Shown piece after piece: positions 1 through 64,000 of a stretch of 64,000 nt of DNA (position 1 is the first letter of the stretch; every line of letters starts with the position of its first letter). The translations under genes were made by a program, and so were the position numbers. The stretch is from NCBI RefSeq assembly GCF_004217145.1, contig NZ_SHKR01000011.1, positions 186,001-250,000 on the forward strand, in the 5' to 3' direction. Source of the stretch: Kribbella rubisoli. Its GTDB lineage: Bacteria; Actinomycetota; Actinomycetes; Propionibacteriales; Kribbellaceae. The notes beneath the pieces are model-generated. The model was not told the DNA's origin. It searched no databases and saw only the letters and a program-made list of their open reading frames with translations.

Positions 1-224
1 GCATCAACTTCATGAAGAACCTGGGCCTCATGGGCGGTCTGCTGCTCGCCGCGGTCGACACCGAGGGCAAGCCGGGCGTCGCCTGGCGGGCAACGCACGG
101 TGCGAAGGCGGCGAAGCGTGAGACCAAGCGCGGCGCGAAGACCGCCAAGCGCGAGGCCAAGCACCTGGCCCGCGAAGCGAAGCAGGCCGCCAAGCTGGCG
201 AAGGCGGAGCTCCCGTTCGGCTGA
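1..224 (+). CDS. DoxX-family membrane protein, C-terminal part
   Basis: The gene enters from the left edge, so only about the last 73 codons are visible (frame beginning at position 3). The first residues include a glycine- and leucine-rich segment (GLMGGLLLAAVDTEGKPG) of the kind that ends the last membrane helix of DoxX proteins. A long lysine/arginine/alanine tail with repeated AKxxKRE units follows. DoxX proteins are small four-helix membrane proteins linked to redox or thiol stress, and many actinobacterial ones carry such a basic tail. The family is inferred from this tail alone. It is upstream of aroA with a 45-bp gap. Confidence 0.55.
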   Translation, partial: INFMKNLGLMGGLLLAAVDTEGKPGVAWRATHGAKAAKRETKRGAKTAKREAKHLAREAKQAAKLAKAELPFG

Positions 225-233
225 ATGCCCTAG

Positions 234-257
234 GCTCAGGGCTGTAGACACCTGAGC
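234..257 (+). other. small inverted repeat in the aroA leader
   Basis: GCTCAGG (234-240) and CCTGAGC (251-257) form a perfect 7-bp stem around a 10-base loop. It lies between the DoxX stop and the aroA ribosome site. It could be a weak terminator for the upstream gene or a leader hairpin. No T-tract follows. Confidence 0.3.
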
Positions 258-269
258 TGAGGGAGTGGG

Positions 270-1541
270 ATGAGCGAGCAACACGGCTGGCCGGCACCGC
301 GGGCCGAAGGTGCTGTGACCGGTACGGTCACGGTCCCCGGATCGAAGTCGATCAGCAACCGTGCCCTCATCCTCGCCGCACTCGCCGACGGCCCGTCACA
401 CCTGACCGGCCTGCTGGCGGCTCGCGACACCTCGCTGATGCGGTCCGCGCTGGTCTCGCTCGGCGTCGGCATCACCGAGAGCGGTACGACCGTCACCGTC
501 ACCCCGGGCTCGCTCAAGGGCCCGGCCAACGTCGACTGTGGTCTGGCCGGCACCGTGATGCGGTTCGTGCCGCCGGTCGCCGCGCTGGCTGACGGCGTGG
601 TGGCCTTCGACGGCGACGAGTACGCGCGGGAGCGTCCGATGGGCGTGATCCTCGGCGCGCTGCGGACCCTCGGCGTACAGATCGAGGACGGCGGCACCGG
701 GCGGATGCCGTACACGGTGTCGGGTACCGGATCGGTCCGAGGCGGAAAGGTGACGCTGGACGCGTCCGGGTCGAGCCAGTTCGTGTCGGCGTTGCTGCTG
801 GCCGGCGCGCGGTACGACGAGGGCGTCGACATCCGGCACGACGGGAAGCCGGTGCCGTCCCAGCCGCATCTGGACATGTCGGTCGGGATGCTGCGCGAGC
901 GCGGCGTCCAGGTCGACGACGCCGAGCCGAACCGGTGGGTCGTTGCCCCGGGCCCCATTCGCGCGCTGGACACGGCGATCGAGCCGGACCTGTCGAACGC
1001 GGCGCCGTTCCTGGCCGCGGCCGTCATCACCGGCGGGACCGTGACCGTCACCGGATGGCCGACCCGGACCACGCAGCCGGGCGGTCAACTGCCTGAGATC
1101 TTCACCCGCTTCGGAGCCTCGGTCACCCGGACCGACGACAGGCTCACCGTCAGCGGCACCGGCCGGGTCGCCGGTGTGGACCTCGACCTGAGCGAGGTGG
1201 GCGAGTTGTCGCCGGTGATCGCGGCGGTGGCTGCCTTCGCCGACGGGCCGTCGTACCTGCGGGGTATCGCGCACCTGCGCAACCACGAGACCGACCGGCT
1301 CGCGGGGCTCGAGACCGAGCTCAACGCGCTCGGCGGGGACGTCACGCAACTGGAGGACGGTCTGGCGATCCGGCCGAAGGCCTTGCACGGCGGGCTTTTC
1401 CACACCTACGACGATCACCGGATGGCGCACGCCGCCGCCGTACTCGGCCTGCTCGTCGACGGCCTGGAGATCGAGAACATCGGAACCACGGCGAAGACCC
1501 TGCCGGAATTCCCCGATATGTGGTCGGGGCTCGCCGGCTGA
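270..1541 (+). CDS. aroA: 3-phosphoshikimate 1-carboxyvinyltransferase (EPSP synthase)
   Basis: This cytosolic shikimate-pathway enzyme transfers the enolpyruvyl group of PEP to shikimate-3-phosphate to make EPSP. It is 423 residues, the normal length. The N-terminal [10 protein letters not shown] motif (residues 23-32, Lys26) binds substrate. Further family motifs are GLAGTVMRF near residue 91, the [13 protein letters not shown] block, and YDDHRMAHA near 385 followed by [12 protein letters not shown]. The ATG has a good ribosome site (GAGGGAG, about 6 bases upstream). The stop overlaps the rsgA start by one base, so the two are co-transcribed and probably translationally coupled. The aroA-rsgA-hisN order is common in actinobacteria. 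Confidence 0.97.
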
Positions 1542-2554
1542 TGTCGCGGTACGACGAGGAGGCCAAGTACGACCGGCCCAAGCGCCGGACCCGGCCGCGG
1601 ACCAAGGACCGCCCCTCGTACGACGACGCCGTGATCGGGTTCGTCTTCACCCGCGACCGCGGGCGGTACGCCTGCTGGGTCGACGATCCGGACGGCGGTC
1701 GCGAGGTGACCGCGATGAAGGCCCGTCAGCTCGGCCGCACCGGCGTGATCGTCGGCGACCGGGTCAAGCTCGACGGCAACGCCACCGGTGACGAGGGCTC
1801 GCTGGCCCGGATCGTCGAGGTCCTCCCCCGTACGACGCTGTTGCGCCGCTCCGCCGATGACGACGACCCGGTCGAGCGCCCCCTGGTCGCGAACGCGGAC
1901 CAACTCGTCATCGTCGTCGCGGTGGCGAACCCCGAGCCGCGGACCGGGCTGATCGACCGCTTCCTGGTCGCGGCGTACGACGCCGGTATGCGACCGCTGC
2001 TCTGCCTGACGAAGACCGACCTGGCCGACCCGGATCCGCTGCTGTCGATCTACCGCCCGCTCGGCGTCGAGTCGGTGGCGACCCAGCAGGCTGGTGACCT
2101 GAGCAAACTCCGGGAGCAGCTCGACGACCGGACGAGTGTTCTCGTCGGCCACTCCGGTGTCGGCAAGTCCACGCTGGTCAACGGCCTGATCCCGGGTGCG
2201 GATCGGGCCATCGGCGTCGTCAACGAGGTGACCGGCCGCGGGCGCCATACGTCGACGAACACGCTCGTCCTACGCCTACCCGAGGGTGGGTGGATCATCG
2301 ACACCCCGGGCATCCGCTCCTTCGGCCTGGCCCACGTCGAGCCGGATCAGCTGATCAACGCCTTCCCGGACCTCGCGGAGATCGCCAGGACCTGCCCGCG
2401 CGGCTGTACCCATACCGCCGACGCCCCCGACTGCGCGCTGGACGAGGCCGTTGCCGCGGGCCGCGCCGATCCGGCCCGGGTCGACTCGTTCCGCCGACTG
2501 CTGGCCAGCCGCGAAGGCCGCGAGCTCCACGACGCCTCCGACGAGACTACTTAG
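1541..2554 (+). CDS. rsgA: ribosome small-subunit-dependent GTPase A
   Basis: RsgA is a circularly permuted GTPase that acts late in 30S ribosomal subunit maturation. The motif order shows the permutation: the G4-like TKTD is near residue 157, the P-loop GHSGVGKST near 203, and the G3 motif DTPG near 254. An N-terminal OB-like region precedes these. A C-terminal zinc knuckle follows (CPRGCTH, then ADAPDC). The ATG at 1541 gives 337 residues and overlaps the aroA stop as TGATG. A GTG seven codons upstream is possible but lies inside aroA. The 3' end overlaps the convergent DUF2231 gene by 8 bp. Confidence 0.95.
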   Translation: MSRYDEEAKYDRPKRRTRPRTKDRPSYDDAVIGFVFTRDRGRYACWVDDPDGGREVTAMKARQLGRTGVIVGDRVKLDGNATGDEGSLARIVEVLPRTTLLRRSADDDDPVERPLVANADQLVIVVAVANPEPRTGLIDRFLVAAYDAGMRPLLCLTKTDLADPDPLLSIYRPLGVESVATQQAGDLSKLREQLDDRTSVLVGHSGVGKSTLVNGLIPGADRAIGVVNEVTGRGRHTSTNTLVLRLPEGGWIIDTPGIRSFGLAHVEPDQLINAFPDLAEIARTCPRGCTHTADAPDCALDEAVAAGRADPARVDSFRRLLASREGRELHDASDETT

Positions 2555-3023
2555 GCGGCAGCTGGCCGCCCCAGACCGCCTTCGCGCCGGCGTCACCGGT
2601 ACGAACGGTCTGCCAGATGACGAGCACCGCGATCACGACGACGGCTGCCTGGGTGACGAGCTCCAGCGGACGGCTGTTCGTTGCCTTGTCGCCCTTCACG
2701 CCGGCCAGCAGGAGGAAGGCCGCGACGGCGACGATCGCGAAGATCAGGCAGTACCAGAACAACAGGTTGCCGCGCTTCTCGTGCAGCGCGACCGCCTTCG
2801 CCAGCGTCGGCACCGCGTTGAGGAACGCCCGGCCGCTCTCCTTCGCCACGAACGCACACACCAGCGCCCCGACGCCGAGGATCAGAGCCGGCCAGCGCAG
2901 CAGCCGGCGCCATTTCGGCACCACGGCGAACGCGATCAAGGTCAGCGCGGCCACCGGTAGCAGCACCACGGTCAGATGGATCACCAGCACGTGTAGCGGC
3001 AGGTCCCCGAAGCGCTCGAACAT
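2547..3023 (-). CDS. DUF2231 four-helix membrane protein
   Basis: A 158-residue integral membrane protein with four hydrophobic segments (about residues 10-32, 40-60, 85-108 and 122-142). The N-terminal segment LPLHVLVIHLTVVLLPVA and the later AVALHEKRGNLLFW stretch match the DUF2231 family, where conserved histidines in the helices suggest a redox or heme-related role. The function is unknown. The ATG at 3023 is preceded by GGAGG at 7 bases. The gene is divergent from hisN and overlaps the 3' end of rsgA. Confidence 0.8.
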   Translation of the reverse strand: MFERFGDLPLHVLVIHLTVVLLPVAALTLIAFAVVPKWRRLLRWPALILGVGALVCAFVAKESGRAFLNAVPTLAKAVALHEKRGNLLFWYCLIFAIVAVAAFLLLAGVKGDKATNSRPLELVTQAAVVVIAVLVIWQTVRTGDAGAKAVWGGQLPPK

Positions 3024-3171
3024 GGACAGGCCTCCATGGCAGTCGTATGACGTGGTCAGACACTAATGGCACGTTCAACGACCTCGTTCGGTTCAATCTG
3101 CGCCGCAACCGATCCGCAACACTTCGCGGACGGCTGAACCGCTCGAGCGGCGCTCAGGTTAGCCTTCCGGC

Positions 3172-3951
3172 ATGCCTTCGCACACGGATGACCTGCGGCT
3201 CGCCCACATCCTGGCCGACGATGCGGACTCGACCACGATGGACCGCTACAAGGCGCTCGACCTGCACGTGGCCACCAAGCCCGACCTCACCCCGGTGAGC
3301 GAATCGGACAAGAAGGTCGAAGATGTGATGCGCAAGACGCTCTCCCGGGCCCGGCCGCGGGACGCGTTCGTGGGCGAGGAGGACGGCACCAGCGGCTGGG
3401 GCGTACGCCGCTGGGTGGTCGACCCGATCGACGGCACCAAGAACTACATCCGCGGCGTCCCCGTCTGGGCGACGCTGATCAGCCTGATGATCGAGGACCA
3501 GGTCGTCGTCGGCGTGGTCTCCGCCCCCGCGCTCCAGAAGCGCTGGTGGGCGTCGTACGGCGACGGCGCCTGGACCGGCCGCGCGCTGCACTCGTCGCAG
3601 CCGTGCCGGGTCAGCGACGTGAGCAAGATCGAGGACGCCTCGCTGTCGTACGCGTCGCTCAAGGGCTGGGAGAAGCTCGGCAAGAAAAACCAGTGGGCCG
3701 ACCTGATGGACTCGGTCTGGCGGACCCGCGCGTACGGCGACTTCTGGTCGTACATGCTGGTCGCCGAAGGTGCGGTCGACATCGCCGCGGAGCCGGAGCT
3801 CAACCTGTACGACATGGCCGCGCTGGCCATCATCGTCGACGAGGCCGGCGGCAAGTTCACGTCGGTCGAAGGCGCTCCGGGCCCCAACGGCCCCAACGCC
3901 GTAGCCACCAACGGCCGCTTGCACGACGAGGTCCTCAAGCGCCTCGAGTAA
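3172..3951 (+). CDS. hisN: histidinol-phosphatase, inositol-monophosphatase family
   Basis: A Mg-dependent phosphatase of the IMPase fold, 259 residues. The metal-binding residues are visible: GEEDG near residue 67, DPIDGTKNYIRG near residue 84, and the C-terminal AEPELNLYDMAAL block with its conserved aspartate. In actinobacteria the member beside aroA and rsgA is usually HisN, which dephosphorylates L-histidinol phosphate. Assignment within the family rests on that context, and an inositol or adenosine bisphosphate phosphatase cannot be excluded. A structured terminator follows the stop. Confidence 0.85.
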   Translation: MPSHTDDLRLAHILADDADSTTMDRYKALDLHVATKPDLTPVSESDKKVEDVMRKTLSRARPRDAFVGEEDGTSGWGVRRWVVDPIDGTKNYIRGVPVWATLISLMIEDQVVVGVVSAPALQKRWWASYGDGAWTGRALHSSQPCRVSDVSKIEDASLSYASLKGWEKLGKKNQWADLMDSVWRTRAYGDFWSYMLVAEGAVDIAAEPELNLYDMAALAIIVDEAGGKFTSVEGAPGPNGPNAVATNGRLHDEVLKRLE

Positions 3952-3952
3952 T

Positions 3953-4032
3953 GCGAGGGGATATCCCCTGGCATGAGGGGTTCTCCCCTGGTGTACCAAC
4001 GGAGAACCCACAACGCGAGGGGATATCCCCTG
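3953..4032. terminator. triple palindrome terminator between convergent genes
   Basis: An 18-base unit (GCGAGGGGATATCCCCTG) occurs twice, at 3953-3970 and 4015-4032, and each copy contains the perfect palindrome AGGGGATATCCCCT. Between them sits AGGGG-TTCT-CCCCT (3976-3989). Part of it (GGGTTCTCC, 3978-3986) also pairs with GGAGAACCC (4001-4009) around an inner TGGT/ACCA hairpin. The region separates hisN from the convergent sigma factor gene, so a bidirectional terminator is likely. The mutually exclusive pairings are unusual. Confidence 0.65.
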
Positions 4033-4038
4033 AGCGGA

Positions 4039-5262
4039 TTAGGTGGACGTGTCGATTCTGCGGTGCAGGAACTGCGCTTCGACGGGGTTGCTGGTGAAGG
4101 CCAAGGCTTCCTCGTAGGCCACTCGGGCCTCGTTGGTGCGGCCCAGGCGGCGGAGGAGTTCGGCGCGGGTGGAGGCCAGATACGGGTACGTCGTCAGCGC
4201 CGGGTCGTCCGGTAGTTGATCGAGGGCCGCGGCGGGACCGGCTACGTAGCTGAGCGCCACCACCCGGTTCAACGCCACCACCGGAGACGGCCAACGCTCG
4301 AGCAGTACGTCGTACAGCTCAAGGATCTCGCCCCAGTCCGTATCCTCCCAGCGCGTCGCCTCCGCATGGACCGCTGCGATCGCGGCCATCACCGCGAACC
4401 GCCCGACGGTCGCCCCCGCTTCCGGCCGGGCGGCCAGTGCCTCCGGCACCAGCTCCAGCCCTTCGGCGATCAGTCCCCGATCCCACCGCGACCGGTTCTG
4501 GTCCTCCATCAGCACCAAGCGGCCGCCCTCGACCCGCGCTCCCTCTCGCGCCTGCGTGAGCAACAGGAGCGCGAGCAGACCCGCCGTCTCCGCGCTGTCC
4601 GGCAGCAGCATCCGCATCATCCGCGCCAGGTCGATCCCCCGCCGGGCGAGGTCCGGCCGGGTCAGCTCATCGCCGTCCGCTGCTGTGTGCCCTGCCGTGT
4701 ACACGAGGTGCACCACGTCGAGCACGGCCTCGATGCGCTCCGGGAGTTCCGGCGTACGGGGAATGCGGTAGGGGATGCCCGACCGCGAGATCTTCTGTTT
4801 GGCGCGGGTGATGCGGGCCTGCATCGTGGCTTCCTTGACCAGGAACGCCTTGGCGATCTCGGCCGACGACAACCCGCACACCAGCCGCAGTGTCAGTGCG
4901 ACCTGGGCTTCCTGCGCCAGGGCCGGGTGGCAGCACGTGAACACCAATCGCAACCGGTCGTCCGGAAACGTCCCGTCCGGAACGTCTTCGACCGGCACCA
5001 GCAACGGCAGCTTCCGGCGAGCCACGTCGGCCCGCCGCCTCAGCTCCAGCGCCCGCCGCGTGGCGACGGTCGTCAACCATGCGCCTGGCTTTCGCGGTAC
5101 GCCCTGTTCCCGCCAGTGCACCAGCGCCTTCGCGTACGCGTCCTGTACACAGTCCTCGGCCAGGTCCAGGTCCGCGGCGACGCGTGCGGTCGCGGCGAGC
5201 ACGGAGGCCCACTCGTCACTGTGAGCCTCCGCCACTGCCTGCAGAACCTGATCAACCACCAT
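4039..5262 (-). CDS. ECF42-type RNA polymerase sigma factor with long C-terminal extension
   Basis: A 407-residue extracytoplasmic-function sigma factor. Residues about 1-170 hold sigma regions 2 and 4 (LAEDCVQDAYAKAL and the recognition region LSSAEIAKAFLVKEATMQAR). The remaining 230 residues are an alpha-helical extension (DUF6596/TPR-like) ending in an ALxxRPSPVVALNRVVALS-type segment typical of ECF42. This family is known to lack an anti-sigma factor and to be controlled through its extension, usually beside DGPF/YCII genes. The YCII gene here lies immediately upstream. The ATG at 5262 overlaps that gene by 11 bp, which indicates translational coupling. A longer start at 5289 lies deeper inside the YCII gene and is less likely. 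Confidence 0.88.
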   Translation of the reverse strand: MVVDQVLQAVAEAHSDEWASVLAATARVAADLDLAEDCVQDAYAKALVHWREQGVPRKPGAWLTTVATRRALELRRRADVARRKLPLLVPVEDVPDGTFPDDRLRLVFTCCHPALAQEAQVALTLRLVCGLSSAEIAKAFLVKEATMQARITRAKQKISRSGIPYRIPRTPELPERIEAVLDVVHLVYTAGHTAADGDELTRPDLARRGIDLARMMRMLLPDSAETAGLLALLLLTQAREGARVEGGRLVLMEDQNRSRWDRGLIAEGLELVPEALAARPEAGATVGRFAVMAAIAAVHAEATRWEDTDWGEILELYDVLLERWPSPVVALNRVVALSYVAGPAAALDQLPDDPALTTYPYLASTRAELLRRLGRTNEARVAYEEALAFTSNPVEAQFLHRRIDTST

Positions 5263-5599
5263 TGACCAGCGGGCGGACCTCGACACCACCCATCGGCGAC
5301 GGCACCTGCTTGGCGATCGCGAGCGCGTCGTCCAGGTCGGCCGCCTCGATGATGTAGTACCCGCCCATCACTTCCTTGGTCTCGGCGAAGACGCCGTCGG
5401 TGACGACGTACCCGCCGTTGCCGTCGGAACGGATCGAGGTCGCGGTCTCACTCCCGTCGAGCTGCCCGCCGCCGCGGATCGCGGATCCGTTGGCCTCGGC
5501 AAACGCTTGATGGTTCTTGTGGTTCTGCTCCATCACCGATCCGTCGTCCGCGGCCCACTTCGCCTCGTCGTCGTAGATCATCACCAGGTACTTGCCCAC
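5252..5599 (-). CDS. YCII/DGPF-domain protein
   Basis: A 115-residue protein beginning MGKYLVMIYDDEAKWA, a typical YCII (DGPF) opening. It carries GYYIIEAADLDDALAIAKQVP and ends in the conserved VEVRPL segment. These dimeric ferredoxin-like proteins are of uncertain enzymology and are the usual neighbours and targets of ECF42 sigma factors. The start is GTG at 5599 with AGGTGA 7 bases upstream. It is the first gene of the two-gene unit and is divergent from the M16 peptidase pair. Confidence 0.85.
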   Translation of the reverse strand: MGKYLVMIYDDEAKWAADDGSVMEQNHKNHQAFAEANGSAIRGGGQLDGSETATSIRSDGNGGYVVTDGVFAETKEVMGGYYIIEAADLDDALAIAKQVPSPMGGVEVRPLVNGG

Positions 5600-5714
5600 T
5601 CGGGGTCACCTCTCTCGTCCGCTGCCGGTTACAGCATCTACCACTCCGATGCGCGACCCGAGCCGGAATCGACACGACCTGCCGCGAATTTCGCGAGCAC
5701 GTATGGTGGCCGGT

Positions 5715-7013
5715 ATGCCCTTGACGTACCCCATCGCGGAGCAGACGCTCGACAACGGCCTCCGGGTCGTCGTGAGCTCGGACCGTGCCGTCCCGATCGT
5801 CGCCGTCAACCTCTGGTACGACGTCGGGTCGCGCCATGAACCACCGGGTCTGACCGGGTTCGCGCACCTCTTCGAGCACCTGATGTTCCAGGGGTCGCGC
5901 AACGTCGCGTCCGGTCAGCACTTCAGCCTGCTGGAGACCGCCGGCGCCAGCCTGAACGCGAGCACGTTCTTCGATCGCACCAACTACTTCGAGTCGCTGC
6001 CCAGCGGCGGTCTCGACCTCGCGCTGTGGCTCGAGGCGGACCGGATGGGCTACCTGCTCGACGCGGTCAACCAGGAGAACCTCGACAACCAGCGCGACGT
6101 GGTGAAGGAAGAGAAGCGACAGAGCTACGACAACCGCCCGTACGGCGATTCGTACGAGCGGCTCGTCCGGCTCGCGTTCCCCGAGGGCCACCCGTACGCG
6201 CATATGACGATCGGGTCGATGGCCGACCTCGACGCCGCCTCGCTCGAGGACGTGCACGCGTTCTTCCGCAAGTACTACGGCCCGAACAACGCCGTCCTGA
6301 CGATCGTCGGAGACGTGTCCGAGGACGACGCGTTCGACGCCGCCAAGCGGTACTTCGGCCACCTGCCCGCGATCCCCACCCCGCCGCCGGCTCCGGACGG
6401 GACGATCGGGCCGATGACCGACGTACAGCGTGACGACGTGGAGTCCGACGTACCGTCCGACCTGATCACGATGATGTTCCGGCTGCCGGTCGACGGTACG
6501 CCGGAGCTCGACGCGGCCGGGCTCGCGCTCGACATCCTCGCGGCCGGGCAGAGCGGCCGGCTGAACCGGCGGCTGGTCCGCGACGAGCAGATCGCGCAAT
6601 CGGTGTCCGGCGGCGCGCTGCCGCTGATCGGTGGCGTCTCGTTCGGCACGCTGACCGGGATCGCGTCGGACGGCATCGATCTGCAGAAGGTCGAGGACGC
6701 ACTGCTCGAGGAGATCGAGAAGCTGGCCACCGAGGGCGTCTCATCGGAGGAGCTGGCCACTGTGCAGGCGCAGGCCGAGCGGGACTGGCTGGAGCAGCTC
6801 GCCACGTGCGCCGGCCGGGCCGACGAGATCTCGCATCACGCATTGCTGTTCGGCGACGCGAACCGGATCAACAACCGCATCGACCAGGTCAAGGCCGTGA
6901 CCGTCGAGCAGGTGCAGGCGGCCGCCTCGAAGTGGGTCCGAGCGGCCGGACGGGTGCAGGTCAGCTACCGCCGTCAGGAGTCCGCGGCATCCACGGCAGG
7001 AGAGCAGGAATGA
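5715..7013 (+). CDS. M16-family zinc metallopeptidase, catalytic subunit
   Basis: A pitrilysin/processing-peptidase-like protein of 432 residues. The inverted zinc motif HLFEH is at residues 51-55, with the distal glutamate in the DVVKEEKRQSYDNRP stretch about 76 residues later, so it should be active. The C-terminal half carries the second M16 domain with the SGRLNRRL substrate-binding segment. The ATG at 5715 was chosen because similarity to the family begins at once, although an in-frame ATG at 5703 is possible. Its stop overlaps the next M16 gene by 4 bp. The pair probably forms an alpha/beta heterodimer like mitochondrial processing peptidase. No signal peptide is seen. Confidence 0.92.
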   Translation: MPLTYPIAEQTLDNGLRVVVSSDRAVPIVAVNLWYDVGSRHEPPGLTGFAHLFEHLMFQGSRNVASGQHFSLLETAGASLNASTFFDRTNYFESLPSGGLDLALWLEADRMGYLLDAVNQENLDNQRDVVKEEKRQSYDNRPYGDSYERLVRLAFPEGHPYAHMTIGSMADLDAASLEDVHAFFRKYYGPNNAVLTIVGDVSEDDAFDAAKRYFGHLPAIPTPPPAPDGTIGPMTDVQRDDVESDVPSDLITMMFRLPVDGTPELDAAGLALDILAAGQSGRLNRRLVRDEQIAQSVSGGALPLIGGVSFGTLTGIASDGIDLQKVEDALLEEIEKLATEGVSSEELATVQAQAERDWLEQLATCAGRADEISHHALLFGDANRINNRIDQVKAVTVEQVQAAASKWVRAAGRVQVSYRRQESAASTAGEQE

Positions 7014-8359
7014 GTCAGGTTCTGACCACCCCACCGGCAGTCGGCGCACCGCGTCCGTGGAAGTTCCCGGAGGCCGTGACCACGCGGACCAGCGTCGGTG
7101 CGCCGGTGCACGTCTTCGACCGCCCCGGGCAGTATGTCGCCACCGTGCGCGTCACGATCGCGATGCCGTTGATCGCGGAGCCACGTGAGCTCGAAGGCGT
7201 CGCGACGATCATGTCGCGGACGCTCGACGAGGGCACCGAGCTGCATTCGGCCAACGAGTTCGCGGCCGCGTTGGAGCGGCACGGAGCGGCGTACGGCGTG
7301 GATGTCAGCTCGGACGCGCTGCACGTGGAGATCTCCGTGCCGGTGTCGCATCTCGCGCCGGCCGTCGCGCTGCTCGCCGAGGCGATCACGCGGCCCGCGT
7401 TCAACCAGGCCGATGTCGGCCGGCACGTGACGATCCGGCTCGGCGAGATCAACCAGGAGCGCGCCAACGCCGGGTACCGGGCGCGCGAGGCGTTCGCATC
7501 GCATCTGTTCGACTCGGCGACGCGTCGTTCCCGCCCGACCGCGGGTACGCCGGACACGATCCGGCCGCTGACGAACGTCGAGGTCGCGGACTTCTACCGC
7601 CGGAACATCGGGCCGGAGCGGGCCGAGATCCTCTTCGCCGGCGACGCGACCGGGGTCGACGCGGCCGCGATCATCGACGAGGCCTTCGCGGGTTGGACCT
7701 CCGGCGCGGGACCGGTGGGCGAGACGCCAGAGCCGATCTACCTTCCGGGCAACCGGGTCGTGCTCGTCAACCGGCCGGGCTCGGTGCAGAGCCAGCTGCT
7801 GATCGGGTGCGCCGGTCCGGATCGGCGGGACCCGGGCTGGGGTTCGGCCGCGGTCGCGAACCACGTGGTCGGCGGGACGATCACCTCCCGCGTGGACACC
7901 GTGCTGCGCGAGGAGAAGGGCTACACGTACGGCACGCGGACCAGCTTCGCCGCGCCGCGCAAGGGCGGGACCTTCAGCCTCGGCGGCGCCGTACGCACCG
8001 AGGTGACCGGCGCCGCCATCGGTGACGCGCTCCGGATCCTGCGCGAGGCCCGCGACGGCCTCACCGAGCAGGAGGTCCAGGAGGCGAAGGACAGCCTGAT
8101 CCGCACCGCTCCCCTGCGCTACGAGCAGGCTGATTCGGTCGCCCAGCAGGTCGGCAGCAACATCGCCAACGGCGTACCGATCGACTTCGCCGACACCTAC
8201 CTGAGCCAGATCGCAGCAACCACCGCCGCCGAGGCGACCGACGCCTACCGCCGCTACGTCGGAACCAACGGTCTACTGGTCGTGATCGTAGGAGAAGCCA
8301 AGGACGTCCGCCCCCAACTGGAGGGCCTCGACCTCGGCGACCTGATCGACCTGGGCTGA
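7010..8359 (+). CDS. M16-family peptidase homologue, non-catalytic partner
   Basis: A 449-residue M16 protein without the HxxEH zinc motif: the matching region reads MSRTLDEGTELHSANEFA. It retains the C-terminal domain, including the LREEKGYTYGTRT segment that supplies the arginine and tyrosine used for substrate binding in two-gene M16 systems. It is therefore the expected inactive subunit. The ATG overlaps the catalytic gene's stop (ATGA). A strong hairpin follows the stop. Confidence 0.9.
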   Translation: MSQVLTTPPAVGAPRPWKFPEAVTTRTSVGAPVHVFDRPGQYVATVRVTIAMPLIAEPRELEGVATIMSRTLDEGTELHSANEFAAALERHGAAYGVDVSSDALHVEISVPVSHLAPAVALLAEAITRPAFNQADVGRHVTIRLGEINQERANAGYRAREAFASHLFDSATRRSRPTAGTPDTIRPLTNVEVADFYRRNIGPERAEILFAGDATGVDAAAIIDEAFAGWTSGAGPVGETPEPIYLPGNRVVLVNRPGSVQSQLLIGCAGPDRRDPGWGSAAVANHVVGGTITSRVDTVLREEKGYTYGTRTSFAAPRKGGTFSLGGAVRTEVTGAAIGDALRILREARDGLTEQEVQEAKDSLIRTAPLRYEQADSVAQQVGSNIANGVPIDFADTYLSQIAATTAAEATDAYRRYVGTNGLLVVIVGEAKDVRPQLEGLDLGDLIDLG

Positions 8360-8366
8360 GCTTCGT

Positions 8367-8397
8367 CCTCTGCCCCGGGACACGTCCGGGGCAGAGG
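8367..8397. terminator. strong bidirectional hairpin terminator
   Basis: CCTCTGCCCC (8367-8376) pairs perfectly with GGGGCAGAGG (8388-8397), and GGAC/GTCC extends the stem inside. The hairpin lies 8 bases after the M16 pair and 10 bases before the end of the convergent CBS gene, so it serves both. No T-tract is present, as is common in GC-rich actinobacteria. Confidence 0.75.
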
Positions 8398-8406
8398 GTC
8401 TTCGGG

Positions 8407-8832
8407 TCAGCTGCTGATGTAGTTGGAGAGTTGTTCCGTCTCGAACTCGAGTTCGCCGATCCGGGACTTGACCACGTCGCCGATGCTGACCAGCCCGGCG
8501 AGGTTGCCGTCGACAACGACCGGGACGTGCCGGATCCGGCGGTCCGTCATCAGTCGCATCAGGTTGTCGATCAGGTCGTCCGGCGTACAGGTGTGTACCT
8601 CGGCCGTCATGATCGCGCTCACGCGCACGTCGCCCGCGTCCGGCGTACCGTTCCAGAGCCGCACAACGTCACGCTCCGACACGATCCCGGACACCGTCGA
8701 CCCGTCCGCACTGACCACCACCGCGCCGATGTTCTTCTCGGCCAGCAGTGCGAGCAGCTCGGTGACAGTGGCTTCTGGGGAGATGGTGACGACCTGATTG
8801 CCCTTACCGCGCAGTACGTCATTGATCTTCAC
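8407..8832 (-). CDS. CBS-domain pair protein
   Basis: A 141-residue protein made almost entirely of two CBS domains (about residues 8-62 and 75-130). Recognisable elements are GAVVVSADGSTVSGIVSERDVVR in the first and RIRHVPVVVDGNLAGLVSIGDVV in the second. Such Bateman modules bind adenosine nucleotides and act as energy or ligand sensors. The partner is unknown. The start is GTG at 8832, preceded by AGGAGG at 4 bases. A longer reading frame upstream has no ribosome site. Confidence 0.88.
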   Translation of the reverse strand: MKINDVLRGKGNQVVTISPEATVTELLALLAEKNIGAVVVSADGSTVSGIVSERDVVRLWNGTPDAGDVRVSAIMTAEVHTCTPDDLIDNLMRLMTDRRIRHVPVVVDGNLAGLVSIGDVVKSRIGELEFETEQLSNYISS

Positions 8833-8911
8833 GGAGCCTCCTGCAGATCGAGGACCAATACCCCAAGGTAGCGGCATTCCCCCCATCACACCCAGTGACA
8901 ACGAAGGACAT

Positions 8912-8949
8912 GTAGGTGCAGAGGATTACCTACGCAGCCTGCGTATAGT
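8912..8949 (+). promoter_or_regulatory. overlapping inverted repeats and possible -10 before the GyrI-like gene
   Basis: GTAGGT (8912-8917) pairs with ACCTAC (8928-8933). TACGCA (8931-8936) pairs with TGCGTA (8940-8945). A TATAGT hexamer (8944-8949) could be the -10 box of the downstream gene. A regulator binding site is plausible, but no good -35 is visible. Confidence 0.4.
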
Positions 8950-8970
8950 CGAGCGACGAAGGAGGCGAGC

Positions 8971-9468
8971 GTGGACCTACTCGAAGTACAGCGGGTGGTT
9001 GAGCGACCGGAGCAGCAGTACCTCGGCATCCGGGTGATTACGCCGTTCCGCGGCATGTTGTCCAAGCGGAACGAACTGCTCGACGAGTTGTTCGGTTGGC
9101 TCCGGACAACGGGTGTCGACGACTCCGGCATGTTCTTCCTCCGTCTGCATGTGATCGACATGGCCGGGCCGATGGATCTCGAAGTAGGCATGATGACGCC
9201 GGAAGCGCTGCCCGGAGACGACCGGGTCCGCCCGGCCACGCTGCCGGCCGGGCGGTACGCGACGCTCACTTACCGCAACCACTCGATGAGAGCCAACCGC
9301 GCCCTCCTCGACTGGGTCGCCGACCAACAGCTGGTTCTCGATCGCCGCGAGGTCCCCGAAGGCGATCTCTTCGCGTGCCGGTACGAGGCGTTCCGCACAG
9401 ATCCCCGCACCGAACCGCGCAAGACCAAGTGGGAGGTCGAGCTCGACTTCCGCCTCGCCGACGCCTAG
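8971..9468 (+). CDS. stand-alone GyrI-like effector-binding domain protein
   Basis: A 165-residue single-domain protein of the GyrI-like/SRPBCC-type small-molecule-binding fold (AraC effector-binding superfamily). It has the pattern of an N-terminal strand (VERPEQQYLGIRV), the central LPAGRYATLTYR turn, and a C-terminal strand (WEVELDFRLAD). Such stand-alone domains can be antitoxin-like gyrase protectors or ligand hydrolases, and the substrate here is unknown. The GTG start is preceded by AAGGAGG at about 6 bases. Confidence 0.72.
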   Translation: MDLLEVQRVVERPEQQYLGIRVITPFRGMLSKRNELLDELFGWLRTTGVDDSGMFFLRLHVIDMAGPMDLEVGMMTPEALPGDDRVRPATLPAGRYATLTYRNHSMRANRALLDWVADQQLVLDRREVPEGDLFACRYEAFRTDPRTEPRKTKWEVELDFRLADA

Positions 9469-9552
9469 GTCGCTCTGCTCTCCGAAAACAGCAGGTCAGG
9501 CTAGACCGCCAGCCCATAGGATCGCTGGGTTCGGCATGGTGGAGGGGGCGCA

Positions 9553-10764
9553 GTGGGGTTCCGGCAGGACTTGGCCGTACTGCGGCATCGGGACGTGCGG
9601 GTGTTCATCTCCGCGCGGTTCATCTCGATCCTCGGGTCGACGATCGCACCCGTGGCGCTGGTGTTCGCAGTACTGGATGTCTCCGACTCCGCCAGCGCGG
9701 TCGGCATCGTGCTCGCGGCGCGCAGCATCCCGAACATCGTCTTCCTGCTGATCGGCGGCGTCATCTCCGACCGGCTCCCGCGCCACCTCGTGCTGGTCGT
9801 CGCGAACACGGTCAGCGGACTAACACAGGGTCTCGCCGCGGCGCTCGTACTCTCCGGCCACGCGACCATCTGGCAACTCGCCGCGATCGAGGCTGTCAAC
9901 GGGATCGCGGCCGCGTTCGTGATGCCCGCGATGACCGGCATCCTCCCGTCGATCGTGGACCGCGGCGAACTCCCGCAGGCGAACGCGATCGCCGGCTTCG
10001 CCCGTTCGAGCGCGATGATCGGGGGCGGCGCAGTCGCGGGCGTGATCGTCGGGCTGACCGGCCCGGGCGTCGGACTCGCGGTCGACGGCGCGACGTTCCT
10101 GATCGCCGCCGCACTGCTGTCCCGCCTGACCATCCCGCGGATCGAACGCGCCGCCACGTCGATGCTGACCGACCTGCGCGACGGCTGGAGCGAGTTCGTG
10201 TCCCGGCAGTGGATCTGGGTGATCGTGCTCGCGTTCGGCCTGCTGAACCTGATCTTCACCGCCTGCTACCAGACGCTCGGCCCGGTGATCGCGGACCGTA
10301 CGTTCGGGCGCACCGGCTGGGGTCTCGTCAGCGCCTGCTTCGGCGCCGGACTAGTTGCCAGCGGCATCATCATGCTCCGCCTCAAACCTCGCTACCCGCT
10401 GCGGACGGGCATGCTCGGCATGCTGCTCACAGTCCCGGTCATGCTCTGCCTGGCGCTCTTGCCGTACACGTGGGCGATGGCGATCGCGGCGTTCCTCCTC
10501 GGCGTCGGCTTCGACATCTTCGGCATCAGCTGGGAGACCGCCCTCGGCCAACACGTACCGATCGAGAAGCTCTCCCGCGTCTCGTCGTACGACATGCTCG
10601 GCTCGTTCATCGCCGGCCCCGCGGGCCAGCTCACCGTCGGGTACGTCGCTGCGCTGGTCAGCGTCAAAGCCGTCGAACTGTACGGCGCTGCCCTCTTCGT
10701 GCTCATCACCGTCCTCACCCTGATCGTCCCCTCCGTCTGGAACCTGCGTCGTCTGGACATCTGA
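9553..10764 (+). CDS. MFS transporter, EntS-like
   Basis: A 403-residue major facilitator protein with about 12 hydrophobic segments. The loop after helix 2 reads GGVISDRLPRHLV, the MFS motif A position. The opening VFISARFISILGSTIAPVALVFAV resembles EntS/MFS_3-type exporters of siderophores and drugs. The GTG start follows GGAGGGGG. A stand-alone gene, so the substrate cannot be assigned. It is followed after 19 bp by an unknown gene that may share its transcript. Confidence 0.85.
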   Translation: MGFRQDLAVLRHRDVRVFISARFISILGSTIAPVALVFAVLDVSDSASAVGIVLAARSIPNIVFLLIGGVISDRLPRHLVLVVANTVSGLTQGLAAALVLSGHATIWQLAAIEAVNGIAAAFVMPAMTGILPSIVDRGELPQANAIAGFARSSAMIGGGAVAGVIVGLTGPGVGLAVDGATFLIAAALLSRLTIPRIERAATSMLTDLRDGWSEFVSRQWIWVIVLAFGLLNLIFTACYQTLGPVIADRTFGRTGWGLVSACFGAGLVASGIIMLRLKPRYPLRTGMLGMLLTVPVMLCLALLPYTWAMAIAAFLLGVGFDIFGISWETALGQHVPIEKLSRVSSYDMLGSFIAGPAGQLTVGYVAALVSVKAVELYGAALFVLITVLTLIVPSVWNLRRLDI

Positions 10765-10783
10765 ACGTGCGTAGGGTGGAGGG

Positions 10784-11458
10784 GTGAGCTCAATCGTTCC
10801 GGGTCCGCAGAAGAAGCTCGAGCAAGAAATCGACGCGGCCCGCTCCGGCGCCAAGCCGCTGCAGGCGGGCGACCTGAACACGTCGGCGCCACCGCAGGAA
10901 GAGCTGGTCGGGCTGGAGGACTGGCCCGAGTCGCTGCGTTCGGCGGTCGAGGCAGAGCACGCCCGCGTCATCGCCCTGGCCACGAACCGCCGAAGGACCG
11001 CCGACCGCGTACTCCCCGACGTGGTCCGCGGACTCGACGGACTGTTGGGCGAGATCGCCGACCGTCTTCAGGCCGACAAGCCGCGCCTGTTCGGCAAAGC
11101 CGCTCCCGCTGAGCCGCTCAACGACATTGCCGACGTCCTGGGCATCCCCGACGACGAGCTCAGCCCGTCAACCGGTCGGGGCGAACACCGCGCGGCCCTC
11201 CGCACGATCAAGCAACTCCGCTCGCAACTGCAAGAGCTCGAGACATCCCACGAGCATTCGAAGCTCACCCGCCTGGTCACCTTCGTCGTCCGCCTGGCCG
11301 TAGTCACCGACAGCGCACCAGAATCAACAGCCACGCTGGCGCCGATCGCACTCGACCGGTACGCCAAGTCCTCGCCGGACACCCAATGGGACTGGACTTT
11401 CGACCAGAAATTCGCCTTCTGGAAGCAAACCCGCACCGCCCTCACCCCGAACACGTAG
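10784..11458 (+). CDS. hypothetical actinobacterial protein
   Basis: A 224-residue soluble protein that I do not recognise. It is charged and largely helical. The first 45 residues are probably disordered and proline-rich, followed by helices (VEAEHARVIALATNRRRTADRVL) and a central RTIKQLRSQLQELETSHEHSKL segment that could form a short coiled coil. No membrane span, signal peptide or known motif is visible. GTG start, 19 bp after the MFS gene and in the same direction. Confidence 0.6.
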   Translation: MSSIVPGPQKKLEQEIDAARSGAKPLQAGDLNTSAPPQEELVGLEDWPESLRSAVEAEHARVIALATNRRRTADRVLPDVVRGLDGLLGEIADRLQADKPRLFGKAAPAEPLNDIADVLGIPDDELSPSTGRGEHRAALRTIKQLRSQLQELETSHEHSKLTRLVTFVVRLAVVTDSAPESTATLAPIALDRYAKSSPDTQWDWTFDQKFAFWKQTRTALTPNT

Positions 11459-11497
11459 CCAACGAGAGGACGGGGGCGGATCCTGAGTCTTTCAGTC

Positions 11498-12097
11498 CTA
11501 CTTGTCGTCGGTGTAGTTCGACGTGCCGCCGGCGAGCGCTTCCTTCCTCCGGGCACGGTAGGCGCGCATCGACGCCTGGCTCGAGCACTGGGTGCTGCAG
11601 TAGCCGGCCGAGGTGTTCTTGCTTCGGTCGAAAAACGCGAAATGACAAGGCTCGTTGCGACACGCCTTGATCCGAGCCCATTGACCTGACAACGCAAGTT
11701 CGGTCGCTGCGGCCAGCACGCCTGCGAACGCGCCTGCCACTCCGCCGCATCCTGGACCAAGACGTGCCTCTGCGCCACTCAGCCGCACGGCGACCGGACA
11801 TTTGTCGCCCGCTCTCTCGAGTATTGCCTCAGCAGACCGGACCGCCGGGTCCGAGGTAGCCGGGTCATTCGAGTGCGAGAGCAGCACCGTCACCAGCGCG
11901 TCCCGAAGCTCTCGCGCCTCGACGACGTCTGAGTCCGCGACGGTTCTAGCCGGCTCGGCCCCGCCCCAGGCCACTTCGCCCAGCCAAGTCGTCAATCCTT
12001 CAGTGTCCGTGAACCGCTCTACGCGGTCGCCGGCGTCTGCATGCGTGTTCGCGAACGCCAGCACCAACTCGAGCGCGGGCAACGTCGAAGTACTCAC
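11498..12097 (-). CDS. CGNR zinc-finger / ABATE-domain regulator (variant motif)
   Basis: A predicted one-component regulator with an N-terminal ABATE stress-sensing domain (LELVLAFANTHAD, then WLGEVAWGGA) and a C-terminal zinc finger: KACRNEPCHFAFFDRS, YCSTQC, then a basic RAYRARRKEA tail. The signature tetrapeptide CGNR reads CSSQ here, so it is a diverged member, but the zinc-binding cysteines remain. The GTG at 12097 has AGAGGAG 7 bases upstream. Upstream starts at 12133 (leaderless GTG) or 12142 (ATG after GAGGAG) are also possible. It is divergent from an SDR gene, with a symmetric inverted repeat between them that is a candidate shared operator. Confidence 0.78.
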   Translation of the reverse strand: MSTSTLPALELVLAFANTHADAGDRVERFTDTEGLTTWLGEVAWGGAEPARTVADSDVVEARELRDALVTVLLSHSNDPATSDPAVRSAEAILERAGDKCPVAVRLSGAEARLGPGCGGVAGAFAGVLAAATELALSGQWARIKACRNEPCHFAFFDRSKNTSAGYCSTQCSSQASMRAYRARRKEALAGGTSNYTDDK

Positions 12098-12137
12098 GCT
12101 GCACTCCTCTCCGGCGGTTGTGGTCACTCGCACTTCA

Positions 12138-12192
12138 ACCATAACAGAATCTCCTCAAGCCAGCTTGACGTTAGGAGTGAAGCTGTTATGGT
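12138..12192. promoter_or_regulatory. divergent promoter region with 10-bp inverted repeat
   Basis: ACCATAACAG (12138-12147) and CTGTTATGGT (12183-12192) form a perfect inverted repeat separated by 35 bp. Each arm ends in a TATGGT -10 hexamer facing outward. On the plus strand TTGACG (12165-12170) lies 16 bp before TATGGT, and the ATG at 12200 follows the -10 by 7 bases, which points to a leaderless SDR transcript. The repeat is a likely operator for the divergent CGNR regulator. Confidence 0.55.
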
Positions 12193-12199
12193 CCTAACC

Positions 12200-13051
12200 A
12201 TGACGAACTCCTTCGACACCCCGTCCACCCGCACCTGGTTCATCACCGGTGCCTCATCCGGAATCGGCCTCGCTCTGGCCGTCCGCGCGGCAGAACGAGG
12301 CGACAACGTGATTGCCGTCGCCCGTCGCGCCGAAGGCCTGACCCAGCTCACCGAGAAGTACGGCGACCAGGTCCTCTCCGCCAGCGCTGACGTCGCCAGC
12401 CTCAGCCAGCTGCAGAGCGCCGTCAACGCCGGCCTCCAGCGGTTCGGTCGTATCGACTTCGTCGCCAACAACGCCGGCTACGGCGTCTTCGGCGCCGTCG
12501 AGGAAGCGACCGATGCACAGGTCCGCGCGATCTTCGACACCAACGTGCACGGCGTCCTGAACGTCCTTCGCGCAACGTTGCCGACGCTGCGCGCCCAGAA
12601 GTCGGGCCACATCCTGCAGGGATCCTCCTACTTCGGGCAGATGGCGCACGCGGGCGTCGGCATGATCGCGGCTACCAAGTACGCCGTCGAGGGTCTGACC
12701 GAAGCCCTGTTCGGAGAGCTCGACCCGCTGGGCATCAAGGTCACGCTCGTCGAGCCCGGCCTCACGGCGACGTCCTTCCTGGCCAACCTGGACCACGTCG
12801 AGACCATCAGCGACTACGACCAGACGGTGCGCGAAGTCCTCAAGACGATCGGCGGCCTGCCGCCGACGGCGTTCAACACTGCCGACCGTGTCGTGGACGC
12901 GATCATCGCCGCCACCGAGGCGAACACCGCGCCGCACCGCATCGCGACCGGCAGCGCCGCCGTCCAGGACATCCGCACCGCACTGGTCGCCCGGATCGCA
13001 GAACTCGACGAGTGGGCCCCGGTGAGCAACGCGGTCGACAGCTCCAACTGA
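12200..13051 (+). CDS. short-chain dehydrogenase/reductase with substituted catalytic tyrosine
   Basis: A classical SDR of 283 residues with the NAD(P)-binding TGASSGIG (residues 16-23) and the NNAGYG motif. The catalytic serine is present in ILQGSSYFG. The usual YxxxK motif reads IAATK within GVGMIAATKYAVEG, so the tyrosine is replaced by isoleucine and activity is doubtful or atypical. The start was set at ATG 12200 because the promoter -10 ends 7 bases upstream; the ATG at 12188 lies inside the -10 box. It is divergent from the CGNR regulator. Confidence 0.85.
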   Translation: MTNSFDTPSTRTWFITGASSGIGLALAVRAAERGDNVIAVARRAEGLTQLTEKYGDQVLSASADVASLSQLQSAVNAGLQRFGRIDFVANNAGYGVFGAVEEATDAQVRAIFDTNVHGVLNVLRATLPTLRAQKSGHILQGSSYFGQMAHAGVGMIAATKYAVEGLTEALFGELDPLGIKVTLVEPGLTATSFLANLDHVETISDYDQTVREVLKTIGGLPPTAFNTADRVVDAIIAATEANTAPHRIATGSAAVQDIRTALVARIAELDEWAPVSNAVDSSN

Positions 13052-13121
13052 ACATTCACTCGAGACGGACAGGATGAGCAAACCGGTCCCTGGCAATCGC
13101 TACGGGCCGCGGCGAAGCCGG

Positions 13122-13175
13122 CCAACAGAACAGCCGCCGCGAAACGGTGTCCGTTTCGCGGCGGCTGGTTGTTGG
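13122..13175. terminator. very stable bidirectional hairpin
   Basis: A perfect 17-bp stem: the left arm 13131-13147 starts CAGCCGCCGC, the loop is TGT, and the right arm is 13151-13167. It is extended by CCAACA (13122-13127) pairing with TGTTGG (13170-13175). It lies between the convergent SDR gene and ABC permease gene. Confidence 0.8.
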
Positions 13176-13179
13176 AAAG

Positions 13180-14007
13180 TCAGCCCTTGATTGCTCCGCC
13201 CAGGGCGAAGGCGCCGCCGAGCTTGCGGGAGAGGAGCAGGTACAGGAGCAGGACGGGCGTCGTGTAGATCAGGGAGTACGCCGCCAGTTGTCCGTAGTTC
13301 GGTTCGCCGTACTGGCCGAAGAACGTGAAGATGCTGACCGACGCCGGCAACCGCTCCGGCGACAGCAGCAGCATGAAGGGGACGAAGAAGTTGCCCCACA
13401 TGCCGATGAACGTGAAGATCAGCACGACCGCGATCCCCGGCCACATCAGCGGCAGCACGATCGCCCACAGCGCCCGCATGTTCCCGGCGCCGTCAACCCA
13501 CGCCGCTTCCTCCAGTGAAAGCGGTACGCCGTCCATGAACGTCTTGGTCAGCCAGATCGCAAACGGCAACGCCGACGTCGCCATGAACATGATCGTGCCG
13601 CCCAGCGTGTCCACCAGGTTCAGCTGCACGAACAACCCATACACAGGCACCATGACCGCAGTGATCGGCAACCCCGTGCAGAACAGCACCGTCAACAAGA
13701 ACGGCCGGTTGAACCGCGTCTTGAACCGCGACAACGGATAAGCCGCCAGCACCGCGCAGATCATCGTCAGCAACGCCGCCCCACCACACAGCACGATCCC
13801 GTTCAGAACGGGACGGTACGTCGTGTCGGTGTTCAGCACCGCCTTGAAGTTCCCCAACGTCGCGTGCGTCGGGAACTCGACCCGCAGCCCCGCCGTCCGG
13901 TTGATCGATGCGAACAGCACCCACAGCAACGGCAGGACGAACAGTACGCCGATGGCCAACAGCACCAGGTTCGACGCGAGCTTGCTCATCCGGTCGCGGG
14001 CAATCAT
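13180..14007 (-). CDS. carbohydrate ABC transporter permease, MalG-like
   Basis: A 275-residue inner-membrane permease with six predicted helices. The EAA loop signature is EEAAWVDGAGNMRALWAIVLPL, which docks the ATPase. It belongs to the CUT1 sugar family. ATG at 14007 overlaps the upstream permease stop (ATGA), with GGAGGC before it. It is the last gene of a binding protein, permease, permease unit. No ATPase is encoded nearby, so a shared MsiK-type ATPase elsewhere is expected. Confidence 0.9.
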   Translation of the reverse strand: MIARDRMSKLASNLVLLAIGVLFVLPLLWVLFASINRTAGLRVEFPTHATLGNFKAVLNTDTTYRPVLNGIVLCGGAALLTMICAVLAAYPLSRFKTRFNRPFLLTVLFCTGLPITAVMVPVYGLFVQLNLVDTLGGTIMFMATSALPFAIWLTKTFMDGVPLSLEEAAWVDGAGNMRALWAIVLPLMWPGIAVVLIFTFIGMWGNFFVPFMLLLSPERLPASVSIFTFFGQYGEPNYGQLAAYSLIYTTPVLLLYLLLSRKLGGAFALGGAIKG

Positions 14008-14930
14008 GCTGCCTCCGAGTTCAGTCCACGCAGGTAGATCAGCGAGAAGACCGCGCCGATCGCCAGCATCACCAAAGCGATCGCTGTCCCGTAGCCGATC
14101 TGGGAGAAGCTGAACGCCTGCTCGTACATGTACAGCGGCAACGTCTGACTCTTGGTCCCCGGGCCGCCCCGGGTCATCGCGTAGATGAGGCCGAACACGC
14201 TCAGCGTCTGCAGCGTGATCAGCATCAGGTTGGTCATCACCGCACGGGTGATCATCGGCAGCGTCACGAACAGCAGTCGCCGCCAGCCGCCGGCGCCGTC
14301 CATCTCGGCGGATTCCTCGATCTCCTTGGGGATCTCGCTCAGCGCGGCGGAGTACACCAGCATCGAGAACGCCGTACCGCGCCAGATGTTGGCCAGCGAC
14401 ACAGCGATGATCGGTGCCCCGTACAACCAGTCCTGGCCGGGCAGACCGACGGCGTGCAGCATCACGTTCAGCGTGCCGTCGTCGTTGAAGAACGCGCTCA
14501 GCAGGTACGCCGCGACGATCTCGGGCAGCACCCACGCGCCGATGACCGCCGTACCGACGAAGTTGCGGACGACCTTGGTGGACTTCCGCATCAGCAGCGC
14601 GAGTCCGAGGCCGAGCGTGTTCTGGCCGATGATCGCGGAGATCAGCGTGAACACGAGCGTCAGCCAGATCGAGTTCGTGAACGCGCCGCTGGAGAACGCC
14701 TTGCGGAAGTTGTCCAGGCCGACGAACTTCACGTTCGCGGCGCCGGGGCCGGTGAGCGCCATGTTCGTGAACGCGGCGTACACGCAGTAGATGATCGGGC
14801 CGGCCAGGAAGACCAGCATCAGTCCGATGGCCGGCGACAGCGGCAGCATCTTGACTAGTTTGGCCCCCCGCGGCCGCCGGCTGGGGGTACCAGCGGCGGC
14901 CGTGGAGGACGGAGCGACAGTCGTCGTCAC
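14004..14930 (-). CDS. carbohydrate ABC transporter permease, MalF-like
   Basis: A 308-residue permease with a proline/arginine-rich cytoplasmic N-terminus, then six helices from about residue 30. The EAA loop reads EIEESAEMDGAGGWRRLLFVTLP. The C-terminal MTRGGPGTKSQTLPLYMYEQAF segment is typical of CUT1 MalF-type subunits. It is separated by 18 bp from the binding-protein gene and overlaps the second permease by 4 bp. Confidence 0.9.
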   Translation of the reverse strand: MTTTVAPSSTAAAGTPSRRPRGAKLVKMLPLSPAIGLMLVFLAGPIIYCVYAAFTNMALTGPGAANVKFVGLDNFRKAFSSGAFTNSIWLTLVFTLISAIIGQNTLGLGLALLMRKSTKVVRNFVGTAVIGAWVLPEIVAAYLLSAFFNDDGTLNVMLHAVGLPGQDWLYGAPIIAVSLANIWRGTAFSMLVYSAALSEIPKEIEESAEMDGAGGWRRLLFVTLPMITRAVMTNLMLITLQTLSVFGLIYAMTRGGPGTKSQTLPLYMYEQAFSFSQIGYGTAIALVMLAIGAVFSLIYLRGLNSEAA

Positions 14931-14948
14931 AGGGGAGAATCCTCCGAG

Positions 14949-16349
14949 CTACTGGCCAGTGCTCTTCGTCGTCGTACTGTCCTTGCCGCCGACGATGCCC
15001 TCGACCGCCTGGTCGTAGTTCTTCGCCGCCGCATCAGGCTGGGACTGACCCGTCATCACCGATTCCATCGCGGTGATGATCTCGTTCGAGACCTTCGGGT
15101 ACTCCGGCAGCGCCGGCCGGTACACGGTGACCGAGACGAGGTCGGTGAAGAACTGCGTGCTCGCCGAGGAGGACTTGTACGCCGCGTCCGAGGCGACGTC
15201 CTTGCGGACCGCGATCTGCGCGCCGTCGGTGGCGTACTTGGCGGCGTTCTTCTGCGTCTGCAGGGTCTTGATGAAGTCCCAGGCCGCGTCGGGGTTCTTC
15301 GACTTGGCCGGGATCGCCCAGGTCCAGCCGCCGGAGAGGCTGACCTTGCCCTTGCCGCTGCCGTCCTGCGTCGGCATCGCGGTCTGGCCGAGCACCGTGC
15401 TCCACTGCGGCCACGGCTTGGCGCCGGACTTCAGCCAGTTGCCGTAGATCCAGGACCCGTCGAGGTCGATCGCCAGCTTCTGCTGCGGCAGCAGCTCGGT
15501 GCCGACCTTGCTGCCCATGTTCGGGCTCAGCGCGTCCTTCGGCGACGGCGCCAGGCCCTCGGAGAAGACGGTCTTGACGAAGTTCAGCGAGTCCTTGAAG
15601 CCCTGGCTGCCGACGACCCACTTCTTCTGGTCGTAGTTGTACAGGGTGTCCTTGGTGCCGTAGAGCAGCATCTCGAAGCCCTGCATGGCCGAGGCCTCAC
15701 CCATCGGCTTGCCGGAGTACATGTTGAACGGGATCACGCCCGGCACCTTCTGCTTGATGGTGCGCGCCGCGCTGAGTACGTCGTCCCACGTCTTCGGCTG
15801 CCAGTCGGCCGGCAGACCGGCCTTCTTGAAGATTTCCTTGTTGTACCAAAGTGCCCGAGTGTCCGTGCCGTCCGGTACGCCGTAGGTCTTGCCGTCCTGG
15901 CCACGCGCCGCGCCCTTGGCGGTGTCCTCGAACTGGTCCCACTGATCCCACTTGCCGATGTAGTCGTCGAGCGGCTTCAGGTACCCCGCGGTGATGTCGG
16001 AGTTGATCAGGAAGGTGTCCTCGTAGACGATGTCCGGCGCCGTGTTGGGCGAGCGCATCATCAACTGGATCTTGGTGTAGTAGTCGTTCTCGCTGGCAAC
16101 GACCGGAACGATCTCGACCTGGGATCCCGGGTGCGCGGCTTCGTACTCGGTCTTCACGCCGGTGAGGAAGTTCTTCATCACCACGCCCGGACCCCACTGC
16201 TGGTACGCGATCTTGATGTGCGCGGGTCCGGAGCTCTGCGAGCTGCCGGCGTCCGGCTGCTTGGTCGTCGAACCTTGACTACAGGCCGAGACCCCCAGCA
16301 GCAACGCGCCCGCGGCGGCCGCTGCTATGAAACGTTTCCTTGTCACCAT
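14949..16349 (-). CDS. sugar ABC transporter substrate-binding lipoprotein
   Basis: A 466-residue family-1 extracellular solute-binding protein. It has a lipoprotein signal: basic MVTRKRF, a hydrophobic stretch, and the lipobox LLGVSAC. A serine-rich linker follows, then the bilobal domain with YEDTFLINSDITAGYLKPLDDYI-type and GGWTWAIPAKSKNPDAAW motifs. The ATG at 16349 is preceded by AAGGTGG. Longer frames upstream run through the promoter. It is the first gene of the transport unit. The substrate is unknown, and no hydrolase is linked to it. Confidence 0.9.
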   Translation of the reverse strand: MVTRKRFIAAAAAGALLLGVSACSQGSTTKQPDAGSSQSSGPAHIKIAYQQWGPGVVMKNFLTGVKTEYEAAHPGSQVEIVPVVASENDYYTKIQLMMRSPNTAPDIVYEDTFLINSDITAGYLKPLDDYIGKWDQWDQFEDTAKGAARGQDGKTYGVPDGTDTRALWYNKEIFKKAGLPADWQPKTWDDVLSAARTIKQKVPGVIPFNMYSGKPMGEASAMQGFEMLLYGTKDTLYNYDQKKWVVGSQGFKDSLNFVKTVFSEGLAPSPKDALSPNMGSKVGTELLPQQKLAIDLDGSWIYGNWLKSGAKPWPQWSTVLGQTAMPTQDGSGKGKVSLSGGWTWAIPAKSKNPDAAWDFIKTLQTQKNAAKYATDGAQIAVRKDVASDAAYKSSSASTQFFTDLVSVTVYRPALPEYPKVSNEIITAMESVMTGQSQPDAAAKNYDQAVEGIVGGKDSTTTKSTGQ

Positions 16350-16416
16350 CAGGTCCACCTTCGGGCGATCGTTGTCATACCGGTACCCCAGCCCAAATGC
16401 AGCGGGCTTTCCCGCG

Positions 16417-16467
16417 ACCGTAGGAGCCTCGAGCAACCGAAGTCAATGCTTGACAGACAACGTTGTC
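16417..16467 (-). promoter_or_regulatory. promoter and LacI-type operator for the sugar importer
   Basis: On the minus strand a TTGACT -35 (complement of 16441-16446) and TACGGT -10 (complement of 16417-16422) are 18 bp apart. Just upstream is the perfect 12-bp palindrome GACAACGTTGTC (16456-16467), and a matching half-site CGTTGTC lies downstream at 16370-16376. Two sites around a promoter suggest repression by a LacI-family protein. None is encoded next to this unit. Confidence 0.55.
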
Positions 16468-16485
16468 GCAGCAGTAAGGCGGAAA

Positions 16486-16520
16486 CGCGGTGACCGGGGT
16501 GTAACGATCCGATCACCGCG
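16486..16520. terminator. hairpin after the membrane protein gene
   Basis: CGCGGTGA (16486-16493) pairs with TCACCGCG (16513-16520) in an 8-bp stem. It lies 20 bases past the stop of the minus-strand membrane protein gene and upstream of the sugar-importer promoter. Confidence 0.5.
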
Positions 16521-16539
16521 CTGTCATACCTTCACTTTG

Positions 16540-17535
16540 TCAGGCTGCGACCGCCGAGGCCTCCTGTCGAGCCGGTACGGCGCGTCCTCGCGTGCGGAGT
16601 GATCCGAGCGCGCACAGCGCCAATCCGCCGACCAACCAGCAGGCCAGTACGACGAGTGGTCTGGCCGCTCCGGCACCGTCGAAGAAGCTCACGGAACGTA
16701 GCGCCGTACCCGCGGCTCCCGGCGGGAGCAGCTGCCCGAGAGTGCTCCAGCCGTTCGGCAGCATCTCCGGTGCGCTCGTCATCCCGGAGAGCGGATTGCC
16801 GAGCAGCATCATCGTCGCGCTGCCGAGGGCGAGTCCCGCAGTACCGATCAGCCACTCGAGTCCGAGCAGGGTGAGGCTGATCGCGCCGATCGACAGTGCG
16901 ATCACGCCCGCGTTGCCGAGGTAGCTGCCTTCGAACGAGCCGAGCCAGAACTGCAGTACGGCGGCCAGCGCGAGCCCACCGGTGATCGCGAACGCAACAG
17001 CGCCGATCACCCGCTTCGCCCCGGGCCGCACCAGCTGGGTCAGCGCGGCAGCCGCAATGATCCCGCCGAGGACGAGCGGAAGCGCACCCGCAGCCAGCCC
17101 GGCGCCCCGCGGATCGTCCTTCGGCAGCGGGACGATATCCGTGACCTTGGCCCGGCCGTCCAGCTGACCGGCCAGTTGCGTCAGGAGTTGCGCCACGACC
17201 GGCCCGCCCGCGGATGCAGTGAGCACCTCAGGTTGTGCCGAGTCCAGCACGATCGCGCCGTACACGTCCCGGTCCTCGATCTGTTGTACGGCGGCCTGCC
17301 GGTCCGGTACGGCGGTGATCTCGAAGCCGCCCGGTACCGCCTGGTCGAGCCGGGTCCTGACCTGCTCGACGGCCGGCGTCGGACCGGACACCGCGATCGG
17401 GACGTTCCGCGGTTCGGACCGGGCCGACGGCCAGGCGAAGGCGATCAGGAACACCGTGAGGACCGCGGTCAGCAGCACGATGACGGCGATCAGGGGCGGC
17501 CGGCGACGTTCGGCGGCGTGCGCCTCAGTGGTCAT
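16540..17535 (-). CDS. multi-pass membrane protein, ABC-2/DUF3533-like
   Basis: A 331-residue membrane protein. One N-terminal helix (about residues 15-36) is followed by an extracellular domain of some 110 residues and then five or six helices from about residue 150, the layout of YhgE/Pip or ABC-2-type proteins. Its job is probably efflux or envelope-related, but it has no linked ATPase. ATG at 17535 follows GAAGGAG. It is divergent from a TetR gene with two operator copies between them, so it is the likely target of that regulator. Confidence 0.7.
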   Translation of the reverse strand: MTTEAHAAERRRPPLIAVIVLLTAVLTVFLIAFAWPSARSEPRNVPIAVSGPTPAVEQVRTRLDQAVPGGFEITAVPDRQAAVQQIEDRDVYGAIVLDSAQPEVLTASAGGPVVAQLLTQLAGQLDGRAKVTDIVPLPKDDPRGAGLAAGALPLVLGGIIAAAALTQLVRPGAKRVIGAVAFAITGGLALAAVLQFWLGSFEGSYLGNAGVIALSIGAISLTLLGLEWLIGTAGLALGSATMMLLGNPLSGMTSAPEMLPNGWSTLGQLLPPGAAGTALRSVSFFDGAGAARPLVVLACWLVGGLALCALGSLRTRGRAVPARQEASAVAA

Positions 17536-17561
17536 GACGGAACTCCTTCAACAAAGAAAAC

Positions 17562-17630
17562 CGAATGTCCGTTCTTTATAGACTCCTCAAGGCTCGGCAG
17601 CTTGTCAAGAACGGACATTCGTTTTATGTT
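17562..17630. promoter_or_regulatory. paired TetR operators and leaderless tetR promoter
   Basis: The 15-base sequence CGAATGTCCGTTCTT (17562-17576) and its exact complement AAGAACGGACATTCG (17607-17621) face each other. Each contains an imperfect palindrome of the form GAANGNNCNTTC. On the plus strand TTGTCA (17602-17607) and TATGTT (17625-17630) are 17 bp apart with the second operator between them. The GTG start at 17637 begins 7 bases after the -10. This is an autoregulated divergent control region. Confidence 0.7.
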
Positions 17631-17636
17631 TCAAGC

Positions 17637-18233
17637 GTGCCGAAGGTCACCGAGGAGCACCGCCTGGCTCGCCGCGAGCAGATCGTCGCGGCGGCCCGTG
17701 TCTGCATGAACGCGGAGGGCTTCCACAAGACGACGATGGCCGACGTGATCCGCGAGTCCCAGCTGTCGGCGGGCGCTGTGTACGGCTACTTCAAGAGCAA
17801 GGAAGAGATCGTCGCGGCGATCGCCGAGGACGCGCTCAGCACGGTCGACGAGCTCTTCGAGAACCTGCTCGCCTCCGACGAGCCGCTGACTCCGCTGGCC
17901 GCGCTGGAAGCCACCGTCGACCAGGTGGTGCGGGTCGCGGGTGCGCCGGCCGGGGATGTCACCCGGATCGCCGTACAGGCCTGGGCCGAGGCCCTGCGCA
18001 ACGAGGAGATCCGCGAGATCGCGAAGGGCAAGTACTGCAAGCTTCGCGGGCATTTCCTGGTGATCGCCCGCCGCGCGCAGGCCGACGGGACGCTCGACCC
18101 GGACGTCGATCCCCAGCACGTCGCCCAGGTCATGTTCAGCATGATCCCCGGCTTCGTCCTGCAGCGGCTGCTGATCGGCGACGTCACCCCGGCCACCTAC
18201 AAGGCCGGCCTGCGAGCCCTGCTGCGCTCGTAA
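17637..18233 (+). CDS. TetR-family transcriptional regulator
   Basis: A 198-residue repressor. The N-terminal helix-turn-helix reads MADVIRESQLSAGAVYGYFKSKEEIV (about residues 35-60), preceded by the conserved REQIVAAARVCMNAEGFHKTTM helix. The C-terminal ligand domain (VTRIAVQAWAEALRNEEIRE) resembles multidrug-type TetR proteins. The GTG at 17637 fits a leaderless transcript, and longer frames run back through the promoter. It most likely represses itself and the divergent membrane protein gene. Confidence 0.87.
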   Translation: MPKVTEEHRLARREQIVAAARVCMNAEGFHKTTMADVIRESQLSAGAVYGYFKSKEEIVAAIAEDALSTVDELFENLLASDEPLTPLAALEATVDQVVRVAGAPAGDVTRIAVQAWAEALRNEEIREIAKGKYCKLRGHFLVIARRAQADGTLDPDVDPQHVAQVMFSMIPGFVLQRLLIGDVTPATYKAGLRALLRS

Positions 18234-18243
18234 GGCCCTCATC

Positions 18244-18267
18244 CGGGGTGGAGTTTCACCCACCCCG
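18244..18267 (+). terminator. hairpin terminator after tetR
   Basis: CGGGGTGG (18244-18251) pairs perfectly with CCACCCCG (18260-18267) around an 8-base loop, 10 bases after the tetR stop and before the ABC exporter operon. Confidence 0.6.
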
Positions 18268-18321
18268 TACGGTGGTCCAGCACCATGGGGCGGTACGCCG
18301 TTGCTCCGTAGCGTCGACGGC

Positions 18322-19107
18322 ATGAGAAAGCCGAAGCAGGAAGCAGTCGACGGGACCGGATACTCGGTCGTCCTGCAGGACGTACGACGGGTCTACGGCC
18401 GTGGCGGGAACACCGTCACCGCCCTCAACGGGATCTCGATGAAGTTCGCCCCCGGCACCTTCACCGCGGTGATGGGGCCGTCGGGTTCGGGCAAGAGCAC
18501 GTTCCTGCACTGTGCGGCAGGGCTCGACCGGCCGACGTCGGGCACGGTGCTGATCGACGGCCTGCCGCTGGCCGGGCTGAGCGAGCGCAAGCTGACCGAG
18601 CTCCGCCGCGAGCGGATCGGGTTCGTGTTCCAGTCCTTCAACCTGCTGCCCGCGCTGACCGTCTGGCAGAACGTCACCCTTCCGCAGGAGCTCGACGGCC
18701 GACGCGTGAACAAGGCCGCGGTCCGCCAGGTCCTCGAACGCGTCGGCTTGTCTGACAAGCAGAGGAGTCGCCCGGGTGAGCTGTCCGGCGGCCAGCAGCA
18801 ACGCGTCGCGATCGCCCGCGCCCTCGTGGCCCGTCCGGCCGTGATCTTCGCCGACGAGCCGACCGGCGCGCTGGACACGCAGACAGCCGCCGACGTACTC
18901 GAACTGCTCCGCGAGCCGGTTCGCACGCAGGGGCAGACAGTCGTGATGGTCACCCACGATCCGGTCGCGGCGTCGTACGCCGACCAGGTCGTCTTCCTGG
19001 CCGACGGCGTACTGGCCGGCAGCCTGACCGCGCCGACGGCCGAGCAGGTCGCCGACCGGATGACCCACCTCGGCGCGCGGTCCAACCTGCAGGTGGTGGC
19101 GGGATGA
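18322..19107 (+). CDS. ABC transporter ATP-binding protein, MacB/LolD type
   Basis: A 261-residue ATPase. Walker A is GPSGSGKST, the Q-loop is FVFQSFNLLP, the signature is LSGGQQQRVAIARAL, Walker B is VIFADEPTGALD and the H-loop is TVVMVTHD. The FQSFNLLPALTVWQNV block is typical of the MacB/LolD/FtsE subgroup, which works with FtsX-like permeases on lipoproteins, peptides or antibiotics. Its stop overlaps the permease start (ATGATG). ATG 18322 was chosen because an upstream in-frame start has no ribosome site. Confidence 0.92.
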   Translation: MRKPKQEAVDGTGYSVVLQDVRRVYGRGGNTVTALNGISMKFAPGTFTAVMGPSGSGKSTFLHCAAGLDRPTSGTVLIDGLPLAGLSERKLTELRRERIGFVFQSFNLLPALTVWQNVTLPQELDGRRVNKAAVRQVLERVGLSDKQRSRPGELSGGQQQRVAIARALVARPAVIFADEPTGALDTQTAADVLELLREPVRTQGQTVVMVTHDPVAASYADQVVFLADGVLAGSLTAPTAEQVADRMTHLGARSNLQVVAG

Positions 19108-21569
19108 TGCGCCAAGCCATCCGCACCTTGCGTCATCGCAAGAGCGGATTCATCGCCACGTTCGTCGCGGTCGTCTTCGGTACGGCGATCGTGATGGCGT
19201 GCGGCGGCCTGATGGAGACCGGCATCCGCTCCAACGTCGAGCCCCAGCGCCTGGCCGGCACCGCACTGGTTGTCACCGGCAAGCAATCCCACCTCCGGCC
19301 CGGCGAAGAAGACGCCACTCCCCTGCCGGAACGCGTCGGCGTCCCGGTAGACGCACTGGCGAAAATCCGTTCCACAGAGGGCGTTTCGTCCGCCATCGGC
19401 GACTACACCTTCCCCGCGATCGGTCCGTCGGTTACTGAAGGCCACAACTGGTCCAGCGCCTCTCTGGCCCCCTACGACCTCAGCACCGGGCACGCACCAG
19501 GCTCCGGTCAGGTAGTTGTTTCCTCCGGCAAGCCCGGCGATCACCTCACCCTCATCGTCAACGGCGACCCGAAGACCTTCACCGTCAGCGGAATCGCCCC
19601 GACAGCAACCAGCAACGCCTTCTTCTCCGACCGCGACGCCACCCAATTCGCCCGCAACCCGGAGCGTTTCGCCGACGTCGGCGTACTGCTTGCCCCTGGC
19701 GCCAACCTCGACGACGTGAAGGACCGGCTGAAGGCAATCGACAGCAATCTCACCGTTCGCGAAGGTGTCGACCGCGGCCTGGCCGAGCACCCCGACGCCG
19801 AGTCACACAAGACCGCACTGATCGCGGTCGCCGGCTCGTTCGGCGGCATCGCAACCATGACGATGATGTTCGTCGTCGCCTCGACGCTGGCCCTTGCCGC
19901 ACAGCATCGCGAGCGCGAGTTCGCCCTGCTCCGCGGCATCGGTACGACGCCTGGACAGGTCCGCCGGATGATCCTCGGCGAGGCGCTCCTGGTCTCGCTG
20001 CCGGCGGTCGCGGTGGGCGTCATCCCAGGCACCTTCCTAGGGCGATTCCTCTTCGATCAGCTCAGCACGCACGGCGTCGCGTCGCCGGTGATCGAGTTCT
20101 CGCAAGGCTGGATCCCGTTCGCGGCCGGCGCCGGTGCCGCCGTACTCGCGGCCATCGGTGCAGGGCTGATCGCGGCCCGCAAGTCCGCGAAGATCCGTCC
20201 GATCGAGGCGCTGGTCGAGGCCTCGCTGCAGCGGAAGTGGTTCAGCTGGGTGCGGCTGCTGTTCGGTCTGCTGTTCCTCGGTGGTGGACTCGCGCTGCTG
20301 ATCGTCACCGCCACGGTGATGACCGGACCGCTCGCCGCCTCCACTGCCGGCCCGTCGATCCTCTGCTGGGCAATCGGTGTCGCACTGCTCGGCCCCTTCT
20401 GGACAAAGGCTGTGCTCGCGTTCTGGCGGTGGCCGGTGCAGGCACTGACCCGGGTCAACGGTCGCCTCGCGATCCGCAACCTGTCGGCGCGATCGGTCGC
20501 GATGTCCGCCGCGGTGATGCCGGTAATGCTTGCCGTCGGCATCTCGACGGCCAACCTGTACATGCAGACGACGCAAGTACACGCGTCCTCCGAGGCGTTC
20601 ACCCGGGATCTGCGCGCAGACGCCGTAGTGGTCTCGGATGCCGGTCTGTCGCCGGCGCTGCTTCAGCAGGTCCGCGGGGTACCGGGTGTTGCGAGTGCGT
20701 CGGCGTACGTCCGGAGCATCGGTGCGGTTGACGACCCGCGCAACTCGCCGTTCGACGAGGACGGTGCGCCGGTGATCGGCGTGGACGCCCAGGGCGCGAA
20801 CGGTACGGCGCCGGTCCGGCTGACGAACGGATCGCTCGCCGGGCTGACCGGTTCGACCGTCGCGATCCCGGACTATATGGCCACGAAGACGGGTCGCGGG
20901 GTCGGGTCCGAGATCGCGATGACGCTGGGCGACGGGACCCCCGTGAAGCTGCGGGTGGTTGCGACCTTCGCGGCGGAGCGCGGGTACGAGACGATCATCA
21001 TGCCCGCATCGTTGGTGGCCGCTCACACGACGGACGGCCTGACCAAGCAGATCCTCGTCCGCGCCACACCGGGTGCCGACGTACGACCGGGGCTGGCCAA
21101 GCTTGCGGCGGCTCATCCGACTGTCCAGGTCGCAGACCGCAGTACGTTGGTCGCCGCGAATGCGGAGGATCTGCAGACGCAGGCGTGGGTCAACTACATG
21201 CTCGTCGGAATGCTGATCGCGTACACCGCGGTCTCGGTCGTCAACACGCTCGTCTCGTCGACCCTGCGCCGCCGCCGCGAGTTCGCCCTCCAACGGTTGA
21301 CCGGCTCGACCCGACTACAGGTCCTGCGGATGTTGTGGACCGAAAGCACCCTGGCCACCCTCGCCGGAGTCACGCTAGGCACCGCGGTCGCCCTCGCCTG
21401 CCTGCTCCCCTTCTCCGCGAAGGTTTCAACCAGCGCGCTCCCCACCGGCCCACTGTGGATCTACGGCGTCATCGTCGCAGCCGCCACCATCCTCACCTTC
21501 GGCTCCACCCTCCTCCCCGCAACCACAACCCTCCGCCACGCCCCCACCCAACCCAACTTCAGCGACTAG
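19104..21569 (+). CDS. FtsX/MacB-like ABC transporter permease
   Basis: An 821-residue permease with two FtsX units. One N-terminal helix (about 16-38) is followed by an extracytoplasmic domain, three helices near 250-350, further helices near 385-450, a second N-terminal helix near 465, a large second extracellular domain, and the last three helices near 695-815. It uses a mechanotransmission rather than a classical transport layout. With the preceding ATPase it makes a complete exporter, possibly for peptides or antibiotics. No linked substrate gene is seen. The 3' end overlaps the convergent methyltransferase by 11 bp. Confidence 0.88.
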   Translation: MMRQAIRTLRHRKSGFIATFVAVVFGTAIVMACGGLMETGIRSNVEPQRLAGTALVVTGKQSHLRPGEEDATPLPERVGVPVDALAKIRSTEGVSSAIGDYTFPAIGPSVTEGHNWSSASLAPYDLSTGHAPGSGQVVVSSGKPGDHLTLIVNGDPKTFTVSGIAPTATSNAFFSDRDATQFARNPERFADVGVLLAPGANLDDVKDRLKAIDSNLTVREGVDRGLAEHPDAESHKTALIAVAGSFGGIATMTMMFVVASTLALAAQHREREFALLRGIGTTPGQVRRMILGEALLVSLPAVAVGVIPGTFLGRFLFDQLSTHGVASPVIEFSQGWIPFAAGAGAAVLAAIGAGLIAARKSAKIRPIEALVEASLQRKWFSWVRLLFGLLFLGGGLALLIVTATVMTGPLAASTAGPSILCWAIGVALLGPFWTKAVLAFWRWPVQALTRVNGRLAIRNLSARSVAMSAAVMPVMLAVGISTANLYMQTTQVHASSEAFTRDLRADAVVVSDAGLSPALLQQVRGVPGVASASAYVRSIGAVDDPRNSPFDEDGAPVIGVDAQGANGTAPVRLTNGSLAGLTGSTVAIPDYMATKTGRGVGSEIAMTLGDGTPVKLRVVATFAAERGYETIIMPASLVAAHTTDGLTKQILVRATPGADVRPGLAKLAAAHPTVQVADRSTLVAANAEDLQTQAWVNYMLVGMLIAYTAVSVVNTLVSSTLRRRREFALQRLTGSTRLQVLRMLWTESTLATLAGVTLGTAVALACLLPFSAKVSTSALPTGPLWIYGVIVAAATILTFGSTLLPATTTLRHAPTQPNFSD

Positions 21570-22344
21570 CCAGACACGTCACCAACAGCGGCAGCGGATC
21601 CCCCGGCAGATGCCAGAACCCATCGGCGTCCTGCACCATCTCCGGGCTCCGCTGCCGCAGATCCACAGGCAACTCGTCCAGCCGCTCGATCCGCAGACCG
21701 GCTCCGCTCAGCGCATTCACCAATCCACTGACCGTCCACGGCCAAGTGGTCTGCACATGCTCCTTCATCTCTTGCCCGGTGTAACTGCTGGCCACCTGAC
21801 GATCGACTGCCCCCGTCCGGAAGTACGACGTACGCACCCGGAGCTCTCCATCGACCATCGACAGCATCGGATGGAACTCGGCAAGGAACAGCACCCCGCC
21901 GGGCCGGAGCATCCGCGCCACCACCCGGGCGAACTCGTTCAGATCCGGCAGCCAGACCAGCACCCCGTACGTCGCCACCACCACGTCGTACGACGCAGGC
22001 TCGAGTACGTCGGCCACGTCGTACACATCCGCCTGTACGAACCGCGCCGGCAGCCCGACCTCATCCGCCAGCCGCCGCGCCGCCGCGACTGCCTCCCCGG
22101 AGAAGTCCACGCCGGTGACCTCGGCGCCGAGCCGAGCCCACGACAACGTGTCCAGCCCGAAGTGACACATCAGGTGCAGCAGCCGCTTCCCGCGTACGTC
22201 GCCGAGCGCCTCGACCTCGAACTTCCGCAACGAACTGCGCCCGCCGCGGAACCCGTCGACGTCGTAGAACTCCGACGAGACGTGCGCCCCCGCCCGCAGA
22301 TCCCAGGCGGTGCGATTTCGCTCGACGCGCTCCCGATCGTCCAT
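21559..22344 (-). CDS. class I SAM-dependent methyltransferase
   Basis: A 261-residue methyltransferase of the Rossmann type. SAM motif I is LLHLMCHFGLDTLSWARLGA followed by VTGVDFS, the acidic motif II is FVQADVYDV, and motif III is RMLRPGGVLFLAEFHP. The substrate is unknown. The layout resembles UbiE/methyltransferase_11-type proteins common in Streptomyces. ATG 22344. It is separated by about 40 bp from the FMN reductase on the same strand. Confidence 0.85.
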   Translation of the reverse strand: MDDRERVERNRTAWDLRAGAHVSSEFYDVDGFRGGRSSLRKFEVEALGDVRGKRLLHLMCHFGLDTLSWARLGAEVTGVDFSGEAVAAARRLADEVGLPARFVQADVYDVADVLEPASYDVVVATYGVLVWLPDLNEFARVVARMLRPGGVLFLAEFHPMLSMVDGELRVRTSYFRTGAVDRQVASSYTGQEMKEHVQTTWPWTVSGLVNALSGAGLRIERLDELPVDLRQRSPEMVQDADGFWHLPGDPLPLLVTCLASR

Positions 22345-22385
22345 CCAGCGACGATAGGCGGCGAACGGCCGTCGGCGCGCCGGGT

Positions 22386-23024
22386 TTACCGTGCAGGCGT
22401 TGGTTCGGCCACCGGCTGCAGGGCGATTGTGGTTGCCTGGATGATGCCCGCGTTGGCGCGGATCCAGCTGGAGAGGACTACCTGGAGGTCTTCGAGGTCA
22501 CGCTCCTCGAGGATGACGCCGGGGACGGGCACGCTGGCGCCGAGTTCGGCGAGGACCGGGCGGAGGTGGTGGTCGGCGAGCAACTTGTGGCTCGGGGCCG
22601 CGGATACGGTGACCGGTACGACGACCGCGCCGGCCAGCGCCCCAGGCCGCAGTACGTCGAGGAAGCTCTTCAGCAGACCGGTGTAGCTGCCTTTGTAGAC
22701 CGGCGTCGCGAGGACGATCACCGAGGCTGAAGACACCAGGTCGATCGCCTGATCCAACGCCGCACGATCGGCGGCACTCTCGAAGATGGCCGGCGCGAAC
22801 GTCACCAGGTCGATCAGCTCGTCGATCCGGTACGGCGTACCGAGCTCGGAGGCCAGCAACTCCGCGACCGACGCCGCGGCGGCCGCCGTCCGCGAACCCG
22901 CCCGTGGATTGCCGACCACCGTGACCACGGACTGCGGCCAGACCGGCGCGTCCTCGGACACGACCTGGGGCACGACCTGCGACTCGAACGCGACTGAGGG
23001 CATCTGACCCAACTCCTGAGACAT
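22386..23024 (-). CDS. NADPH-dependent FMN reductase family protein
   Basis: A flavodoxin-like reductase of about 212 residues. GNPRAGSRT is the FMN phosphate-binding loop, and ATPVYKGSYTGLLKSFLDVL is the second flavin loop seen in SsuE/MsuE enzymes. SsuE-type proteins supply FMNH2 to monooxygenases of sulfonate use, but none is nearby. The start is uncertain: ATG 23024 was taken, while ATG 23003 has the better ribosome site (AGGAG, 9 bases upstream) and a TTG at 23051 is also in frame. All lie ahead of the conserved core. Confidence 0.83.
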   Translation of the reverse strand: MSQELGQMPSVAFESQVVPQVVSEDAPVWPQSVVTVVGNPRAGSRTAAAAASVAELLASELGTPYRIDELIDLVTFAPAIFESAADRAALDQAIDLVSSASVIVLATPVYKGSYTGLLKSFLDVLRPGALAGAVVVPVTVSAAPSHKLLADHHLRPVLAELGASVPVPGVILEERDLEDLQVVLSSWIRANAGIIQATTIALQPVAEPTPAR

Positions 23025-23062
23025 CGGCAGTGATACCTCGAGCGTAGTCAAAGTCGAGCGCG

Positions 23063-23737
23063 TTACTTGACTTTCTCAGGATCTGAACGCCCGCGCAGCT
23101 TCACGACCACGAACCACGCCACCGCGGCGACCGCACCGGCGATCACCAGCTTCTGGAACACCCCGACCGACGACTCGACCAGATGCCACCGCTCACCGAG
23201 CTGGTAACCGGCCAGGATCAGCAACGAGTTCCACACCAGGCTCCCGAGTGCGGTCAGCGGCACGAACAGCGCGACCCGCATCCGCTCCACCCCGGCCGGC
23301 ACCGAGATCAGGCTCCGCACGACCGGGACCAGCCGCCCGATCAGCACCGCCTTGGCACCGTGCCGCAGGAACCACTCCTCGGCCTTGTCGATGTCGGCCA
23401 CCTTCACCAACGGCAGCTTCTCGGCGATCGCGCGCGTCCGATCGCGGCCGAGCACCCCGCCCACGCCGTACAGGGCGAGCGCACCGACGACCGACCCCAG
23501 GGTGGTGAACACGATCGCGCTGATCAGCCCGAGATCGCCCCGGGCCGCCGCGAAGCCGGCCAGCGGCAGGATCACCTCGCTCGGCAACGGCGGGAAGAGA
23601 TTCTCGAGCGCGACCGCCAACCCGGCACCCGCCGGACCCATCCGCTCCATCAGATCGATCGCCCACCCGGCCACTCCACCGGTCGGCTCCTGCGTCGCCT
23701 GCAGCGCGGTCATCATCACCTGATTCGTCGTCATCAT
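23063..23737 (-). CDS. DedA-family membrane protein
   Basis: A 224-residue DedA/SNARE-associated membrane protein. The re-entrant motif ENLFPPLPSEVILPLAGFAA and the later GRLVPVVRSLISVPAG segment with its conserved arginines are characteristic. These proteins act in lipid carrier recycling (undecaprenyl phosphate or phospholipid flipping). The ATG at 23737, one of two tandem ATGs, was chosen because the longer frame upstream crosses the nagB promoter region. It is divergent from nagB. Confidence 0.9.
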   Translation of the reverse strand: MMTTNQVMMTALQATQEPTGGVAGWAIDLMERMGPAGAGLAVALENLFPPLPSEVILPLAGFAAARGDLGLISAIVFTTLGSVVGALALYGVGGVLGRDRTRAIAEKLPLVKVADIDKAEEWFLRHGAKAVLIGRLVPVVRSLISVPAGVERMRVALFVPLTALGSLVWNSLLILAGYQLGERWHLVESSVGVFQKLVIAGAVAAVAWFVVVKLRGRSDPEKVK

Positions 23738-23796
23738 GGGTGCGACGCTAGGTCCGCGGACACGCCCCACACACTGGAGCCACCCACCGTACCGAC

Positions 23797-23812
23797 CGGG
23801 GGAAAACCCCCG
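23797..23812 (+). other. short GC hairpin in the nagB leader
   Basis: CGGGGG, an AAAA loop and CCCCCG form a perfect 6-bp stem between the divergent DedA and nagB genes, 37 bases before the nagB ATG. It may stabilise the leader. No DasR-like (ACTGGTCTAGACCACT-type) box is seen here. Confidence 0.35.
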
Positions 23813-23849
23813 CTGTGCGAGCATTTGCCACCAATAGAAAGGGTTTTGG

Positions 23850-24587
23850 ATGACAGTCGAGCACGCCCCCCGGACCAGCACGTACCCGTCGCGCGAGGAG
23901 CTCGGCCGGGCCGCGGGCACCGCAGCCGCCGAGCAGATCCGCGCGGCGATCGCGGCGACCGGACGTGCGCGGATCATGCTGGCCGCCGCGCCGAGCCAGA
24001 CCGCGACCCTGGCCGCGCTCGCCGTGCAACCGGACATCGACTGGAGCCGGGTCGAGTGCTTCCACATGGACGAGTACGTCGACCTGTCGCCGGACGCCCC
24101 GCAGTCGTTCCGGAACTGGCTGCACCGGAGCTTCCTCGATCAGGTGCCTCAGGCAACTTTCCACCCGCTCGCACCCGAAGCCGGCCCGGACAGCTACGCG
24201 GAACTGATGGGCGACGAGCCGTTCGACCTCGTCCTGTTCGGGCTCGGCGTCAACGGCCACCTCGCCTTCAACGACCCGCCCGCCGACTTCGACGATCCGC
24301 GCGCCGCGAAGATCGTCGCGCTGGATGAGACCAGTCGCCGCCAGCAGGTCGACGAAGGCAACTTCGCCGCGATGGACGACGTACCCACCCACGCCGTCAC
24401 GGTGACGATCCCCCGCCTGCTCAAAGCACGAGCCCTGGTCGGTTCAGTGCCCGGATCGGTCAAGCGACAGGCCGTCCACGACACGCTGACCCAGCCGATC
24501 AGCCCGGACTATCCGGGTACGGCGCTGCGCACCCACGCCGACGTACAACTCTTCCTTGACACAGAATCAGCCGACGCCGAGGTGTAG
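23850..24587 (+). CDS. nagB: glucosamine-6-phosphate deaminase
   Basis: Cytosolic enzyme that converts glucosamine-6-phosphate to fructose-6-phosphate and ammonia in amino-sugar catabolism. It is 245 residues. FHMDEYVDL contains the active-site aspartate, and GLGVNGHLAFNDPP is the substrate-binding loop with catalytic histidine. The sequence is diverged from the classical type, so a related 6-phospho-sugar isomerase is conceivable. It could serve the GH20 and chitinase genes further along. The 3' end overlaps the convergent SDR by 21 bp. Confidence 0.85.
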   Translation: MTVEHAPRTSTYPSREELGRAAGTAAAEQIRAAIAATGRARIMLAAAPSQTATLAALAVQPDIDWSRVECFHMDEYVDLSPDAPQSFRNWLHRSFLDQVPQATFHPLAPEAGPDSYAELMGDEPFDLVLFGLGVNGHLAFNDPPADFDDPRAAKIVALDETSRRQQVDEGNFAAMDDVPTHAVTVTIPRLLKARALVGSVPGSVKRQAVHDTLTQPISPDYPGTALRTHADVQLFLDTESADAEV

Positions 24588-25310
24588 GCCGCCGGAGGCA
24601 TCCACGACCTGACCCGTGATCCACCGGGCTTCGGGTGAGGCGAGGAACGCGACCACCTCGGCGACATCCTCACCCGTGCCCAGCCGGCCGAGCGCGGTCT
24701 GCGCGACAATCAACTCCGACAGCCCCGGCGTCTCGAAGATCGCGCCGTTGGCCTCGGTCCGCGTCGCGCCAGGCGCCACCGCGTTCACGGTGATGCTTCG
24801 CCGGCCAAGCTCCTGCGCCAGCGTGCGCGTCATCGTCTCGACCGCACCCTTGGTCATCGCGAACGAGGTCTGCGTCGGGTTGGCCATCCGGGTCGCGACC
24901 GACGAGACCGAGATGATCCGGCCGCCGTCGGCCACCATCGGCAGCAGCCGCTGGATCAGGAAGTACGGCGCCCGCACGTTCACCGCGATCAACCGATCGA
25001 ACGCCTCCTCCGAGTCCGTTCCGATCGGACCGGCCGGCTGCGCGGCCGCGTTGTTGACCAACACCTCCAACTGACGACCGGACAGCCCCGCGGTCAGTTG
25101 CTCGACCACCGCATCGACATCACCCGGGACGCCAAGCTCGGCGCCGATCACGAACCCACGACCGCCGATCCGGTCGAGCGTCTCCTCGGCCCCAGCCTTG
25201 TCCTGGTTGTAGTGCACCGCGACGTAGCTCCCCGCCGCAGCCAGCCGCTCCGCGATCGCCCGCCCGATGCCACGCGACGCACCCGTCACCAACGCAACCC
25301 TGTCGTTCAT
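24567..25310 (-). CDS. short-chain dehydrogenase/reductase with Phe in place of catalytic Tyr
   Basis: A 247-residue SDR with TGASRGIG at the cofactor site, VNNAAAQPAG, and the catalytic serine in ISVSSVATR. The YxxxK motif reads FAMTK (in TSFAMTKGAVETM), so the tyrosine hydroxyl is missing. The ATG at 25310 begins 7 bases after a GATAGT -10 on the minus strand, suggesting a leaderless transcript. It is divergent from a TetR regulator that probably controls it. Confidence 0.85.
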   Translation of the reverse strand: MNDRVALVTGASRGIGRAIAERLAAAGSYVAVHYNQDKAGAEETLDRIGGRGFVIGAELGVPGDVDAVVEQLTAGLSGRQLEVLVNNAAAQPAGPIGTDSEEAFDRLIAVNVRAPYFLIQRLLPMVADGGRIISVSSVATRMANPTQTSFAMTKGAVETMTRTLAQELGRRSITVNAVAPGATRTEANGAIFETPGLSELIVAQTALGRLGTGEDVAEVVAFLASPEARWITGQVVDASGGLHLGVG

Positions 25311-25343
25311 GTTAGAAACTATCATGTTGTTAGTATCTACCAC
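25311..25343. promoter_or_regulatory. symmetric divergent leaderless promoters (SDR/TetR)
   Basis: The 33 bp between the two ATGs holds outward-facing -10 boxes: GATAGT on the minus strand (complement of 25318-25323) and TAGTAT on the plus strand (25331-25336). Each is exactly 7 bases from its ATG. ACTA (25318-25321) and TAGT (25331-25334) are inverted around 9 bp, a possible TetR site covering both -10s. No ribosome sites are present. Confidence 0.5.
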
Positions 25344-25904
25344 ATGAGCTTGAGGGACCGCCAGCGCGCCGACACCCGGCAACGCATCCAGCGACAGGCA
25401 CTCCGCCTGTTCAGCGACCAGGGGTACGACGCAACCACGGTCAACGAGGTCGCCGACGCGGCCGGCGTCTCGGCGATGACCGTCTACCGGAACTTCCCCA
25501 CCAAGGAAGACCTCGTCCTGTACGACGACTTCGACGAGCAGGCCGCGGCGTCGATCGCCGAGCTCCCCTCAACCGGTTCCCTCACCGATCGCATCGGCCG
25601 CGCCGTACTCGCAACCATCGAGCGCGCGAACACCGACCTGCTCCTCGTCCGGCTCCAGCTGATGATCTCGACCCCCGCCCTCCAGGCCCGCCACCTCGAC
25701 AGCCAGTTCCGCCTGCAAGAGGCGTTCGTCCAAGCGATCTGCGCCGACGATCGAACCGTCGAGTACGCCGCCCGCGCAGCCGCGAGCGCCTGCCTGGGCG
25801 TGACCCACACCGCCCTCCTCCGCTGGGCCGCCGACAACGGCAAACCCAACCTCCCCACCCTCTACAGCGAGGCCTTCACCGCAGTCTTCGGCCACGCGCC
25901 CTGA
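25344..25904 (+). CDS. TetR-family transcriptional regulator
   Basis: A 186-residue repressor with a clear N-terminal DNA-binding domain: RQRIQRQALRLFSDQGYDATT, then VADAAGVSAMTVYRNFPTKEDLV. The C-terminal half resembles the AcrR/SACE_7040-type ligand domain with the ASACLGVTHTALLRW helix. It probably controls itself and the divergent SDR. ATG 25344 fits a leaderless transcript. Confidence 0.87.
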   Translation: MSLRDRQRADTRQRIQRQALRLFSDQGYDATTVNEVADAAGVSAMTVYRNFPTKEDLVLYDDFDEQAAASIAELPSTGSLTDRIGRAVLATIERANTDLLLVRLQLMISTPALQARHLDSQFRLQEAFVQAICADDRTVEYAARAAASACLGVTHTALLRWAADNGKPNLPTLYSEAFTAVFGHAP

Positions 25905-25919
25905 GAGGCGTGAAAAGTG

Positions 25920-25939
25920 AGGAATCGGGTTATATTCCT
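25920..25939 (+). promoter_or_regulatory. arsR-family promoter and operator
   Basis: AGGAAT (25920-25925) and ATTCCT (25934-25939) form an inverted repeat with an 8-bp spacer that covers the -10 box TATATT (25931-25936). The ATG at 25943 lies 6 bases after the -10. This is the expected layout for an autorepressed leaderless gene. Confidence 0.55.
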
Positions 25940-25942
25940 GGT

Positions 25943-26248
25943 ATGGCAACTACGTTCGAGGTGTTGGCGGAGCCTCGGCGGCGGGACATCCTCGATCTGT
26001 TGCGAGCCGGTGAGCGGCCGGTCGGCGAGCTTGTCGACGCGCTGTCGCTCAGCCAGCCCGCGGTGTCGAAGCACCTGAAGGTACTGCGCGACGCCGGGCT
26101 GGTGGAGGTCCGTCACGACGCGCAGCGCCGTTGGTACCGCCTCCGCCCGGCGCCGCTCGCCGAGGTCGACGCCTGGCTGGCGCCGTACCGCGACCTGTGG
26201 CACAACCGCCTCGACGCCCTCGAAGCCCACCTCGACCAGATGGACTAG
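25943..26248 (+). CDS. ArsR-family winged-helix regulator
   Basis: A 101-residue repressor consisting of a single winged helix-turn-helix: LAEPRRRDILDLLRAGERPV, recognition helix LSQPAVSKHLKVLRDAGLV, and wing VRHDAQRRWYRL. It has no cysteine pair for arsenic or metal binding, so it belongs to the general SmtB-like subgroup that often represses a neighbouring SRPBCC gene. Here no such gene follows directly. The start at 25943 is supported by the promoter geometry. Confidence 0.87.
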   Translation: MATTFEVLAEPRRRDILDLLRAGERPVGELVDALSLSQPAVSKHLKVLRDAGLVEVRHDAQRRWYRLRPAPLAEVDAWLAPYRDLWHNRLDALEAHLDQMD

Positions 26249-26311
26249 GTCAGGTCAGTTCGGGTGCTCCGCCCGGGACACCGACGCAAGAACCGGTGAT
26301 TGACTGTCCCG

Positions 26312-27067
26312 ATGACAGAACTCGGGCAGGCGCGGGCCGCGCGCTGGTGGGTGCGGGGACGGCGGATCGGGTCGATCGAGCGGGCCCGCGCATTCATCGA
26401 CGATGTCGGATTCGCCTTGTTGTTTCCGGCACCGCGTGCCGTCGTACCGTCACTGTGGGAGGCGGTCGCCGGCGAGGACGAGGAGCCGTTCGGCTCGGGG
26501 ATGGGGAAGAACGAGCAACGGGTCTGGACCTGGAAGGACGAACTGCCTCGCCGCGGCCTCGCCTGGTACGGCGCCTACCTCGGCGGCCGTGGAACGTTCC
26601 TGTCGCCGGACCTCCTCACCGCGCTCTACCCGGCCGCGGGCCACCCGAGTGACCACCAGTCGCTGGAGCTGTCGCCGGCGGCCCATGAGATCGCCGAGGC
26701 CATCGCCGGCGAACCATTGCCGAGCGCAACGCTACGAGCACTGATCGGTGATCGGAGCCGCTACCAGCGCGCGATCACCGAGCTCCAGCGTAATCTCCTG
26801 GTCACCACGGCCGGCGTCCACGAGAGCGGTTCCGGCTGGCCCGCGGCGCGGATCGCCTTGACCTGCGAGCAGTTCGAGGTCGGCGGCGGCACCGACCACG
26901 CACTCGCGACCGAGCGGTTCCTGGCCACGATGCTGGAGACCACGCCAGGCGAACTCGGCCGCGCCTTTCGCTGGCCCGTGGCGCACGCACGAGCCCGCCT
27001 GGACGAGTTGGCCGAGAACGGCCGGGCAAGGGCCGATGGCACCCGGTACTCTCGCAACCACCCCTGA
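26312..27067 (+). CDS. uncharacterised protein, possible winged-helix (AlkZ-related) protein
   Basis: A 251-residue soluble protein. The opening TELGQARAARWWVRGRRIGSIERARAFIDDVGFALLFP and the tryptophan-rich middle resemble proteins loosely related to the AlkZ/YcaQ winged-helix glycosylase group, but the match is faint and I cannot identify catalytic residues. The later segment (LRALIGDRSRYQRAITELQRNLLVTT) could be a winged helix. ATG 26312 is preferred over an in-frame TTG 12 bases upstream. Confidence 0.5.
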   Translation: MTELGQARAARWWVRGRRIGSIERARAFIDDVGFALLFPAPRAVVPSLWEAVAGEDEEPFGSGMGKNEQRVWTWKDELPRRGLAWYGAYLGGRGTFLSPDLLTALYPAAGHPSDHQSLELSPAAHEIAEAIAGEPLPSATLRALIGDRSRYQRAITELQRNLLVTTAGVHESGSGWPAARIALTCEQFEVGGGTDHALATERFLATMLETTPGELGRAFRWPVAHARARLDELAENGRARADGTRYSRNHP

Positions 27068-27103
27068 GACGGGGCCGAAGACACTCGACCCCGGTTTAGC
27101 GGA

Positions 27104-27451
27104 TCAGTGCTCGGCGACGTCGAAGACGTTGCCTTCCGGGTCGGCGAGGGTGATCCAGTGCGTGCCGTACTCGTTGTGCTCGTCGACGCGCTTGGCGCCG
27201 AGTCCGACGAGGCGGTCGACCTCGGCGGCCCAGTCGGTGGCGGCGAGGTCGACGTGCAGGCGGTTCTTGCCGTTGCGCGGCTCGGGGACCTGCAGGAACA
27301 TCAGCGTCGGCCCGTCCGCGGCGCGGTTCACGGTCGCGAAGAACTGGTTGCCATCAGCATCGACCTCGGTGGAGAGCACGCCGGCCCAGAAGCCGGCCAG
27401 CGCTGCAGCGTCGGTGCAGTCGAAGGCGATGTTCTCAAGGGAAATAGACAC
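27104..27451 (-). CDS. VOC-superfamily (glyoxalase/bleomycin resistance-like) protein
   Basis: A 115-residue protein with the paired beta-alpha-beta-beta-beta units of the VOC fold: LENIAFDCTDAAALAGFWAGVL, NRLHVDLAATDWAAEVDRLVGLGA, and the C-terminal TLADPEGNVFDVAE. The histidine and glutamate positions are typical of the metal-lacking or metal-binding CATRA-like subset. The substrate is unknown. It lies 3 bp after the MerR gene, so the two form an operon. Confidence 0.85.
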   Translation of the reverse strand: MSISLENIAFDCTDAAALAGFWAGVLSTEVDADGNQFFATVNRAADGPTLMFLQVPEPRNGKNRLHVDLAATDWAAEVDRLVGLGAKRVDEHNEYGTHWITLADPEGNVFDVAEH

Positions 27452-27454
27452 GTT

Positions 27455-28270
27455 TCAGCCTTTCAGTACAGGGATCCGCTGGATCGGCCAGCAGACTTCG
27501 GTTCGATAGTCAGCCGCATCGGGTACGTCACCCGGGCTGATGTGGTAGAGCTCACGGATCGGTCCGGGTGCGACCTCGCAGTACTCCGCGACGTGGCTGC
27601 CCAACGCGCCGTAGGTGCGGTCGAAGTCGGCCATCGGACCGGCGTGGACGGCGATCGCGAAGTACCCGCCGGGCAGGTCGACGAGCTCGACCCCGTCGGC
27701 CGGCGCCTGGTCCGGCGCGACCGGATGGAAGGCGACGACCGCACCCTTGTCGTCGGCGAAGAACTCGTCGCTGTACGTCGCTCCCGAGGTCCCCGGGATG
27801 TGACCGGCCACCTCGTCGAGCCGGCCGAAGGCGAATTCGCACCACGGTCCGATCTCGTCCCGCAGCACCTGTCCGCGCACGCCGTACGCACGGAACGGCG
27901 GGATGAACCGGTACTCGATGTCGAGCACGGGCCGGCCCGGCGTCAGCAGCTCACGCAAGGACACGACCACTTCGCGGGTATGCGCGAGCTCCTGCTCCAT
28001 CCGCTCGAGATGCGCCCGCAGCCGCTCCTCCCGCGCCGCACCGTCGCCAGCGTCGACCACCGCCTGCACGTCGGCCAGCGGCATCCGCAGTTCGCGCAGC
28101 CGCCGGATCAACTGCGCCGTGTCAACCTGCGCAGTGCTGTACCGCCGGTACCCCGACGATGCATCAACCGAGACCGGCGCCAACAGCCCGATCTCGTGAT
28201 AGTGGTGCAGGCTCTTAACACTCAGATGCGTCAGGCGGGAAAACTCCCCCACCGTCACCGTCGCCGTCAT
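27455..28270 (-). CDS. MerR-family regulator with GyrI-like effector domain
   Basis: A 271-residue activator. An N-terminal MerR domain (TVGEFSRLTHLSVKSLHHYHEIGLL, then SGYRRYSTAQV) is followed by a dimerisation helix (about residues 80-115) and a C-terminal GyrI-like ligand-binding domain ending IQRIPVLKG. This is the BmrR-like architecture for sensing drugs or lipophilic compounds. ATG 28270 follows a long-spacer promoter with a central palindrome. It drives itself and the VOC gene. Confidence 0.9.
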   Translation of the reverse strand: MTATVTVGEFSRLTHLSVKSLHHYHEIGLLAPVSVDASSGYRRYSTAQVDTAQLIRRLRELRMPLADVQAVVDAGDGAAREERLRAHLERMEQELAHTREVVVSLRELLTPGRPVLDIEYRFIPPFRAYGVRGQVLRDEIGPWCEFAFGRLDEVAGHIPGTSGATYSDEFFADDKGAVVAFHPVAPDQAPADGVELVDLPGGYFAIAVHAGPMADFDRTYGALGSHVAEYCEVAPGPIRELYHISPGDVPDAADYRTEVCWPIQRIPVLKG

Positions 28271-28283
28271 GCGACAAGCTTCC

Positions 28284-28307
28284 ACCCTCCGGTAACCGGA
28301 GGGTCAA
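28284..28307 (-). promoter_or_regulatory. MerR-type long-spacer promoter with 21-bp palindrome
   Basis: ACCCTCCGGT (28284-28293) and ACCGGAGGGT (28295-28304) form a perfect palindrome around one base. On the minus strand it directly follows a TTGACC -35 (complement of 28302-28307). The next hexamer with -10 character starts 19-20 bp downstream, about 6 bases before the ATG. MerR activators bind exactly such spacer palindromes. Confidence 0.65.
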
Positions 28308-28310
28308 ACC

Positions 28311-28398
28311 GGATCTCCAGGCCATCACAATCGTCGGTCCGCGACGAGCGCACACGTACGCGCGCCGTCGCGGGCCGATTGTGATGGCCTGGGGATCC
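28311..28398. repeat. 88-bp inverted-repeat element, copy 1
   Basis: The left arm runs 28311-28333 (starts GGATCTCCAGGCCATCACAA) and the right arm 28376-28398, its near-perfect reverse complement. A nested second stem is formed by GGTCCGCGACG and CGTCGCGGGCC. The element ends 2 bases before the stop of the GH18 gene and so sits in a terminator position. A second copy with the same arms and the same 88-bp length lies at 46184-46271. Confidence 0.8.
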
Positions 28399-28399
28399 C

Positions 28400-29767
28400 C
28401 TACCCCCGGTAGCGCCCGATCACCTTGGTGAAGTCCCACGGGTTCTGGGAGATGCCGGAGCAGCTGTCGGCGCTGCCGCCGGTGCAAGGACGGTCGCGGT
28501 TTGTGGACCAGTAGGTGAAGCGGGCCAGGTGGTGCTGTGACGCGTAGGACAGCATCGTCTCGAAGTCGGAGACGTTGACCCGCTCGGCGTTGTCGGTGAT
28601 GCCGTTCATCGACGAGATGCCGATCTTCCGGTACGCCGCGTCGTCGCTCAGGCCGTACGCCGACTTCACCTGGTTCTTCAGCCCCTCGGCCGCCTGTACG
28701 GTCAGCGAGCCCATGTTGGTGGTACCGCCGCCGAAGTCGAACGGCATGATCACCCAGCCGTCGAGGTTCAGCCCGGAGGCCGCACCGCGCCGGATCAGGT
28801 CCTGACCGTTCCCGTCCGGACCGGACGTGGTCGTCCCGAAGGTCAGGTACGTCGTGATCCCGGGGTTGTTCTGCTCGATGATCTTCAGCGCGTCGATCAC
28901 CTTCTGCCGCGGACCGGCCTGCGCGATCTCCTGGTCCTCGATGTCGATGTCGATCGCCTTCAGCGACAGCGCGTTGATCACCTTCTGGTACGCCGCCGCG
29001 AGCTCACTGGCCGACCCGCAGCTCTGACCGAGCTTGTTGCCCGACCAGCCACCGATCGACACCACGACATCGCCGCCGTTGGACCGGATCGTGTTGATCG
29101 CCTGCTGGTCCACGCCACCGGTCAACGGCCGGCCGCCGTCCCACTGCGGGTTGCAGTACCCGTTGGACAGGATGAACGCCATCGTGAACCACTTCACCCC
29201 GGACGCGTTCATCACCGTCGCCGGGTTCGGCGGGTCACCCCAGCCTTCATACAGGTACGGCGCGGCCGCCATCGGCGCACCACCCGCCGGCGGAGGTCCG
29301 TCGTCCCCGGCCGGAGCGTTCCACTTCTGGTTCGCCGCGCCCGTGCAACTCCACAGCTGTAGCGGCGTGCTGTTCGCGGAGTTGTTGCCGGTGACATCGA
29401 GACACTTGTTCGCCTGCGGGTTCACGAGGTCCCGACCAGACGTGTAGGTCCACTGCTGGGCACCTGACCCGTTGCAGGTCCACAACTGGACGCGAGCGCC
29501 GTTGGCCACGGATCCACCCGACACATCGAGACACTTGCCGAGGGCACGCAACGTCCCGTCGCTCGAACGACTCCACTGCTGCGCACCACTCCCGTTGCAG
29601 TCGTACAGCTGGACCGGCGTACCGTCCGCGCTGTCCGCCGCCGCCACGTCGACGCACTTGCCGGCCAACCCCGTGATCGCTCCGGTCGCCGCCTGCGCAG
29701 GAGTTGCCGTGATCAACAGACCGGCGCCGAGCACCAAGGCTCCGGCTACCGCCGCCACGCGCTTCAT
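28400..29767 (-). CDS. secreted GH18 chitinase-like enzyme with N-terminal CBM13
   Basis: A 455-residue secreted glycosidase. Signal peptide about residues 1-28 (MKRVAAVAGALVLGAGLL, cleavage after AQA), CBM13 ricin-type lectin about 31-158 with three QxW-like repeats (GAQQW, GAQQW, ANQKW), a proline/glycine linker, then a GH18 barrel. The barrel has SIGGWSGN and the catalytic DxDxE (AIDIDIEDQE, acid Glu277). It is expected to cleave chitin or another GlcNAc polymer. The ATG overlaps the stop of the GH30 gene (ATGA), so it is the second gene of that unit. The substrate is inferred from the fold, and an endo-N-acetylglucosaminidase is possible. Confidence 0.88.
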   Translation of the reverse strand: MKRVAAVAGALVLGAGLLITATPAQAATGAITGLAGKCVDVAAADSADGTPVQLYDCNGSGAQQWSRSSDGTLRALGKCLDVSGGSVANGARVQLWTCNGSGAQQWTYTSGRDLVNPQANKCLDVTGNNSANSTPLQLWSCTGAANQKWNAPAGDDGPPPAGGAPMAAAPYLYEGWGDPPNPATVMNASGVKWFTMAFILSNGYCNPQWDGGRPLTGGVDQQAINTIRSNGGDVVVSIGGWSGNKLGQSCGSASELAAAYQKVINALSLKAIDIDIEDQEIAQAGPRQKVIDALKIIEQNNPGITTYLTFGTTTSGPDGNGQDLIRRGAASGLNLDGWVIMPFDFGGGTTNMGSLTVQAAEGLKNQVKSAYGLSDDAAYRKIGISSMNGITDNAERVNVSDFETMLSYASQHHLARFTYWSTNRDRPCTGGSADSCSGISQNPWDFTKVIGRYRG

Positions 29768-31626
29768 GACACGGTCCACTTCTGGTTCGCGGCACCGGTG
29801 CAGCTCCACAGCTGCAGCGGCGTACCGTTCGCAGAGTTGTTGCCCGTGACATCGAGACACTTGTTCGCCTGTGGATTCACCAGATCTCTCCCGCTCGTAT
29901 AGGTCCATTGCTGGGCGGCACTGCCGTTGCACGAATAGAGCTGCACCTTCGCCCCGTTCGCGACGGAGCCGGCGTTGACGTCGAGGCACTTGCCGAGGGC
30001 ACGAATCGTCCCGTCACCCGGCCGGTCCCACTGCTGGGCCGTCGTACCGTTGCAGTCGTAGAGCTGCACCGCCGTACCGTCCGCATTGTTGGCGCCGGCA
30101 ATGTCCATGCACTTGCCGGCCAGGCCGGTGATCTGCCCCCCGCCACCACCGCCGCCGCTTTGCGTGCCGGACCAGGTGAAGGTCGCCGAGGTCTTGGTCG
30201 GCAGCGTGTAGGTGAAGGACTGCGAGCCCCAGTTCACCCGCACCGACTGCGAACTACCGGTGGTGTTGAAGGCGATCAGTGACTTCGAACCGTCCGGGTT
30301 CTTCCAGGCCACGTTCTTCACCGAGCTGTTCGCGGTCGAGTCGATCCGCAGGGCGCCCGGCTTCACGAACTTGGTCAGGTGGCCCATCGTGTAGTACTCG
30401 ACGGTCTTGGTGACCTGTCCGCGCTGGCTGTCGTTGCGGTGCACGGTGACAAGTCCGGTGCAGACGTTGCAGCCCGCGCCGACGAACGGCAGGTGGTCCT
30501 CGTCGAGCGCGATGCCCCACTTGACCCACGACTTGTCCCAGTTGCGGGTGTAGTCGATCAGGTTGTTCATGTCCTCGACCTGCTGGTTCGGGATCCAGGT
30601 GCCGCCCGAGTGCTCGGTCATGTACGCGTTCACGTTCGGGTACTGGTTGTGGATCTGCGTCTGCAGGTTCACGTCACCGCCGTACCCGTGCCAGGCGATG
30701 CCGCCGAAGTTCGGATCGTTGCGCAGCGCAGCATCCGCGATCGGGACCGACCCGAGGTCGTTGTAGTTGCCCCAGTTGTAGTCGAGGATCAGCACCTTGG
30801 TCGTCAGGCCGGCGGCGTGCAGCGCCGGCATCAGGTTGTTCTTGGTGAACTCCAGCAACCCCGAGCCGTTCCAGTTCATCGACGCGTAGCCGGTGTTGTC
30901 GTTGCCGCAACACGTCGGCTCGTTCTGCACCGAGATGTAGTCGATGTGGTTGCCCTGGGCCTCGTTCTGCTGCAGGTACTTGACGAAGTACTGCGCGTAC
31001 ATCGGGTAGTACTGCGCCTTGAGCCAGCCGCGGTGGACGAAGTCGTTGTTGTCCTTCATCCACGCCGGCGCACTCCACGGCGAGCCCATCACCTTGACGG
31101 CCGGGTTGAGCTGCCGGGCCTGCTTGGTCAGCGGTACGACGTCGGCCAGGTCGTGCTGGATGCTGAAGTCGTTCAGGTCGCAGCACGTGTCGTCGTAGGA
31201 GTAGTTGAACCGGGCAAGGTCCGAGGCGCCCATCGGGTTGCGGATGAAGGCCAGGCCGATCCCGTCGACCGGGTCGAACAGGTCCTTCATCACCTGGTTG
31301 CGGGTCGCGGCCGAGATCGTGTTGCTGCTGTTCAGCAGCCAGGCGGAGCTGTCGGCGAACGACGCACCGCCGCCTTCGAAGGACTGGTACGTCGTGTTCT
31401 CGTTGACCGTGATCGTCTGGTTGGCCGATCCGCCGGCCGGGCCGAAGCTGACCGGGGTCTGCTGCTGCAGGCCGCGGGTGACGTTCTGGCCCGCGCTGTC
31501 GTTGGTGGTGGTCAGCCAGATGTTGACCTGCTCGCCGGCGGCCTGCGCCGGTGGAGCTGTGCCGATGCCGAGGCCGGCGGCGGCCGCGCAGAGCGCAGCG
31601 ACCACGAGCGGCAGGAAGCGTTTCAT
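29764..31626 (-). CDS. secreted GH30 glucanase with C-terminal CBM13
   Basis: A 620-residue secreted enzyme. Signal peptide about 1-30 (cleavage after AQA), a GH30 barrel with side beta-domain to about residue 490, a run of eight glycines, and CBM13 to the end. The general acid/base Glu236 is in VQNEPTCC and the nucleophile Glu338 in TEHSGG. GH30 members of this glucosylceramidase-like type are known as beta-1,6-glucanases, beta-1,3-exoglucanases or glucocerebrosidases. Beta-1,6-glucanase fits the neighbours best. It is divergent from GH16 and is followed by GH18 with a 4-bp overlap. Confidence 0.88.
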   Translation of the reverse strand: MKRFLPLVVAALCAAAAGLGIGTAPPAQAAGEQVNIWLTTTNDSAGQNVTRGLQQQTPVSFGPAGGSANQTITVNENTTYQSFEGGGASFADSSAWLLNSSNTISAATRNQVMKDLFDPVDGIGLAFIRNPMGASDLARFNYSYDDTCCDLNDFSIQHDLADVVPLTKQARQLNPAVKVMGSPWSAPAWMKDNNDFVHRGWLKAQYYPMYAQYFVKYLQQNEAQGNHIDYISVQNEPTCCGNDNTGYASMNWNGSGLLEFTKNNLMPALHAAGLTTKVLILDYNWGNYNDLGSVPIADAALRNDPNFGGIAWHGYGGDVNLQTQIHNQYPNVNAYMTEHSGGTWIPNQQVEDMNNLIDYTRNWDKSWVKWGIALDEDHLPFVGAGCNVCTGLVTVHRNDSQRGQVTKTVEYYTMGHLTKFVKPGALRIDSTANSSVKNVAWKNPDGSKSLIAFNTTGSSQSVRVNWGSQSFTYTLPTKTSATFTWSGTQSGGGGGGGQITGLAGKCMDIAGANNADGTAVQLYDCNGTTAQQWDRPGDGTIRALGKCLDVNAGSVANGAKVQLYSCNGSAAQQWTYTSGRDLVNPQANKCLDVTGNNSANGTPLQLWSCTGAANQKWTVS

Positions 31627-31783
31627 GGGGCGGTTCTCCCTTTGTATAAAGGAGTTTGGGGCGGTGTAGTTGCCGGCGTCTGCCCGCGCCGCAACTGGTG
31701 GTCAGCAAGAGGTAACCATCCGTGCAAACCGGTGTCAACGTCGAAACCGAGACTTTTTTCAGATCTTTTATTTAGTCCCGGGG

Positions 31784-31812
31784 TTGACCTGAGAGCGTTC
31801 TCACGGCACGCT
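31784..31812 (+). promoter_or_regulatory. GH16 promoter with LacI-type operator
   Basis: TTGACC (31784-31789) is a good -35. The palindrome TGAGAGCGTTCTCA (31790-31803) fills the spacer, and the -10 near 31807-31812 is weak. The identical 14 bases occur at 35654 before the ABC transporter. The site resembles the CebR box of Streptomyces (TGGGAGCGCTCCCA). Repression by the LacI protein encoded at 34496 is inferred. Confidence 0.7.
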
Positions 31813-31861
31813 GCGGTCCAATTCCTGCCCTCATTCAGACGCCCCCGGAAATGAGGTACTC

Positions 31862-33088
31862 ATGAAGCGTCCCCGCATGCTCGCGTTCCTCGCGATCGGT
31901 GCCGCACTCGCCGGCACCGCCCTCCTCCAGCCTGCCGCCACAGCGCATCAGCAGGCCGCTGCCGCAACCACGGCAACGGTCTGGGAGGACAACTTCGACG
32001 GCCCCTCCGGTCAGGCCCCCGACCCCGCCAAGTGGCGGTACGACATCGGCGGCAGCGGCTGGGGCAACGACGAACGCGAGTACTACACCAACAGCACTCG
32101 CAACTCCGCCCTCGACGGCAACGGCAACCTGGTGATCACGGCCCGGCAGGAGAACGCCGGCTACCAGTGCCACTACGGCCCGTGCCAGTACACATCGGCC
32201 CGGCTGCTCACCGCCCAGACCTTCACCCAGACGTACGGACGGTTCGAAGCGCGGATCAAGATCCCGCGCGGACAGGGGATCTGGCCCGCGTTCTGGATGC
32301 TCGGCGGCGGCAACTGGCCGAACGACGGCGAGATCGACATCATGGAGAACATCGGCAAGGAGCCGGCCACCGTGCACGGCACGATCCACGGACCCGGGTA
32401 CTCCGGCGCGAACGGTATCGGTGCCGCGTACAACCATCCGAACGGCTGGTCGTTCGCCGACGACTTCCACACGTTCGCGGTCGACTGGGCCCCGGACTCG
32501 ATCACCTGGTACGTCGACGGCGTGCAGTACGAACGCCGTACGCCGGCGGACCTGAACGGCAACACCTGGGTCTTCAACCACCCGTTCTTCATGATCCTGA
32601 ACCTGGCCGTCGGCGGCTACTGGCCGGGCTACCCCGACGGTACGACGCAGATGCCGCAGACCATGACCGTCGACTACGTCCGCGTCTCCACCCTCGGCAG
32701 CACCGGCGGCGGTGGCTCGCAGATCACCGGCCTGGCCGGCAAGTGCCTGGACGTCGCCGGAGCGAACGCGGCGGACGGCACGACGGTCCAGCTGTACGAC
32801 TGCAACGGTACGAACGCTCAGAAGTGGACCCGCCCCGGTGACGGCACGATCCGGGCCCTCGGCAAGTGCCTCGATGTCGCGAACGCCGGAGTTGCCGACG
32901 GCACCAGAGTCCAACTGGCAACGTGCAACGGCAACGCGGCACAGCAATGGACCTACACAGGCGGGCACGACCTGGTGAATCCGCACGCCAACAAGTGCCT
33001 CGATGTCACCGGCAACAACTCCGCCAACGCCACCCCGACCCAGATCTGGACCTGCACGGGCGGAGCGAACCAGAAGTGGACTGTCTAA
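31862..33088 (+). CDS. secreted GH16 endo-beta-1,3-glucanase with C-terminal CBM13
   Basis: A 408-residue secreted laminarinase-type enzyme. Signal peptide about 1-35, GH16 jelly-roll about 42-278, a GSTGGGGS linker, and CBM13 about 287-408. The catalytic signature GEIDIMENIG places nucleophile Glu157, Asp159 and acid/base Glu162. WPAFWMLGGGNWPNDGEID matches bacterial beta-1,3-glucanases. ATG 31862 follows GAGG. An operator-covered promoter lies upstream. It is divergent from GH30, and the 3' end overlaps the ROK gene by 4 bp. Confidence 0.93.
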   Translation: MKRPRMLAFLAIGAALAGTALLQPAATAHQQAAAATTATVWEDNFDGPSGQAPDPAKWRYDIGGSGWGNDEREYYTNSTRNSALDGNGNLVITARQENAGYQCHYGPCQYTSARLLTAQTFTQTYGRFEARIKIPRGQGIWPAFWMLGGGNWPNDGEIDIMENIGKEPATVHGTIHGPGYSGANGIGAAYNHPNGWSFADDFHTFAVDWAPDSITWYVDGVQYERRTPADLNGNTWVFNHPFFMILNLAVGGYWPGYPDGTTQMPQTMTVDYVRVSTLGSTGGGGSQITGLAGKCLDVAGANAADGTTVQLYDCNGTNAQKWTRPGDGTIRALGKCLDVANAGVADGTRVQLATCNGNAAQQWTYTGGHDLVNPHANKCLDVTGNNSANATPTQIWTCTGGANQKWTV

Positions 33089-34263
33089 CGCGGGAGCGCG
33101 CCACCGTCGCGTAACAACCGCACCACGGGGAGGGTCGCGGCGCCGAGTGCTACGGCGTCGCGGCCCAGTTCGCAGAGCACGATGGACACTTGGGCGTACG
33201 GCCGCCGGAGGGCGTGTTTGCCGACCTCCGCGCGCAGTTCATCCAGGTGGTTCTCGCCGAGCAGTAGCCCGGCCCAGCCACCGAGCACGATCCGCTCGGG
33301 GTTGACGAGGTTGACCAAGTTCGCGAATCCCGCGGCCAGGTAGCCGATCGTGTCCGCGACGATGGTTGCCGCCGGCTCCGAAGTCGACGAGAGCAGCTCG
33401 ACGAAGGCTGTCTCCTCGTCTCCCTCGACCAGCCCGCCTGCCTCCCGGTACCGGTCCAGGATGCCTTCCGCGCCGACGTACGCCTCGAGGCAGCCCAGCG
33501 CGCCGCAGCGGCACTGGCGGCCGCCGTACACGATCGTCATGTGGCCCCACTCGCCTGCACTGCTGCGGGTGCCGCGGTAGCTGGATCCACCCGCCACAAG
33601 GGCGGAGCCGACACCGGAGCCGACGAGCGCCACGACTGCATCGGTCGCGCCGCGGCCCGCGCCGAAGTACATCTCGGCCTGGCCGAGCATGTTGGCCCCG
33701 TTGTCGACATGCACCGGGATATCGGTGCCCTCAGCAAGCATCTCGGCGAGCGGAACAGCTTCCCAACCGAGCGTCTGCGCGTCGACGACCGCGTTGTCCT
33801 CGACCACGCCGGCGACCGCGACACCGAGCCCGAGCACCTGCTGGGGCTGTACGCCGGACGACGCGATGACGGTGGAAAGCCCTTCCAGTACGTGCTTCAC
33901 GACCTCCGCCGGGGTCGGCGTGCTGATCGGGTGATCGGCGCGGGCGAGCACATTCATCGCCATGTCGAACAGCTCTACCCGGACCCGCGTCTCACCGACC
34001 TCGGCGCCCACGACGTACCGGAACGTCGGCGCGACCCGCAGCAGTACGCGCGGCCGACCGCCCTCGGACTCGACCGAGCCGGCCTCCTCGACCACGCCCT
34101 CGGCGATCAGCTCCGCGACCAGGTTGCTCACGCTCGCGGCGCTGAGCGACGTCCGCACAGTCAGCTCCTGGCGGCTCAGCGGGCCCTCGCGGTAGATGCT
34201 GGTGAGGATCACCGAGCGGTTGGACCGGCGCATGTCACGCACCGTGGTCCGGCGTACTTCCAT
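33085..34263 (-). CDS. ROK-family transcriptional regulator
   Basis: A 392-residue NagC/XylR-type repressor. N-terminal winged helix (REGPLSRQELTVRTSLSAASVSNLVAEL) and a ROK sugar-kinase-like domain with the zinc motif CRCGALGCLEAYVG. The VDNGANMLGQAE and GVGSALVAGG segments line the sugar-binding cleft. It probably senses a sugar or amino sugar from the adjacent glucan or chitin degradation. ATG 34263 lies just after AAGGATGG. It is divergent from lacI across a 232-bp region. Confidence 0.9.
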   Translation of the reverse strand: MEVRRTTVRDMRRSNRSVILTSIYREGPLSRQELTVRTSLSAASVSNLVAELIAEGVVEEAGSVESEGGRPRVLLRVAPTFRYVVGAEVGETRVRVELFDMAMNVLARADHPISTPTPAEVVKHVLEGLSTVIASSGVQPQQVLGLGVAVAGVVEDNAVVDAQTLGWEAVPLAEMLAEGTDIPVHVDNGANMLGQAEMYFGAGRGATDAVVALVGSGVGSALVAGGSSYRGTRSSAGEWGHMTIVYGGRQCRCGALGCLEAYVGAEGILDRYREAGGLVEGDEETAFVELLSSTSEPAATIVADTIGYLAAGFANLVNLVNPERIVLGGWAGLLLGENHLDELRAEVGKHALRRPYAQVSIVLCELGRDAVALGAATLPVVRLLRDGGALPR

Positions 34264-34389
34264 CCTTACCTCACCCTGCCCGGCCCCGGGCGGGCCATTC
34301 GATCCGAGTCCATCATGCCGCCCCGGCACACGGAAGAGCTCCCTTCTTCCAGGTCGTGAACTAAGACCCGATTCGTTACCGCTCCGTGA

Positions 34390-34447
34390 TTGACGGTGAC
34401 TTGCGCTCTCGGCTTTGATCTACGGAACCGCTTCCGAAACCGGTTCC
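34390..34447 (+). promoter_or_regulatory. lacI promoter with tandem palindromic operators
   Basis: TTGACG (34390-34395) and TTTGAT (34414-34419) are 18 bp apart. At the expected transcription start are two adjoining imperfect palindromes, GGAACCGCTTCC (34424-34435) and GAAACCGGTTCC (34436-34447). The outer GGAACCG and CGGTTCC also pair. They are likely operators for lacI control, by itself or by the divergent ROK protein. They differ from the TGAGAGCGTTCTCA sites. Confidence 0.5.
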
Positions 34448-34495
34448 GACCGCTACACCGCCCAGCACCCCCAACCGCCCGAGGGGAGATTCAGC

Positions 34496-35527
34496 GTGTC
34501 CATCACCATCGCCGATGTCGCCGCCCGCGCCGGTGTCAGCAAGACGACCGTGTCGCGTGTCCTCAACGGCAAGGGCGAGCTGGACCTGCGGACGGCCGAG
34601 CGGGTCCGGCAGGTGATCGACGAGCTCGGGTACGTGCCGAGCGCCCGCGCCGTCGGCCTGGCCCGCGGCCGGACCCGGATCGTCGGAATGCTCGTCCCGT
34701 CGCTCACCTGGCCCTGGATGGGCGAGGTGCTGCAGGGCGCGGTCGACGTGGTCGAGAGCGAGGGGTACGGCCTGCTGCTGTTCACCTTCAACCGGGGTGC
34801 GGAATCCATGCAGCAGTTCGCCTCCCAGGTCTCGTCGCAGTCGTTCGACGGCCTGCTGGTGATCGAGCCCGAAGGCACGCTCACCTTCATCGAGCAACTC
34901 CACGCGCGTGGTCTGCCGGTGGTCCTGATCGACGACCGCGACAAGCGCCCGCAGTTCCCGTCCGTCGCCACCACGAACTACGCCGGCGGCGAGTCCGCCG
35001 CCCGGCACCTGCTGGAGCTCGGTCGCCGCCGGCCACTGGTGATCACCGGCGTCGAGCGCTTCGGCTGTACCCACGAACGCCTGGACGGCTTCCGCGACAC
35101 CTACGCGGCCGCCGGCATCGAGCTCGACCCGAGACTCGTGTTCGAAGGCGATTTCACCCATGAGAGCGGACGCCGCGGCGTCCAGTACGCGCTCGACGAA
35201 CGACTCGACTTCGACGCGGTCTTCGCACACAACGACCTGTCCGCCGGCGGCGCCATCCAGGCGGTCCGGGAGACCGGGCGGAACGTGCCGAACGACGTGT
35301 CGGTGGTCGGGTTCGACGACATCCCGTACGCCGAACACACCGAGCCGCCGCTGACCACCGTGCATCAGCCGATGCGCCAGATGGGTCAGGCCGCGGCCCG
35401 GATGCTGATGGGCTACTTCGGCGGCACGCCGCTGCCGGATACCCCGCACGTGCTGCCGACGACGCTGATCGTCCGCAGCTCAACCGCCCCGAAACCCGCC
35501 CCTCACCCGTTACGTCCGAAGAAATGA
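34496..35527 (+). CDS. LacI-family transcriptional regulator
   Basis: A 343-residue repressor. DNA-binding domain [22 protein letters not shown] (about residues 3-25) with the hinge-helix [20 protein letters not shown], then a periplasmic-binding-protein-like sugar domain ([22 protein letters not shown]). The GTG at 34496 follows GAGGGGAG. It lies between the GH16 promoter and the ABC transporter, both of which carry the same palindrome, so it is the probable regulator of beta-glucan use, comparable to CebR or BglR. The inducer may be a beta-glucobiose. Confidence 0.93.
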
Positions 35528-35561
35528 GGGCTATAGCCCACAGATCTTCGGACGCAACGGG
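35506..35561 (+). terminator. lacI terminator enclosing its stop codon
   Basis: The left arm 35506-35522 (starts CCCGTT) pairs with the right arm 35545-35561 (ends AACGGG) over 17 bp with one mismatch. The loop contains the palindrome GGGCTATAGCCC (35528-35539). The lacI stop (35525-35527) lies within the hairpin, so the last codons form the left arm. Confidence 0.7.
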
Positions 35562-35573
35562 GTTCTGAGAGCT

Positions 35574-35609
35574 CCGGCGGCGGGGCAGCTGCCCCTGTTC
35601 CGCCGCCGG
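35574..35609 (+). terminator. second hairpin between lacI and the transporter
   Basis: CCGGCGGCGG (35574-35583) pairs with CCGCCGCCGG (35600-35609), and GGGGCAGCTGCCCC (35582-35595) is a perfect internal palindrome. Together with the preceding hairpin it forms a tandem terminator. Confidence 0.6.
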
Positions 35610-35653
35610 CGTACTCCCCCGAGATCTATCCGTTAAGGCGTCCGCTCTTCCCA

Positions 35654-35667
35654 TGAGAGCGTTCTCA
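35654..35667 (+). promoter_or_regulatory. LacI-type operator before the oligosaccharide importer
   Basis: TGAGAGCGTTCTCA, identical to the site at 31790-31803, lies 68 bp before the start of the binding-protein gene. The flanking bases CACG also match. The promoter hexamers are not clear. Confidence 0.65.
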
Positions 35668-35734
35668 CGCCACGATGCACCTGCTCACGCGGCTCAGGCG
35701 TGAGCATCCGCCAACAGATACACAGGAGGAACCG

Positions 35735-37417
35735 ATGCGAGCACGACGTACCGTCGCGCTGGCCCTCACGGGCTTGCTCGCGGCAGCCACGCTGGCTGCC
35801 TGCAGTAACGGGGACGGGAAGACCGAAAGCAGCGGGTCGAGCAGTGGCGCGACCGTGCTGAACATCGGTATGCCGAACGGGCCGCAGACCGAGAACCACA
35901 ACCCGTTTCTCGGCTCCTCCGCCGGCGCCTCCTTGGGCTACCGCTGGATGATCTTCGAGCCGCTGGTGATGATCAACGGGATCAAGCCGACCGAGCCCGG
36001 CAAGCCGTGGCTGGCGACCGAGTGGAAGTGGGACGCCAACTACACCAAGCTCTCGCTGACCATCCGGGACGGCGTGAAGTTCTCCGACGGCCAGCCGATG
36101 ACCGCCGACGACGTCGCGTACTCGTTCGAGCTGCGGAAGAAGTACGACGGCCTGAACCAGGACGCGATCCCGTACGGCACGATCGCCGCGTCCGGCAACA
36201 AGGTGGACCTGACCTTCACCCGGTCGCAGTTCACCAACCAGAACAAGATCCTGACCGTCTTCGTGGTCCCGAAGCACCAGTGGTCCACGCTCAAGGACCC
36301 GACCCAGGACACGCTGAAGAACCCGATCGGCACCGGCCCGTACACGGTCAAGTCGTTCACCCCGCAGACCACCACGCTGACGCTGCGCGACTCGTACTGG
36401 CAGGACCTCCCGAAGGTCAAGGAGCTGCGGTACACGTCGTACAACGACAACAACGCGCAGACCACCGCGCTGGCCAACGGCTCGTCGGAGTGGAGCTTCG
36501 TCTTCGTCCCGAACGTGAAGGCCGTCTACCAGGACAAGGACCCGAAGAACCACAAGCTCTGGTTCCCGGCGAACCTCGGTATCCACGGTCTGTGGATCAA
36601 CACCACCAAGAAGCCGTTCGACAACCCGGCCCTGCGGCGCGCGATGAACCTGGTGATCAACCGCGACGACATCTTCAACCAGGGCGAGGCCGGGTACTTC
36701 TACCCGAAGGTCGAGTCGATCACCGGGATCCCGACCCCGGCCGGTGACTCGTTCATCGCCCCGGAGTACAAGGACAAGAAGCACGCGGTCGACGTCGACG
36801 GCGCGAAGAAGGAGCTCACCGACGCGGGCTTCAAGCTCGAGGGCGACGTACTGAAGGACCCGACCGGCAAGCCGGTGACGATCACGCTGACCGACCCGGC
36901 CGGCTGGTCCGACTACATCACCGACCTGGAGATCATCAAGGACAACCTGTCCACGATCGGCATCAAGGCGACCGTCGACAAGGCCAACCAGGACGCGTGG
37001 TTCAAGAACATCGACGAGGGCAACTTCGACGCCGCGATGCACTGGACCAACGGCGGCGCGACGCCGTTCGACATCTACCAGAACATGATGGACGGCAAGA
37101 TCCTGAAGCCGGTCGGCAAGGGCGGTGTGAGCGGCAACTACGGCCGGTTCAACAGCCCGGAGGCGACCAAGGCTCTGGACCAGTACGCCAACGCCGCGGA
37201 CGACGCGACCCGGACCACGGCGCTGAACACGCTGCAGAAGATCATGGTCGAGCAGATGCCGATCATCCCCACCTCGGCGTCCAACGTCGGCGGTCTCTAC
37301 AGCACGAAGAACTGGGTCGGCTGGCCCGATGAGCAGAACCAGTACGGGCCGGCGCAGCCGACCCAGCAGAACGCTCTGCAGATCATCCTCAACCTGAAGC
37401 CCGCCGGCAGCCAGTAA
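35735..37417 (+). CDS. family-5 ABC substrate-binding lipoprotein, probable oligosaccharide binder
   Basis: A 560-residue extracellular binding protein of the peptide/nickel family (SBP_bac_5). The lipoprotein signal has lipobox LAAC ([10 protein letters not shown]). The mature domain has [38 protein letters not shown] and [18 protein letters not shown], all family hallmarks. In Thermotoga and archaea such proteins bind cello-, laminari- or gentio-oligosaccharides. The linked LacI operator and GH1 gene suggest the same here. ATG 35735 follows AGGAGG. Confidence 0.9.
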
Positions 37418-37425
37418 CTGTGGTT

Positions 37426-37455
37426 CGCGGCGCCAGGCTTCGGCCTGGCGCCGCG
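37426..37455 (+). other. intercistronic hairpin with TTCG tetraloop
   Basis: A 13-bp perfect stem (left arm CGCGGCGCCAGGC) closed by TTCG lies 8 bases after the binding-protein stop and 19 bases before the ATPase start. Such a stable UUCG hairpin would protect the upstream message and could account for extra binding protein relative to the membrane subunits. Confidence 0.65.
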
Positions 37456-37474
37456 GCTGCACGATTGGAGACCC

Positions 37475-38488
37475 ATGACGGTCACGGAGACCGAGGTTGT
37501 TCTGGAGGCCGAGGGCCTCACCAAGCATTTCCCGGTACGACGGGGCGTCCGCGACCTGCTGTCCCGCGAGCACAAGGTCGTGCACGCGGTCGACGACATC
37601 AAGCTCACCCTGCGCCGGGGCCGCGTCACCGCGCTCGTCGGCGAGTCCGGATCGGGCAAGTCGACGGTCGCGCGGCTGATGGCCCAGCTGTACGGGCGCA
37701 CGGCCGGTGACATCCGCCTGCACGGCGAGTCGGTCACGGTGCGCGGCGGCCGCAAGTTCCGTGCGTACGCGCGCCGCGTGCAGATGATCTTCCAGGACCC
37801 ATTTGCCTCGCTGAACCCGACGCACACCGTGCGCTATCACCTGACACGATCGCTGCGCATTCACGGTCGCGAGGGCGAGCTCGAACAGAATCTCCGCAAC
37901 CTGCTGGAGCAGGTGCAACTGACGCCGCCGGAGCGCTATCTCGACAAGTTCCCGCACGAGCTGTCCGGTGGCCAACGGCAACGGGTCTCGATCGCCCGCG
38001 CGCTTGGCGCCGATCCCGAGGCGCTGCTCGCGGACGAGCCGGTCTCGATGCTCGACGTGTCGATCCGCCTCGGCGTACTCAACCTGCTGCGCGACCTGAA
38101 GGAACGGCTCAATCTCGCGATCCTCTACATCACCCACGACATCGCGTCGGCGCGCTACTTCGCCGACGAGACCCTGGTGATGTACGCCGGTCGCCTGGTC
38201 GAGGGCGGCGAATCGGAAACCGTCACGCAGAACCCGGCGCACCCGTACACGCAACTCCTGATCGACAGCGCGCCCGACCCCGACCGGCTCGGTGAGCTCA
38301 GTACGCCGGAGGACCAGGCCGGCGGCGAACCGCCCAGCCTGATCGCACCGCCGACCGGCTGCCGGTTCCACCCACGCTGCGTGCACGCGATGCCGAAGTG
38401 TTCGACCGAACTGCCGCCCCGCTTCGAGCTGCCCGCTCAAGGTCATTGGGCCGCGTGCTGGCTCTACGAAGACGGGGCTGCTCGATGA
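37475..38488 (+). CDS. oligopeptide-type ABC transporter ATPase, DppF/OppF-like
   Basis: A 337-residue ATPase. Walker [10 protein letters not shown], signature [15 protein letters not shown], Walker [13 protein letters not shown]-loop LYITHD. The C-terminal oligopeptide/dipeptide extension has [19 protein letters not shown]. The aspartate after Walker B is present, but PVSMLD replaces the usual PTSALD. It precedes both permeases, an uncommon order. Its stop overlaps the permease start by 4 bp. Confidence 0.9.
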
Positions 38489-39465
38489 AGTTCCTTCTGC
38501 AACGACTGGCGTTCTACGTCTTCACCGCGTGGGCCGCGCTGACGATCAACTTCTTCATCCCGCGCCTGATCCCCGGCGACCCGGTCACGTCGCTGATCAA
38601 CAAGTTCCAGGGCCAGATGAGCACCGAGGCGATCAACTCGCTGTACGTGCTGTTCGGCCTCGACAAGAACGCATCGCTCTGGAGTCAGTACGTCGACTAC
38701 TGGGGCCAGGTGTTCCACGGGGACCTCGGGTTGTCGTTCACGTTCTTCCCGACGCCGGTCGCGGACATCCTCAAGCAGAGCCTGCCGTGGACGATCGCGC
38801 TGGTCGGCATCACGACGTTCGCCAGCTTCATGATCGGTACGTCGCTCGGCGTCATCGCCGGCTGGCGGCGCGGTTCGATCATGGACGGCTTGTTGCCGGT
38901 GACAACCTTCCTCTCGTCGATCCCGTACTTCTGGCTCGGCCTGCTGGCGATCACGCTGCTGGCCGGACCCAACAGCTTCTTCCCGTCGTCCGGAGGTTAT
39001 GAGCCCGGCCTGGTGCCCGGCTGGACCGGGTCGTTCATCGGCAGCGCGATCCAGCACAGCCTGCTGCCGGCGCTCACGATCCTGATCTCGTCGGTCAGCG
39101 GCTGGATCCTGACCATGCGGAACATGATGGTGACGGTGGCGTCGGAGGACTACATCACCGTCGCGCATGCGAAGGGCCTGTCCGAGCGCCGGGTGATGGT
39201 CAGCTACGCCGCCCGCAACGCCCTGCTGCCGAACGTGTCCGGCTTCGCGCTGTCGCTCGGCTTCATCGTCGGCGGCACGCTGCTGGTCGAGATCGTCTTC
39301 TCCTATCCGGGCATCGGTTACAACCTCTTTCAGGCGGTCGGTGCCAAGGACTATCCGCTGATGCAGGGCGTCTTCCTGGTCATCACGCTGTCGGTCCTGG
39401 TGGCCAATCTGCTGGCCGACGTCGCGTACCTGCTTCTCGACCCGCGTACCCGGAAGGAGGGCTGA
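38485..39465 (+). CDS. oligopeptide-type ABC permease, DppB-like
   Basis: A 326-residue permease with six helices. The N-terminal helix [33 protein letters not shown] is the family signature opening. The EAA loop contains [23 protein letters not shown]. The [19 protein letters not shown] ending is diagnostic. ATG overlaps the ATPase stop (ATGA). It is one half of the channel for the imported oligosaccharide or peptide. Confidence 0.92.
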
Positions 39466-39466
39466 C

Positions 39467-40510
39467 GTGTCCGCACCAACCAGCACCATTACCGCGGTCA
39501 CCCCGGAAGGGCCGGAAGTCCCTAGCAACCCAGCGGCCCCGGCCAAGCGCCGCCGGCTGCGGTTCATCGCCAACCCGAAGGCTGCCACCGGTCTGGTCGT
39601 GCTCGCGTTCTTCTGTCTGATCGCGATCATCGGCCCCTGGGTCGCGCCGTACGATCCGTCGGCCCGCAGCAGTGATCTGATCCAGCCGCCATCAGGCAAG
39701 CACTGGTTCGGTACGACGCACCTCGGCCAGGACATCTTCAGCCAGGTGCTCGTCGGCACCCGCGGAGTGATGTTCGTCGGCCTGCTGGCCGGTCTGGTCG
39801 CGACGGCGTTGTCGATCCTGATCGGTGTCAGCGCGGGCTTCCTCGGCGGCGCCGCGGACGACGGCCTGTCCGCCTTGTCGAACGTCTTCCTGGTCATCCC
39901 GGCGCTGCCGCTGATCATCATCGTTGCCTCGACCATCCCATCGGCCGGCGACCTGATGGTTGCCTTGGTCATCGGTTTCACGTCGTGGGCCTGGGGGGCT
40001 CGAGTGCTCCGCGCGCAGACGTTGTCGTTGAGACGCCGTGACTATGTCGAGGCGGCCCGGGCAACGGGTGAGAGCACCTGGCGGCTGATCACGTTCGAGA
40101 TCATGCCGAACCTGACCGCGATCATCGCGTCCGGTTTCGTCGGCACGGTGATCTTCGCGGTGATGTCCGAGATCACGCTGGCGTTCATCGGCATCTCGAC
40201 GATCTCCGAATGGAACTGGGGCACGATCCTGTTCTGGGCGCAGTCCCAGCAGGCGTTGGCCCAGGGCGCGTGGTGGTGGTTCGTCCCGGCCGGCCTCGCG
40301 ATCGCAGTCCTCGGGACGGCGTTGTCGCTGATCAACTTCGGTATCGACGAGTTCGTCAGCCCGCGGTTGCGGTCGAGCGGCCACACGAAGGTGAAGACCA
40401 AGGACGGGCATTCGGTGCGGATGCGGGTCGGGTTCACGCCGGTTCTGTCGTCGTCGCGTGAGCCGGTGACGCCCGTCGTACAGCGTCGTGCTGAGGAGGA
40501 GGTCGCGTGA
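39467..40510 (+). CDS. oligopeptide-type ABC permease, DppC-like
   Basis: A 347-residue permease with a proline-rich cytoplasmic N-terminus, six helices from about residue 40, and the motifs HWFGTTHLGQDIFSQVLVGTR and RRRDYVEAARATGESTWRLITFEIMPN (EAA loop). The start is GTG with GGAGG upstream, one base after the DppB stop. The C-terminal cytoplasmic tail is longer than usual and basic. It overlaps the second ATPase by 4 bp (GTGA). Confidence 0.92.
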   Translation: MSAPTSTITAVTPEGPEVPSNPAAPAKRRRLRFIANPKAATGLVVLAFFCLIAIIGPWVAPYDPSARSSDLIQPPSGKHWFGTTHLGQDIFSQVLVGTRGVMFVGLLAGLVATALSILIGVSAGFLGGAADDGLSALSNVFLVIPALPLIIIVASTIPSAGDLMVALVIGFTSWAWGARVLRAQTLSLRRRDYVEAARATGESTWRLITFEIMPNLTAIIASGFVGTVIFAVMSEITLAFIGISTISEWNWGTILFWAQSQQALAQGAWWWFVPAGLAIAVLGTALSLINFGIDEFVSPRLRSSGHTKVKTKDGHSVRMRVGFTPVLSSSREPVTPVVQRRAEEEVA

Positions 40511-41520
40511 AGACGCCGGTGCTGGAGATCAAGAACTTCCATGTCGACTACGGCCTCGGCCCCGAAGCTGTCCAGGCTGTTCGCGATGTCACGCTGACGC
40601 TGCACCGCGGCGAAGTACTCGGGCTGGCCGGCGAGAGCGGTAGCGGTAAGTCGACATTGGCGTACGGCGTGACGCGGCTCCTGCCGCCGCCAGGCGTGAT
40701 CAGCGGCGGCTCGGTTGTCTACCACCCGCCGACCGGTGACTCGTACGACGTGATGGCGCTGACCGACGCGGAACTGCGGAAGTTCCGCTGGGCGGAGACG
40801 TCGATCGTGTTCCAGGGCGCGATGAACTCGCTGAACCCGGTGCACAAGATCTCCACCCAGATGATCGATGTGATCAGGGCCCACGAGCCGCAACTGTCAG
40901 CTTCGGCACGGATCGCCCGGGCGCAGGAGATGCTCAAGCTCGTCGGGATCTCGGCCGACCGGATGGACGCGTACCCGCATCAACTGTCCGGCGGCATGCG
41001 GCAGCGGGTGATGATCGGGATGGCGCTCGTCCTCGAGCCCCAGGTCGTGATCATGGACGAGCCGACCACCGCGCTCGACGTGGTGATGCAGAGCCAGATC
41101 CTCGCGCAACTGGTCGAACTGCGGGAACGCCTCGGCTTCTCGGTCCTCTTCATCACCCACGACCTGTCCCTCCTGGTCGAGTTCTCCGACCGGATCGCGA
41201 TCATGTACGGCGGCCGCATCGTCGAGCAGGCTCGCTCGGTCGACCTCTACAAAGATTCGCTCCACCCGTACAGCGAAGGCCTGCTCAAGTCGTTCCCGGC
41301 CCTGCGCGGGGAACGCCGGGAGCTCGCCGGAATCCCGGGCTCCCCGCCGGACCTTCGCGGCATGCCTACCGGGTGTTCGTTCCATCCGCGCTGCCCGCAG
41401 GCATTCGAGCGCTGCTCGGCGGAGATTCCTGTTCTCGGGGTTCCGGCGGCACGCAACGACCCCACCCGATCCGTCGCGTGCTGGCTCCCCGGCCGCGTTC
41501 CCGTTGTCCAGAAGGGTTGA
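40507..41520 (+). CDS. oligopeptide-type ABC transporter ATPase, DppD/OppD-like
   Basis: A 337-residue ATPase with Walker [11 protein letters not shown]-loop IVFQGAMNSLNPVHKI, signature LSGGMRQRVMIGMAL, Walker B VIMDEPTTALD, H-loop FITHD, and the C-terminal CSFHPRCPQAFERC extension. It pairs with the DppF-like subunit. It starts GTG 40507. One base after its stop begins a 27-codon micro-ORF that leads into the GH1 gene. Confidence 0.92.
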   Translation: MKTPVLEIKNFHVDYGLGPEAVQAVRDVTLTLHRGEVLGLAGESGSGKSTLAYGVTRLLPPPGVISGGSVVYHPPTGDSYDVMALTDAELRKFRWAETSIVFQGAMNSLNPVHKISTQMIDVIRAHEPQLSASARIARAQEMLKLVGISADRMDAYPHQLSGGMRQRVMIGMALVLEPQVVIMDEPTTALDVVMQSQILAQLVELRERLGFSVLFITHDLSLLVEFSDRIAIMYGGRIVEQARSVDLYKDSLHPYSEGLLKSFPALRGERRELAGIPGSPPDLRGMPTGCSFHPRCPQAFERCSAEIPVLGVPAARNDPTRSVACWLPGRVPVVQKG

Positions 41521-41521
41521 C

Positions 41522-41601
41522 ATGAACGAGCGAAGCGAGTTCATCATCAAACACAGCGCATCTCGTGTCTTATCCGCGCCCGGAGCGAAGCGAGGACGTG
41601 G

Positions 41602-41605
<4 letters not shown>
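41522..41605 (+). CDS. 27-residue coupled micro-ORF before the GH1 gene
   Basis: A small frame starts with ATG one base after the ATPase stop, has AAGGG 5 bases upstream, and ends in a TGA that overlaps the GH1 ATG (ATGA). It reads MNERSEFIIKHSASRVL followed by a basic tail. The DNA contains the 12-mer GAGCGAAGCGAG twice (41528-41539, 41583-41594). Translation would carry ribosomes from the transporter genes to bglB. I know no function for the peptide. Confidence 0.4.
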
Positions 41606-42999
<1,394 letters not shown>

Positions 43000-43912
43000 A
43001 CATCTCGTCCCAGTGAGCGAAGATCGTGCGCCCGTGGCCCTCGCCCGGTCGCACGATCACCGTGGCGTTCGGGATCCGTTGGGCAAACCAACGAGCATGT
43101 GAGGGCGGCACCATCCGGTCCGCCTCGCCGTACCAGAGCCAAGTAGGCACGGTGAGGTGCGCGGGATCCACATCCCACGCGCCTCCCCAGGCCACGTTGT
43201 CCCGCGCATAACCGTCGTACGACGCCAGCGCCTCGCGCGTGTCGGCCGCCCACACTTCACGCCCCGCCGCGTCCAGCCAACCGAGCTCCTCCCCCGGCAC
43301 GCCTTCGAAGAACGCGTCGACCATCGCCGCGTCCTCGAGGCTCAGCATCCGTTCGAAGTCCTGCGCCGCCTGCTCGCGAAAGCCGTCCAGTGCACCGATG
43401 ACATCACCCGCATCCACCAACGCGAGCAGTGGCAGGTCCGGGTCGTCCGGGTCCGGCGGCTCGACCAACCGCCACGGACCGACACCGCCCGCGAGCCCAA
43501 CCGCCTTCACCCGTTGCGGATCCGCCAACCCGGTGGCGATGGCATACGGCCCGCCGCCGGAAGCGCCGAGCACGGCGAACTCACCGACGCCAAGCTGATC
43601 AGCGACCTGCAGCGTGTCATGAGCAACCGACGCCAAGCTCGGCGAGGTGTACGTCGACCCGCCGTACCCGGGCCGACTGAACGAGATCAACCGAACCCCA
43701 CACCGCTCGGCAGCCCCATCCCCCAGCGCCGCCTGCAACCGGCCAGACGGCGTCCCATGCTGAAAGATCACCGGCGCCCCAGCTGGGTCGCCGCCTTCCC
43801 AGGTCTCGACGACCCTGTCGTCCGCAAGCACGATGCGCTCTGCTCCAGGCAAACTAATCACCCACCGTTACCGTTGTGGCGGATCCCTCGGGACCCGGGG
43901 GAAGGAATCATC

Positions 43913-43957
43913 ATGTCTCAGCAGTACCCGCGCGACTCGAACGGCAGCGTGAAGTAG
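43913..43957 (+). CDS. possible 14-residue peptide ORF
   Basis: ATG at 43913 is preceded by GGGGGAAGGA at a 6-base spacing, one of the best ribosome sites nearby, and encodes MSQQYPRDSNGSVK before a TAG. It lies between the divergent alpha/beta hydrolase and the structured repeat at 43973. It may be a leader peptide or a small protein. Only the ribosome site supports it. Confidence 0.3.
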   Translation: MSQQYPRDSNGSVK

Positions 43958-43972
43958 CTGCGGACGTGACTT

Positions 43973-44048
43973 GTGACCTGGGAGCCCGCGTTGTAGGCGG
44001 AGACCTGAAATAGCAGGTCTCAGCCGACCGGTTGGGGTCTCAGGTCAC
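43973..44048. repeat. structured repeat with 45-bp core, copy A
   Basis: The core is 44002-44046. It contains GACCTG-AAATAG-CAGGTC-TCAG (44002-44023), 11 variable bases, then GGGTCTCAGGTC (44035-44046). GAGACCTG/CAGGTCTC forms a hairpin. The last segment also pairs with GTGACCTG (43973-43980). The same 22- and 12-base blocks with the same spacing recur at 62684-62728. Confidence 0.75.
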
Positions 44049-44084
44049 CATTCACGCACCACGGGCCGGGTAAGGCCTGCGCGC

Positions 44085-45926
44085 ATGAGCCGGGGCCATC
44101 GGAACATGCGCAGAATCGCCCCGTCTGCGGTCGTCGTCGTGCTTCTGGCGATGATCACGCCAACAGTTCCGCCGGCGGTGGTCGCGAGTTGGGCTCCGCC
44201 GTTGAGCACTCGCGGTCGGTACGTCGTCGATGCGAACGGCAACCGGCGCCGAGTGCCTCGCCGGCATCGCGTTCACCACCCGAGTCGGATCCAGTGGTAC
44301 CCCGGATGCCGTGTATTGCCGCAAACTCGTCCCATGAGCCTTCCCGTGATCCCTGCACCCGCTCACCTCACCCTCAGCGACAACACCTTCACCCTCACCT
44401 CCTCGTCAGGCGTGACAGCCGAATCACCCGAGCTGACCGAACTCGCCGCCCGCTTCGTCGCGGACGTGCAACTCGACTGCGGCCTCACCCTGACCGGCAA
44501 CACCGGCATCACACTCGCCCTCGAGAGCCCGCAGGCGGACGACGTACCGGCGGCGGCCGGGGTGCGCGCTGATGGTGAGCCAGTGGACGAACGGCACGGC
44601 CTGGAGATCACCACCGAGGGCATCCGGATCTGGGGTGCGACGCCGGAGGCGGTCTACCGTGGTCTCACCTCGCTGCGCCAGTTGATCTCCGCACGTCTGC
44701 AGGACGCCGCCGCGGTCCTACCTGCCGCCCGTATCGTCGACGGACCACGGTTCGCCTGGCGTGGGCTGTCGCTCGATGTGGTCCGGACATTCCACGGACC
44801 TGACGAAGTACGCCGCATCATCGACATGCTCAGCCTCTACAAGCTCAACGTCCTCCACCTCCACCTCACGGACGACCAGGGCTGGCGGGTCGAAGTGCCG
44901 TCGCGACCGTTGCTGACCGAGGTGGGTGCAACGGGGGCGATCGGTGATAGGCCGGGTGGTTACTACACGCAGGCGGAGCTCGCCGAGCTCGTGCAGTACG
45001 CCGCCGACCGCTACGTGACCGTCGTACCCGAGATCGACATGCCGGGGCACACGTCGGCGGTGTTCAAGGCGTACCCGTCGCTCGGGCCCGACGAGATCCA
45101 CAGCGTCGACCTGGGCAACGGCGACAGTCTGCAGCTGAACACTCTCGACCCCGGCCGCGACGAGACGTGGACGTTCGTCGAGGAGGTGCTGGATGCGGTC
45201 ATCCCGCAGTTCCCGCAGAGCGCGTACGTACACATCGGCGGTGACGAGACGTGGGGCATGGCCGACGAGGACCACGCGGCGTTCGTCGAGAAGGCGGCTG
45301 CGCTCGTCCGTGCCCGCGGGAAGAAGGTCGTCGGCTGGCAGGAGATCGCCCGTGCCAGCCTCGACGCCGAGGACGTCGTGCAGTTCTGGCTGGACCTCGA
45401 CGTCGACTCCATGGTCCAGAACCCCGACCTGCCGACGCCGCCCGAGGACCTGCTGCCGATCCTGGTCGAGGGCCTACGCAAAGCGAAGTACGACGCCCCG
45501 AAGGCACTCGAGCAGGGCACCAAGCTGATCGTCTCCCCCGTCACCTGGCTGTACTTCGACCGCCCGCACGCCGACGCGTCCTCGGACCCGGACCAGGAGG
45601 AGGCGCGCAAGCACCTCGGTCTCGAGTTCTACGGCGCCGCGTCGATCGAACACGGCGTCTCGTGGGACCCGGTCGACAGCATCCCCGGCATCGACTCCGC
45701 CGACCAGGTAGCCGGCGTCGAGGCCGCGATCTGGTGCGAGAGCATCACCACCCCGGAGGACCTCGAACTCATGCTCCTCCCCCGCCTCCCCGGCGCCGCC
45801 GAGAAGGCCTGGTCCCGGCCAGGCACCGACTGGCCGACGTACGCCGCCCGCCTGGCCCAGCAATCCCCCACCTGGCGCAACCGCACCTGGACCTGGCTCC
45901 ACTCCACCGAGGTCAACTGGACCTAG
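44085..45926 (+). CDS. GH20 beta-N-acetylhexosaminidase with fused foreign signal segment
   Basis: The GH20 part starts at Met of MSLPVIPAPAHL (44334) and has the N-terminal GH20b-like domain and the barrel with HLHLTDDQGWRVE and GGDET (Asp304-Glu305 counted from 44334, the catalytic pair). It removes terminal GlcNAc or GalNAc. The frame stays open 83 codons further upstream to ATG 44085 or 44106. That extension encodes a signal peptide (MRRIAPSAVVVVLLAMITP) and PPLSTRGRYVVDANGNR, which looks like the start of a secreted GH5 enzyme. If translation begins there, the enzyme is secreted; if at 44334, it is cytosolic. No ribosome site marks 44334. Confidence 0.85.
   Translation: MSRGHRNMRRIAPSAVVVVLLAMITPTVPPAVVASWAPPLSTRGRYVVDANGNRRRVPRRHRVHHPSRIQWYPGCRVLPQTRPMSLPVIPAPAHLTLSDNTFTLTSSSGVTAESPELTELAARFVADVQLDCGLTLTGNTGITLALESPQADDVPAAAGVRADGEPVDERHGLEITTEGIRIWGATPEAVYRGLTSLRQLISARLQDAAAVLPAARIVDGPRFAWRGLSLDVVRTFHGPDEVRRIIDMLSLYKLNVLHLHLTDDQGWRVEVPSRPLLTEVGATGAIGDRPGGYYTQAELAELVQYAADRYVTVVPEIDMPGHTSAVFKAYPSLGPDEIHSVDLGNGDSLQLNTLDPGRDETWTFVEEVLDAVIPQFPQSAYVHIGGDETWGMADEDHAAFVEKAAALVRARGKKVVGWQEIARASLDAEDVVQFWLDLDVDSMVQNPDLPTPPEDLLPILVEGLRKAKYDAPKALEQGTKLIVSPVTWLYFDRPHADASSDPDQEEARKHLGLEFYGAASIEHGVSWDPVDSIPGIDSADQVAGVEAAIWCESITTPEDLELMLLPRLPGAAEKAWSRPGTDWPTYAARLAQQSPTWRNRTWTWLHSTEVNWT
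44206..44337 (+). pseudogene. relic coding fragment overlapping the GH20 leader
   Basis: In another frame an open stretch with coding-like composition runs to a TGA that overlaps the ATG at 44334 (ATGA). From ATG 44230 it reads MRTATGAECLAGIAFTTRVG and ends CRKLVP, 35 residues. The adjoining GH5-like N-terminal piece is in the GH20 frame. Together they look like the two ends of genes joined by deletion. The source of this fragment is unknown. Confidence 0.3.
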
Positions 45927-46066
45927 AAGCTTCCTGCCGGTCTTTCCGGAACAAAACTGTCGCCAGGTGCACATTCATCTCCGGAAACCGCCGATCGCCA
46001 GGGCTCGGCGGATCTGTGGCCCTACCAACCCCACCGGCGGAAGGGTCGCCGACTCGGCGATCTGGA

Positions 46067-46148
46067 GCACTCACTAACCCCACCGGCGGTCCGCCGCCGA
46101 CTCACCGCCGAGCGTGGCCAGGCAGGCCCGGCGCCGGTTGGTGAGTGC
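46067..46148. repeat. 82-bp inverted-repeat element
   Basis: GCACTCACTAACC (46067-46079) pairs with GGTTGGTGAGTGC (46136-46148) with one G-T pair. The interior is GC-rich and self-complementary (GGCGG/CCGCC segments). It sits 36 bp before the 88-bp element. Confidence 0.55.
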
Positions 46149-46183
46149 TGCACGTCTGGCTCGAGTCGGTGCCCGCAGACAAC

Positions 46184-46271
46184 GGATCGCCAGGCCATCA
46201 CAATCGCCTTCGCGGGAGCGGTCGCCGCGCGCCGACCGCGGAGTCCGGTGATTGTGATGGCCTGGCGATCC
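46184..46271. repeat. 88-bp inverted-repeat element, copy 2
   Basis: The left arm 46184-46206 starts GGATCGCCAGGCCATCACAA. The right arm 46251-46271 is a perfect 21-base reverse complement. The interior has a nested GCGGTCG/CGACCGC stem. Arms and total length match copy 1 at 28311-28398, while the interior sequence differs. Confidence 0.8.
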
Positions 46272-46355
46272 GCCCCTGGCCCGCGGAGGTTGGGTGGACC
46301 GTCGCCGGTCCACCCACCTCGTGCAGCGTGTACCGGCCGCGGGTGTGCAGTTCGG

Positions 46356-48419
46356 TCAGCAGGTTGCGGTTGGTGCTGCCCAGTCGGCGCGGTCGTTGTA
46401 GCCGCCGTCGCCCGCGTCGCCGACGACCAGGTCGAGGACGCGTACGCCGGTGAGGTCTACGTCGAACTGCTTCGGGGTGAAGCGGTCGACGGTGCCGCTG
46501 TCGAACAGGACCTTGCCGTCGCCGACGACCTGGAAGGTGGACGTGCCGCCTGCCGTGTCGACGTTGCTGACCACGTCGTCGATGCCGGCCACACCGGTCA
46601 GCCGCGAGCACGACTTACCGAGGTAGTAGCGAATCAGCGACGGGGATGCCACACCGATACCGGTCGGGTACGTCGTCCCGGTGAGCTTGATCGGGTTTCC
46701 GCCGCCGACACTCTCGTCGATGGTCGGGGACATCCACCCACTGGTTGCGGTGATCCAGTCGTGGTGCGACAGCGGCACGGTCCCGCTCGGCGGCGCGGGC
46801 GCGATCACGATTGACGACAGCGCAGTCGTCTGCTTCTGCACGCCATACAATACCGTTTGGTATGCCGTCTGCGCGGTGATGCCAGCCGTGCCGGGAGTTG
46901 CGCCGGCGGGCAGCTTGACCGTGAAGGTGAAGTTCGCCTGCTGGCCACCAGCAAGGATTGCCGGTGCCTTGGACAACGGCTTGACGGTCCATCCGTTGCC
47001 ACCAGCAACAGTGACGGTCGGCTGCAGGACCGGCAGTACGCCGTCATTGCGCACGTTGACCTGGACCGTCAGCTCGTCACCACCGGCAACAACCGGAGCA
47101 GCATCCTCCGGCTGAGCATCCGTACCGACCTTCGTCACCTGCGGAATCCCGGCGGTCACATGCGGAACCCCCGGTACGCCGCGAGCCGGCTCCACGCGGA
47201 ACAGCGCCGTACCGTGCGCCGGAACCGCCGCGCTGATCACGCCGCCGCTTTCGGTCACCTTGTTGGTCCATGCGTTCTTCAGCGTGAACCGCGAACCCTG
47301 CAGACCGACTGCCGACGCGGTCGTGGTCAGCGTCTTCGCGCTGTCGCCCCGGTTCAGCAGTACGACGGCGCGACTGCCGTCAGCGAGCCGCTTGACCCAC
47401 GTCTCCGTCGCACCGGCCGCGCCGACCCGGACGGCCTGTACTGCGGCCTTGTCCTGGTTGATCGCGATGACATCAGGATCCGTCAGCATCCCGACGGTCG
47501 TCGCAGAGAGCTTCCGTACGTCGCTACCGACGACCAGCGGAGCAGCCGCAACGGCCCACAGCGTGAGCTGCGTCCGGAACTCCTCATCGGTCATCCCGAG
47601 CTCCGGCGCGAGGTAGTCGGGATCACCGAACGCACCCGGCTTCACTACCTCCGGGTGCCGAGCGTTCGCGTCGTAGTTACGCAGCACATCCTTGAACTTG
47701 ATGTCGCCCTGGAAGCCGACATCGGTGTACGTACGCCACGACTGCGCGATCCCCGGCGCGTACGACCAGGAGTTGATCGACTGCTGGGACTCGGGGTAGT
47801 TGCCCCAGTCCGGCGACGTGACCGGGTTGCAGAGGTTGAAGATCATCGGCCGGTGGCTCGAGTTGTTCCGCAGCGCCTGGGCGAACTCGGTGTAGACCGT
47901 CTTCGGGTCCAGGTTGGCCGCGATGCCACACAGGTAGTCGACCTTGACCGCGTCGAATCCCCAGGCGGCGAAGGTGTCGGCGTCGTGCTGGTAGTAGCCG
48001 CCGCTGCCGAGACCGCACTTGCCCGGGATGTACGGACCGGCGTCGGTGTAGATACCTGCCTTCAGGCCCTTGCTGTGGATGTAGTCGACGAGCGGCTTCA
48101 GACCGTTCGGGAACTTGGCCGGGTTCGGGACCAGGTCACCGGCTGCACTGCGGGACTGGTCGGCCTGCCAGCCGCCGTCCAGCCAGACGATGTCGTAACC
48201 GGCCTTTGCCAGCCCGCGGCTCACCAGCGAGTCCGCGACCGACTTGATCGTGTCCTCGGTGAAGTCGCCGCCGAGACCGTAGTACGTGTTCCACCCCATA
48301 TAGGGAGTCGGGCTGAGCACCGGAGCTGTGGCCTGAGCCGCCACAGCTGGGGTTGTGGTGGATACGACACCGCCGAGCATGAGCGCAGCGGCGATCACCC
48401 CACCGAGGAGTCGCTTCAT
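46356..48419 (-). CDS. secreted GH27 alpha-galactosidase with NPCBM domain
   Basis: A 687-residue secreted enzyme. Signal peptide about 1-28, GH27 barrel about 35-330 (PTPYMGWNTYYGLGGDFTE, IVWLDGGWQ, nucleophile Asp161 in VKVDYLCG), a C-terminal beta domain, a NEW3-like domain about 425-530, and an NPCBM domain about 545-687 (the last with WMSPTIDESVGGGNPIKL). It releases galactose from alpha-galactosides such as galactomannan side chains; beta-L-arabinopyranosidase activity is an alternative in this group. It is the last gene of the alpha-galactoside operon, 31 bp after GH36. Confidence 0.92.
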   Translation of the reverse strand: MKRLLGGVIAAALMLGGVVSTTTPAVAAQATAPVLSPTPYMGWNTYYGLGGDFTEDTIKSVADSLVSRGLAKAGYDIVWLDGGWQADQSRSAAGDLVPNPAKFPNGLKPLVDYIHSKGLKAGIYTDAGPYIPGKCGLGSGGYYQHDADTFAAWGFDAVKVDYLCGIAANLDPKTVYTEFAQALRNNSSHRPMIFNLCNPVTSPDWGNYPESQQSINSWSYAPGIAQSWRTYTDVGFQGDIKFKDVLRNYDANARHPEVVKPGAFGDPDYLAPELGMTDEEFRTQLTLWAVAAAPLVVGSDVRKLSATTVGMLTDPDVIAINQDKAAVQAVRVGAAGATETWVKRLADGSRAVVLLNRGDSAKTLTTTASAVGLQGSRFTLKNAWTNKVTESGGVISAAVPAHGTALFRVEPARGVPGVPHVTAGIPQVTKVGTDAQPEDAAPVVAGGDELTVQVNVRNDGVLPVLQPTVTVAGGNGWTVKPLSKAPAILAGGQQANFTFTVKLPAGATPGTAGITAQTAYQTVLYGVQKQTTALSSIVIAPAPPSGTVPLSHHDWITATSGWMSPTIDESVGGGNPIKLTGTTYPTGIGVASPSLIRYYLGKSCSRLTGVAGIDDVVSNVDTAGGTSTFQVVGDGKVLFDSGTVDRFTPKQFDVDLTGVRVLDLVVGDAGDGGYNDRADWAAPTATC

Positions 48420-48450
48420 GTGCCTTCCTTTGCTGCCGTTGAGCGGACGG

Positions 48451-50427
48451 TCAGTCGAGTGCCTCGACGATCAGGCACTGCGAGTCGGCCGGGCCGTCGA
48501 ACGCGACCCCGACCTGCAGCAGGTAGCTGCCCGAGCAGGTCTCTGAACCCACCCGGTAGTTCTTCGCCGGATCCAGTCCGGCCAGCGGCACCCGCCGCGG
48601 CCGGGTCGGCAGCGTGCCGCGCACGTTGCCGACGCCGGTCTCCCACAGGAACACCACGGACCGCGCCGCGCCGACATACTGCACACCGGCTGCCAGTCCA
48701 TAGACCTTGCTATCGGCAATCAACTCTCGAAAGCCCTTGTACTGCTCGATATGACGAGTTGCCGTCTTCAACTGCTCGTCGTTCCACCGGGACAGGTCCG
48801 CGCCGATCCCGAGTACGCCGGCCATCGCGACGTGGAAGCGGAAATCGAGCGACCGCTCGCGACCGTCATGGGTGCCGACGGCATCGGTCACCCACGAACT
48901 CATCAGATGCGGCGCGAACCCGGTCCGGAACCCCTCCTGAATCCTGAGCCGATCCAGCGGGGCCGTGTTGTCACTCGGCCACAACGTGTCGACGCGGGAG
49001 GCCATCCCCAGATCAACCCGAGCCCCACCGCCGGCACACCCCTCGACGTACACCGACGGGTGCCGCTCCCGCAGCCGATCCAGAATCGCGTAGAGATTCG
49101 TCACCACCCGGCCGTCAAGATCCCGGCGCTGATCGCCGGAGTCCAGCCGTGGCCGATTCGCATCCCACTTCAAGTACTTGATGTCGTACGTCGACAGCAG
49201 CCGGTCCAGCGTGTCCCAGATGAACTCTCGGACCTCGTCCCGACTCAGATCGAGCAGCAACTGGTTCCGCACCAGCACCGGCTCCAAGCGGTCCGTCCGC
49301 AGAATCCATTCGGGATGTTCCTGGGCCAGCTGCGCCTTCGGGCTGACCGATTCAGGCTCGATCCACAGACCGAAATCAAGACCCACCTCGCCCAGCCGGG
49401 TGATGAACCCGTCCAATCCGTCGGGGAACTTGACCGGATCGACGTCCCAGTCCCCCAGCCCGCCCGTATCGTCGGACCGGCCAACGAACCACCCGTCGTC
49501 GACCACGAACGTCTCGACCCCGATACTCGCCGCCCGCCGCGCCAACTCGAGTTGATGCTCCGCCCGGATGTCGAACTCGGTCGCAAACCAGGAGTTGTAG
49601 AGCACCCGCGGCGTCCGCCGCCCTCGCGATGCCGCGCGCTCATACTCGTGAAACGCCCGCGCCAACCCGTCGGCGCCCTCAGCACTACACGCACCGACGG
49701 CCTTCGGCGACTCCCACGTCTCACCCGGCGCAAGCACGATCCCCCGACTCGACGACACGCGCCCCGCCTGAATCCGAAGCAGCCCGGTCGTGTCGACGTC
49801 CGCCGACATCTCCCACGACCCGGACCACGCGAGCTGTACGCCGTACGCCACATCCCCATCAGTCGCGAGGAACGGTGAGTACGAATGCCCGGTGATCCCC
49901 TGTGCGCTCCCGATCGTGAACCGGCCCCGCGGCATGGTCACGGAGGCCTGCTGGAACTCGCTGTTCCACTCGCCCCACAAATACTTGACCGTGTTCCCGC
50001 CGGGCACCACGAACCCGGCCGAGTCGTGCCGATGCAGCGTTAGCTCGTCGGTCCCGTCGTTCTGCACGGTGACCCACCGCTCCAGCACATCCCCCACCAT
50101 GCGGTAGTGCAGAATGAGCCGGATCGTGTCGCCGAACTCCAGCTCCAACCCGTCGTCCTCACGAGCGTCCACAAAGACCGGGCGGAACTCGTCCGCTCCC
50201 CTAGGATCGGAGACAACCAGGTCCACAGGAGCGGTGTATCGGACCCCGCGGACGGCGTACTCCAACGGCTCCACGTCCGCGCGCGGCACGAAGTGTTCCG
50301 TGCCGACGATCTCGACGGGAGCGAGACCCTCATGCGGGCCCCAGGCAACCAGCTGCGCCCACTGGCCGTGTGAGGGGACGCCGACGACGTACGACGTCGT
50401 CGTACCGCGTAGCGTCCACGTCCTCAC
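48451..50427 (-). CDS. GH36 alpha-galactosidase, cytosolic
   Basis: A 658-residue enzyme without a signal peptide. The N-terminal beta-supersandwich is followed by a barrel with FVVDDGWFVGRSDDTGGLGDW, nucleophile Asp422 in KYLKWDANR, and acid/base Asp486 in WPSDNTAP. It hydrolyses imported raffinose-family or galactomanno-oligosaccharides to galactose. GTG 50427 overlaps the permease stop (GTGA), so it is coupled to the transporter. A longer frame upstream is antisense-like and runs through the permease gene. Confidence 0.93.
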   Translation of the reverse strand: MRTWTLRGTTTSYVVGVPSHGQWAQLVAWGPHEGLAPVEIVGTEHFVPRADVEPLEYAVRGVRYTAPVDLVVSDPRGADEFRPVFVDAREDDGLELEFGDTIRLILHYRMVGDVLERWVTVQNDGTDELTLHRHDSAGFVVPGGNTVKYLWGEWNSEFQQASVTMPRGRFTIGSAQGITGHSYSPFLATDGDVAYGVQLAWSGSWEMSADVDTTGLLRIQAGRVSSSRGIVLAPGETWESPKAVGACSAEGADGLARAFHEYERAASRGRRTPRVLYNSWFATEFDIRAEHQLELARRAASIGVETFVVDDGWFVGRSDDTGGLGDWDVDPVKFPDGLDGFITRLGEVGLDFGLWIEPESVSPKAQLAQEHPEWILRTDRLEPVLVRNQLLLDLSRDEVREFIWDTLDRLLSTYDIKYLKWDANRPRLDSGDQRRDLDGRVVTNLYAILDRLRERHPSVYVEGCAGGGARVDLGMASRVDTLWPSDNTAPLDRLRIQEGFRTGFAPHLMSSWVTDAVGTHDGRERSLDFRFHVAMAGVLGIGADLSRWNDEQLKTATRHIEQYKGFRELIADSKVYGLAAGVQYVGAARSVVFLWETGVGNVRGTLPTRPRRVPLAGLDPAKNYRVGSETCSGSYLLQVGVAFDGPADSQCLIVEALD

Positions 50428-51239
50428 TTGACGGCTCCGATCGCCAGCCCGCCTACGAAGTGCTTCTGGAACCGAAGGAAGACCGCCACCGTAGGCACCG
50501 CGGCGATCACGGTGCCGGCCGCGATCACGTTCCACGATGACACGAACAGGCCCTGGAGACCGAGCAGCGCCGGCGTGACCGGCATCTTCTCGCCCGACCG
50601 GATCACAGTGATCGACCACAGCAGATCGTTGAAGATCCACGTGAAGGACAGCGCACCGAGCGCGGCCAGCGCCGGGCGGGTCAACGGCAGAATCACGCTC
50701 GAGTAGATCCGCCCCGGTCCGGCGCCGTCGATCGTCGCCGCCTCCTGGATCTCCCGCGGCAGGTCTCGCATGAACCCGTGCAGCACGAACGTGTAGAACC
50801 CGAGTCCGAACCCGACGTGGACGGCGATGAGCGCGATCAGCGTGTCGTAGTACCCGATCAACTCCACGAACCGGGAGATCGGGATCAGCAGGATCTGCGG
50901 CGGCAACAGGTTGCCCATCAACATCAGCAACAGGATCGTCCGCCGGAACGGGATCGAGTACCGCGCCAGCCCGTACGCCGCGATCGACGCCAGCCCGAGG
51001 CTCAGCAGCACGGCCGGGATCGTCACGAGCAGACTGTTGATCAAGGCCCGGAACTCGTCCGCGTCCTCCCACGCCGACTTGTACGTCGAGAACGTGAACG
51101 AATGCGGCAGCGATCCGAGCCCGTTCGCGGCGACGTCGTCGAAGCTGCGGAACGAGATCACGATCACCCAGAGGATCGGCGCGACCCACAGGAACGACAC
51201 GATCGACATCGCCACGTGGTACCCCGTACGGCGAATCAC
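50424..51239 (-). CDS. carbohydrate ABC transporter permease, MalG-like
   Basis: A 271-residue CUT1 permease with six helices. The EAA loop reads EIQEAATIDGAGPGRIYSSVILPL. GTG 51239 follows GGGAGGAATC and overlaps the other permease's stop (GTGA). It couples into GH36. The likely cargo is an alpha-galactoside. No ATPase gene is present in the operon. Confidence 0.9.
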   Translation of the reverse strand: MIRRTGYHVAMSIVSFLWVAPILWVIVISFRSFDDVAANGLGSLPHSFTFSTYKSAWEDADEFRALINSLLVTIPAVLLSLGLASIAAYGLARYSIPFRRTILLLMLMGNLLPPQILLIPISRFVELIGYYDTLIALIAVHVGFGLGFYTFVLHGFMRDLPREIQEAATIDGAGPGRIYSSVILPLTRPALAALGALSFTWIFNDLLWSITVIRSGEKMPVTPALLGLQGLFVSSWNVIAAGTVIAAVPTVAVFLRFQKHFVGGLAIGAVK

Positions 51240-52180
51240 GATTCCTCCCGGAAGGCGCGGATCAGGTAGCCGAGGATCACGGCCAGGGCGAGTACGAAGA
51301 TCACCACGGCCAGCGCCGACGCGTAGCCGAGCTGGGTGGACTGGAACGCTGTCGAGTACATGTACGTGCTGAGCAGCTCGGACGAGTGGTACGGGCCGCC
51401 CCTCGTCATCGACCAGACGATGTCGAAGGATCGCAGCGAGTCGATCACGATGACCGACAGTACGACGGAGTTGACGCCCTTGAGCTGCGGGATCGTCACG
51501 TACCGCGTGCGCTGCCAGGCGGATGCGCCGTCGACCTTCGCCGCTTCGTACAGTGCCGGGTCGACCGCCTTCAGGCCGGCCAGGTACAGCACCATCACGT
51601 ACCCGATCTGTCGCCAGAGCGCGGGCACGATCACGGCGTACAGCGCGGTGTCGGGGTCGGCCAGCCACGGGCGGACGAAGTTGCCCAGACCAACAGTTCG
51701 GAACACCGTGTCGACAAGTCCATCCGGCTGGTAGAACACCCGCCAGATCAGCGCTGTGACGACCAGCGAGAACACGACCGGGGTGAACAGCGCGGCCCGG
51801 TAGATGCCCACGCCGCGGCGCTCACGCTGCAACAGCAGCGCCATCCCGAACCCGCCGATGACACTCAACCCACCGAACAACACCAGCCAGATCGCGGTGT
51901 TCTTCAGCGCAGTCCGGAAGATCGGATCCGACACCATGTCAGAAAAGTTGCCGAACCCAACAAACCGAGGCGCCGACAACCCGTCCCAACTGGTCAACGC
52001 CAACCAGAACCCCTGCAACGCCGGCCAGAACACCCAGACCGCCTCGATGACGAACGGCACGAGCACAAAGGCCAGGATCAAGGGCGACACCCGGCGCATA
52101 CCATACCGTTTGGTACGGCGGGGGCCGGCAGCCGGACCGTTCCCGGTCCGGCGCCGTGGTTCCACAGCAGTAGCGGTCAC
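51236..52180 (-). CDS. carbohydrate ABC transporter permease, MalF-like
   Basis: A 314-residue CUT1 permease with an arginine-rich N-terminus, six helices from about residue 32, the EAA loop LYEAAKVDGASAWQRTRYVTIP and the MTRGGPYHSSELLSTYMY segment. GTG start overlapping the binding-protein stop (GTGA). It shares the operon with the binding protein and the alpha-galactosidases. Confidence 0.9.
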   Translation of the reverse strand: MTATAVEPRRRTGNGPAAGPRRTKRYGMRRVSPLILAFVLVPFVIEAVWVFWPALQGFWLALTSWDGLSAPRFVGFGNFSDMVSDPIFRTALKNTAIWLVLFGGLSVIGGFGMALLLQRERRGVGIYRAALFTPVVFSLVVTALIWRVFYQPDGLVDTVFRTVGLGNFVRPWLADPDTALYAVIVPALWRQIGYVMVLYLAGLKAVDPALYEAAKVDGASAWQRTRYVTIPQLKGVNSVVLSVIVIDSLRSFDIVWSMTRGGPYHSSELLSTYMYSTAFQSTQLGYASALAVVIFVLALAVILGYLIRAFREES

Positions 52181-53460
52181 GCCTTGAAGACCTTCTGGGC
52201 TGCGGTCTGCCAGTCGGCGAGGATCTTGTCGATCTGGTCGGGCTTGTCGAGGAACTTGGTGAGGGCGGCGTCGGCGGTGGGCTGGAGGGCGTCGCTCGAG
52301 TCGCGGTTGAAGAACTGCGTGATCTCCGCAGCGCCCTCGATCATCGCCTTACCCTTCTTCACCAGCGGGGTGTCGGCCGACTTACCGTCCGGGTTCGCCG
52401 GGATCGCCGTGCCGGAAGAGCTTTGCACGTAGATGTTCTGCGCTTCCGGCGTTGCCAGCCAGGCCAGGAACTTCTTCGTGCCCTCCGGATCCTTCGCCTT
52501 CTTCGAGGCGAAGTACCCGTCCGTCGGCGCCTCCTCGGCAACCGGTACGGCGGGATCGATGATCGGGAACTGGAAGAAGTCGATGTCGTCCAGTGCATCC
52601 TTAGGAGCCGAGTCCGCGAAGAACGTCCCGATCAGGAACATCCCGGTCTTGCCCGCGAGCAGCGCCGACGTCGCCTCCTGGAACGGGAACGACTTGCCCT
52701 TCGGGTCGAAGTACGGCAGCACCTCGCGCCACTTGGTGAAGACCGCCTTCACCTTCGGGTCGGTGAAGTCGCCCTCGCCGGCCAGCAGCTTGCGGTGGAA
52801 CGGCGCGCCGTTGATCCGGATGTTCAGGTAGTCGAACCAGGCCGACGCGACCCACGGCGTGTCGCCGAGCCCGATCCCGATCGGCGGGATCCCCTTGCTC
52901 TGGATCGTCTTGCACACGGCAACGAACTCGGCCCAGGTCTTCGGCGGCGTCACGCCCCACTTGGCGAAGTTCGACTTCCGGTAGAACATGCCCCACCAGT
53001 AGTAGCTGGTCGGCACGAAGATCTTCTGCCCGGCGCTGCTCGTCGACAGCGACTGCATCGCCTTCGAGTAGTTGCCCATGCTGTCCCAGACGCTGGTCAC
53101 GTCGAGCAGCAGGTCCTTCTTCGCGTACGAGTCCGCGACCGACCCGGCGTACCAGGTGTAGACGTCCGGCGGGTTCGCCGAGGTCAGGTACGTCGGCAGC
53201 TGGGTCCGGAAGATCTCCGCGGCGACCGTGTTCAGCTTGACCTGCGACCCGCCGGTTTTGTTGTACGCAGCAACGAGATTCTCCATCGCGGCCTTGGCCT
53301 GCTCGCTGGAGAGGTTGGACTGCAGCGACAGCTCACTGCTCGCCCCGCCGCTACTGCCCGGACTCTTCGTCGAGGTCGCGCACCCCGGTATCAGGGTCGC
53401 TGCCCCGAGCACTCCGAGTCCCTTGAGGAAAGTCCGCCGATCTGCTGCCAGACCCGTCAT
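52177..53460 (-). CDS. ABC sugar-binding protein, Tat-exported lipoprotein
   Basis: A 427-residue family-1 solute-binding protein. The N-terminus has a twin-arginine motif (DRRTFLKGL) followed by a lipobox (IPGC), so it is probably exported folded and lipid-anchored. TPPKTWAEFVAVCKTIQSKGI and KDPEGTKKFLAWLATPEAQ are typical of this family. The ATG at 53460 has AGGAG 6 bases upstream; the GTG at 53466 is less likely. It is the first gene of the alpha-galactoside operon. Confidence 0.9.
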   Translation of the reverse strand: MTGLAADRRTFLKGLGVLGAATLIPGCATSTKSPGSSGGASSELSLQSNLSSEQAKAAMENLVAAYNKTGGSQVKLNTVAAEIFRTQLPTYLTSANPPDVYTWYAGSVADSYAKKDLLLDVTSVWDSMGNYSKAMQSLSTSSAGQKIFVPTSYYWWGMFYRKSNFAKWGVTPPKTWAEFVAVCKTIQSKGIPPIGIGLGDTPWVASAWFDYLNIRINGAPFHRKLLAGEGDFTDPKVKAVFTKWREVLPYFDPKGKSFPFQEATSALLAGKTGMFLIGTFFADSAPKDALDDIDFFQFPIIDPAVPVAEEAPTDGYFASKKAKDPEGTKKFLAWLATPEAQNIYVQSSSGTAIPANPDGKSADTPLVKKGKAMIEGAAEITQFFNRDSSDALQPTADAALTKFLDKPDQIDKILADWQTAAQKVFKA

Positions 53461-53548
53461 GCCCACTCCTGAGTTCTGCTCGACGGTGATGCCAGTCGAG
53501 TCCGTGGTCCTTGTTGCCGACGATCTTGCGGCGAGCCGTCCCGGGTGT

Positions 53549-53586
53549 CAATATTAATTCGTAAATTACGAGCAAATCGCTTGACG
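53549..53586. promoter_or_regulatory. GntR-type operator in an AT-rich divergent region
   Basis: TCGTAA-A-TTACGA (53559-53571) is a perfect 13-bp palindrome in an unusually AT-rich patch. On the minus strand a TTGCTC -35 (complement of 53570-53575) and a TATTGA -10 lie 16 bp apart with the palindrome between them. A plus-strand TTGACG (53581-53586) points toward the SDR gene. The palindrome fits FadR-type GntR sites (T-GT-N-AC-A), and a GntR gene follows at 54397. Confidence 0.6.
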
Positions 53587-53677
53587 AGACAGCGCGGTCA
53601 CGGTCAACTGATGGCTCGTTCATCGTTGGAACGTGCCTGCCTGCGTGCTTGGGTAGGGGTGACTTGAGGAGGCGCGG

Positions 53678-54400
53678 GTGCGGCTGGCTGGGCGGGTGAT
53701 CGTGGTGACCGGGGCCGCGTCGGGGATCGGCGCGGCATGCGTCGAACGGGCGCTGACCGAGGGTGCGCAGGTCGTGCAGGTGGACATCCACCCGTGCAAA
53801 GAGCTGCCGGGGAAAGCCATCAGCGTGGTCGGTGACGTCGCGTCGCCGGACACCTGGGCGGAGGTCCGGTCCCGCGGCCGCGACGAGCTCGGCCCGGTCG
53901 ACGGCCTGGTCAGCAACGCGGTCTTCGTCGACATCAAGCCGGCCCACGAGCTCTCGCCGCCGTCCTGGCAACGCCAACTCGACGTCAACCTCACCGCGGC
54001 CTTCCTCGGATTCCAGGCGCTGTACGACGACCTCGTCGCGAACGCCGGCTCCGTCGTACTGGTCTCGTCCGTGCACGCGATCGCCGGGCTGCCCGGCCAT
54101 CCGGCGTACGCCGCGACGAAGGGCGCGCTGATCTCGCTCGGACGCCAACTGGCAGTCGAGTACGGTCGCTCGATCCGGGTGAACACCGTGCTTCCGGGCC
54201 CGGTCGTGACAGCAATGTGGGACCGCGTCGACGCCGAGGGGCGCGAACGCAGTGCGCAGGCGACTGCGCTGGGGCGGCTCGGCCAGCCGGACGAGGTGGC
54301 TCAGGCGGTGGCGTTCCTGCTGTCGTCCGAGGCGTCGTTCGTGACGGCGGCAAGCCTGGTGGTCGACGGCGGATGGTCCGCGGTGAAGGACTCTGCATGA
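53678..54400 (+). CDS. short-chain dehydrogenase, possible D-galactose dehydrogenase
   Basis: A 240-residue SDR. Cofactor site TGAASGIG, NNAG-equivalent SNAVFVD, catalytic serine in VLVSSVHA, and an intact YAATK. Its place as first gene in a unit with a galactonate dehydratase and epimerase suggests oxidation of galactose (or a related aldose such as fucose) to the lactone. This is inferred from context. GTG 53678 follows AGGAGG. The stop overlaps the GntR start by 4 bp. Confidence 0.85.
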   Translation: MRLAGRVIVVTGAASGIGAACVERALTEGAQVVQVDIHPCKELPGKAISVVGDVASPDTWAEVRSRGRDELGPVDGLVSNAVFVDIKPAHELSPPSWQRQLDVNLTAAFLGFQALYDDLVANAGSVVLVSSVHAIAGLPGHPAYAATKGALISLGRQLAVEYGRSIRVNTVLPGPVVTAMWDRVDAEGRERSAQATALGRLGQPDEVAQAVAFLLSSEASFVTAASLVVDGGWSAVKDSA

Positions 54401-55137
54401 GGGAGAGCGGTGTGACGGGGATTCAGCGCGGGGTGTCGCGTGGGCTGCACGGACAGATCGTGGAGGTGATGGCCGACCGCATCCTGTCCGGGCAGATCCC
54501 GGAGGGCGCGACCATCAACGTGACTGAGCTGCAGTCCGACCTCGGCGTCAGCCTGACTGCGGTCCGTGAGGCCTTGAAGGTGCTCACCGCCAAGGGGCTG
54601 GTGGACGCACGGCAGAAGCGCGGCACGTTCGTCCGGCCGCGATCGGACTGGAACCTGCTCGACGCGGACATGATCCGCTGGCACTTCAAAGACGCCGACT
54701 CGCGGCCCGAGCTGCTCGAGGAGCTGCACGAGGTGCGCGGGATCGTCGAGCCGGCCGCCGCCCGGCTGGCCGCGCTGCGATCCGAGGATTCCGACGTCGC
54801 GGCGCTTGACGAGGCACTCGCGGGGATGGAGTCCGCCGACGACAACCTCGCCGCGGCAGCCGCCGACCTCGCGTTCCACCGGGCGTTGCTGGCGGCAACC
54901 GGCAACGAACTGCTGACGAAGATGGAAGTGATCATGGAGACCGGGCTCGCCGACCGCGACCGGCTGGTGCACACGGTCAAGCCGTCGGATGATCCGATCC
55001 CGAGCCACCGGCTGGTCGTGGACGCGATCCGCGCGCACGACCCCGAAGGCGCCGAGCTCGCGATGCGCGAACTGCTGGCGAAGGCAGCCGAGGACCTCAC
55101 CGAAGTACGCGGATCGACTCGTCGGCGGCGCCGGTGA
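54397..55137 (+). CDS. GntR-family regulator, FCD (FadR) subfamily
   Basis: A 246-residue regulator. N-terminal winged helix (HGQIVEVMADRILSGQIPEGATIN, then VSLTAVREALKVLTAKGLV) and a C-terminal all-helical FCD domain with the metal-binding histidines in ADLAFHRALLAATGN and SHRLVVDAI. Members beside dgoD are DgoR-like and respond to galactonate or a keto-deoxy sugar acid. It probably binds the palindrome at 53559. Overlaps of 4 bp on both sides make it part of the catabolic operon. Confidence 0.9.
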   Translation: MRESGVTGIQRGVSRGLHGQIVEVMADRILSGQIPEGATINVTELQSDLGVSLTAVREALKVLTAKGLVDARQKRGTFVRPRSDWNLLDADMIRWHFKDADSRPELLEELHEVRGIVEPAAARLAALRSEDSDVAALDEALAGMESADDNLAAAAADLAFHRALLAATGNELLTKMEVIMETGLADRDRLVHTVKPSDDPIPSHRLVVDAIRAHDPEGAELAMRELLAKAAEDLTEVRGSTRRRRR

Positions 55138-56279
55138 AGATCGAGAAGATCGAGACGTTCCTCGTCCCACCGCGCTGGTTGTTCTGCCGGGTCGAGACGA
55201 GCGACGGCGTCGTCGGCTGGGGCGAGCCCGTCGTCGAGGGTCGCGCTGAGGTTGTGCGGGCCGCGATCGACGTACTCGCGGAGTACCTGATCGGCCAGGA
55301 CCCGCTGCAGATCGAGCGGCACTGGCAAGTGTTGACGAAGGGCGGGTTCTACCGCGGCGGGCCGGTGCTCAGCAGTGCGGTCGCCGGACTCGACCATGCT
55401 CTGTGGGACATCGCCGGCAAGGTGTACGGCGCTCCCGTCGCGGCACTGCTCGGTGGGCGGGTCCGTGATCGGGTCCGCGTGTACGCATGGGTCGGCGGGG
55501 ACGAGCCCTCCTCGATCGGCGACGCCGTCGCGGAGCAGGTCGCGGCCGGTATGACAGCGGTGAAGATGAACGCCAGCGGTCAGATCCAGGCCTCGCCGTC
55601 AGTTGCCGAGGTCAACGACATCGTCACCCGGCTCGCCGCTGCACGCGAGGTGCTCGGCGATTCCCGTGACGTCGCGATCGACCTGCATGGACGCGTCGGC
55701 GTTGCCGGCGCGCGGCGGATCCTGCACGCGGTCGAGGGTCTGCAGCCGATGTTCGTCGAAGAGCCGGTGCTGCCCGAGCAGATGGCGCATCTGTCCTCGG
55801 TGGTGGAGACCTCGACGATCCCGGTCGCGCTCGGGGAACGTCTGTACCACCGGGCCGAGTTCATGGCGCCGTTGAACGCGGGCGTCGCCGTCGTACAGCC
55901 GGACGTGTCGCACGCGGGCGGGATCTCCGAGCTGCGACGGATCGCCGTACTCGCGGATGCCCATGGTGCGATGCTTGCGCCGCATTGTCCGCTCGGGCCG
56001 ATCTCGCTGGCGGCTTCGTTGCAGGTCTCGTTCGCGACACCGAACTTCCTGATCCAGGAGCAGAGCCGCGGCATCCATTACAACGAATCGAGCGACCTCA
56101 CGTCGTACGTCGTGGACCCGGCGCCGTTCACCTGGGTCAACGGCCACGCGGAGTGGAATCCCCTGCCGGGCTTGGGGATCACGGTCGACGAGGAGGCGGT
56201 GCGCGCCGCCGACAAGATCGGTCACTCGTGGCGCAACCCCGTGTGGACCCACGAAGACGGCTCCTTCGCCGAATGGTGA
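55134..56279 (+). CDS. dgoD: D-galactonate dehydratase
   Basis: A 381-residue enolase-superfamily enzyme that dehydrates D-galactonate to 2-keto-3-deoxygalactonate. Metal ligands Asp183 (in IDLHGR), Glu209 (VEEP) and Glu235 (LGERL) fall at the same residue numbers as in the E. coli enzyme. His185 and the histidine in APHCPLGP (about 284) are the catalytic pair. The LIQEQSRGIHYN block is specific to this family. GTG 55134 overlaps the gntR stop. It is the strongest evidence that this island oxidises galactose. Confidence 0.95.
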   Translation: MKIEKIETFLVPPRWLFCRVETSDGVVGWGEPVVEGRAEVVRAAIDVLAEYLIGQDPLQIERHWQVLTKGGFYRGGPVLSSAVAGLDHALWDIAGKVYGAPVAALLGGRVRDRVRVYAWVGGDEPSSIGDAVAEQVAAGMTAVKMNASGQIQASPSVAEVNDIVTRLAAAREVLGDSRDVAIDLHGRVGVAGARRILHAVEGLQPMFVEEPVLPEQMAHLSSVVETSTIPVALGERLYHRAEFMAPLNAGVAVVQPDVSHAGGISELRRIAVLADAHGAMLAPHCPLGPISLAASLQVSFATPNFLIQEQSRGIHYNESSDLTSYVVDPAPFTWVNGHAEWNPLPGLGITVDEEAVRAADKIGHSWRNPVWTHEDGSFAEW

Positions 56280-57079
56280 CCGAGCACGCGGCCGGCCGGC
56301 TCGTGACCGTCGACGCGACCGACGGCGGTCGTTGGACCTCCCTACAGTTGGCCGGACGGGAGTGGCTCTGGGCCGGTCCCGGGCTGGTGACTGGCCCGCG
56401 CGCCGGGCTCGCCACGTTCATCGACGCCGGCGGCCTCGACGAATGCTTCCCGACGGTCCGCGGCACCCCGGATCACGGCGGGCTGTGGAACCAGCCTTGG
56501 GACGGTTCCGTCGAGTACGACGGCGCGGTGTTGACCCGCGCCTTCACAGCCGGCACGGATACGGTCAGCGTCGACTACCGCCTCGAAGCAGACCCTGGCT
56601 ATCGGTTCATCTGGGCCGCCCACGCACTCCTCGATTGCGTCGCGGGCACAGTCGTCTTCGCTCCGCCTGGGACTGAATGCAGGCTGTACCCCGAGGCGGC
56701 CGGTGAGCTTCCGTGGGCCTGGCCCGACGACGCGCCCTGGGTTGTATCTAGCTGGCCGAGCCCACTCGAGTTGGATACGTACGGCCCGTCGGACGGGACT
56801 GCTGCCGGGGCGATTCTGGTGGACTGTCCAACGGTTTCGGTGCGGGATCGCGGCGCCGAGCTCACGATGACATTGAGTTGCCCGGGGCAACCGGTCTCGA
56901 CCGCGTTGTGGCGGAACCAGGGCGGCTTCCCGACGGATGCGCCGTACCGGAGCCTCGGAGTAGAGCCGATGCTCGGACGGGTGTTCGACCTCGCGGAGGC
57001 CGGGCCTGACGACGCCGCGGTCGTGCCGGCGAGTGGTGAGCTGGCCTGGCGGCTCACGTTGTCCGCCAGGCCAGTGTGA
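56273..57079 (+). CDS. aldose 1-epimerase family protein
   Basis: A 268-residue beta-sandwich protein that looks like a galactose-mutarotase-fold enzyme: FIDAGGLDECFPTVRGTP, then DYRLEADPGYRFIWAAHALL, and the late SLGVEPMLGR. It would interconvert anomers of a released sugar so that the dehydrogenase can act on it. Catalytic histidine and glutamate cannot be assigned with certainty. ATG 56273 overlaps dgoD by 7 bp, and a GTG one codon later is also possible. It ends 2 bp before the convergent sialidase gene. Confidence 0.72.
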   Translation: MVTEHAAGRLVTVDATDGGRWTSLQLAGREWLWAGPGLVTGPRAGLATFIDAGGLDECFPTVRGTPDHGGLWNQPWDGSVEYDGAVLTRAFTAGTDTVSVDYRLEADPGYRFIWAAHALLDCVAGTVVFAPPGTECRLYPEAAGELPWAWPDDAPWVVSSWPSPLELDTYGPSDGTAAGAILVDCPTVSVRDRGAELTMTLSCPGQPVSTALWRNQGGFPTDAPYRSLGVEPMLGRVFDLAEAGPDDAAVVPASGELAWRLTLSARPV

Positions 57080-57081
57080 TG

Positions 57082-58875
57082 TCACCCGAGCGGCAGGTCG
57101 AGTACGACGTCCGGCACCGTCGTGGTGTTGGCGGTGCGGATGCTGTTGAGCTCCGTCGCGGTCAGGGCCCGTTTGTAGAGGCGGACCTCGTCCATCGAGC
57201 CGTCGAAGTGATGGGCGCCGTCGAGCCGCTGACCGACGTACATCTTGAACGGGCGGCCGGGGCTGACCGAGCCGCTCGGTGCGGTGACGCTCGCGGCCTG
57301 CGCGCCGTCGACCCAGATCGAGAGCGTCCCGGCTTTGCGTTGCAGGGCGACGTGATGCCAGGCGTTGTCGTTGTAGGCCTTGGTCGTCTGCACGGCCGCG
57401 GTGTTGCCGCCGGTGGTGATCAGGCCGCGGGTCCGGCCGTCCGCGGGTTCGGCTCGGAGCCAGAACTGCGAGAACTCGTTGATGTTGTAGCCCCAGAAGA
57501 TCGCCTGCGGGGTGGTGCTGGCGCCGTACTTGATCCAGGCCATAGCGGTGAAGTCGCCCGCGCCGACCGCGAGCGACTCGGCGTACGGGAGTTGGAGGGC
57601 GTCGTCCACGCCGTCGAAGTCTCTGGCCTGGCCGAACTTACCCGTGGTTGTGGTGGGTCCGCCGCGCAGGTAGGTGTCGTTGTGCAGGCCGCTGGTGTCC
57701 GGCGTCGTCGCACCGAGCGGTGCATCGGGGTGGCCGATGTCGTTCTCGGTGAAGCGGGCGAAGCGGATCTGGTCGCGCGCGTCGACCGTACCGCCTTCGT
57801 ACAGCAGGCCGATCTCGCCGGTCTCGAGGATCGCCAGATCGGAGTACCCCGACCAGTCGCTGGTGATTCGGGTGCCCTCAGCAACGGTCTGCCAGGTCTT
57901 GCCCTCGTCGAAGCTGGATCGGATCGTCATGTATCTGCGGCGATCGGGGTCCGCTGGGGCCGCGAACAGGATCCGGTTGTACTTGTCGCCCTGGTCAACG
58001 GCTCGCAGCCTTTGCAACGAGCCCTGCACGACCGGCGTCGTCAGTCCCGCGATGGTGGCAAACGGCGCTGCGAACGTCTGGCCGCCGTCGTTGCTGACCG
58101 CGGACATCCGGCTCGCTCCCGACGTACCGGCGTTGTTGCGGGCACCGGCGTACACGCCGCCGTCGACCTTCTCGACGACGCTGATCTCCTGCGGCGTCGC
58201 GTCCGAGCGGAGATCGGTCGCGCCCTTGTGCCAGGTCTCGCCGTGGTCGTCGCTGTAGACGAGTTGGCCGGCGTTCTGGCCGGCGCCGTTGTCGTAGTTC
58301 GTGCCTGCAACCAGCCGGCCGGCGTGGGCGCCGCGGGTGAGCTGGATGCCGTGCACCGGTCCGGTCGCGTACCAGCCCCAGGCCGGGTCGTCGATCTGGT
58401 CGCCGAGGTTCTTCGCCTTGCTCCACGTCTTCCCGTCGTCATCACTGAACTGGACGTACGGCGTTCGCGGGCGGCTCGTCGTGCCGGGATCCATCGTGCT
58501 CAGCAGGACGATCCGGCCGGTCTCATAGTCGACGATCGGGGCCGGGTTGCCGCGGGTCGCCACCGCGGTCGGGTCGGAGTCGGTTCCGGACAGTACGGTC
58601 TGGGTCGCCGACCAGGTGCGGCCGTCGTCGTCGGAGCGGCGCAGGACCAGGTCGATCTCCTGGGAGTCGGCGCACCACGTACGCCGGGCCTCGGCGAAGG
58701 CGAGCAGCGTGCCTGCCTTGGTCTTCACGATCGCGGGGATGCGGTAGCAGCCGTAGCCGGCGTCGCCTTTGTTGAACAGCACGGTCTGGGTGATGGCGGC
58801 CTGCGCTTGAGTCGGCATGGTCAGGCTTGCGGCGGTCAGAGCGAGCGCCGTGAGCAGGAGTTTGAGCTTGGGCAT
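57082..58875 (-). CDS. secreted GH33 exo-alpha-sialidase with LamG domain
   Basis: A 597-residue secreted sialidase. Signal peptide about 1-27. The RIP motif is YRIPAI, and the Asp-boxes are SDDDGRTW, SDDDGKTW, SDDHGETW, SNDGGQTF and SFDEGKTW on the six-bladed propeller. It is followed by a LamG/concanavalin-like lectin domain from about residue 390. It removes terminal sialic acid, exposing galactose on glycoconjugates, which may explain its place in a galactose island. ATG 58875 follows AGGAGG. No sialate catabolic genes are linked. Confidence 0.9.
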   Translation of the reverse strand: MPKLKLLLTALALTAASLTMPTQAQAAITQTVLFNKGDAGYGCYRIPAIVKTKAGTLLAFAEARRTWCADSQEIDLVLRRSDDDGRTWSATQTVLSGTDSDPTAVATRGNPAPIVDYETGRIVLLSTMDPGTTSRPRTPYVQFSDDDGKTWSKAKNLGDQIDDPAWGWYATGPVHGIQLTRGAHAGRLVAGTNYDNGAGQNAGQLVYSDDHGETWHKGATDLRSDATPQEISVVEKVDGGVYAGARNNAGTSGASRMSAVSNDGGQTFAAPFATIAGLTTPVVQGSLQRLRAVDQGDKYNRILFAAPADPDRRRYMTIRSSFDEGKTWQTVAEGTRITSDWSGYSDLAILETGEIGLLYEGGTVDARDQIRFARFTENDIGHPDAPLGATTPDTSGLHNDTYLRGGPTTTTGKFGQARDFDGVDDALQLPYAESLAVGAGDFTAMAWIKYGASTTPQAIFWGYNINEFSQFWLRAEPADGRTRGLITTGGNTAAVQTTKAYNDNAWHHVALQRKAGTLSIWVDGAQAASVTAPSGSVSPGRPFKMYVGQRLDGAHHFDGSMDEVRLYKRALTATELNSIRTANTTTVPDVVLDLPLG

Positions 58876-58897
58876 GGGCGGATGCCTCCTGAAAGTA

Positions 58898-58915
58898 AAC
58901 AACGGGGCGGTTGTT
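58898..58915. promoter_or_regulatory. inverted repeat upstream of the sialidase gene
   Basis: AACAAC (58898-58903) and GTTGTT (58910-58915) are inverted around 6 bp, directly upstream of the sialidase ribosome site. It is a possible repressor site. Its half-sites resemble those of the palindrome at 16456, but the spacing differs. Confidence 0.4.
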
Positions 58916-58959
58916 CACTCAGTAATTTAGCCACAGATCCGCCGTCTCGAACAGAGCTC

Positions 58960-58973
58960 ATAGGACGTCCTAT
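58960..58973 (+). promoter_or_regulatory. 14-bp perfect palindrome before the aldolase gene
   Basis: ATAGGACGTCCTAT lies 30 bp before the aldolase ATG, next to the leader. It is a strong candidate operator. GTAATTTA (58922-58929), which is shared with the core of the GntR palindrome at 53559, lies upstream in the same intergenic region. Confidence 0.5.
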
Positions 58974-59002
58974 CTGTGAAGTTGTCACCTAGGTTGGAGA
59001 CC

Positions 59003-59623
59003 ATGGACCTGCTTGCCGAACTCCGCACCCGGAAGCTGCTCGCGATCATCCGCGCCGACGGGGCGGATACCGCGCTCGCCTGCGTCGAGACGCTCGTCGA
59101 GGCCGGTGTCACCGCACTCGAGATCTCGCTCACCACCCCCGGCGGGGTGGAGGCGATCGCCAAGGCGCGTTCGCAGTACGACCCGCACATCCTGATCGGC
59201 GCCGGCACCGTCGTGACCGCGGCGCAGGCCGACGAGGTCGCCGCGGCTCGCGCCGGCTTCGTCGTCACTCCGGCGATCACGCGTGGTGCGCATCGCGCGG
59301 TTCAGCTCGGCCTGCCGCTGCTGTGCGGCGCGCTCACTCCGACCGAGGTCGTGGCTGCTCTGGACCTCGGCGCCACCGCGGTGAAGATCTTCCCGGCGAA
59401 GCTCCACGGTCCCGGGTATTTCAGTGAGCTGCTCGCACCGCTCCCCGACGCGCCGCTCATCGCCGTCGGCGGGGTTGACGCGCAGTCCGCGCCGAAGTAC
59501 CTGTCTGCTGGCGCGCTCGCCGTCGGCGTGGGTTCTCCGCTGTTGGGCGACGCGGGCGTTGGCGGTTCTTTGGCCGAGCTCGCCATCCGCGCCAGCACCT
59601 TCCGGACCGAGCTCGGCGTCTGA
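59003..59623 (+). CDS. KDPG/KDPGal aldolase family protein
   Basis: A 206-residue class I aldolase that splits 2-keto-3-deoxy-6-phosphogluconate or -galactonate to pyruvate and glyceraldehyde-3-phosphate. The catalytic glutamate is in ALEISLTTPGG, and the Schiff-base lysine is in TAVKIFPAKLHGPG. Length and motifs match both Eda and DgoA; context with dgoD favours DgoA. ATG 59003 follows TTGGAG. A GTG at 58976 is in frame but poorly placed. It is followed by three repeat units and a kinase gene. Confidence 0.9.
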   Translation: MDLLAELRTRKLLAIIRADGADTALACVETLVEAGVTALEISLTTPGGVEAIAKARSQYDPHILIGAGTVVTAAQADEVAAARAGFVVTPAITRGAHRAVQLGLPLLCGALTPTEVVAALDLGATAVKIFPAKLHGPGYFSELLAPLPDAPLIAVGGVDAQSAPKYLSAGALAVGVGSPLLGDAGVGGSLAELAIRASTFRTELGV

Positions 59624-59720
59624 CCGACTACGCACGCCCGGAGTACCTGATGACCGACAACGCGCACCCGACCTCTGGGAGTGCCTCATGACTGACGACG
59701 CGACCTCTCGGAGTACTTGA
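59621..59720 (+). repeat. triplicated start-site module with minicistrons
   Basis: Three imperfect units (59621-59650, 59651-59688, 59689-59720) each begin TGACNGACNACGC and end in GGAGT-NCYTSA-ATG. Each carries a ribosome site with an ATG 6-7 bases on. The first two ATGs open minicistrons of 13 codons (59650-59691) and 10 codons (59688-59720). Each minicistron stop overlaps the next ATG; the third ATG is the kinase start. It looks like tandem duplication of a translation initiation region. Confidence 0.75.
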
Positions 59721-60673
59721 TGACGGATCTCCTCACGTTCGGCGAGACGATGGTCTCGGTGCGGACCGCTCGGCCGATGCGCCTCGGCGGCGACGCGCAC
59801 CTGTCCATCGCCGGCTCCGAGAGCAACGTGGCGATCGGCGTCGCCCGGCTCGGCCACGACGCCGCCTGGTTGAGTGCCGTAGGCAACGATGAGCCGGGGC
59901 GGCTGATCCAGCGGACACTGCGCGCCGAGAACGTCGACACGACGTACCTGCGGTTCGCTGACGACTCGTTCACCGGGTTCATCGCGTTCGACCAGCCGTC
60001 GCACGACATCACCCGCGTCAGCTACCACCGCCGCGGATCGGCCGCATCCACCCTCACCGCTTCAGAAACCACCGCGGCTGTTGAGTCGGCGAATCCGACG
60101 CTGCTGCACGTCACCGGCATCACCCCGGCGCTCTCCGACACCGCGCGCGCCGCGACGTTGGCCGCCGTACGCACGGCATCTGCAGCGGGCGTCCAAGTCT
60201 CACTGGATGTGAACTACCGGGCCCGCCTGTGGTCCCGCGCAGACGCAGCTACGGCGATCGGCCAGCTCCTGCCTCACGTCCACACGGTCTTCTCCTCGGA
60301 CGACGAACTCGACCTGCTCACCGACGCGAGCGACCCAATCGCGGATCTCCTCAAGACCGTCGACACCCTCGTCGTCACCGCCGGCGGGAAGGGCGCGTGG
60401 GCGCATACCAAAGGCACCGGGTCGGCATCCGACGTACACACCGTCCACCGCCCGGCTCTCCCGGTCACCGTGGTCGACAGCATCGGCGCCGGCGACGCGT
60501 TCGTCTCCGGCTACCTGTCCGCCACCCTCGACAAGCTCTCCACCGAGTCTCGCCTCGAGAGGGCCACTACGTCCGGCGCGTTCTGCGTCACGGCGTACGG
60601 CGACTGGGAATCCCTCCCTACTCGCGAAGACCTGACCCTTCTGTCGCACTCACAAGGCACAGCCCTCCGCTGA
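59720..60673 (+). CDS. kdgK: PfkB-family 2-keto-3-deoxy sugar acid kinase
   Basis: A 317-residue ribokinase-like kinase. N-terminal GETMVSVRTARPMRLGG, substrate-binding GSESNVAIGVARLG, and the C-terminal DSIGAGDAFVSGYL motif with the catalytic aspartate. It would phosphorylate 2-keto-3-deoxygluconate or -galactonate with ATP, feeding the adjacent aldolase. The PfkB fold differs from the E. coli DgoK type. Expression may be tuned by the three-fold start module ahead of it. Confidence 0.87.
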   Translation: MTDLLTFGETMVSVRTARPMRLGGDAHLSIAGSESNVAIGVARLGHDAAWLSAVGNDEPGRLIQRTLRAENVDTTYLRFADDSFTGFIAFDQPSHDITRVSYHRRGSAASTLTASETTAAVESANPTLLHVTGITPALSDTARAATLAAVRTASAAGVQVSLDVNYRARLWSRADAATAIGQLLPHVHTVFSSDDELDLLTDASDPIADLLKTVDTLVVTAGGKGAWAHTKGTGSASDVHTVHRPALPVTVVDSIGAGDAFVSGYLSATLDKLSTESRLERATTSGAFCVTAYGDWESLPTREDLTLLSHSQGTALR

Positions 60674-60680
60674 GCACACG

Positions 60681-60731
60681 CTGTCCGCTGAGGTCACGGG
60701 CTGTCTGCTGAGGTCACGCCCTGTCTGCCGG
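60681..60731. repeat. 20-bp tandem direct repeat
   Basis: CTGTCCGCTGAGGTCACGGG (60681-60700) is followed by CTGTCTGCTGAGGTCACGCC (60701-60720) and a partial third unit from 60721. The array spans the gap between the convergent kinase and AraC genes and includes the last codons of the latter, whose stop lies at 60714-60716. Confidence 0.65.
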
Positions 60732-61703
60732 GGGACGCCGGAACTGCGAGCGGTACTCCCCCGGCGCCTTACCGGTGAGCCGCCGGAACAGGCGGCTGAA
60801 CGAGGCCGGATCCCTGTACCCCACCTCACCGGCAATGCGAGCCACGGTCCGGCCCGTCGTCTCCAGCAGTCGTCCAGCTCGGCGTACCCGCGCCGCCTGC
60901 AGGTACTCGAGCGGCGTACCGCCAGTTGCCTCACCGAACCGGCGTAGCAGTGTCCTCGAACTGACGTGAAGCTCACTGGCCAGTCGCTCCAGGTCGTAGG
61001 GAGCGTTGAGATGCTGGTCCAGCCAGCGCTTCACGTCGTCCGCGAAGGTCGAGCCCCCGGCCGGAAGTACCGACTGGTCGACGTACGGCGCCTGCGAGGT
61101 CCGGGCGTCGTCCACCAGCGCGATCCGGGCGGTCGTCCGCGCGATGGACTCACCGCTGTGCCGGCGGATCAGCGTGAGGGCGAAGTCGTACATCGCGCTG
61201 AACGCGGCGGTCGTAGTCACACCCTGATCGGTGACGACCAATTGATCGGCGCGGACCTCAACGGCCGGATACCGGCGCGCCAGCTGGTCGGCGTACAGCC
61301 AGGAGGTCGTGGCCGTACGGCGATCCAGCACACCGGCCTCGGCAAGCAGAAATGCGCCGATGCACAGCGACACCACCGCCCCACCACCAGCCGCGTGCGC
61401 CCGAATCGCCGCAAGCTCCGGTCCAAGCCGGGACAGCACACCGTCGACATCAACCGGCGACCCGACCTGGAACCCAGGCACAACCAGCACATCCGACGGC
61501 CGCAACGGTCCGACATCAATCCGCACGTCACCGGACGCAAGCACCCGCCGCCGAGGCGACACAATCCGCACGTCGTACGCCGCCTCAACCGTCCCGCGCA
61601 CCTCAGCGACCCGCGTCGCCATCGTCAGCAAATCCGGCACCCCATGCACTTCAGACGCGAAACACCCCGGATAAGCCAGCACCGAAACCCGAAGCCCCAC
61701 CAC
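60714..61703 (-). CDS. AraC-family regulator with GATase-1/DJ-1-like domain (GlxA type)
   Basis: A 329-residue regulator. The N-terminal half is a DJ-1/PfpI-like domain (VSVLAYPGCFASEVHG, then GGGAVVSLCIGAFLLAEAGVLDRR, with a cysteine at the nucleophile-elbow position). The C-terminal AraC domain has two helix-turn-helix motifs (LERLASELHVSSRTLLRRF and VARIAGEVGYRDPASFSRLFRR). GTG start. It is divergent from the dienelactone hydrolase, which is a plausible target. Confidence 0.9.
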   Translation of the reverse strand: MVGLRVSVLAYPGCFASEVHGVPDLLTMATRVAEVRGTVEAAYDVRIVSPRRRVLASGDVRIDVGPLRPSDVLVVPGFQVGSPVDVDGVLSRLGPELAAIRAHAAGGGAVVSLCIGAFLLAEAGVLDRRTATTSWLYADQLARRYPAVEVRADQLVVTDQGVTTTAAFSAMYDFALTLIRRHSGESIARTTARIALVDDARTSQAPYVDQSVLPAGGSTFADDVKRWLDQHLNAPYDLERLASELHVSSRTLLRRFGEATGGTPLEYLQAARVRRAGRLLETTGRTVARIAGEVGYRDPASFSRLFRRLTGKAPGEYRSQFRRPPADRA

Positions 61704-61775
61704 CTGGCGAGATTAACCAACATCTTGGCGATCCCGCCAGTAGTCGCCCGCCGGGTCTGCAGACATCCTCAGGTC

Positions 61776-62690
61776 ATGAGCCCAGCCCCCCGCACCCCCG
61801 ACAAACCTCTCGACGACTCGCTCGAGGACTTCGAGCATCGGGTTGTGGAGGTTGGTGGGGTTGCGAAGACGGTGCATGTGACGGGCTCTGGGCCGGCTGT
61901 TGTGGTTATGCCGGAGATGCCTGGGATCAGCCCGGATGTGGCGCGGCTCGCGCGGTGGGTGCGGGACGCCGGCTTCACCGTGTTCGTGCCGTCGTTGTTC
62001 GGGGTGGACGGCGCCTACCCGACCGCCGAGGACGGCGAGGCGATCATCCGGAGAGCCTGTGTGAGCGCGGAGTTCAGCGCGTTTGCCGGCGGCGGGACGA
62101 GCCCGGTGAGCGCATGGCTGCGCGGCCTCGCCCGGATCGCGCACGACGAAGCCGGCGGAGCGGGTGTGGGTGCGATCGGGCTCTGCTTCACCGGCAACTT
62201 CGCCCTCACGATGGCGCTCGAGCCGGCCGTGATCGCGCCGGTCGTCAACCACCCGTCGCTTCCGCTGGACGCCCCGGGCGAGCTCGAACTCTCGCCTGCC
62301 GACGCGGACGCGCTGGCGGAGCGGTTCCAGCGCGAAGACCTGCAGGTCCTCGCGTACCGGTTCCAGGGCGACCGCTGGTGCACCGGCCAACGCTTCGCGG
62401 CGTACCAACGGCTCCTCGGCGACGCCTTCCTCGGACGCGTACTACCCGCGGACGCCGCAAACCCAGACCCACCACCGTTCTTCCGCGACGTCGTGGGATG
62501 CGCGCACAGCGTGGTAGCAGCCCACTTCGTAGACGAGACCGGCCACCCCACAGTCCAAGCCCGCGACGAGATCCTGGCCTTCCTCACCACCAAGCTGCTT
62601 GTCACATCCGAGCTGGCCGGCCCGTCGGCGGCCACCGCCGCGCAGCCTGCCGTGGCTACTGGGGACCTGGAGCGGCAACCTGGGACCTGA
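61776..62690 (+). CDS. dienelactone hydrolase family protein
   Basis: A 304-residue alpha/beta hydrolase of the DLH type. The nucleophile cysteine (Cys137) is in GAIGLCFTGNFAL, and the final histidine is probably in DETGHPTV. An N-terminal extension precedes VVVMPEMPGISPDVARLARWV. The substrate is unknown. Possible roles are in aromatic or lactone degradation. ATG 61776. A second family of structured repeats overlaps the 3' end, including the stop codon. Confidence 0.83.
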   Translation: MSPAPRTPDKPLDDSLEDFEHRVVEVGGVAKTVHVTGSGPAVVVMPEMPGISPDVARLARWVRDAGFTVFVPSLFGVDGAYPTAEDGEAIIRRACVSAEFSAFAGGGTSPVSAWLRGLARIAHDEAGGAGVGAIGLCFTGNFALTMALEPAVIAPVVNHPSLPLDAPGELELSPADADALAERFQREDLQVLAYRFQGDRWCTGQRFAAYQRLLGDAFLGRVLPADAANPDPPPFFRDVVGCAHSVVAAHFVDETGHPTVQARDEILAFLTTKLLVTSELAGPSAATAAQPAVATGDLERQPGT

Positions 62691-62728
62691 AATAGCAGGT
62701 CTCAGGTTGCTCCATCGGGTCTCAGGTC
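62662..62728. repeat. structured repeat with 45-bp core, copy B
   Basis: The core is 62684-62728: the same 22-base block as at 44002-44023, 11 variable bases, then GGGTCTCAGGTC (62717-62728). Here the arms extend to a long hairpin (left arm GGAGC-GGC-AACCTGGGACCTG, right arm CAGGTCTCAGGTTGCTCC). The TGA of the DLH gene (62688-62690) lies inside, and the array ends at the stop of the convergent regulator gene, so it may terminate both. Confidence 0.75.
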
Positions 62729-62729
62729 G

Positions 62730-63257
62730 CTACTCCTCGACCGGGAACAGGATCGGGCTGAGTAGGTAGCGTGATCGGCCGGGAGTGGCTTCGTTTGTCA
62801 GGGCGGGGAGGATTGCGGCGCGCATGCCCTCGATCAGTTGGTGGAGTTCGTCCTCACTCAGCCAGATGCCGTGCTGGCGGTAACCCACGAGATCCGCCAG
62901 CGGGTCCGCGCCTTCGTGGTCGAGGTACGTGTTGAACTCGGCCACCAGCGCGGCCATCGCGACGGCGAACGCGCGTCGGTGATCGTCAACGGTCACCCGC
63001 TCCAGGTCTGCCGGCGTGATCGACGCACGCTCCTGCTGTAGCCGGAACCGGCGCTCGACCGCACCGCGCACCCGCCGCTCCTCCGCGACCTCGAGGATGC
63101 CGCCCTCGGCGAGCAGTTCGACGTGCCGATACAGGGTCGCCTTCGAGACATCGGCGATCCGCTCGCCGAGCTCGCCGGTCGTCAGCTCCCGGCCGCCGCG
63201 CAGCGCATGGACGATCCGCAACCGCACCGGATGTCCCAGCAGCTCCAACGGACCCAT
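62730..63257 (-). CDS. winged-helix (ArsR-like) transcriptional regulator
   Basis: A 175-residue regulator with an N-terminal winged helix: LELLGHPVRLRIVHALRGGRELTT, recognition helix SKATLYRHVELLAEGGIL, and a wing with EERRVRGAVERRF. A C-terminal helical domain (residues 90-175) probably dimerises or binds ligand. It is divergent from an alpha/beta hydrolase gene, with a 23-bp palindrome between them, so it probably represses that hydrolase and itself. Confidence 0.85.
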   Translation of the reverse strand: MGPLELLGHPVRLRIVHALRGGRELTTGELGERIADVSKATLYRHVELLAEGGILEVAEERRVRGAVERRFRLQQERASITPADLERVTVDDHRRAFAVAMAALVAEFNTYLDHEGADPLADLVGYRQHGIWLSEDELHQLIEGMRAAILPALTNEATPGRSRYLLSPILFPVEE

Positions 63258-63282
63258 GGCGCAACGATCTCACGTCGTGCTA

Positions 63283-63305
63283 CCTTTCTCAAACATTGAG
63301 AAAGG
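63283..63305. promoter_or_regulatory. perfect palindromic operator between divergent genes
   Basis: CCTTTCTCAA (63283-63292), a 3-base spacer and TTGAGAAAGG (63296-63305) form a perfect inverted repeat. The right end (AAAGG) also serves as the ribosome site of the hydrolase at 63313. Binding of the winged-helix protein would block both directions. Confidence 0.65.
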
Positions 63306-63312
63306 TGTCGCG

Positions 63313-64000
63313 ATGACCGCTTGGACTCCCCCGCCGTACGCCGACCCGGCGGCCTTCACCGAGCAGGACCTCGTCCTCGAGGCAGCCAACCAGACCGTGC
63401 CCGGCACCCTCACGCTCCCGAGCGAGCCGAGCGAGCCGCCCACCATCGGCGTCGTACTGCTGGCCGGCGGCGGACCCTTCGACCGCGACGAGACCGCGGG
63501 GCCGAACAAGCCGCTGAAGGATCTCGCCTGGGGCCTGGCCACGCACGGCATCGCCGTACTGCGCTTCGACAAGCTCACCGCGAACCGGCCCGAAGCGATG
63601 GCAGCACCCGGCTACACGATGACCGCGGAGTACGTGCCGCACGCGATCGCCGCCGTACGCGCGCTCGCCGAACACGTCGACCGGGTTTTCATCGTCGGCC
63701 ACAGCATGGGCGGGAAGGTCGCGCCAAAGATCGCCGCCGAAGAGCCGTTGGTTGCCGGCCTGGTGATCATGGCCGGCGACACCCAGCCGATGCACCACTC
63801 CGCCGTCCGCGTGATGCGCTATCTCGCGGAGACGGGAGCGGTTCCCCCGGAGACAGTCGACGCGTTCCAGCAGCAGGCCGAGGCCGTCGACGATCCCGGC
63901 CTGTCCGCGGAGACCCCGTCGACGCACCTGCCGTTCGGCATGCCGGCGTCGTTCTGGCTGGATCTCCGCGAGTACGACGCGGTCGCCACCGCGGCGAAGC
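63313..64000 (+). CDS. alpha/beta hydrolase, 3' truncated by the window
   Basis: At least 229 codons are visible and the frame is open to the right edge. GVVLLAGGGPFDRD gives the oxyanion loop, and the nucleophile elbow is GHSMGGKVAPK near residue 131. The layout matches dienelactone-hydrolase-like or DUF3887-associated esterases. ATG 63313 is preceded by AAAGG within the palindromic operator. Confidence 0.85.
   Translation, partial: MTAWTPPPYADPAAFTEQDLVLEAANQTVPGTLTLPSEPSEPPTIGVVLLAGGGPFDRDETAGPNKPLKDLAWGLATHGIAVLRFDKLTANRPEAMAAPGYTMTAEYVPHAIAAVRALAEHVDRVFIVGHSMGGKVAPKIAAEEPLVAGLVIMAGDTQPMHHSAVRVMRYLAETGAVPPETVDAFQQQAEAVDDPGLSAETPSTHLPFGMPASFWLDLREYDAVATAAK

Follow-up and report, generated by a model that had tools for sequence, protein, structure and literature searches.

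The closest described counterparts of the locus analyzed here are the glycoside hydrolases of families GH20 (PF00728 and PF02838) and GH5 (PF00150) and the leaderless genes of Actinobacteria. According to passages in two reports, leaderless genes are common in Actinobacteria, and the motif TANNNT approximately 12 bp before the start is a mark of such genes (PMC3160421, PMC3898074). The window, by which we mean the whole analyzed stretch of 64,000 nucleotides from the genome of Kribbella rubisoli, contains a GH20 gene that is like the family in its domain order and catalytic domain. The best solved matches of the GH20 protein are 4c7d and 1hp4; unlike these enzymes, the 530-residue form encoded in the window lacks its own signal peptide. 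The leader that precedes GH20 is the N-terminus of a gene of the GH5 cellulase type. By contrast with GH5 cellulases, only the ends of this gene are kept in the window, and the catalytic domain is gone. An intact counterpart from the related genome G015 encodes a protein of 629 residues that matches PF00150, and its best solved matches are CelE2 (8fc0) and endocellulase E1 (1vrx, 1ece). A conserved hexamer upstream of the GH20 start agrees with the leaderless genes of Actinobacteria in its location at −12 to −7, in having A and T as its second and sixth bases, and in the lack of a Shine–Dalgarno sequence; however, its first base is C, and not the T of TANNNT. Among the matches listed in literature searches, no paper title concerned this locus.

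Results

The reading frame at 44085–45926 is open throughout, and its translation runs from the leader into GH20 with no stops in between (Table 1). The first approximately 54 of its 613 residues form a signal-like leader followed by WAPPLSTRGRYVVDANGNR, and a domain search places the beginning of the GH20b and GH20 catalytic domains at residue 87. The catalytic domain scores 263 bits for PF00728, for which the curated cut-off is 22.3, and the GH20 translation contains HIGGDETWG, which we take to include the catalytic Asp–Glu pair. Among the 18 genomes compared, a signal-like leader in the frame of GH20 is found in the window only. GH20 domains are encoded at three other places in the same genome, one of them with a signal-like start; therefore, the strain may have a secreted GH20 independently of this locus.

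Table 1 Positions of the features of the GH5–GH20 locus, numbered from the first letter of the window.
Feature	Position	Strand	Remark
Gene A remnant, MSQQYPRDSN joined to GSVK and stop	43913..43957	+	First 10 and last 4 codons joined in frame
Long hairpin, copy of a dispersed palindromic repeat	43965..44056	.	92 nt, between both gene remnants
Fused ORF: GH5 leader, out-of-frame linker, and GH20	44085..45926	+	613 aa
GH5 5' remnant, signal-like MRRIAPSAVVVVLLAMITPTV... then PPLSTRGRYVVDANGNR	44106..44246	+	~12 codons shorter than in G015
Deletion junction	44243..44251	.	~1.6 kb of GH5 absent relative to relatives
GH5 3' remnant, last 28 codons and stop	44251..44337	+	Frame differs from that of the leader
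Conserved CAAACT hexamer, candidate −10 element for leaderless transcription of GH20	44322..44327	+	−12 to −7 of the ATG
Complete GH20 beta-N-acetylhexosaminidase gene	44334..45926	+	530 aa; own signal peptide absent

The initial annotation had recognized a GH5-like export leader in frame with GH20, and the alignment to the intact GH5 gene of G015 bears this out: the segment 44106–44243 corresponds to codons 1–58, except that approximately 12 codons around the ATASA cleavage region are missing from the window. The segment 44251–44334 corresponds to codons 602–629 in a frame different from that of the leader. Both ends of the intact homologue are thus kept in order and its core is absent, which makes the GH5 sequence a pseudogene. 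The tail in the second frame, which had been described as ending at the GH20 ATG, does so: AGIAFTTRVGSSGTPDAVYCRKLVP is followed by the TGA inside ATGA at 44334–44337, and this stop overlaps the GH20 start. At the level of DNA, the segment 43862–44400 matches the relatives piecewise, up to approximately position 385 of the query and then from approximately 386. The two matched pieces are approximately 1.6 kb apart in G011, G005, G015, G002, and G013 (1619 bp in G011 and 1615 bp in G005). The DNA matches and the alignment to both ends of GH5 rule out that the likeness of the leader is due to chance.

An intact GH5 gene is present in 10 of the 38 genomes of the genus that were searched, whereas the genome of the window has no intact copy at E ≤ 1e-50. 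Comparisons of the GH5 head include the relatives with a clear start, which are five to seven of the ten. In five of the ten genomes (G015, G005, G011, G013, and G029), the stop of GH5 and the start of GH20 overlap in ATGA. In G003, GH20 lies a short distance downstream of GH5, in G002 and G010 the two genes are approximately 2 kb apart, and in G021 and G028 no GH20 was found at E ≤ 1e-100. An intact GH5 at this place in relatives had been named as a check of the initial annotation, and the five genomes provide it with an ATGA junction identical to that of the window. Because the relatives have an intact GH5 with the same overlap, approximately 1.6 kb was deleted here. As far as sequence comparison can decide, it is confirmed that a GH5 gene stood at this locus, that it lost this internal segment, and that its start now shares the reading frame of GH20.

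The short sequence CGCAGAATCG encodes GH5 codons 2–5 in G015, G002, G010, G011, and G029 and is found at 44109–44118 of the window. It is also located directly before GH20 in G025 and G016, where it may reflect chance or a common regulatory site.

GH20 is present in 20 of the 38 genomes. Remnants of GH5 adjoin GH20 also in G018, in two pieces, and in G022, whose remnant of 17 codons matches weakly (E = 6e-4). The three remnants lie on separate branches of the GH20 tree and call for three changes, a number that the well-supported branches already require. The window is placed beside G015 (support 82/77, not starred) and G022 beside G005 (98/94). G018 is grouped with G011 and G058 (100/99), and its sister is G058, which is without GH5. 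Each remnant-bearing branch is near a relative with an intact GH5, and every one of the three decayed genes has kept its GH5 tail. The tree is that of a single gene, computed with G014 left out, and the long branches of G003 and the outgroup meet in it, as indicated by a warning of the program. The states of GH5 are no more clustered on the tree than in shuffles (96 of 200 were as low); therefore, the tree does not fix the total number of GH5 gains and losses.

The starts of GH20 could be compared in 18 of the 20 genomes; G014 was omitted because its match begins at residue 89, where the locus ends, apparently at the end of a contig, and G003 because its GH20 aligned only from residue 44. Twelve of the 18 readable starts have CARAMT (CAAACT, CAGACT, or CAGAAT) at −12 to −7, together with anti-Shine–Dalgarno energies of −1.4 or weaker. 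The remaining six are without CARAMT and have Shine–Dalgarno-like energies of −6.8 to −7.2; the contrast is modest, since 1000 random 17-mers of the window have a median of −2.7 and a 5th percentile of −7.2. In G002 and G010 (L027 and L026), GH20 starts with GTG after a Shine–Dalgarno-like site, which indicates that the type of start switches within the genus. In four of the 12 genomes with CARAMT (G030, G025, G016, and G058), the stretch contains nothing that matches GH5 at E ≤ 0.01. Three of these, G025, G016, and G058, have diverged spacers and are identical in all 12 columns from −13 to −2; their pairwise identity averages 0.90 at −14 to −1 and 0.43, 0.33, and 0.23 farther upstream. Because CARAMT without a Shine–Dalgarno sequence is found also where GH5 is undetectable, GH20 probably has its own start of a leaderless type, which would have survived in the window.

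The hexamer is read as part of GH5 in the genomes in which the two genes adjoin. Its codon is AAA in four of the five adjoining GH5 genes and AGA in one, whereas non-adjoining GH5 genes have CGG, AAG, AGC, and GCG at the same site, the fifth (that of G028) being unalignable there. In eight ORFs of the window, AAA makes up 3 of the 78 Lys codons and AGA 1 of the 189 Arg codons. However, AAA is not very rare in the five adjoining GH5 genes, in which it accounts for 1–2 of 9–12 Lys codons, the site included.

The simplest reading of these observations would be that a start signal of GH20 lies inside the 3' end of GH5, at the −10 position of leaderless genes. Since its first base departs from TANNNT, the hexamer is regarded as a candidate for this role. 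A search of 43800–44500 found no promoter of the sigma-70 type, which speaks against a leaderless promoter, and the hexamer could instead be the site of a regulator or a translation signal. The extended motif GCARAMTCG was rejected as a repeated operator because the window shows no enrichment of it (3 occurrences against 2.66 expected).

In the window, translation in the frame of the GH5 tail could start 35 or 8 codons ahead of the overlapping stop, and therefore a short coupled reading frame offers another way to a leader-free GH20. The tail frame is open and has starts also in G030, G025, and G022. Coupling is unlikely to be the sole mode of starting GH20 in G016, where the overlapping frame has five codons and no start, in G018, where a start is found solely two codons ahead of the stop, and in G058, where ATGA is absent. 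Outside these three genomes, translational coupling of GH20 is possible.

The gene that precedes GH5, gene A, normally encodes approximately 256–275 residues, of which the window keeps 14 codons. Gene A is intact at the same place in G015, where it reads MSQQYPHDPN...GSVK, and in G002 and G010, which have near variants. It has no match in Pfam, and no copy was found elsewhere in the same genome at E ≤ 1e-10. The hairpin downstream of the gene A remnant has a z-score of −3.31 with DNA parameters and its core, GAGACCTGAAATAGCAGGTCTC, at 44000–44021. The pattern of the core is present at six places in the same genome and in 4 of the 37 other genomes of the genus, and a reversed control gave no matches in any of them. 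A further copy of this repeat (core GRGACCTGNNATNNCAGGTCYC) is located at 62682–62703 of the window. G015 has a different GC-rich palindrome at the place of the hairpin. In an Rfam search of 43500–44800 with an E-value threshold, the only matches were two microRNAs far under their gathering scores, and no intrinsic terminators of the usual kind were found at 43800–44500. The dispersed repeat is possibly a terminator or a REP-like element.

Discussion

The explanation that we favor with moderate confidence is an internal deletion in GH5 that brought the leader into frame by chance and left GH20 to be produced mainly in the cytosol from its own retained start. The ancestor would have had a gene for a secreted GH5 whose stop overlapped the start of a gene for a cytosolic GH20 in ATGA. 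The deletion of approximately 1.6 kb would have taken the core of GH5 while the leader and the last 28 codons stayed, and the new join would have set the leader into the frame of GH20 by chance. The tail may have been kept because the start signals of GH20 are located in its last approximately 20 bp; these signals would most likely be the −10 element for a leaderless transcript beginning at the GH20 ATG. With these signals retained, translation of GH20 probably still begins mainly at 44334 and gives a cytosolic enzyme, and some of the form with the leader may be produced in addition if transcription still covers the GH5 start. Comparison with the relatives documents, at the level of genome sequences, the deletion, the frame of the fusion, and the conserved start module; from this comparison we infer that the module acts as a promoter of the leaderless type and that most GH20 is cytosolic. 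The comparison predicts transcription that starts just before 44334.

The initial annotation had proposed that deletion of GH5 left its leader in frame with GH20, which the relatives support, and that a cytosolic enzyme was thereby turned into a secreted one, which fared less well. It is unlikely that the fusion is the main product and that GH20 is now secreted via the old GH5 signal peptide, although the leader, its hydrophobic core, and the open frame are intact. The hydropathy of the core, 2.51, is within the range of 2.33–3.18 of the GH5 leaders of six relatives, and a VVA motif seen after the core is a putative cleavage site. In the other 17 genomes, upstream in-frame starts never exceed a hydropathy of 1.28, the highest value at any GH20 ATG being 1.9, in G017. 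The ATG of GH20 is without a Shine–Dalgarno sequence; the anti-Shine–Dalgarno energies are moderate at the leader starts (−5.6 at 44106 and −4.6 at 44085) compared with +1.3 at 44334, which counts against the favored explanation. Ribosomes from the leader start face no stop ahead of GH20, and this counts against it as well. However, the start module of GH20 is conserved also where GH5 is undetectable, the ATASA cleavage region of the relatives is gone from the leader, and the new linker is strongly basic: the net charge of the 30 residues after the putative VVA cleavage site is +7, as opposed to +1 in the GH5 of G015. Furthermore, in-frame open fusions are frequent among simulated deletions, with 33% for the genes of G015, G005, and G013, 8% for that of G011, and 1% for that of G029. 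The GH20 frame of G015 is already open for 539 codons upstream, though an intact GH5 occupies another frame, and together with the 33% of open simulated fusions this rules out the open frame as evidence of selection. Lineage-specific changes are too few for a test of selection (head/tail 2 in 60, 0 in 51, and 2 in 69 nt). Five relatives have GACGAT or GACCAT at −12 to −7 relative to the start of GH5, whereas the window has GGCCAT, a further point against secretion. Because GH20 keeps its own conserved start, a switch from inside to outside the cell is possible and less likely than continued cytosolic expression, and the fused form is most likely a by-product.

It is also doubtful that the locus has two products, a leaderless cytosolic GH20 from 44334 and an exported GH20 from the GH5 start; if it does, a single event gave an existing enzyme a second location. 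The lost cleavage region and the strongly basic linker would be in keeping with a fusion that is translated and poorly exported, so that it is membrane-bound or degraded and GH20 activity falls after the deletion, but the GH20 domains look intact, and we consider this outcome improbable. An assembly error that explains both gutted genes is very improbable. The two separate deletions and the repeat lie within approximately 340 bp in the one genome of the species that was compared; nevertheless, the locus is inside a 2.3-Mb contig of an assembly (8.64 Mb in 19 contigs) that is rated 99.99% complete, and G018 and G022 have parallel remnants of GH5.

With the deletion in GH5 and a mainly cytosolic GH20 as the favored explanation, the locus shows clearly how a deletion can create a gene fusion, and relatives still have the neighboring gene in its intact form. 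It illustrates that, in GC-rich genomes, little can be concluded from a leader that happens to be open and in frame. GH5 was lost repeatedly and its last codons were spared, which suggests that the end of one coding sequence conceals a start signal for the gene that follows. If the fused form is exported, the locus would exemplify directly how an enzyme changes its location in a single step.
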